DNA of 23,734 bases from positions 1-23,734 of IMG/VR virus record IMGVR_UViG_3300036832_000723. One strand, written 5' to 3'. The notes below the pieces were generated by a model. It saw nothing but the letters and a program-made list of their open reading frames with translations, ran no database searches and was not told the DNA's origin. Below, one piece after another: positions 1 to 23,734 of the stretch (positions are counted from its first letter, which is position 1; each line of letters starts with the position of its first letter). This DNA comes from a virus. Made by a program: the position numbers and the translations under genes.

Positions 1-156
1 CTGGAGCGCCACCAGCACGGCTCGTTCAAACGGTCGACCAGCCCGTCCCGGCCGGCCGGGCAGCGCCTGCCGCTGCTGCTCTTCCACGACAACCGCTCGT
101 TTCCGATCGGCCACGCCGAGTCGTGGGCCCATCCCGCCGACGGCCTGCACGGCGTG
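1..156. repeat. Terminal overlap, left copy (matches 23579-23734)
   Basis: The first 156 bases match the last 156 bases of the window with an offset of 23,578. There are two mismatches close together: G127 against C23705, and C129 against T23707. Both copies lie in the same reading frame of the prohead protease gene, so this looks like circular closure of a contig and not a biological repeat. The mismatches change one codon, from GCC (Ala) here to CCT (Pro) in the right copy, which suggests microdiversity in the source population or an assembly error. Confidence 0.93.
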
Positions 157-474
157 TGGCGGCTGAACGAGTCGGCCGAGGCGCAGCGCGCCGCCGGGGC
201 GGCCGAGGCCGGCGACCTGGTCGGCCTGTCGATCGGGTTCAACGACTACGGCACCCCGGCCTGGGAGGACGGCGACCCGTTCTCCGACAACCCCGACGAG
301 CTGCCCCGCGTCACCCGCCTCGAGTCGAGGCTCATCGAGGTGTCCATGACCCCGACCCCGGCGTTCGCGGCGGCCGAGGTGACCATGGTCCGCTCCGCGT
401 GGCGGCCCCCGCCCCGGGCCGAGCGCGACGTGGATCGCTGGCGGCGCATCGCCGACGGGCTACGCTCCCCGTAG
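1..474 (+). CDS. Prohead (capsid maturation) protease, 3' part
   Basis: This is the C-terminal 157 residues of an HK97-type serine protease that cleaves the capsid scaffold region during head maturation. The reading frame is open from base 1 and its start lies at 23435 across the junction, giving a full protein of about 205 aa, normal for the family. The catalytic His is seen in LLLFHDN (residue 29 of this part, about 77 of the whole), and the nucleophile Ser in GLSIGF (residue 77 here, about 125 of the whole). The gene sits between portal and major capsid protein, the classic order. A 128-bp gap to the capsid gene follows, in which I see only the capsid ribosome binding site. Confidence 0.93.
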   Translation: MERHQHGSFKRSTSPSRPAGQRLPLLLFHDNRSFPIGHAESWAHPADGLHGVWRLNESAEAQRAAGAAEAGDLVGLSIGFNDYGTPAWEDGDPFSDNPDELPRVTRLESRLIEVSMTPTPAFAAAEVTMVRSAWRPPPRAERDVDRWRRIADGLRSP

Positions 475-602
475 CGACGCACGCGGCCGACCCCGCCCGC
501 CCCCCGGCGACCACCCGGGCCCACCAGCCCCCTGGCCGCCCCGGACGGAGCCCGTCGGGCAGCCCCGCCAGCTGACCCCCGACGAGACGTGGAGGCTGTG
601 AG

Positions 603-1937
603 ATGAACCCTGTACTCGACCGGCTGCGCGCCCAGCGCGCCGAGCAGATGGCGGCCATGGACGCCGTCCTCGGCCAGGTGTCCGACGACCGCGACCTGGT
701 CGACGCCGAGAAAAGCCTGCTGACCGCCACCCAGCAGCGCCTGGCCGAGATCGACGCCCAGATCAAGCCCTTGGCCGACTACGAGGACATGCGCGCCGCC
801 CACCAGGCGGCCACCGCGGCGCTGCCCGTGCCCCGCCCGGACCGGCTGCCGGCCCAGCCCCGCCGCGCCGACGGCGGCGAGCGCGAAGCCCAATATCGCA
901 CGGCCGGCGAGTTCCTGGCCGACTACGTCCGGGCCCGGGGATTCGCCGACCACCAGCCCGACCAGCAGGCCATGTCGAGGGTGGCGGCCGCCTACCAGGC
1001 GAGGGCCGTGGCCGACCAGAAGACCACCGACACCCCCGGCCTGCTGCCCACGCTGATCGTCGGCGCCGTCGTCGACCTGATCGACGCCAACCGGCCCCTG
1101 ATCGGGTCCGTCGGCGGCGCCAAGGCGTTGGGCAACATTCCCGGGACCAGCTTCAACCGGCCGAAGATCACCCAGCACGTCACGGTCGGCCAGCAGACCA
1201 CCGGCGCCAACGAGAAGACCCAGCTGTCCTCCCAGAAGATGACCATCAGCCCGGTGTCGTTCTCGAAGACCACCTACGGCGGCACCGTCGACATCTCCCG
1301 CCAGGACATCGACTGGACGTCGCCGGGGGCGTGGGACATCCTCGTCCGCGACCTCGCCAACGTGTACGCCGTGCAAACCGAGACGGCCGCCGCCGCCGCG
1401 TTCAAGGCCGGCGCCACCGGCACCGCCGTCGTGGTCGCCACCAACGACCTGAAGGGCTGGACGCTGGCCATCTACACGGCGGCCATGCACGCCTACCAGG
1501 CCGGGTTCATGATGCCCGACCGCATCTGGTGCAGCCTGGACGTGTGGGCCGCCCTCGGCTCCCTCGTCGACGTGGCCCGCGTCGTGCTACCCCAGGACGG
1601 GACCACCGAGATGGGCGCCCCCGGCACGTCCACCATCGCCTCCATGCGCGGCGACCTGCTCGGCGTGCCCCGCATCGTCGTCCCCACCTTCGCGGCCGGC
1701 ACGTGCATCATCGGCAACTCGTCGATGTTCGAGGTGTACGAGGAGGTCATCGGCCTGCTGTCAGTCATCGAGCCCAGCATCCTCGGCGTGCAGGTCGCCT
1801 ACGGCGGCTACGTCGCCTTCGGCGCCTTGCAGGGCACCGCCCTGGTCCCCTTGACGCCCCCGGCCGGCATGCCCACCATGGCCGAGGCCGAGGCCGCCGC
1901 CGAGCCCGAGGCGGACGCCCCGAAGGCCAAGCGGTAG
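603..1937 (+). CDS. Major capsid protein (HK97 fold)
   Basis: This 444-aa protein should form the icosahedral head shell. Residues 1 to about 60 form a charged, Gln/Ala-rich helical segment typical of the scaffolding delta domain that the protease removes. Residues from about 95 onward look like the HK97 shell domain: a hydrophobic stretch around LLPTLIVGAVVDLID (about 144-158), a beta-rich middle, and a C-terminal segment ending in a Glu/Ala/Lys tail. A clear Shine-Dalgarno GGAGG at 591-595 lies 7 bases before the ATG, one of the best in the window and fitting a highly expressed product. It lies directly downstream of the protease gene. Confidence 0.93.
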   Translation: MNPVLDRLRAQRAEQMAAMDAVLGQVSDDRDLVDAEKSLLTATQQRLAEIDAQIKPLADYEDMRAAHQAATAALPVPRPDRLPAQPRRADGGEREAQYRTAGEFLADYVRARGFADHQPDQQAMSRVAAAYQARAVADQKTTDTPGLLPTLIVGAVVDLIDANRPLIGSVGGAKALGNIPGTSFNRPKITQHVTVGQQTTGANEKTQLSSQKMTISPVSFSKTTYGGTVDISRQDIDWTSPGAWDILVRDLANVYAVQTETAAAAAFKAGATGTAVVVATNDLKGWTLAIYTAAMHAYQAGFMMPDRIWCSLDVWAALGSLVDVARVVLPQDGTTEMGAPGTSTIASMRGDLLGVPRIVVPTFAAGTCIIGNSSMFEVYEEVIGLLSVIEPSILGVQVAYGGYVAFGALQGTALVPLTPPAGMPTMAEAEAAAEPEADAPKAKR

Positions 1938-1941
1938 CGCG

Positions 1942-2373
1942 GTGGCCTGGACGATCAAGCCGGCCGGGTCGTGGGGCGTTGCCACCAGCAACGCCCCCGC
2001 CACCGACGTCGCCGCCGTGTTGGCGTTGCCGGGATCGTGGAGGCTCGACCAGTACCCGCAAGCCCCGGGCCCGACGCAGCGGCTGTTCGTCCGCAAGGAC
2101 CAGTGGGGCAGCCTGGCCGCCGCCCCCGGCGTCGATAGCGTCACGCCGAACACCGGCACCGCCGCCGGCGGCACGGCGGTGGCCCTCGCCGGCGACGGCC
2201 TGACCGGCTCCACCGGCGTCACCTTCGCCGGCAGCGCCGCCACCAGCGTGGCGGTCGTCAACGACGCCCTCATCACCTGCGTCACTCCCGCCCACGCCGC
2301 CGGCCCGGTCAACGTGGTCGTCGCCAACCCCCGCGGCAACGTCACCATCACCGGCGGGTACACGTATGTCTGA
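1942..2373 (+). CDS. TIG/Ig-domain structural protein 1
   Basis: This is a 143-aa protein with a GTG start four bases after the capsid stop codon. Residues 1 to about 60 form a small domain containing a GSWRLDQY motif and an RLFVRKDQW strand. Residues about 66-143 form an IPT/TIG immunoglobulin-like domain: VDSVTPNTGTAAGGTAV opens the fold and GPVNVVVANPRG..GGYTYV closes it. Such domains often decorate phage capsids or tails and bind surface sugars. The position beside the capsid gene suggests head decoration. The next gene has the same two-part plan, so the two look like a tandem duplication. The exact role is inferred. Confidence 0.75.
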   Translation: MAWTIKPAGSWGVATSNAPATDVAAVLALPGSWRLDQYPQAPGPTQRLFVRKDQWGSLAAAPGVDSVTPNTGTAAGGTAVALAGDGLTGSTGVTFAGSAATSVAVVNDALITCVTPAHAAGPVNVVVANPRGNVTITGGYTYV

Positions 2374-2785
2374 CTGGCAGGTCATGGCCCACCAGGTCGA
2401 CCTCCCTGTCGCGGCCGAGCAGCCGATCGGGATGCCGGCCGGCTGGGAGCCGATCGGCACCCTGTCCCGCCAGGGCAACAAGGCCGTCCTGCTCGTGCGC
2501 CGCCAGGCCCAGTACACCCCGCCGGCCGGCACGCCGGTCCTCACGTCGCTCACCCCGAGCAGCCTTCCCGCCGGTAGCACGCCGGCCACGGTGGACGTGA
2601 TCGGCACCGGCTTCGACGCCTCGTCCACCATCGACGCCGACGGCCAGCCTCGGGCCACGTTCTACCTCGACGCCACGCACCTCGAGTACACCGCCCGCCC
2701 CGACCTGACCGGCCCCGCCACCGTCCAGATCACCGTGCAAGGCCCCAACGGGGCCTCCAACGCCCTGCCCTTCACGTACACATGA
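2366..2785 (+). CDS. TIG/Ig-domain structural protein 2
   Basis: A 139-aa protein whose ATG overlaps the end of the previous gene by 8 bases. The N-terminal domain (about 1-50) contains MPAGWEPIG followed by KAVLLVRRQAQY, which resembles PGSWRLDQY and RLFVRKDQW in the preceding protein. Residues about 56-139 form a second TIG-like domain: VLTSLTPSSLPAGSTPATV at its start and GPATVQITVQGPNG..PFTYT at its end. It is therefore a diverged paralogue of its neighbour. A capsid-decoration or accessory adhesion role is inferred from position and fold, not shown directly. Confidence 0.73.
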   Translation: MSDWQVMAHQVDLPVAAEQPIGMPAGWEPIGTLSRQGNKAVLLVRRQAQYTPPAGTPVLTSLTPSSLPAGSTPATVDVIGTGFDASSTIDADGQPRATFYLDATHLEYTARPDLTGPATVQITVQGPNGASNALPFTYT

Positions 2786-3381
2786 CCAGGCCTGACCGGG
2801 TGCCCCGGCATGACGCGGTCGTCAGGACGACGCCGCCGCCGCCTCCGAGCGGCCAAGTGAATGTGTGGCTTTACAACGCCTTAGCCGACTGTCCGAGCCC
2901 CCATCAGGGCGACATCGTCTACACCGAGGCCGACGACGCCTACCAATACTGGAACGGCACGACCTGGAAGCCGCTCGGCGGTGGTGGTGGCGCCGGGCCG
3001 TGGACGCCGCTCGACATGGGGGACGGCTGGGCGGCTGACTTCTCATCGTCCACGCCGGCCTACCGTATGGAGGGCGACCTCGTCCGGTTCAAGGGGGGAT
3101 TGGACGGGTCGAGCGCCGTCAGCGGCGCTCCCGCCGCCACCTATCCCATCTCGGCCTTCCCGCCCGGCAGCGTGCGATCGTCCGGCATCAACCTGCTCTC
3201 GATAATGACCGACTACTCCACCGGCGTCTACGTGCCGGTCTACGTCCAGGTCATGACGAGCGTCGTGAACAGCGTGTCGGTGGCGGCGCTCTACTGCAAC
3301 AACACCACAGACGGCTCGCCCATAGCACCCCCGGCGGCGGGAATGGTGTTCCTCGACAACCTCGCCTACACGGTCACCTGA
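2782..3381 (+). CDS. Fibre-like/appendage protein
   Basis: A 199-aa protein starting in an ATGA overlap with the preceding gene. After a Pro-rich linker (PPPPPPSGQ, about 18-25) comes GDIVYTEADDAYQYWNGTTW (about 43-62), a motif common in phage fibre proteins where a trimeric stalk begins. A Gly-rich hinge follows (GGGGG, about 66-70). The C-terminal 125 residues are beta-rich, with YRMEGDLVRFKGG resembling the head domain of receptor-binding or appendage proteins. It lies in a head-gene neighbourhood, between TIG proteins and the head-tail adaptor, so it may be a capsid fibre and not a tail fibre. A structural role is likely; receptor binding is inference. Confidence 0.62.
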   Translation: MTRPDRVPRHDAVVRTTPPPPPSGQVNVWLYNALADCPSPHQGDIVYTEADDAYQYWNGTTWKPLGGGGGAGPWTPLDMGDGWAADFSSSTPAYRMEGDLVRFKGGLDGSSAVSGAPAATYPISAFPPGSVRSSGINLLSIMTDYSTGVYVPVYVQVMTSVVNSVSVAALYCNNTTDGSPIAPPAAGMVFLDNLAYTVT

Positions 3382-3716
3382 TGGCGTACTGGCCGAAGCT
3401 GCCCGAGGTCCGCAGCCTGCTCCGCTTGCAGCCGGACCCGGTCGAGGACGGCATCATCACCACCGCCCTGGCCGCCGCCGTCGACTACGCCAACCGCCGC
3501 CTGAACTACAAGTTCCCGATCCCCCCGTCCGATGACGGCACCCTGCCCGACGCCGCCCACAAGGCCTGCCTATTCCACGCGGCGCGCCTGTACCGGCGCC
3601 GCGACTCGATCGACGGCACCCTCGGGTTCGGCGACCTGGGCGTCGTCCGGGTGGGCCGCGTCGACGCCGACATCGAGGCGCTGTACTCGGCCGTCGGCCC
3701 GCTGGTGTTCGGATGA
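3381..3716 (+). CDS. Head-tail connector/adaptor (gp6-like)
   Basis: This 111-aa, mostly helical protein fits the head-tail adaptor family (HK97 gp6/SPP1 gp15-like) that forms a ring beneath the portal. The signs are an N-terminal LPEVRSLLRLQPD helix, a second helix with ITTALAAAVDYANRRLNY, and a central HKACLFHAARLYRRRDS helix followed by a short glycine-rich FGFGDLG-type loop. The ATG overlaps the last base of the fibre-like gene's stop, and the next gene begins in an ATGA overlap, so translation is probably coupled. Length and position fit the family well. Confidence 0.8.
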   Translation: MAYWPKLPEVRSLLRLQPDPVEDGIITTALAAAVDYANRRLNYKFPIPPSDDGTLPDAAHKACLFHAARLYRRRDSIDGTLGFGDLGVVRVGRVDADIEALYSAVGPLVFG

Positions 3717-4099
3717 GCTGGAACCGCGCCGCCGCCGCCGCCGCTATCACGGCCGTGCTGCAAACGGCGATGGGCGAGACGGTGTTCGTCTACCCGAAGC
3801 CGCCGGGCACCGTCAACCCGCCGGCGGTGATCGTCGGCCGGCCCGCCTCGGTGCGCTACTCGACGGTAGCGTTCACGATCGACGAGGCCATCCTGCCCGT
3901 CTCGTGCTGCGGGCCGGCCGACGGCGACGACATGGTCGACGCCCTGGTCACCGCCGTCCGCCACGCCCTGACCGCCGACCAGACCCTCGGCGGGGCCGTG
4001 CAGGCGTGCTGGCCGGCCGACGAGCGGGCCTGGCGGCAAGCGTCCATCGCCGGCGTCGACGTCCTGTTAGCCGACGTCAACCTGACCGTCCAAATGTGA
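3713..4099 (+). CDS. Tail completion/terminator protein
   Basis: A 128-aa protein likely to cap the tail tube and join it to the head. It shows the usual layout: an N-terminal helix (AAAAAAITAVLQTAMG), strands around TVFVYPKPPGTVNPPAVIVGRP, a helix with DDMVDALVTAVRHALT, and a final strand VDVLLADVNLTVQM. It starts in an ATGA overlap with the adaptor gene and is followed by the major tail protein, the standard position. Sequence identity within this family is always low, so the call rests on order, size and predicted fold. Confidence 0.7.
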   Translation: MSWNRAAAAAAITAVLQTAMGETVFVYPKPPGTVNPPAVIVGRPASVRYSTVAFTIDEAILPVSCCGPADGDDMVDALVTAVRHALTADQTLGGAVQACWPADERAWRQASIAGVDVLLADVNLTVQM

Positions 4100-4109
4100 G
4101 GAGCCGCAA

Positions 4110-4793
4110 ATGTCCGTGACCACCGACGACGCACCCGAGCTGCTAGCCGCCGGCGACCCGGTGGCGGTGCCCGCTAACCCGCTCATCCTCAACGACGCTT
4201 ACTTCGAACTGGCCGGGACTAATCTCAAATGCCAGACATTCCATGCCGAAGTCTCACCTGAGAACAAGTTAGTCACGGTTACCACCTTTTGCTCAGAAAC
4301 GGATTACAGCGGCGTCACGAAGTGGCACCTGCGGGCCACGTTCTACCAGGACTTTAACCCCGGCTCGACCTACGCCACATTGAATAGTGCGCTGGCTGCG
4401 TACAACGCATCAGGGACCCCAACGAACTTTAAGGTCCGCCCCTATTCAAGTCGTATAGCGTCGGCTAACAACCCCATTATCTCGGGCTACGCCATCCCCC
4501 AGCCGTTCGACCTGATCATCGGCGACGCCGGCACCGCCTCCCAGGTCCAGATCGACTGGAACCTCACCGGCCCGCCCACCGTCGACAACGGCGCCGTCAC
4601 CGCCACCGGCGCCACCGCCGGCGCCCCCGGCTTCTACACCCCCTCCGGCGCCAACGTCCCCGCCAACCTCGCCGCGTTGACGGGGATCACCGCCACCCCG
4701 GCCACGGCGTGGACGACCGGCCAGTTCGTCATCACCGCCGACCTGTTAGCCGCCCACTGGTCGAGCAGCGCCTGGGTCGCCGGGAAGGCCTGA
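4110..4793 (+). CDS. Major tail (tube) protein
   Basis: A 227-aa protein with a good Shine-Dalgarno (AGGAG, spacing about 6), expected for the abundant tail tube subunit. Residues about 25-135 contain the tube-type beta sandwich: ILNDAYFELAGTNLKCQTFHAEVSPE, then a threonine-rich strand and KWHLRATFYQDF. Residues about 135-227 add an Ala/Thr/Gly-rich C-terminal part (GTASQVQIDWNLTG onward). Base composition changes inside the gene: by eye 4201-4500 is about 55% GC, while 4561-4680 is well above 70% GC, and codons in the low segment include otherwise rare ones. This suggests the tube core was acquired by recombination. Confidence 0.85.
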   Translation: MSVTTDDAPELLAAGDPVAVPANPLILNDAYFELAGTNLKCQTFHAEVSPENKLVTVTTFCSETDYSGVTKWHLRATFYQDFNPGSTYATLNSALAAYNASGTPTNFKVRPYSSRIASANNPIISGYAIPQPFDLIIGDAGTASQVQIDWNLTGPPTVDNGAVTATGATAGAPGFYTPSGANVPANLAALTGITATPATAWTTGQFVITADLLAAHWSSSAWVAGKA

Positions 4794-5224
4794 TGCCAGC
4801 CGCCCCCACGGTGGCCGTGGTCGGCCTGAAGGCCTTGCAACGCGACCTGGCCCGCCTCGCCGACCCCGTCGGCGGCGACATGGCCGCCGCCCTCGCCGCC
4901 GCCGGCCGCCAGGCCGCCCAGCCCGTAGCCGACGCCGTCCGCAACGCCTACCCGTCCGTGTCCGGCCGGCTGGCCGGGTCGGTGCGCGTCACCGGGTCGC
5001 GTACCGGCGCCGCCGTCCGGGTCGGCCGCAAGAGCATCCCCTACGCCGGGCCCGTCGACTTCGGCGGCTGGCCCGGCGACCGCCCCTACCTGCCTGACGG
5101 CCGCTACCTGTACCCGGCCATGGCCGCCCACGCCGCCGACGTCGTCGCTGCCTACCAACGCGAGGTCGCCGCCGCCGTGGCCGCCTTCGGGTGGACCAAC
5201 CCGGGCGACCAGCCGCATGACTGA
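4793..5224 (+). CDS. HK97 gp10-like minor structural protein
   Basis: A 143-aa protein whose ATG overlaps the stop of the major tail gene. It shows the plan of HK97 gp10-like tail components: an N-terminal helix with VVGLKALQRDLARL, a helical run of Ala/Gln, an RLAGSVRVTGSRTGAAVRVG beta hairpin, and IPYAGPVDFGGWPGDRPYL, equivalent to the family motif YA..VEfGt..arPfl. A C-terminal helix follows. In many phages this gene precedes the major tail gene; here it follows, a minor change of order. The upstream in-frame extension to 4709 would overlap the tail gene and is not favoured. Confidence 0.75.
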   Translation: MPAAPTVAVVGLKALQRDLARLADPVGGDMAAALAAAGRQAAQPVADAVRNAYPSVSGRLAGSVRVTGSRTGAAVRVGRKSIPYAGPVDFGGWPGDRPYLPDGRYLYPAMAAHAADVVAAYQREVAAAVAAFGWTNPGDQPHD

Positions 5225-5525
5225 CCCGACCCAGGCGCTGCCCACGCTGATCTCGGTCCCCCAGGCGTTCATGGCCCGCCTGCCGTCCCAGCGGGTCATC
5301 GACCTCCTCGCCCGCCTCGAGCCGGGCGTCAAGATCGGCGAGCTGATGGAGGGCCAGCCGTCCCGGATCATCGCCTTCCGGGCCCTGCTACGCGACCACC
5401 CCGACCGCGACCCCACCTCGCTGTGGTTGCACGCCTACGACTGCGAGGTGGAGATGGTCGCGGTGGACCCTACCGGCGGCAACGGGCTATCGCCGTCGCC
5501 CACGTCTGCGCCTACTACAAGCTGA
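5217..5525 (+). CDS. Tail assembly chaperone, first frame
   Basis: A 102-aa reading frame beginning in an 8-base overlap with the previous gene. Position immediately before the tape measure gene, size, and mainly helical content (SQRVIDLLARLEPGVKIGELM, SRIIAFRALLRDHPDRD, SLWLHAYDCEVEMV) match the lambda G-type chaperone that coats the tape measure protein during tail assembly. The last 16 or so codons (after GGNG) become Ser/Pro/Thr-rich low-complexity sequence, suggesting the biologically relevant product may shift frame before this stop. See the overlapping frame ending at 5638. Confidence 0.75.
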   Translation: MTDPTQALPTLISVPQAFMARLPSQRVIDLLARLEPGVKIGELMEGQPSRIIAFRALLRDHPDRDPTSLWLHAYDCEVEMVAVDPTGGNGLSPSPTSAPTTS

Positions 5526-5638
5526 GCCCGGCCGTGGTCGAAGCCCTCGACGACGACATGTGGGAGGCCATGGTCGCCGTCATGGCCGCCGAGGCCGACG
5601 CCATCCGCGCCCAGGCCGCCAAGCCGACGGGGAGATAG
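5423..5638 (+). CDS. Tail assembly chaperone, frameshift extension
   Basis: This frame is -1 relative to the first chaperone frame and ends 4 bases before the tape measure start. Its sensible protein sequence begins around AIAVAHVCAYYKLSPAVVEALDDD and runs as acidic/helical sequence to AAKPTGR, resembling the second (T-type) chaperone domain made by ribosomal frameshifting. The codons upstream of about 5471 in this frame are Arg/Gly-rich and look non-coding. I see no canonical X-XXY-YYZ slippery heptamer. The best weak candidate is slippage of the CCT codon at 5469-5471 back onto CCC. An independent GTG start at 5423 is the alternative. Confidence 0.55.
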   Translation: MVARLRLRGGDGRGGPYRRQRAIAVAHVCAYYKLSPAVVEALDDDMWEAMVAVMAAEADAIRAQAAKPTGR

Positions 5639-5642
5639 GCGG

Positions 5643-7460
5643 ATGCCGACCGGCCCGTCGATAATGGTCCGGGTCCTCGGCGACCTGACCGGCCTCGGCA
5701 AGTCCTTCGACCAGGCGAAGGGCAAGGCCGGCGACACCGCCCGGTCCGTCTCCTCCAGCATCGGCCAGATGCTGTCCACCCTCAACCAGGGCGGCATCCT
5801 CGGACCGTTCGGCGAGTCGTTGGCCACCGCCAACCAGGCGTTCGGCGAGCTGGCCGAGACCGGCCGCCACGTCGGCGCCGTCATGGCCGGCCTGGGCGGC
5901 GCCTTCGTCGGCGTCGGCACCGGCCTGGCCATCCTCGGCTCGAAGGACCAGGCCGCCCGCCAACAGCTCCAGGCCGCCATCGACGCCACCGGCCGATCCT
6001 GGGACGACTACTCCACCCGGGTCGAGGAGGCCATAAAGCACAACGAGAAGTTCGGCGACTCGGCGTCAGTGACCCAGAACGCCCTGCAAACCCTCGTCCA
6101 GGCCACCGGCGACCCGGCCAAGGCCCTCGACCTGCTCGGCGAGGCCGCCGACCTGGCCGCCGCCAAGCACGAGTCCCTCGGCGAGGCCGCCACCCAGCTG
6201 GGCAAGGTCTACAACGGCTCCACCAAGATCCTGAAGGAGTTCGGGATCACCGTCACCAACACCGCGGCGGCGACCAAGGCGGCCGACGCCGCGGCCCGCC
6301 AGGCTGCCACCGCCGACCGCCAGGCCGCCACCGCCAAGCAGCGCCTGGCCGACCTGGAGACCATCGACGCGGCCAAGAAGCACCTCACCGTCACCGAGAC
6401 CGTCCGCCTCCACGACGCCCAACTCAAGGCCAACGCCACCACCGTCGCCGCCGCCGCCGCCCACCAGAAGGCCACCCAGGCCACCCAGGCGGCCACGAAG
6501 GCCACCGGCGGGCTGACCGCCGTCCAACAGGTGGGCCAAAAGGTCGCCGGCCAGGCCGACGCCCAATCGAACACGTTCACCGGCCACCTCAAGGCGCTCA
6601 CCACCGAGATCGAGGACCAGGCCGCCGCCTTCGGGAACAAGTACGGCCCCGCCCTGCAGGTCGCCGGCCAGGCGTTCGCCGTCATCGGCGGCACCGTCGA
6701 AGTGGGCCGCAAGCTCCTCGAGAAGTACACGGCCACCACCAAGGCGGCCACCGCCGGCGCCGAGGCCCAGACCGCCGCCAACGAGGCCGAGCAACTGTCC
6801 TTCGACGGCCTGGCCGTGTCCGCCGGCGGCGCCGACGTCGCCCTGCTACCGATCATCGCCACCACCGCCGGCATCGTCTTGGCCGTCGCCGCGCTCGGCG
6901 CCGCCGCCTACGTCATCTACCGCAACTGGGACACCATCTGGAAGGCCATGAAGGCCGCCGTCGTCGACACCTGGGATTGGATCCGCTCCCACTGGCCGCT
7001 GCTGTTGGCCATCCTGACCGGGCCGATCGGCCTGGCCGCCCTCGAGGTGGTCCGCCACTGGCAGGGCGTCGTCGACTTCTTCAGAGGGCTGCCCCGACAG
7101 ATCGGCGGGTTCTTCCTCGGCGTGGCCGAGGCCATCGTCTGGCCGTTCCGGACCGCCTTCAACGACATCGCCGACCTGTGGAACCGCAGCGTCGGGTCGC
7201 TCAGCTTCCACATTCCGTCCTGGGTGCCGTTCGTCGGCGGCGACGCCTTCTCCATGCCGAGGATCCCGCACCTGGCCCAGGGCGGCCTCATCACCCAGAC
7301 CGGCCTCGTCTACGCCCACGCCGGCGAGGCCATAACCCCTATCGACAAAGCCCCCCGCGGCCCCGTCGTCGCCATCGCCAACGCCCACTTCTCCTCCGAC
7401 GTCGACGTCGAGGCGTTCATGCGCCGCGTGGCGTGGACCGTGCAAACCCAGAGGATCTGA
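5643..7460 (+). CDS. Tape measure protein
   Basis: A 605-aa protein that sets tail length and enters the cell with the DNA. It has an N-terminal region with hydrophobic helix (about 79-100), an Ala/Thr-rich coiled-coil section (about 205-330), and hydrophobic segments at about 402-426 and 452-471 followed by Trp-rich amphipathic helices. The C-terminus carries IPHLAQGGLITQTGLVYAH (about 541-559), a hallmark seen near the end of many tape measure proteins. It is short for the family, so the tail should be short; at roughly 1.5 angstrom per residue that suggests about 90 nm (inference). It follows the chaperones and precedes Dit, the usual order. Confidence 0.93.
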   Translation: MPTGPSIMVRVLGDLTGLGKSFDQAKGKAGDTARSVSSSIGQMLSTLNQGGILGPFGESLATANQAFGELAETGRHVGAVMAGLGGAFVGVGTGLAILGSKDQAARQQLQAAIDATGRSWDDYSTRVEEAIKHNEKFGDSASVTQNALQTLVQATGDPAKALDLLGEAADLAAAKHESLGEAATQLGKVYNGSTKILKEFGITVTNTAAATKAADAAARQAATADRQAATAKQRLADLETIDAAKKHLTVTETVRLHDAQLKANATTVAAAAAHQKATQATQAATKATGGLTAVQQVGQKVAGQADAQSNTFTGHLKALTTEIEDQAAAFGNKYGPALQVAGQAFAVIGGTVEVGRKLLEKYTATTKAATAGAEAQTAANEAEQLSFDGLAVSAGGADVALLPIIATTAGIVLAVAALGAAAYVIYRNWDTIWKAMKAAVVDTWDWIRSHWPLLLAILTGPIGLAALEVVRHWQGVVDFFRGLPRQIGGFFLGVAEAIVWPFRTAFNDIADLWNRSVGSLSFHIPSWVPFVGGDAFSMPRIPHLAQGGLITQTGLVYAHAGEAITPIDKAPRGPVVAIANAHFSSDVDVEAFMRRVAWTVQTQRI

Positions 7461-7462
7461 CG

Positions 7463-9013
7463 ATGGCCCCCCCAGTCGCCGGCTACGTCGCCTGGTGGGA
7501 CGCCCAGGCCATCACCGCCTCCGACGCGTCGGCGGTCACGTCCTGGTCGGACTCGAGCGCCGGCGGCCACAACCTGACCTCCCATCTCGGCACGCCCACC
7601 TACTACAAGACGACCACCGCCAAGCTGATCAACGGCCACCCCGTCGTCTACTTCAACGGCGACGGCTGGCTCGCCACCGGCTCCGCGTTCTCCCAGGCCC
7701 AGCCGTACACGATCTTCTTCCAGGCCCGCCTGGAGTCGCTGACCGGCTTTCGCAGCCTAATGGGCGTCACCGCCGACAACGTCTTGGTCTACACGACCGC
7801 CGGGCCGGGCCGCTGGAACGTGTTCGCGGCGGGCGGCTCGGGCGCCACTATCCAGGGTGGCACGCCCGACACCAACATCCATGCCTACACCGTGCAGTTC
7901 AACGGCGCCTCTTGCCTGATGCGGGTTGACGGCACCCAGATCGTGTCCGGCAACGCCGGCACCAACCCGCTAGCCGGCAACTTCGTCCTCGGCAACGAGA
8001 AGGACTCCGGCACCGGCTCGTCGCTGCTCGGCCCGATCGGCGAGGCCATCGTCTACCCGTCCGCGCTCAACACCACCGACATGGGCACGGTCGAGTCCTA
8101 CCTGGCCGCCCGGTGGGCGACAGCGCCCACCGTGGTCACCGGCACCGCCGCGGTCACCCTCGGCCCGCTCACCGTCGCCCCGGCCGGCCGGCTGACCGTC
8201 AGCTGCGGGCGGGGCGCCTGGCTGACGTTGGGCGCGGGCGGGGTGCTGCTCGAGGACCAGACCAAGGGCTACTTCTGCTCCAACCTCGACCTCGGCTTCC
8301 CGGCCCCCCGCGAGGTCGTGTCGAGCAACCCGGACCGGGACGGGCTGACCGACCGCACCCAGCTGATGGGCTCCCGGGTCGTCTCGGCGAACATCACGAC
8401 CGTGGCCGGCGTCGCCGCCCACATCGACGCCGTGGCCGCCATGTTCGCCCCGTACATGCTGCCGTCGGCCCGGCCAGTCCTGCACTACATCCTCGACCGG
8501 CCCGGCAACCCGGAGCGCACCCTCACCCTGCGCGCCGCGGGCTACTCGTGGCCGATCGCCGGCCCTGTCGAACGCGACATCCAGTTGCAGTGGGTCGCCG
8601 CCGACCCCGTCGCCCGCGACCCCGCCGTCCAGACCGTCACCACCACCCTCGGCGCGCCGGTGTTCCTGTCGACCCCCGGCGACGTGCCCGCCCGGCCGCT
8701 CATCCGGATAACCGGGCCGGTCACCGGCCCCGTCGTCACCATGACCCCCACCGGCGTCGCCGCCTGGTTCCTGGCGTTCCCCAACACGTTCGTCATCGCC
8801 GCCGGCCACTGGGTCGACATCGACCTGGCCGCCCGCACCGTCTACGCCGACTCCGACCCAACCAAGCCCCGCCTGTCCTCCTTGGACTGGACGCAGACGT
8901 CGTGGCAGTGGATCGCCCCGGCGCCGTCGCGGACGGCCATGAGCCTGGCCGGCGCGGCGACCAGCGGCGCCACCGCCGTGACCGCCACCTGGAACGACGG
9001 CTACCTCACCTAA
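7463..9013 (+). CDS. Distal tail protein (Dit) fused to N-terminal LamG-like domain
   Basis: A 516-aa protein. The ATG at 7463 lies 7 bases after GAGGA at 7451-7455, so I prefer it to longer in-frame openings that run into the tape measure gene. Residues 1 to about 222 look like a concanavalin/LamG-like jelly roll (WWDAQAI..., VVYFNGDGWLATGS, YTVQFNG.SCLMRVDG, NPLAGNFVLGNE, GEAIVYPSAL). A linker with GTAAVTLGPLTV (about 227-238) follows. Residues about 247-516 are Dit-like: VVSSNPDRDGLTDRTQLMGSRVVS and the strand-rich GYSWPIAGPVERDIQLQWVAADP. The Dit ring joins tube to baseplate; the lectin-like part probably binds cell-wall glycans (inference). Confidence 0.78.
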   Translation: MAPPVAGYVAWWDAQAITASDASAVTSWSDSSAGGHNLTSHLGTPTYYKTTTAKLINGHPVVYFNGDGWLATGSAFSQAQPYTIFFQARLESLTGFRSLMGVTADNVLVYTTAGPGRWNVFAAGGSGATIQGGTPDTNIHAYTVQFNGASCLMRVDGTQIVSGNAGTNPLAGNFVLGNEKDSGTGSSLLGPIGEAIVYPSALNTTDMGTVESYLAARWATAPTVVTGTAAVTLGPLTVAPAGRLTVSCGRGAWLTLGAGGVLLEDQTKGYFCSNLDLGFPAPREVVSSNPDRDGLTDRTQLMGSRVVSANITTVAGVAAHIDAVAAMFAPYMLPSARPVLHYILDRPGNPERTLTLRAAGYSWPIAGPVERDIQLQWVAADPVARDPAVQTVTTTLGAPVFLSTPGDVPARPLIRITGPVTGPVVTMTPTGVAAWFLAFPNTFVIAAGHWVDIDLAARTVYADSDPTKPRLSSLDWTQTSWQWIAPAPSRTAMSLAGAATSGATAVTATWNDGYLT

Positions 9014-9031
9014 GGAGACGAACACAAGACC

Positions 9032-9421
9032 ATGGCTGACAACATCTCGTCGGGGGTGGCGAACAGCGTCCTCGGCCTGCTCCTCAACGGCACCGCGTTC
9101 GCCGGGTTCGCGGCCACCTACGTTCAGCTCCACGTCGGCGCCCCCGGCGCGTCGGGCACCTCGAACGTCGCCGGGAACAACACCCGCCAGGCCGCCGGGG
9201 CCTTCGCCACCCCGTCCGGCGGGTCCACGACCAACTCGGGGGCGGTCAACTGGACGTCGGTGCCGACGAACGAGACCTACTCGCACGTGTCGTTGTGGTC
9301 GGCGTCCACGTCGGGCACGTTCATCGCGTCCGGGTCGATCACCGCCGGCGCCATCCTCGCCGGCCAGAACTTCACCATCCCCGCCGGCGGCATGTCCGTG
9401 TCGTTGCCCGTCGCCGCCTAG
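9032..9421 (+). CDS. Minor tail protein (actinophage 'tail fiber' family)
   Basis: A 129-aa protein that opens with MADNISSGVANSVLGLLLNG and contains YVQLHVGAPGASGTSNVAGNNTR. I recognise this pattern from a small minor tail protein family common in actinobacteriophages. The rest is a Ser/Thr/Gly-rich beta structure (WTSVPTNETYSHVSLWSA, GSITAGAILAGQNFTIPAGG). It sits between the Dit fusion and the hub gene and is likely part of the tail tip. An AGGAGA lies about 13 bases before the ATG, somewhat far for an ideal ribosome binding site. Its biochemical role is not known to me. Confidence 0.72.
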   Translation: MADNISSGVANSVLGLLLNGTAFAGFAATYVQLHVGAPGASGTSNVAGNNTRQAAGAFATPSGGSTTNSGAVNWTSVPTNETYSHVSLWSASTSGTFIASGSITAGAILAGQNFTIPAGGMSVSLPVAA

Positions 9422-9436
9422 CACCACCCCGCTCGT

Positions 9437-12157
9437 ATGGCCGTAACGGTCGCGTCGGCGTCGTCGGCGCAGTCGTCGTCGGGCAGCGTCACCGTCGCCC
9501 GGCCGTCGTCGGTGACGGCGGGCAACCTGCTGGTGGCGTTCGTGTACGCCCCGTCGCTGAACACCGGCGGTCTGTTCCCGTTCTTCGGCGGCCCGGCCGG
9601 GCCCAGCACCGGCCCGTTCGACTCCGACTGGGCGCAGGCCATGTCGAACGTGCCCGCCTCGCACGCCGGCAACGCCGGCCTGCTCTACAAGTGGGCGACG
9701 ACCACCGAGCCGTCGTCGTACACGTTCACCTGCCAAGACTCGGTCGGGTTCATCCAGGTCGACGTCCTCAACCTGTCCGGCGCGGGCGGCTTCGACGGCG
9801 CCGCCGTGTTCAACGCGTCCACGTCCGGGTCGATCGCCGCGCTGGCCCCGTCGCTCACCCCCACCCGACCCGGCGACCTGCTCCTATGCGGGTACGGCCT
9901 GTTCAACGGGGCGGCCACCGGCGTGCCCGCCTTCGCCGGCCCGTCCGCCATGACGGCCGGGCCGGCTACGTCGTTCACCGCCACCTTCTACGACACCGAG
10001 GCCGGCACGGCCGCCACCGGCGGCCGGGCCGCCATCCCCGCCGACCTGTCCTCCGGGTACACGGCCATGTCGGTGCTGGTCTACCCGACGCCGACGACCG
10101 GCGGCTACTTCCGCGGCGCCTTCGTCGCCGACTACGGGTCGACCGGCGCCAACGTCGATCTGCTGGTCCCGGCCGCCACCGCCGCCGGCGACCTCATGGT
10201 CGCCGTGCTGTACATGCTCGGCGACGTCTCCCAGACGCTGACCACGCCGTCCGGGTGGACGGTCGCCAACCACTGGACCGACACCACCTACGGCTCCCAG
10301 GCGTACACGTACACCCGCACCGCCACCGGCTCCGAGCCGGCCTCGTACCGCTGGACGTGGTCGGCGGGTGGCAGCCCGTACAACGCCGGGCTGATCGCCT
10401 GCTACGCCGGCGCCCTGGCCGTCGACGTCGGGCCGTCCTTCCGCTCCGACAGCGGCTCGAACGGCGCCGCCGCCAGCCTCACCCCGACGCTGCCGGGCGA
10501 CATCTGGCTGGTGTACACCATGGTGAACGGCACGTCGCTGATCCCTCAGGCGCCCGGCGTGACAATGCGCGGGCACGGCTTCGCGGGTACGTCGCAGGGC
10601 CTGTCGCTGTTCGACGAGCTGCTGGTCGGCACCGCCCCCACCGGCCTGGCGAACCTGTTCCTGTTCGGCTCCATGTACCTCGGCACCGGGTCGCTGCTGC
10701 TCCGCACCACCACCTCCAGTGGGGGTGGCAGCACGGTCTCCTCGACGGTGGCGCTCGGCCCGGTGGCGGTGACCGCCACCGGCACCAGCTCCGGGTCGAC
10801 CGTGTCGGGCACCGCCACCCTCAACCTGGGCCCGTTCACGATCAGCGTGGCGTCGTCGCTCGAGACGCTGACCGGGACCGCCGCCCTGCCGCTCGGCCCG
10901 CTCATCGTCGGCATGATCGGCGCCCGACCCGGCGCGGCCGGCCTGCCCGTTCCCGGCTACCGGGGCCGGTGGCGGCTCACGCTGCACACCCGCACGTTCG
11001 CGCCGGCGCCGCTCATGTCGACGATCATCGCCGAGCTGGCCGACGCCCGGGCCCGCAAGCTCGACCAAAACTGGAACCAGCCCGCCCAGCTGACGTTCAC
11101 GCTCGACGGCCGCTCCCAGGCCGCCGGCCTCGTCCAGGAGCTGTTACACGACGTGGTGGCGTGGCGCTGGGACGAGCTGACCGGCCAGGACTGGCCGGTG
11201 TTCCGCGGCCCGGTCACCCAATCCCAGGACAGCCTCGACGAGCAGGCCCATACCGTCGTGTACACCTGCCACGACTACGCCGCCCTATTGACCCGCCGCC
11301 TCCTCACGTCCACCTATTCGGTCACCGGCCGCGACCAGGACCTGATCGCCGGCGACCTCCTCCAGGCGGCGTCGTTCGCGCTGACGTCCGGCGCTATCAG
11401 CCTGTCGCCCGCCTCGTACCTGCCCATGAGCCTGGTCGCGGTCGGCCGGGACGGCGCCCTGCGCGGCCTGTCCGGCCAAACCCGGGACCGCACCTACTAC
11501 GGCTCCCAGAACGTCGGCACCGCCTTCACCGACCTCGCCGTCGTGTCGAACGGCTACGACTGGGACGTCCGCCCCTCCGCCGCCAACCCCACCGACAGCC
11601 TGCGGATCTTCTACCCCAACCAGGGCGTCACCCGCAGCGACGGCATCGCCCTGCAATACGGGTCGACGGTCGCCACCGTGCAACGCAACGTCGACTCCGC
11701 CTCCTACGCCAACCTCATCCGCGTCCTCGGCAACAACTCCTCGTCCGCGCCGACCCCGCAACTGTTCTCCGAGGGGCGCACCTTCGACGCCGCCACCAGC
11801 CCGGCCGGGCTGTGGATGCTCGCCGACGACGCCGCCGACGTCACCGTCGCCCAAGCCCTCCTCGAGAAGGCCCAGGGCGACCTCAACCTGTACGCCGTCC
11901 TCGTCCCGTCCTACACCCTCGGCCTGGCCCCCGGCGCCTACACCTGGGGGAGCCCCAACATGGGCGACACCGTCCCCCTGCTCATCCAATCCGGCCGGCT
12001 CGGCGTCAACACCACCATCCGGGTGCTGGGCATCAGCTACCTGATCGGCGACGACGGCCAGGAGGACGTCACCCTGACCGTCGGCCGGCCCCGTCGGGAG
12101 CTGGTCAGCCTGCTCGGCGAGGCCGCCAGCAGCGTCCAAGCCCTCACCCGCAGATAG
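9437..12157 (+). CDS. Tail hub/tail-associated protein with duplicated N-terminal adhesin modules
   Basis: A 906-aa protein and the largest gene here. Residues 1-425 contain two related beta-rich units of about 210 residues: GNLLVAFVY (29-37), EPSSYTF (91-97) and SLTPTRPGDLLL (139-150) reappear as GDLMVAVLY (251-259), EPASYRW (300-306) and SLTPTLPGDIWL (347-358). Residues about 437-495 hold three short repeats built on T-x(2-4)-LGP (TVALGP, TATLNLGP, TAALPLGP). Residues about 505-906 look like a tail hub (gp27/gp44- or ReqiPepy6 gp37-like): RWRLTLHTRT, NQPAQLTFTLDG, VAWRWDE, YTCHDYAALLTRRLL, and a C-terminal GDDGQEDVTLTVGRP. The hub centres the baseplate; the N-terminal half is likely host-binding (inference). 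Confidence 0.78.
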   Translation: MAVTVASASSAQSSSGSVTVARPSSVTAGNLLVAFVYAPSLNTGGLFPFFGGPAGPSTGPFDSDWAQAMSNVPASHAGNAGLLYKWATTTEPSSYTFTCQDSVGFIQVDVLNLSGAGGFDGAAVFNASTSGSIAALAPSLTPTRPGDLLLCGYGLFNGAATGVPAFAGPSAMTAGPATSFTATFYDTEAGTAATGGRAAIPADLSSGYTAMSVLVYPTPTTGGYFRGAFVADYGSTGANVDLLVPAATAAGDLMVAVLYMLGDVSQTLTTPSGWTVANHWTDTTYGSQAYTYTRTATGSEPASYRWTWSAGGSPYNAGLIACYAGALAVDVGPSFRSDSGSNGAAASLTPTLPGDIWLVYTMVNGTSLIPQAPGVTMRGHGFAGTSQGLSLFDELLVGTAPTGLANLFLFGSMYLGTGSLLLRTTTSSGGGSTVSSTVALGPVAVTATGTSSGSTVSGTATLNLGPFTISVASSLETLTGTAALPLGPLIVGMIGARPGAAGLPVPGYRGRWRLTLHTRTFAPAPLMSTIIAELADARARKLDQNWNQPAQLTFTLDGRSQAAGLVQELLHDVVAWRWDELTGQDWPVFRGPVTQSQDSLDEQAHTVVYTCHDYAALLTRRLLTSTYSVTGRDQDLIAGDLLQAASFALTSGAISLSPASYLPMSLVAVGRDGALRGLSGQTRDRTYYGSQNVGTAFTDLAVVSNGYDWDVRPSAANPTDSLRIFYPNQGVTRSDGIALQYGSTVATVQRNVDSASYANLIRVLGNNSSSAPTPQLFSEGRTFDAATSPAGLWMLADDAADVTVAQALLEKAQGDLNLYAVLVPSYTLGLAPGAYTWGSPNMGDTVPLLIQSGRLGVNTTIRVLGISYLIGDDGQEDVTLTVGRPRRELVSLLGEAASSVQALTRR

Positions 12158-12166
12158 GAGCCCCCA

Positions 12167-12256
12167 ATGTCCACCACTCCCCCCGACGACTGGCCCGACC
12201 CGGCCGACGACCCCGACGACGAGCCCTCCCACGACCCCATCCCCGATGACTCTTAG
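12167..12256 (+). CDS. 29-aa acidic Pro/Asp-rich peptide
   Basis: This small frame starts with ATG 6 bases after a perfect AGGAG (12156-12160) and overlaps the endolysin start by 11 bases. The product has 10 Asp and 1 Glu in 29 residues and many prolines, so it is probably disordered. The strong ribosome binding site argues that it is translated, at least to couple translation into the endolysin gene, which has no good ribosome binding site of its own. It has no recognisable family. Confidence 0.6.
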   Translation: MSTTPPDDWPDPADDPDDEPSHDPIPDDS

Positions 12257-12929
12257 CCGCGTCGCCATCCCCAGCCCCAACTACTCGTCCCGGGGCGGCT
12301 GGGAGGTGTCGCTCATCGTCCTGCACACCGCCGAGGGCGCCACCACCATCGAGTCGCTCGGCGCCTTCTTCGCCGACCCCGCTAGCGGCGTGTCCTCCCA
12401 TGTCGGCATCGACGACACCCCCAACACCGTCGGCGAGTACGTCCGCCGCGACTACAAGGCATGGACGGCCGCCAACGCCAACCCCGTCGCCGTCCAGGCC
12501 GAGCTGTGCGCCTTCGCCGCCTGGGACACCGCCACCTGGAACACCCACATGCCGATGCTGGCCAACTGCGCGGCGTGGATCGCCGAGGAGGCCGCCCACT
12601 ACGACATCCCCATCCGCAAGCTCACCCCCGCCCAAGCCCAAGCCGGCGGCCCCGGCGTCTGCCAACACGCCGACCTCGGCGCCCTCGGCGGCGGCCACTG
12701 GGACTGCGGGCCCGGCTTCCCCATCGACCAGGTGCTGCTCATGGCGGGCGGCGCCCTACCAGGAGACGACGACATGCCCCTCAACGACGACGACAAGGAC
12801 TTCATCATCAAGGCCATCAACGACGCCCTACGCCAACAGTTCCGCCCCGAGGGCGAGTGCTACGGCCGGGTGCTGTCCGCCGACGCCGAGGCCATACGCC
12901 GCACCCCGGCCAACATCCCCAACACATGA
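12246..12929 (+). CDS. Endolysin, N-acetylmuramoyl-L-alanine amidase (Amidase_2)
   Basis: A 227-aa peptidoglycan amidase that cleaves the bond between muramic acid and L-alanine at lysis. The Amidase_2 fold is seen in residues 5-160: VSLIVLHTAEG carries the first Zn ligand (His27), GVSSHVGID follows, and VCQHADLG (His141) and GGHWDCGPGFP (Cys154) provide the other two. The Trp-Asp-Cys-Gly-Pro-Gly-Phe-Pro end is typical of this family. Residues about 170-227 are a charged tail (DDDMPLNDDDKDFIIKAINDALRQQ) without an obvious cell-wall-binding fold. No signal peptide is seen, so export should depend on the holin genes directly downstream. Confidence 0.93.
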   Translation: MTLSRVAIPSPNYSSRGGWEVSLIVLHTAEGATTIESLGAFFADPASGVSSHVGIDDTPNTVGEYVRRDYKAWTAANANPVAVQAELCAFAAWDTATWNTHMPMLANCAAWIAEEAAHYDIPIRKLTPAQAQAGGPGVCQHADLGALGGGHWDCGPGFPIDQVLLMAGGALPGDDDMPLNDDDKDFIIKAINDALRQQFRPEGECYGRVLSADAEAIRRTPANIPNT

Positions 12930-12933
12930 CCTG

Positions 12934-13125
12934 ATGCCGTGGCGGGCGAAACGGCTGCTCTACCTGATGGGCTGCGGGTTCGGCGTGCTGGCCCTGGCCG
13001 TCGTCGTGTTGGTCCGCGACAACAGCACCGACGCCGTCCTGCTGGCCTGCATCGCCATCCTGGGCGGCATCGCCATCATCCTCACCAACCTGCCCCAAAA
13101 CGGGAACAACAACGGACATGGATGA
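12934..13125 (+). CDS. Holin candidate, two TM segments
   Basis: A 63-aa protein starting 4 bases after the endolysin stop. A basic N-terminus (MPWRAKR) is followed by a hydrophobic helix (LYLMGCGFGVLALAVVVLV, about 9-27), a short polar loop (RDNSTD) and a second helix (AVLLACIAILGGIAIILTNL, about 34-53), ending in a polar Asn-rich tail. Two TM segments beside an amidase gene fit a class II holin that permeabilises the inner membrane and times lysis. No sequence signature defines the family, so the call rests on topology and location. Confidence 0.78.
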   Translation: MPWRAKRLLYLMGCGFGVLALAVVVLVRDNSTDAVLLACIAILGGIAIILTNLPQNGNNNGHG

Positions 13126-13207
13126 CACCCAGACGATCGTGCTGCTCATAGAGGTCGGGGTGATCGCCCTGGCCGCCCTGCTGCGCATCCTCGGCCAGCG
13201 CGGCTGA
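13118..13207 (+). CDS. 29-aa single-TM peptide of the lysis cassette
   Basis: The ATG overlaps the holin candidate by 8 bases, the same overlap used by several real gene pairs in this window. The product MDDTQTIVLLIEVGVIALAA... has an acidic N-terminus, one hydrophobic helix and a basic end (RILGQRG), giving a possible N-out/C-in membrane orientation. It may be a second holin or antiholin. It is very short, so it remains tentative. Confidence 0.5.
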   Translation: MDDTQTIVLLIEVGVIALAALLRILGQRG

Positions 13208-13239
13208 GACCCGACCGAGACCGCACCACGGTCCTGCTC

Positions 13240-13314
13240 ATGTGGCTCTTGATCGCCGTCACCGTCCTGCTACTGGTGGAGCTGGCCTACCTAGCCGTGC
13301 AACTGCTGGGGTGA
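13240..13314 (+). CDS. 24-aa single-TM peptide
   Basis: ATG at 13240 opens MWLLIAVTVLLLVELAYLAV..., almost entirely one hydrophobic helix with a single Glu. No clear Shine-Dalgarno is visible. It would be the third membrane peptide in a row after the endolysin. The end overlaps the convergent leftward gene by 24 bases. Chance occurrence of such a short frame is possible. Confidence 0.3.
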   Translation: MWLLIAVTVLLLVELAYLAVQLLG

Positions 13315-13476
13315 CCACCGTCTCGACGTCGACTGGGCGGCCTTCTTCTCCAGGTACGTCCAGCGCAGCACCCGGAACGCCATGTACCAGACCAGCAGCC
13401 ACAGCCAGGTCCAGGCCAGGCCGGCGACGACCCAGACCACGGTCATGTAGACGTGCTGGGCGTGAGTGAGATGCAT
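13291..13476 (-). CDS. 61-aa Trp-rich membrane peptide
   Basis: A leftward gene 27 bases downstream of the integrase stop. The ATG is preceded by AAGAAGGGG at good spacing (6 bases), a strong ribosome binding site. The product has one long hydrophobic segment from about residue 9 to 36 (VYMTVVWVVAGLAWTWLWLL, continuing into VWYMAF), unusually rich in Trp, then a basic C-terminus (RVLRWTYLEKKAAQ). It may be expressed from the prophage together with repressor and integrase, for instance as a superinfection or membrane-active factor, but that is only a guess from context. I do not recognise a family. Confidence 0.6.
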   Translation of the reverse strand: MHLTHAQHVYMTVVWVVAGLAWTWLWLLVWYMAFRVLRWTYLEKKAAQSTSRRWSPQQLHG

Positions 13477-13503
13477 TTGAAGCCCCTTCTTGTTTGGGTT
13501 GGG

Positions 13504-14331
13504 TTAGCCGGCCCGGTTGAGGCCGGCCCGGATTATCAGGTCGTCACCGGCGCGCAGGTAGCGGTCGGTGGTGGCCACGTTCTGATGGCCTAAGAAGCGC
13601 TGCACCGCCTTGGGATCGCGGCAGGCGTCGTAGAGGTCGGAGGCGGCGGTGTGGCGCAGGGCGTGGGCGGACACCCCGTCGTAGGCGTCGCCCTTGAGGC
13701 CGGCGGCCTCCAGCCAGCCCCGCACCCGCCGTGACAGTCGGGCCGGCTGCCAGCCGATCACGGGCCCCGACACGCGGGCGCCGACGTGGCGGGCCAGGAG
13801 GGCGGCGACGACATCGGCGACGGGGATGACCCGCTCGTCGTCGTTCTTGCCCCGCACCGTCATCCGACCGGCGGCGCGATCCCAGTCGGCGACGGCCAGC
13901 CGGGACACCTCCACGCAACGCAACCCCTGGCGGGCCATCAGCTCGACGATCAGGCGGGCCTCCACGTCGGGCAGCCTCAGGCGCAGGCGGCCCAGTTGAG
14001 CCGCGGTCAACGCCCTCGGCACGTGGCGGGGCTCACGCACCCGGCCCGCGGAGCGGCACGGGTCCTGGGTCAGCAACTCCCACTCGACACACCAGCGACA
14101 AAAGACCCGCACCGTGGACAGATAGGCCCGCCTTGACGCCGGCCGCTGGCCGCCGATGCTGGCTTGCCAGGCCCGGATATGGTCGCGGGACAGGTCGGCG
14201 ACCTCGACGCCGCCGCAGCAGCCGGCCAGGCGACCCAACCGCCAGCCCAGCTGGGCGGCGGTGCGGTCGCCGATCTCGCCCCGGGCGCGGCGGTCGGTCA
14301 CGTACACGTCAACAGCCTCGGACACCAACAC
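13504..14331 (-). CDS. int: Tyrosine integrase
   Basis: A tyrosine recombinase that should insert and excise the phage genome. Numbered from the upstream GTG at 14388, all catalytic residues are visible: Arg157 (ARQGLRCVEVS), Lys181 (VRGKNDDER), His242 and Arg245 (HALRHTAAS), His268 (LGHQNVATT) and Tyr277 (RYLR). The N-terminal half has the SAM-like core-binding domain (DVYVTDRRARGEIGDRTAAQ onward). I prefer the GTG at 14331 because GGGGGAGGG precedes it at ideal spacing and the known domain begins there; the GTG at 14388 directly follows a stop codon and has no ribosome binding site. It has no obvious separate arm-binding domain, so it is of the short type. Confidence 0.92.
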   Translation of the reverse strand: MLVSEAVDVYVTDRRARGEIGDRTAAQLGWRLGRLAGCCGGVEVADLSRDHIRAWQASIGGQRPASRRAYLSTVRVFCRWCVEWELLTQDPCRSAGRVREPRHVPRALTAAQLGRLRLRLPDVEARLIVELMARQGLRCVEVSRLAVADWDRAAGRMTVRGKNDDERVIPVADVVAALLARHVGARVSGPVIGWQPARLSRRVRGWLEAAGLKGDAYDGVSAHALRHTAASDLYDACRDPKAVQRFLGHQNVATTDRYLRAGDDLIIRAGLNRAG

Positions 14332-14422
14332 TCGGGACCCTCCCCCGGTGCCTGTCTCCACCCGGGCCGGGAAGTTAGCCGCGCTCACTTAACGATGTCC
14401 AGGGATCGGTCAAGAGGTCGCG

Positions 14423-14438
14423 AATACCGTTCGGTATT
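14423..14438. promoter_or_regulatory. Perfect inverted repeat between zinc-ribbon gene and integrase
   Basis: AATACCG-TT-CGGTATT: two perfect 7-base arms around a 2-base centre, in an AT-richer non-coding stretch. No T-run follows on either strand, so it is not a standard terminator. It could be an operator for the repressor or another HTH protein controlling integrase, or part of the integrase recombination core. The two cannot be separated from sequence alone. Confidence 0.55.
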
Positions 14439-14446
14439 GGCCCGGA

Positions 14447-14611
14447 TCACGACACGATCCTCACGATGTAGAACGCCGTCGAGCCGCACGGACAGACGTT
14501 GAGCTGCTGATGGCCCGGCCAGTCATGGCCCAGCGCGGACGCGTCTCGCCAACTGCCCTCCTGCCACGGCTCATCGCATTCGGTGCAGTTCATCTCGACG
14601 TCGTCGGTCAT
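14447..14611 (-). CDS. 54-aa zinc-ribbon-like protein
   Basis: A leftward gene whose ATG overlaps the repressor stop in a 4-base ATGA, so the two are translationally coupled. The protein contains CTEC (residues 9-12) and CPCG (40-43) 27 residues apart, four cysteines likely to bind one zinc ion, with an acidic and Trp-containing stretch between (DEPWQEGSWRDAS). Such small zinc ribbons often mediate protein-protein or nucleic acid contacts. Position between repressor and integrase suggests a lysogeny-related role, which is inferred. No family is recognised. Confidence 0.65.
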   Translation of the reverse strand: MTDDVEMNCTECDEPWQEGSWRDASALGHDWPGHQQLNVCPCGSTAFYIVRIVS

Positions 14612-14937
14612 GCCGCCACCGGCCGTCGATACCATTTGGTAGACGAGCGCCGCAATCGATCCAGGACCCGCAGGTCGATCGCCGGCGGGATGTCGTCCTC
14701 GGACAGCCCGAAGTCCTCCAGGTCGTAGCCGTACAGCAACACGCACATGGCGGCCCGGGCCCGGTCCTTGCGATCCGTCGGCACCTCGTCGAGGTGCTCG
14801 AGGCGGAACAGGGCCGACTTCGTGACATGCGGGAACAGCAGCGCGTCGACCTGGCGGAACTGGCCCTTGCCCCGGGCTCGCTCCAGGCGTCGTCCCCACG
14901 GCTCCGGCCCCAACCGCTTACCTTGCAACAATGCCAT
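14608..14937 (-). CDS. HTH immunity repressor (putative CI-type)
   Basis: A 109-aa leftward protein, first gene of the lysogeny operon. The central part VTKSALFRLEHLDEVPTDRKDRARA.. (about 37-62) has a recognition helix followed by RLE and VPTDRKxRARA, a pattern I know from actinobacterial HTH proteins ending in a LLYGYD..DFGL segment (about 66-77). The N-terminus is basic and Gly/Arg-rich. The ATG at 14937 lies 7 bases after a TACCAT -10 box, so the mRNA is probably leaderless; an upstream ATG at 14958 would lie inside the promoter. Location divergent from a Cro-like gene and upstream of integrase supports a repressor role. Dimerisation domain is not evident. Confidence 0.7.
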   Translation of the reverse strand: MALLQGKRLGPEPWGRRLERARGKGQFRQVDALLFPHVTKSALFRLEHLDEVPTDRKDRARAAMCVLLYGYDLEDFGLSEDDIPPAIDLRVLDRLRRSSTKWYRRPVAA

Positions 14938-14940
14938 AGC

Positions 14941-14980
14941 AGGATGGTAACACGTCATGGCGCCAGGTGCCAGGCATCCT
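14941..14980. promoter_or_regulatory. Operator candidates in divergent switch region
   Basis: Two symmetric elements lie between the divergent promoters. TGGCGCCAGGTGCCA (14958-14972) is an imperfect 15-base palindrome around the central A. AGGATG (14941-14946) and CATCCT (14975-14980) are perfect inverted arms 28 bases apart, one touching each promoter: the left arm overlaps the repressor -10 box and the right arm touches the Cro-gene -35 box. Binding by repressor or Cro here would control both promoters. Confidence 0.45.
14944..14973 (-). promoter_or_regulatory. Leftward repressor promoter (leaderless)
   Basis: On the minus strand CTGGCA (14973-14968, four of six matches to TTGACA) is followed after 18 bases by TACCAT (14949-14944, TANNNT). 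The first base of the repressor ATG is 7 bases beyond the -10 box, the usual transcription start distance, so the transcript should begin at or near the start codon. The -35 box overlaps the imperfect palindrome at 14958-14972. Confidence 0.5.
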
Positions 14981-15008
14981 TGCGACGGCAAGTTGCGCAT
15001 GCTAACTA
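14980..15008 (+). promoter_or_regulatory. Rightward early promoter (leaderless)
   Basis: TTGCGA (14980-14985) and TAACTA (15003-15008) are separated by exactly 17 bases, an optimal primary-sigma-factor spacing. The ATG of the Cro-like gene begins 7 bases after the -10 box and has no Shine-Dalgarno, so the transcript is likely leaderless, a common state in actinobacteria. Confidence 0.6.
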
Positions 15009-15014
15009 TGGAAC

Positions 15015-15227
15015 ATGTCCCAGATCGGCCGAGAGGCCAGACGCATCCGCCTCGCCCTCGGCGAGTCCCAGGAGGCCATAGCACGACGCGCCGACATCTC
15101 GATCGCCACCTACTCGCGTATCGAGAACGGCCACAACGAGCCCAGCCTCGACACCCTGCGCCGCCTCGCCGGCGCCCTCCAGGTCACCATCGACGAGCTC
15201 GTCGGCGGCCCCATCAAAGCCGCATGA
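15015..15227 (+). CDS. XRE-family HTH protein, Cro-like
   Basis: A 70-aa protein that is nearly all one XRE/Cro-CI DNA-binding domain: IGREARRIRLALGESQEAIARRADISIATYSRIENGHNEPSLDTLRRLAGALQV covers the five helices, with the recognition helix in ISIATYSRIENG (about 29-40). Being the first gene rightward of the switch and lacking any second domain, it is likely the Cro counterpart of the leftward repressor. It overlaps the next gene in ATGA. The start follows the promoter so closely that a leaderless message is expected. Confidence 0.88.
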   Translation: MSQIGREARRIRLALGESQEAIARRADISIATYSRIENGHNEPSLDTLRRLAGALQVTIDELVGGPIKAA

Positions 15228-15988
15228 CCGACTCCGAGCATGACCACGAGCGTGTCGCCGCCGGCCTGGCCCGCCTGGCCGAGCCGCCACCGCCCGCCAT
15301 CGGCGCCGCCACTCTCGCCTACCTCGGCCTGAACCCCGACGACGTCGAGGTTCGGGCCCTGGTCATGCTGTGCCTCCGCTACCGCCTCGACCCGCTCCTG
15401 GGCCACGCCAGCATCATCAAGGCCAAGGGCGGCAACCGGGCCTACATCACCCGCGACGGCATGCTCGAGGTCGCCCACCGCTCCGGCCAGCTCGACGGGA
15501 TCGTCGTCGACGAGGAGCGCGAGTCCGAGCACGGCTGGTCGGCCACGGTGTCGGTCCATCGCCGCGACATGGCCCACCCGTTCACCTATCGGGGCGGCTG
15601 CGGCGTCGACGAGCCCCAAGCCGAGCAAGGCCACGGCGCCGAGATGGCGTTGGCCCGCGCCGAGCGGCGCGCCCTCAAGCGGGCCTTCAACATCTCCGCC
15701 TTCGACGATGCCGATGACCCCGTCCTCGACCCCGCCGTCCTCGACCCCGCCGACCACCACCTCGCCGACCACCGCCGCGACGGCGTCCTGGTCTGCGCCT
15801 GCGGCGAGCTATTCAACACCGTCTGGTCCCACTCCGTGCACCGCAAGCAACAAGCCCCCGGGCCGGCCGCGCCGGCGCCGGCCATGCCCCGGCCGGCCGA
15901 CCCGGGCCCCAAGCCACGGGCCCGCCGGGAGCCCGGCCCGCCGCCCGACTACTACGACAACCTCCCCGAAGCCCAAGGCCGTGGCTGA
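15224..15988 (+). CDS. RecT/Bet-like single-strand annealing protein with C-terminal zinc motif
   Basis: A 254-aa protein. Residues about 40-165 resemble the RecT/Bet annealing superfamily: ALVMLCLRYRLDPLLGHASI, then KAKGGNRAYITRDGMLEVAHRSGQLDGIV, a beta hairpin, and AEMALARAERRALKRAFNIS near the end of the core. These proteins pair complementary single strands in recombination. After an Asp-rich linker, CAC (191-193) with His203 and His206 forms a CxC-x9-HxxH motif that may bind zinc, followed by a Pro-rich disordered tail. The start is fixed by the ATGA overlap with the Cro-like gene. No partner 5'-3' exonuclease gene is seen nearby. Confidence 0.65.
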   Translation: MTDSEHDHERVAAGLARLAEPPPPAIGAATLAYLGLNPDDVEVRALVMLCLRYRLDPLLGHASIIKAKGGNRAYITRDGMLEVAHRSGQLDGIVVDEERESEHGWSATVSVHRRDMAHPFTYRGGCGVDEPQAEQGHGAEMALARAERRALKRAFNISAFDDADDPVLDPAVLDPADHHLADHRRDGVLVCACGELFNTVWSHSVHRKQQAPGPAAPAPAMPRPADPGPKPRARREPGPPPDYYDNLPEAQGRG

Positions 15989-16136
15989 CCTGCGCTGGCG
16001 GTGGCGGCGCTGGCGGGCCCGCCACTACGCCTGGGCCGCCGACCTCCAATACCGGCGGTGGCCGTCACCCCACAACGGCCACGCCCTGATCCGCGCCTAC
16101 GACTACCTCGACCACGTCGAGGCGTCACGTCCGTGA
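15981..16136 (+). CDS. 51-aa Arg/Trp-rich protein
   Basis: A GTG start overlaps the end of the annealing-protein gene by 8 bases, an overlap used repeatedly in this operon. The product begins MADLRWRWRRWRARHYAWAADLQYRRW, very basic and aromatic, then an acidic amphipathic end (HALIRAYDYLDHVEA). It may bind nucleic acid or membrane. No family is recognised; a weak AAGG precedes the start. Confidence 0.5.
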   Translation: MADLRWRWRRWRARHYAWAADLQYRRWPSPHNGHALIRAYDYLDHVEASRP

Positions 16137-16142
16137 TTTAAG

Positions 16143-16194
16143 CCCGCCGGACGGCGGGCCACACAGAGGTCCCGCCGCCGGCGGGCCACACAGA
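16143..16194. repeat. Twin GC hairpin repeat ahead of gene 16207
   Basis: Two copies of CCCGCC-loop-GGCGGGCCACACAGA lie in tandem: stem 16143-16158 with a GGAC loop and stem 16171-16185 with a GCC loop, each followed by the same CCACACAGA (to 16167 and 16194). The shared 16-base element CGGCGGGCCACACAGA is offset by 27 bases. No T-run follows, so these are not normal terminators. They sit just before the AAAGG of the next gene and could act as attenuator, RNA stabiliser or protein binding site. Confidence 0.7.
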
Positions 16195-16206
16195 AAGGTA
16201 GTCAAG

Positions 16207-16764
16207 ATGCAAATCATTGACCCGAACACTCAGGCCGCGCTGGCCAGTATCGGCTGTATCCGTAATGTCAACGAGCTGGACAACGGCGCCTACGTAGCGT
16301 TGCTCGCCCACGGCCTGGAGGCCAACCATGTCGCCGCCGACCTCGCCGACGTCGACAACGCTGAGACCAGTGTCGGCGACCTGATCGCCGCCGTAGTCGG
16401 CGCCTCCGATGACCAGCTTCTCGACCTGACGAAAGTACTTCTCGCCGTCGGGATCGATGGACGCGTTCAGAAGGCGCTCAGCAATGGTCATGTCATGTGC
16501 TCGCGTCGCAAGCAGGTCATCGTGACCGTGGCCGGTGAGCAGAAGAAGGCCAGCGTCGCCACCCGGTTTCTGACCGCCGACGTCGATGTGATCAAGGAGT
16601 ACGGCTTCGAGGCTCGCCGGCGGCGGTTCCAGTCGGGCCTGGAGAGCATCATCGACTTTGCCGAGCTAGTCGAGGCCCGCAACCCGGGCATGGCGACCGA
16701 CGTGGCCGACTTCTTGGCCGAGCTGACGGCCACCATGCAGACCGCCCTCAACCCGGCGCCATGA
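16207..16764 (+). CDS. Hypothetical early protein, 185 aa
   Basis: I do not recognise this protein. It starts with ATG after CAGAAAGGTAGTCAAG (AAAGG, spacing 8). It is mixed alpha/beta in appearance: a helical Asp/Ala-rich N-terminal half (GLEANHVAADLADVDNAET, DDQLLDLTKVLLAVGIDGR), a central basic strand pair (MCSRRKQVIVTVAGEQKK), a basic segment EARRRRFQSGLES (about 140-152), and a C-terminal helix. Codons are less GC-biased than in the structural genes. It overlaps the following ParB-type HTH gene in ATGA, so the two are coupled and may act together. No signal or TM segment is visible. Confidence 0.75.
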   Translation: MQIIDPNTQAALASIGCIRNVNELDNGAYVALLAHGLEANHVAADLADVDNAETSVGDLIAAVVGASDDQLLDLTKVLLAVGIDGRVQKALSNGHVMCSRRKQVIVTVAGEQKKASVATRFLTADVDVIKEYGFEARRRRFQSGLESIIDFAELVEARNPGMATDVADFLAELTATMQTALNPAP

Positions 16765-17438
16765 GTCGCATCGACGACCTGTACGCCAGGGCCCGCCGGG
16801 CCCTGGCCACCGGCGAGTCCTCGCTGTGGGAGGCCGCCGAGGCCATGGCCGAGCTGGCCGCCCTCGGCCAATCTCAACGCAGGATCGCCGACCAGCTGGG
16901 CTGTTCACAGAAAACGGTTGGACGTTACCTGGCCGTTATTCGTGAGTCTGCCAGACTCAGCATTAGGCCCCCGTTCGCCGAGGCCTACACCTTGGCGAAC
17001 CCGGATAACTCCACGGGGGCCTTCGTCAAGGTACCCAAGGCCCCCGAGAAGCGGGCCGAGCTGGTCGCCGAGCTGCTCAAGGACAAGACCGTCGCCGACG
17101 CTCCCATTATCCGGGAGGCCCAACAGCGGATCGCCCGGCGCCAAATGAAGGAGGAGGCTGCCACCTTCAACCGGGAGCATGACATCAAGACCCGGACAGA
17201 AAAGGAACGGGCCCGTCGGCTGACGTCCGTCGAGGAGAAGCAATTCTTCTGGCGAATCCTGCTCGGCGACATCAACGAAGCCATACGCAAACTCGGCGAG
17301 GCCACCAGCGAAGTGGAGCGGACCGGGCTGCCCCGCAAGGACTCCGGGGAGATCATCCGCAAAGCCCGGGCGCTGGCCCGGGCCGCGGAACGGTTCGAGC
17401 AGGCCGCCACGTCCGCCGGCATCGGCCAGGCGATGTGA
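16761..17438 (+). CDS. HTH protein of ParB/KorB type
   Basis: A 225-aa protein. Residues about 36-60 (GQSQRRIADQLGCSQKTVGRYLAVI) form a clear helix-turn-helix of the ParB/KorB or resolvase-like type. An N-terminal helix (ALATGESSLWEAAEAMAELA) packs before it. From about 95 onward the protein is highly charged and helical (AELVAELLKDKT, EEAATFNREHDIKTRTEKER), ending in a Lys/Arg/Ala-rich helix. It lacks the ParB nuclease (GxxRR) box. It may be a replication accessory, segregation or regulatory factor; position in the early operon fits any of these. Translation is coupled to the upstream unknown gene and to the methyltransferase gene. Confidence 0.7.
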   Translation: MSRIDDLYARARRALATGESSLWEAAEAMAELAALGQSQRRIADQLGCSQKTVGRYLAVIRESARLSIRPPFAEAYTLANPDNSTGAFVKVPKAPEKRAELVAELLKDKTVADAPIIREAQQRIARRQMKEEAATFNREHDIKTRTEKERARRLTSVEEKQFFWRILLGDINEAIRKLGEATSEVERTGLPRKDSGEIIRKARALARAAERFEQAATSAGIGQAM

Positions 17439-17791
17439 GCCGCCGCCGCGATCCCTTCGCCCAGCTGGACGCGTCCCGGCGCGTCGGCTGGGCGAAGTTC
17501 TACGAGCAGTCGGAGCACGTCGAGCAGCTGGAGGCCTTAAACCGCGTCCTGCGGTCACGGGTGGAGGATCTGGTGCCGGAGTTCCTGGCGCTCAAGGACG
17601 CGGTCCTGCACGAGCGCAACGTCGTCGCCTTCAACCAGGCCTACCGGGTGGAACAACTGATCAGGAGCGTCATCGATGGATCGCCCTTGGCGGTGCGCTT
17701 CGACCTGGACCCGGCCGCCGCGCCCGGTGGCGCTCACGTCCCGGCCGACAGCTACCTGACCGCCGACGACGACGGGCTAGCGCACACATGA
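17435..17791 (+). CDS. DNA N6-adenine methyltransferase, N-terminal part before an in-frame TGA
   Basis: A GTG start overlaps the previous stop. The 118-aa product has a helical N-terminal region, then VRFDLDPAAAPGGAHVPADSYLTADDDGLAHT at its end. That ending is the first half of the phage Dam-type N6-adenine methyltransferase core, whose members continue ...DDGLxxxW-x-G-x-V-x-x-NPP[YF]S. Here the next codon, exactly where the conserved Trp should be, is TGA (17789-17791), and the same frame continues with RGLVWLNPPFSN. Without readthrough this protein would lack the catalytic NPPF motif and be inactive. The usual family N-terminal motif DxWxTP is also not obvious. Confidence 0.75.
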   Translation: MSRRRDPFAQLDASRRVGWAKFYEQSEHVEQLEALNRVLRSRVEDLVPEFLALKDAVLHERNVVAFNQAYRVEQLIRSVIDGSPLAVRFDLDPAAAPGGAHVPADSYLTADDDGLAHT

Positions 17792-18106
17792 CGCGGCCTC
17801 GTCTGGCTCAACCCGCCCTTCTCGAACATGCCACCGTGGGTCGATCGCTGGATCGCCCACGCCAACGGATGCCTCCTGTTCCCATGGACCGACGCCGACT
17901 GGCACCGCCGCCTGCTGGATGCCGTGCCCCTGGTCGTGCTACTGGACCGCCCAAAGTTCGACCATCCCACCCCACACTGGCCGCCACGTGCCCGTCGCGT
18001 GTGCTGTCACCGCCCTCGGCAATGGGGCTCGCACCGCTGCAACGGCTGGCCGCTCATCAGTGCGGACGAGCCCTTACGGTCGGGTGGGTCGCATGACTAC
18101 GGATAA
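17792..18106 (+). pseudogene. C-terminal part of N6-adenine methyltransferase after in-frame TGA
   Basis: This 104-codon stretch stays in the same frame as the preceding gene. It starts RGLVWLNPPFSNMPPWVDRWIAH, containing the catalytic motif IV (NPPF), then GCLLFPWTDADWHRRLLDAVPLVVLLDRPKFDHP, typical of the second half of the methyltransferase core. Later residues (RARRVCCHRPRQWGSHRCNGW) are Cys/Arg-rich and less family-like. It could be translated only by TGA readthrough (the TGA-C context is a leaky one) or from an internal ATG at 17830 that would omit NPPF. I treat it as the 3' part of a gene broken by a TGG-to-TGA change, with readthrough or sequencing error as alternatives. Confidence 0.65.
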
Positions 18107-18359
18107 CGGCACTTATCTGGATGACCTGGTCGCTGCCCACCACGAGATCGTGCGGGTCGAACCGAACGGCCGTGAGTTCGACGCCGTCTGTGCGTGCGGC
18201 TCGCGCTGGCACTCGAAACGGTCGGCGTCCGACGCTTGGTCCCGCGGGGACTACCACGTCCAGCGGATGAAGTGGCGCAAGGCGGACGCCGAATGGCTGG
18301 GTGTCATCCGCCGAGACGTTCACCCCACCTGGCGCGGACGGGGAACCCGCGATGAGTAG
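18093..18359 (+). CDS. 88-aa protein with CxCG zinc-like motif
   Basis: ATG at 18093 overlaps the methyltransferase frame by 14 bases. The protein MTTDNGTYLDDLVAAHHE... has a helical N-terminus, then AVCACGSRWHSKRSASDAWSRGDYHVQR, in which the two Cys of CACG plus nearby His residues could hold zinc. Similar CxCG...H patterns occur in the annealing protein tail (CACGELF) and in the minus-strand miniprotein (CPCGSTAF). The end is basic (RRDVHPTWRGRGTRDE). An HTH or nuclease function is not visible; the family is unknown to me. Confidence 0.65.
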   Translation: MTTDNGTYLDDLVAAHHEIVRVEPNGREFDAVCACGSRWHSKRSASDAWSRGDYHVQRMKWRKADAEWLGVIRRDVHPTWRGRGTRDE

Positions 18360-18495
18360 TAGTCCCGATAACCCTGGATATCCGGAACAGCGCCGCCGGC
18401 CGAGGATGACACGACTCGCCCCCGGCCGGCAGTCCCTGGAGGTGGCAGCCGACCCTTCGAGCGGGGAGCAGAAAGACGCGGCTTCCGGTGGCTGA
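18352..18495 (+). CDS. 47-aa basic disordered protein
   Basis: ATG overlaps the upstream stop by 8 bases. The product (MSSSPDNPGYPEQRRRPRMT...) is Pro/Arg/Ser-rich, with no hydrophobic core and an acidic end (PSSGEQKDAASGG), so it is probably disordered. Evidence for translation is only the overlap and the position in the operon. Confidence 0.4.
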   Translation: MSSSPDNPGYPEQRRRPRMTRLAPGRQSLEVAADPSSGEQKDAASGG

Positions 18496-18519
18496 TGGTA
18501 GCGACGGGGAGGCGCGGTC

Positions 18520-18720
18520 ATGGTGGATGGCGACGACGGCCGGGCCCGCCTGCTCGAGGAGTTGGCGGTGGTGAACGCCGAGCTGTCCCGTCTGGGCGTG
18601 CCAGCCAAGGTGCCGGTCGAGGTCGCCGAGATCTACCCGACCGCCGACCTGGTGACGTTGGTGGCGGCGGCGCGCCGCCAGTGGCTGACGGTCTTATACC
18701 AGCTGGGTGGGACGGCGTGA
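18520..18720 (+). CDS. 66-aa small helical early protein
   Basis: A strong ribosome binding site GGGGAGG precedes the ATG. The product MVDGDDGRARLLEELAVVNA... has an acidic N-terminus and two helices: RARLLEELAVVNAELSRLG (coiled-coil-like) and DLVTLVAAARRQWLTVLYQL, joined by a Val/Pro-rich turn. It overlaps the replication initiator by 4 bases (GTGA) and is probably co-translated with it. Size and position might suggest a helper of the initiator, but no family is recognised. Confidence 0.65.
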   Translation: MVDGDDGRARLLEELAVVNAELSRLGVPAKVPVEVAEIYPTADLVTLVAAARRQWLTVLYQLGGTA

Positions 18721-19205
18721 ACATCGCGGCGGTGATGGTCGCCCTCGACGTGGACGACCTCGACCATGCCGCCAAGCACGCCCTGGTGGTGGTGTGCTGC
18801 CGGGCCAACCATCGCAGCGGCGACGCCATCGTGTCGGCGAGCCGGGTGGCGACCGACATGCAAGTGTCATACAAGACGGCCTTGGACGCGTTGCGGCGGG
18901 TTGTGGAGGCGGGCTACCTGATTGTGGATAAGTCGCCGGGTCGGACGCCCAGGTACAACGTCACCCCTGTAGTAGCTACAGGGGTGACCCCTGTAATCAG
19001 CGACCGCGACCCCTGTAACCAGCGCCCAAACCCCTGTAACCACGACAGGACGAAAGATAAGAAAGAGAAAGTCAAAGAGGCGAACGCCGCTCGCCACGGC
19101 TCCGCCGCGGCGGCGTCCGCTGGGGAAAAGCCAGCCGCGGCGATGTTCATGCCCGGCTCAGGCTGGATCGCTGACTGGTCGTCGAACGGGAGGATTGATG
19201 ACTGA
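18717..19205 (+). CDS. Winged-helix replication initiator with embedded origin
   Basis: A 162-aa protein starting with GTG in a 4-base overlap. Residues about 15-82 form a winged-helix domain of the kind seen in phage replication initiators: HAAKHALVVVCCRANHRSGD, SASRVATDMQVSYKTALDAL (recognition helix), then VVEAGYLIVDKSPGRTPRYNV (wing). Residues 83-110 are encoded by the iteron array and are of low complexity (VTPVVATGVTPV, DPCNQRPNPCNH); a Lys-rich stretch DRTKDKKEKVKE follows, then an Ala-rich tail. This plan, DNA-binding domain at the N-terminus with iterons inside the gene, is like lambda O. It likely binds the iterons and recruits the host helicase (inference). Confidence 0.72.
   Translation: MNIAAVMVALDVDDLDHAAKHALVVVCCRANHRSGDAIVSASRVATDMQVSYKTALDALRRVVEAGYLIVDKSPGRTPRYNVTPVVATGVTPVISDRDPCNQRPNPCNHDRTKDKKEKVKEANAARHGSAAAASAGEKPAAAMFMPGSGWIADWSSNGRIDD
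18961..19080. other. Putative replication origin (iterons plus AT-rich purine tract)
   Basis: The 10-mer ACCCCTGTA[AG] occurs in direct orientation at 18963, 18987, 19009 and 19030 (spacings 24, 22, 21 bases, about two helical turns each). A fifth copy is inverted at 18976-18985, making a perfect inverted repeat with 12-base arms 18961-18972 and 18976-18987 around TAG. Immediately downstream 19051-19080 is about 37% GC by count and almost all purine on this strand (one T in the central part), a good DNA-unwinding candidate. All lies inside the initiator gene. Confidence 0.72.
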
Positions 19206-19392
19206 CCATCGCCATATCCGCTACCGCCACATCCGCGACCTGCTGCGCGACACCGACCTGTCCGGCCACGACTGGATCGACATCCGCTGGCACGACCGGC
19301 CCGCCCAGCTGTGCGGCCGGTGCGGCTACCTGTGGAAGCCGGACATGGCCACGCCGTCGAGGGACTGCGCCCGCTTCGACCGCTTCCCATGA
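19198..19392 (+). CDS. 64-aa zinc-knuckle-like protein
   Basis: ATG at 19198 follows GGGAGG and overlaps the initiator end by 8 bases. The product is rich in His, Arg and Asp (MTDHRHIRYRHIRDLLRDTD...), then contains CGRCGYLWKPDMA and a further Cys (SRDC), a plausible zinc-binding patch. A TTG three bases upstream is also possible. I do not recognise a family. It lies between initiator and HNH nuclease genes. Confidence 0.65.
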   Translation: MTDHRHIRYRHIRDLLRDTDLSGHDWIDIRWHDRPAQLCGRCGYLWKPDMATPSRDCARFDRFP

Positions 19393-19431
19393 CCGCCCCA
19401 CACGACGAGAGGAGGTGCCAAGTCAAAGAGG

Positions 19432-19776
19432 GTGCTGAAACGGCCCGCGTCCCGGGGCGGCACGGGCCGACCCAACACGGGCACAATGGGTGCCATGCCC
19501 AACGACCCGCGCCTGTCGACGGTGGCGTGGCGCAGGCTGCGGCTGTTGGTGTTGGCCCGCGACGGCCACCGCTGCCAGGTGGCCGGCCCTGATTGCGCCA
19601 CGGTGGCGACGTGCGTGGATCACATCGTGGCCCGGGCGGATGGTGGTGACTGCTGGGCGCCGTCGAATCTGCGGGCGTCGTGCCACAAGTGCAACGGCCA
19701 GGCCGCGGCGGCGCGCACGAACGCGCGTCGCTTCGCCTACGCCACGACGCTCGCCGACTACGTCACACGCTTCTGA
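19432..19776 (+). CDS. HNH endonuclease
   Basis: A 114-aa HNH nuclease from the GTG at 19432. The core is RHCQV-type start HRCQVAGPDC (about 47-55), then CVDHIVARADGGDCWAPSNLRASCHKCNGQ: catalytic His64 in DHI, Asn79, His85, with Cys84/Cys87 and upstream Cys as zinc ligands. HNH proteins beside terminase commonly help cut DNA at cos during packaging in HK97-like phages. Start is uncertain: an ATG at 19495 is a shorter alternative, and the good AGGAGG at 19410-19415 is rather far from 19432. Confidence 0.87.
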   Translation: MLKRPASRGGTGRPNTGTMGAMPNDPRLSTVAWRRLRLLVLARDGHRCQVAGPDCATVATCVDHIVARADGGDCWAPSNLRASCHKCNGQAAAARTNARRFAYATTLADYVTRF

Positions 19777-19792
19777 TAAGAGTCGTCGCCCC

Positions 19793-20425
19793 ATGGACCG
19801 AAACCTATGGGGCGAGCCCGGCGTGCAAACCGGCAAAGTGCGCCAGGGATCACACAAGCGTTGGAATGCCACGCCGCTTGCCGTCCGACCATGCAAGCAG
19901 TGCGGCGTGGTATTCGTTCATATCAAACACGAGAATGGAACGAGGTATTGCAGCGCTGATTGTGCACGCAAAGCACGCATGGGATACAGCCCGAAGTGGA
20001 CTGCCGAGCCAGCTCGATGCTTCGCCTGCGACGTCGTCCACCCAGACGGCACGGGCATGATCACGATGCGGGGCAACGGCACGCTATGCGGCGATTGCTG
20101 GATGACCCTGCGTCCTGTCAGCCAGTCGTTCGCCAAGCACCACGTCCACGCTGATCGAATCCGACAGTTCATTCGCGACCCGACATGCAACGCCTGTGGC
20201 GTGGACCTGTTGATAGCGCAGCGCAATAGACGCAGCGAGTGGACGCTACCGCTGACCATCGACCACGATCATGCATGCTGCCTCGGACCGGTGTCGTGTG
20301 GTGAGTGCGTGCGAGGGTTCCTGTGCACACGATGCAATCTCGTGGTCGGGCAGGTGGGAGAGGATGCGGTCATCCTGGCGGGAGTCATCGACTACCTCGA
20401 GTCGCTGCCGAAGCTAGAGAAGTAA
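19793..20425 (+). CDS. Endonuclease VII-like resolvase
   Basis: A 210-aa protein. The C-terminal part matches recombination endonuclease VII: zinc pair C132/C135 (CNACG), LTIDHDHACC with DHDH at 157-160, then SCGECVRGFLCTRCN, where C178/C181 complete the zinc site and Asn182 belongs to the active site. Such enzymes resolve branched DNA before packaging. The N-terminal half has extra zinc-like pairs: CKQCG (34-38) with YCSADC (52-57), and CFACD (76-80) with CGDC (99-102). Base composition is lower than its neighbours (by eye about 48% GC in 19921-19980), suggesting later acquisition. Start ATG 19793 lies 17 bases after the HNH stop. Confidence 0.87.
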   Translation: MDRNLWGEPGVQTGKVRQGSHKRWNATPLAVRPCKQCGVVFVHIKHENGTRYCSADCARKARMGYSPKWTAEPARCFACDVVHPDGTGMITMRGNGTLCGDCWMTLRPVSQSFAKHHVHADRIRQFIRDPTCNACGVDLLIAQRNRRSEWTLPLTIDHDHACCLGPVSCGECVRGFLCTRCNLVVGQVGEDAVILAGVIDYLESLPKLEK

Positions 20426-20546
20426 GAAAAAAATGTGCAATATGCCCCATTTTTTGGTGGTGCCGATCAGAAAAACCCCGCACACACTCGACTTTTGTGT
20501 CCGGTTCGGCCGGTTCGGCCGGGTTGGGCGCTGATAGGGCGGGCTG
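20426..20546. other. AT-rich spacer before terminase, possible cos region
   Basis: This 121-base non-coding spacer is the longest AT-rich gap. It has A-tracts (20427-20433), an inverted repeat AAAAAATG/CATTTTTT (20428-20435 and 20448-20455) that could act as a weak bidirectional terminator, and three tandem 9-mers, CCGGTTCGG twice then CCGGGTTGG (20501-20527). The GC-rich CGGCCGGTT-type elements and location directly upstream of the small terminase resemble cos/pac regions of related phages. The cut site itself cannot be placed. Confidence 0.45.
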
Positions 20547-20855
20547 GTGAGTGAACGGGTCCGACACGACCGCAAACGGGGCCGGGTGGAGGTCGGCCTC
20601 GAGAAGGACCTGCTCGAGCGGCGGGACATCGGCCCGGCGCAGCGGGCGGCGCTGCGAGCCCAGGCCCACGCCGTGGACCTGGCCGAGGCGGCCCGCGACC
20701 CGGACCTGCTAAGCACCGCCGGCCGTGTCTACCTCGACCTCCTCACCGCCGCGGGCCTCTCCGCGGGCGGTACGAAGCCGGTCGACGCCTTCGACGCCCT
20801 CCTGGCCGAGCTCGGCCGGGCCGGCGCCGGCGCTGGCAACCCCGCGGACGGCTGA
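20547..20855 (+). CDS. Terminase small subunit (putative)
   Basis: A 102-aa protein, GTG start, at the terminase small subunit position directly before the large subunit. It is helical and charged: a basic start (SERVRHDRKRGRVEVG), helices RRDIGPAQRAALRAQAHAVDLAEA and LLSTAGRVYLDLLTAAGL, and a final helix FDALLAELGRAG. Small terminases recognise the packaging site and feed DNA to the large subunit. The family is poorly conserved, so the call rests mainly on order, size and helical content. Confidence 0.7.
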   Translation: MSERVRHDRKRGRVEVGLEKDLLERRDIGPAQRAALRAQAHAVDLAEAARDPDLLSTAGRVYLDLLTAAGLSAGGTKPVDAFDALLAELGRAGAGAGNPADG

Positions 20856-22224
20856 CCGGCTGACGTTCGGCGGTGCCGTCGCCAAGCTGGCCGAGATCGA
20901 GGGCCGGCCGCTGATGCCCTGGCAGGCCCACGTGGCCGACGTGGCCCTCGAGGTCGACGCGGCGGGCCGGTTCGCCTACCAGCTGGTGGTGGTGACCGTG
21001 CCCCGCCAGTCGGGGAAGACGACGCTGTTCGGCGCCGTCCTCGACCACCGGGCGCTGGTCACGCCCCGGGCCCGGTGCTGGTTCACCCAGCAGTCCGGCA
21101 AGCACGCCGTGGACTGGCTGATAAACGAGCATTGGCCGCTGTTGGCGCCGTTCGTGCCGAAGGTCCACTTGCGCCGGGCGGCCGGCTCGGAGCATGTGAA
21201 GTGGCTGCCGTCGGGCGGGCTGATCCGCCCGTTTCCGCCCACGCCGGACGGGCTGCACGGCAAGGTCTCGGACCTGGTGGTGGTGGACGAGCCGTGGGCG
21301 TTCGACCTGGTCCGCGGCCAGCAGCTCGACCAGGCCATCGTGCCGACCATGGCCACCCGGCCGAACGCCCAGACGTGGAAGGTGTCCACGGCCGGCGACG
21401 CCGGCTCGACGTGGTGGCTGGGGACCGTGGAGGCGGGCCGGGCCGCCGTCGCCGCCGGGCGCACCACCGGCGTGTGCTACTTCGAGTGGTCGTGCCCGCC
21501 GGCTTTGGACCCGACCGACCCGGCCTCATGGCCCCGGTACCATCCTGCGTTCGGGCGGACGATAGGCGCTGAGGCCATGCAGGCCGCCCTCGACCAGTTC
21601 GGCCCCGATGAGTTCGCCCGGGCCTACGGCAACCGGTGGGTGTCGACATTGGACCGGGTCATCCCGCTGGCGGCGTGGCGGGCCGCCGCCGACGAGGATC
21701 AGCGGCTGCCGGAGCCGGGCGGGGTGGCGCTCGGCTTCGACGTGGCCGTGGACCGCTCCGACGCCGCCGTGGTGGCGGCCTGGCGCGACGACGCCGGCGT
21801 CGCCCACGTGGAGGTCGCCGACCACCGGCCCGGGGTGAGCTGGCTCGTGGCCCGGTTGGGCGAGCTCGTCGACCGCTGGCAGCCCCGGGCCCTGGTCTAC
21901 GACGCCGCCGGGCCGGCGTTGGACGTGGCCGACGCCGCCACCCGGGCCGGGCTAACCCTCGACGGGCTGAAGGCGAGAGAGTACGCGGCGGCCTGCGTGG
22001 GCCTGCTGGAGGCCCTTGTGTCCGACCCTCCGGCCTTGCGGCACCGATCGCACCCGGCGCTCGACGCGGCGGCTAACGACGCCACCAGGCGGGCTCTGGG
22101 GGACGCCTGGGCGTGGGGCCGGCGCCAGTCGGCCGGGTCGCTGGCGGCGTTGACGGCGGCGACGGTGGCGGTGTGGGGCTGGGACCACGCCGCCGTCCCG
22201 GCCGGCGACTTCCGCATCTTGTAA
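20725..22224 (+). CDS. terL: Terminase large subunit (packaging ATPase/nuclease)
   Basis: The motor that pumps DNA into the prohead and cuts it. Counting from GTG 20725, Walker A is PRQSGKT (93-99) and Walker B is LVVVDE (184-189); the C-terminal nuclease shows GFDVAVDRSDAAVV (Asp339), LVYDAAG (Asp393) and HPALDAAANDATRR (Asp447/452). The fold begins around ADRLTFGGAVAKLAE (residue about 43). No ATG, GTG or TTG lies between 20725 and 20911, so either the GTG at 20725 is used, overlapping the small subunit by 131 bases, or a CTG near 20833 starts it. The first 40 residues are a Ser/Pro/Arg-rich shadow of the overlapping gene. Confidence 0.92.
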   Translation: MSTSTSSPPRASPRAVRSRSTPSTPSWPSSAGPAPALATPRTADRLTFGGAVAKLAEIEGRPLMPWQAHVADVALEVDAAGRFAYQLVVVTVPRQSGKTTLFGAVLDHRALVTPRARCWFTQQSGKHAVDWLINEHWPLLAPFVPKVHLRRAAGSEHVKWLPSGGLIRPFPPTPDGLHGKVSDLVVVDEPWAFDLVRGQQLDQAIVPTMATRPNAQTWKVSTAGDAGSTWWLGTVEAGRAAVAAGRTTGVCYFEWSCPPALDPTDPASWPRYHPAFGRTIGAEAMQAALDQFGPDEFARAYGNRWVSTLDRVIPLAAWRAAADEDQRLPEPGGVALGFDVAVDRSDAAVVAAWRDDAGVAHVEVADHRPGVSWLVARLGELVDRWQPRALVYDAAGPALDVADAATRAGLTLDGLKAREYAAACVGLLEALVSDPPALRHRSHPALDAAANDATRRALGDAWAWGRRQSAGSLAALTAATVAVWGWDHAAVPAGDFRIL

Positions 22225-22241
22225 CGTTTGTTTCAGTGTCG

Positions 22242-23438
22242 ATGACGTGGTCGGGTAGCCGGGGCCCGTGGAGCATCGGGCGGCCGTCGGCCGGGGCGCC
22301 ATCGCTGCGGTTCGCCCCCCCGGACGGCACCAACGCCATGGTCGGCCCGTTCGTGTGGGACGCCACCTCCGCCCGGCAGGTCCCGGCGGTGGCCCGCTGC
22401 CTGCAGCTGTACTCGGGCATGGTCCGCCAGATGCCCAGAGACGCCTACCGGGGCGAGATCCGCCTGCCCCGACCGCGGCTGCTGGAGCGCCCCGACCCAT
22501 TCAACGCCGGCTCGTGGTTCGTCGGCATCTCCGTCGAGGACTACTTGCTGTCCGGGAACGCCGTCAGCCGGATCACCGCCCGCGGTGTCGACGGCTGGCC
22601 GCTGGCCGTCGAGTACCTGCCGATCAACTACGTGTACATCGTGTGGATACCCGGCCAGGTCCGCCCCGACTACTACTACTACGGGTCGCCGCTGCCCGCC
22701 GAGGACGTCATCCACGTCAAGCGCGGCGCGGACCGCTGGTTCGGGGCCGTCAGGGGCGTCGGGATCGTCGAGGAGTCGCTCGGCACCCTGGACCGGGTTG
22801 CCATGGAGGAGGTGTACGAGTCGGCCACGCTGGCCGGCGCCGCCGTCCCGTCGGTGGCCATCATCACCCCGCAGGCCACCCTCACCCAGGACGTCGCCGA
22901 CGAGGCCGCCGCCAGCTGGGAGGTCAAGTACGGCGGCCCCAACCGCCGGCCGGCCATCCTCCCCAACGGCACCCAGGTCGTCCCCCTGGCCTGGTCGCCG
23001 TCGGACACCCAGCTGATCGAGGCCCGTCACATGTCATTGCAGGACGTTGCGAACATTTTCAACGTCGATGGGTTTTGGTTGGGTGCGCCGGTGGCCGGGA
23101 TGACCTATCGGACGGCTGGCCCGCAATATCAGTCGATGCTGCGCACCAGCCTGGCGCCGATCTTGGCCGACTTCGAGGATGTCTGGTCCGACGCCTGGCT
23201 GCCCCGCGGCACGTCGGTCCGCTTCGACCGTAACCAGCTGTTGCAAGAGGATCTGGCCACCCTCACCACGGCCACGGTGGCCGCCTACCAGGGCGGGTTG
23301 CTCACCAAGGACGAGGCCCGGGCGGCTCTGAACCTGCCGCCCACCGACGAGGACACCGGCCCGCCGCCCCCGCCGGCGCCGGTCGTCGTGGCGCCCCCAC
23401 CGGCCGCTGACCAGCCCCAGGAGGTGCCGGCCAAATGA
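22242..23438 (+). CDS. Portal protein (HK97 family)
   Basis: A portal protein of about 398 aa forming the dodecameric DNA channel at one head vertex. Family features in order: an N-terminal segment APPDGTNAMVGPFVWDA, ARQVPAVARCLQLYSGMVRQMP (typical early helix), LLERPDPFNAGSWFVGISVEDYLLSGNAVS, a beta section with YLPINYVYIVWIPGQ, EDVIHVKRGA, a helix region with DRVAMEEVYESATLAG, LQDVANIFNVDGFWLG (wing/clip helix typical of this family), and a Pro-rich tail PPPPPAPVVVAPPPA. The ATG at 22242 or a GTG two codons earlier (22236) may start it; neither has a good ribosome binding site. Confidence 0.92.
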   Translation: MTWSGSRGPWSIGRPSAGAPSLRFAPPDGTNAMVGPFVWDATSARQVPAVARCLQLYSGMVRQMPRDAYRGEIRLPRPRLLERPDPFNAGSWFVGISVEDYLLSGNAVSRITARGVDGWPLAVEYLPINYVYIVWIPGQVRPDYYYYGSPLPAEDVIHVKRGADRWFGAVRGVGIVEESLGTLDRVAMEEVYESATLAGAAVPSVAIITPQATLTQDVADEAAASWEVKYGGPNRRPAILPNGTQVVPLAWSPSDTQLIEARHMSLQDVANIFNVDGFWLGAPVAGMTYRTAGPQYQSMLRTSLAPILADFEDVWSDAWLPRGTSVRFDRNQLLQEDLATLTTATVAAYQGGLLTKDEARAALNLPPTDEDTGPPPPPAPVVVAPPPAADQPQEVPAK

Positions 23439-23734
23439 CCGACCCGGAGTGCCGTGACTTCTCCGCCGTCCTGCACCTGCGCGACGTCCAGGCGGTGGGC
23501 CGGCCGTACAAGTACCTGGAGGGCCGGGCCGTCCCCTACGACGAGTGGGCGCCGGTGCGAACCCAGTTCGGCGGGTTCCTGGAGCGCCACCAGCACGGCT
23601 CGTTCAAACGGTCGACCAGCCCGTCCCGGCCGGCCGGGCAGCGCCTGCCGCTGCTGCTCTTCCACGACAACCGCTCGTTTCCGATCGGCCACGCCGAGTC
23701 GTGGCCTCATCCCGCCGACGGCCTGCACGGCGTG
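23435..23734 (+). CDS. Prohead protease, 5' part (continues at base 1)
   Basis: The first 100 residues of the protease whose C-terminal part opens the window. The ATG overlaps the portal stop in ATGA. It begins with VQAVGRPYKYLEGRAVPYDE, the N-terminal strand pair of prohead proteases, then the catalytic-His segment LLLFHDN (His77). Codon 49 here is identical to codon 1 of the window, so joining the ends restores one continuous frame of about 205 aa. This copy reads SWPH where the left copy reads SWAH. Confidence 0.93.
   Translation, partial: MTDPECRDFSAVLHLRDVQAVGRPYKYLEGRAVPYDEWAPVRTQFGGFLERHQHGSFKRSTSPSRPAGQRLPLLLFHDNRSFPIGHAESWPHPADGLHGV
23579..23734. repeat. Terminal overlap, right copy (matches 1-156)
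   Basis: Same 156 bases as the window start with two mismatches at 23705 and 23707. See the left copy. It marks the joining point of a circular map of about 23,578 bp. Confidence 0.93.

Follow-up and report, generated by a model that had tools for sequence, protein, structure and literature searches.

The frame at 17435-18106 of the window (the whole 23,734-nt stretch of viral DNA analysed here) is best read as a pseudogene. We put a probability of roughly 0.88 on its being the decaying remnant of a small Dam-like (PF05869/PHROG 111) orphan N6-adenine methyltransferase fused to the end of a small conserved gene. Three lesions, a separate identity of the first 84 codons and a differing content of the same slot in two relatives all appear clearly at the level of sequence comparison. 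The preliminary description of this DNA had offered inactivation by an in-frame stop as one option; inactivation was supported, but the stop is one lesion among three, as motif X is also absent and the C-terminus lies in another frame. Counting against a pseudogene, the catalytic NPPF, the FDLD motif and the codon-position GC bias of the core are still good.

Genome setting and layout of the frame

The two ends of the record (1-156 and 23579-23734) overlap by 156 bp with 2 mismatches, three positions apart (127/23705 and 129/23707), and the prohead protease frame is continuous over the joint; the genome is therefore complete, circular or circularly permuted, with a length of ~23,578 bp (23.6 kb). 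The mismatches show some variation or an end error in the assembly. Among its genes are those for an integrase, portal, terminase, capsid, amidase and a RecT-like protein; small Rhodococcus and Gordonia phages have terminases of ~40% identity to that of the window, and the genome is temperate actinophage-like. The frames of the main structural and replication genes are intact, and neither tRNA genes nor Rfam elements were found in the window. Because TGA terminates 15 of the 19 main genes, it is a normal stop in this genome, and this count, together with the lack of a tRNA gene in the window, speaks against its use as a sense codon. Two overlapping frames 5' of the tape-measure gene (5217-5525 and 5423-5638) resemble a tail assembly chaperone pair with programmed frameshifting.

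The frame reads ...LTADDDGLAHT, TGA, then RGLVWLNPPFSN... (Table 1). The TGA falls at residue 119 and is followed by the base C; 104 sense codons come after it before a TAA at 18104-18106, and the NPP[YF] of motif IV is present as NPPF at frame residues 126-129, confirming the earlier report of an open frame of 104 codons with the catalytic NPPF beyond the stop. The open runs after the 15 other TGA stops of the genome ranged from 11 to 644 codons and exceeded 100 codons in four cases, some of the runs crossing neighbouring genes. Since long open runs after TGA are common at ~70% GC, the open frame beyond the TGA is weak evidence. The ORF at 17788-18096, whose ATG overlaps the TGA in another phase (ATGA), was considered as a coupled start and set aside, its GC by codon position being not coding-like and the ORF probably a chance one. 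No second copy of the frame's protein was matched elsewhere in the window.

Table 1. Segments of the frame at 17435-18106 and the observations on which each is based
Feature	Position	Strand	Basis
Small conserved gene, function unknown, 84 codons; start of the frame, outside the methyltransferase	17435..17686	+	Comparison with L002
Methyltransferase piece upstream of the stop, running from FDLDPAAAPGG (motif I region) to DDGLAHT	17687..17788	+	Family HMM match starts at LAVRFDLD; GC3 0.88
In-frame TGA at the family's conserved Trp	17789..17791	+	Alignment of relatives
Methyltransferase piece downstream of the stop, running to PKFDHP and including the catalytic NPPF of motif IV	17792..17968	+	Family HMM to position 132 of 165; phrog_111
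Putative displaced C-terminus, +1 frame, ...HVPVACAVTALGNGARTAA, family positions ~138-156	17964..18038	+	HMM score gain
In-frame tail past the frame displacement, without family similarity	17969..18106	+	0 bits added; codon-position GC flat

Family assignment of the core

With the TGA read as W, the frame matched the Pfam Dam family PF05869 at 31.4 bits over residues 88-141 (cut-off 28.1) and the DNA methyltransferase PHROG 111 with an E-value of 1.5e-17 over residues 88-181, and the half after the stop alone matched phrog_111 with an E-value of 1.1e-7. Residues 1-84 had no methyltransferase match in either the Pfam or the PHROG library, and a family HMM built from intact relatives matched the window over model positions 37-132 of 165. 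The reading of the frame as an adenine methyltransferase thus holds for codons ~85-178 only, and fails for codons 1-84, a separate gene.

The window shares with PF05869 (Dam), TIGR01712 and PHROG 111 the FDLD-to-KF core, the NPPF motif IV and the DDGL-x3-W-x-G-x-V-W-x-NPP spacing, but differs from them in the lack of motif X, the stop at the conserved Trp and the C-terminus in another frame. It falls under the TIGR01712 cut-off, as did both intact relatives tested. The closest cores, with up to ~54% identity, belong to intact methyltransferases of ~153-163 aa from uncultured phages (L013-L017, L021, L024 and L039), which, unlike the window, start ~35 residues earlier with a motif like SDDYYTPRW and finish in a motif like LGRVR. 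Orphan methyltransferases of Gordonia phages (Nordenberg gp84, Ali17 gp59 and Archis gp70) resemble it in family, actinobacterial hosts and a position 3' of small DNA-binding or hypothetical genes, but are intact and have ~180 codons. No solved structure was credibly related by sequence, and those related by fold were only the distant rRNA adenine dimethylases (KsgA/Dim1), while a Foldseek search against viral models returned phage N6-adenine methyltransferases, as expected.

Intact versions in related phages had been suggested as a check, and no close one of the whole frame was found in viral contigs, genomes, phages or plasmids, the best reaching ~54% identity over the core. For want of a sister sequence, we infer the lesions by comparison with the family.

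The stop stands at a near-invariant tryptophan

In an alignment with eight relatives, the TGA aligned with an invariant Trp. A first large set of relatives had Trp throughout, but its search pattern contained that Trp and was circular, and this set was put aside. For a second set, genomes and viral contigs were searched with a query alignment that begins behind the Trp. Among the distinct sites recovered without Trp in the query, 144 of 146 had Trp; one of the two exceptions had Leu and the other was a copy (L226) that is itself frameshifted, and none of the relatives had a stop codon at this position. The original claim that the TGA lies exactly at a conserved Trp of phage N6-adenine methyltransferases is thus confirmed.

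The first 84 codons belong to a separate small gene

The relative nearest to the frame is L002 (IMGVR_UViG_3300036791_000894), whose similarity is confined to the first part. Between the 84 codons and L002:3001-3252 we found 93% amino-acid identity, with dN of 0.052 and dS of 0.61 (NG86) and with 25 of the 36 differences at third positions, and on these substitution patterns the small gene is evidently under purifying selection. The GSPS-stop of the L002 protein coincides exactly with the point at which the window takes up its similarity to methyltransferases (GSP|LAVRFDLD), and the L002 record yielded no Dam-type methyltransferase. As L002 carries the small protein alone, ending at the junction, the window frame is, by this comparison, a fusion of this small gene and part of a methyltransferase.

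Such a fusion might itself have been selected, the small protein having gained a 34-residue tail of methyltransferase origin (FDLD, DDGL) that binds something and the TGA trimming off the rest. The small gene is indeed under purifying selection and is joined in frame to the fragment, but an in-frame junction has a one-in-three chance, the L002 homologue does without such a tail, and the tail is common to no relative, making this explanation highly improbable. Hardly more plausible is a closely related reading, by which the small protein captured the FDLD-to-DDGL piece and so acquired a new C-terminal extension, with the chimera's end set by the stop at the Trp and rare readthrough perhaps serving as a reserve. 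A functional role for the methyltransferase fragment within the 118-residue product is nevertheless conceivable.

Both ends of the methyltransferase are impaired

In intact relatives the protein starts ~35 residues ahead of FDLD, with a motif such as SDDYYTPRWVFDALG, and among 79 relatives the Thr-Pro of this motif X is strongly conserved (T in 77/79, P in 68/79). No Thr-Pro motif X was present before FDLD in any frame of the window. Upstream frames joined to the core at two offsets scored 117.6 and 119.4 bits, compared with 115.1 bits for the core alone, but neither contained a Thr-Pro, and background pieces scored as well in 238/3000 (117.6 bits) and 67/3000 (119.4 bits) cases. Restoration of motif X by an upstream frame was accordingly rejected, the gain being unconvincing against background and no Thr-Pro being read. 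The catalytic Asn/Asp of DNA m6A methyltransferases is kept in position by motif X, the residue pairs being T23 to N105 in M.TaqI and K11 to D171 in T4 Dam (PMC3814359). Judged by order and spacing, the Thr-Pro of the present family is probably the equivalent of the M.TaqI residue. One longer frame among the relatives (L025:449-1318, 290 codons) has an extra N-terminal part followed by a methyltransferase with motif X intact.

At the other end, the family similarity of the frame was lost after residue ~178, and the codon-position GC of the tail was 0.73/0.68/0.68, compared with 0.70/0.47/0.86 just before. The +1 frame joined to the core raised the HMM score from 115.1 to 126.2 bits, whereas the in-frame tail gave 115.2 bits, and the C-terminal strands and helix of the family were found in the +1 frame only. 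For background, 1500 loci of the same genome were scored, taking the best of 8 offsets each, and 0/1500 reached 126.2 bits (top score 125.3). The putative frame displacement near the C-terminus depends on this gain of 11 bits, obtained over a short stretch. For the intact relative L014, an AlphaFold2 model (mean pLDDT 90, pTM 0.84) shows which predicted elements the window would lack, namely the strand with Thr-Pro and the helix next to it, the first of the protein (20-29), together with the closing strands and helix (about 122-147).

These two lesions bear on the view that the TGA arose as an error of the consensus, or is a variant carried by a minority of a mixed metagenomic population, in which most phages have the Trp. 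The difference is a one-base change at a conserved Trp, and the record is a virus contig whose 156-bp end overlap disagrees at two bases. Against this, the missing motif X reflects a rearrangement and is no matter of base calling, the C-terminal frame displacement is a second, independent lesion, and the error rate looks low, given the intact frames of the main structural and replication genes. We consider such an error unlikely, and one at the TGA would leave the gene broken because the other two lesions stay.

Readthrough and restart at the stop

The preliminary description had also raised the idea of a readthrough switch, in which regulated readthrough of the stop makes a little full methyltransferase besides the short protein. 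The TGA is followed by C and the frame stays open for 104 codons, NPPF included; even so, the full product would lack motif X and the family's C-terminus with its last strands and helix, folding of the 100 bases from the stop is no stronger than that of shuffled sequences (z -0.58), no relative has a stop there, the downstream frame is displaced, and long open frames after TGA are common at such GC. The literature search found nothing fitting on a comparable readthrough methyltransferase in a phage. A switch of this kind is unsupported and seems scarcely credible. A restart after the stop was rejected, as the first in-frame ATG lies at 17828, past NPPF, and would give a product without the catalytic motif.

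An exchangeable slot and a possible route of decay

A second relative, L254 (IMGVR_UViG_3300005332_000021), has in common with the window a ParB-like gene, 58% identical, and, at the DNA level, the replication region (18574-18940). Between these two homologous regions, at L254:850-2360, lies an intact methyltransferase of PF01555 (N6_N4_Mtase), similar to that of the window in place but different in kind, with a DPPY motif and an intact frame where the window has a broken Dam-type gene; no PF01555 match was found in the window. With PF01555 in L254, no Dam-type gene in L002 and a broken copy in the window, these three genomes, of which L002 and L254 are fragments, point to an apparently exchangeable and dispensable methyltransferase slot. 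A methyltransferase split between two frames was seen at 4 of 160 surveyed family loci (L106, L126, L153 and L226); broken copies thus appear not to be rare in the Dam-like family, though assembly errors could explain some of the four.

Under the pseudogene reading, a methyltransferase would once have occupied the exchangeable slot, with the ParB-like/HTH gene on one side and the replication genes on the other. A rearrangement would have joined it, minus its first ~35 residues and with them motif X, to the end of the small conserved gene. The remnant also carries a displacement of the frame by one base close to the C-terminus, and a nonsense mutation has hit the near-invariant Trp; any order among these events is a presumed one. 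Translation from 17435 would now yield 118 residues, comprising the 84-residue small protein and a meaningless 34-residue tail ending at the TGA. The decay is probably recent, as the core keeps a GC of 0.86-0.88 at third codon positions.

Protection from host restriction is the role established for many phage orphan methyltransferases, and from the broken gene described here the phage would presumably get no methylation. The finding has little reach beyond the window genome, but it offers a warning that both ends of a gene should be checked before a stop at a conserved residue is read as recoding, and it would show an accessory methyltransferase in the course of being lost by a phage whose relatives fill the slot differently.
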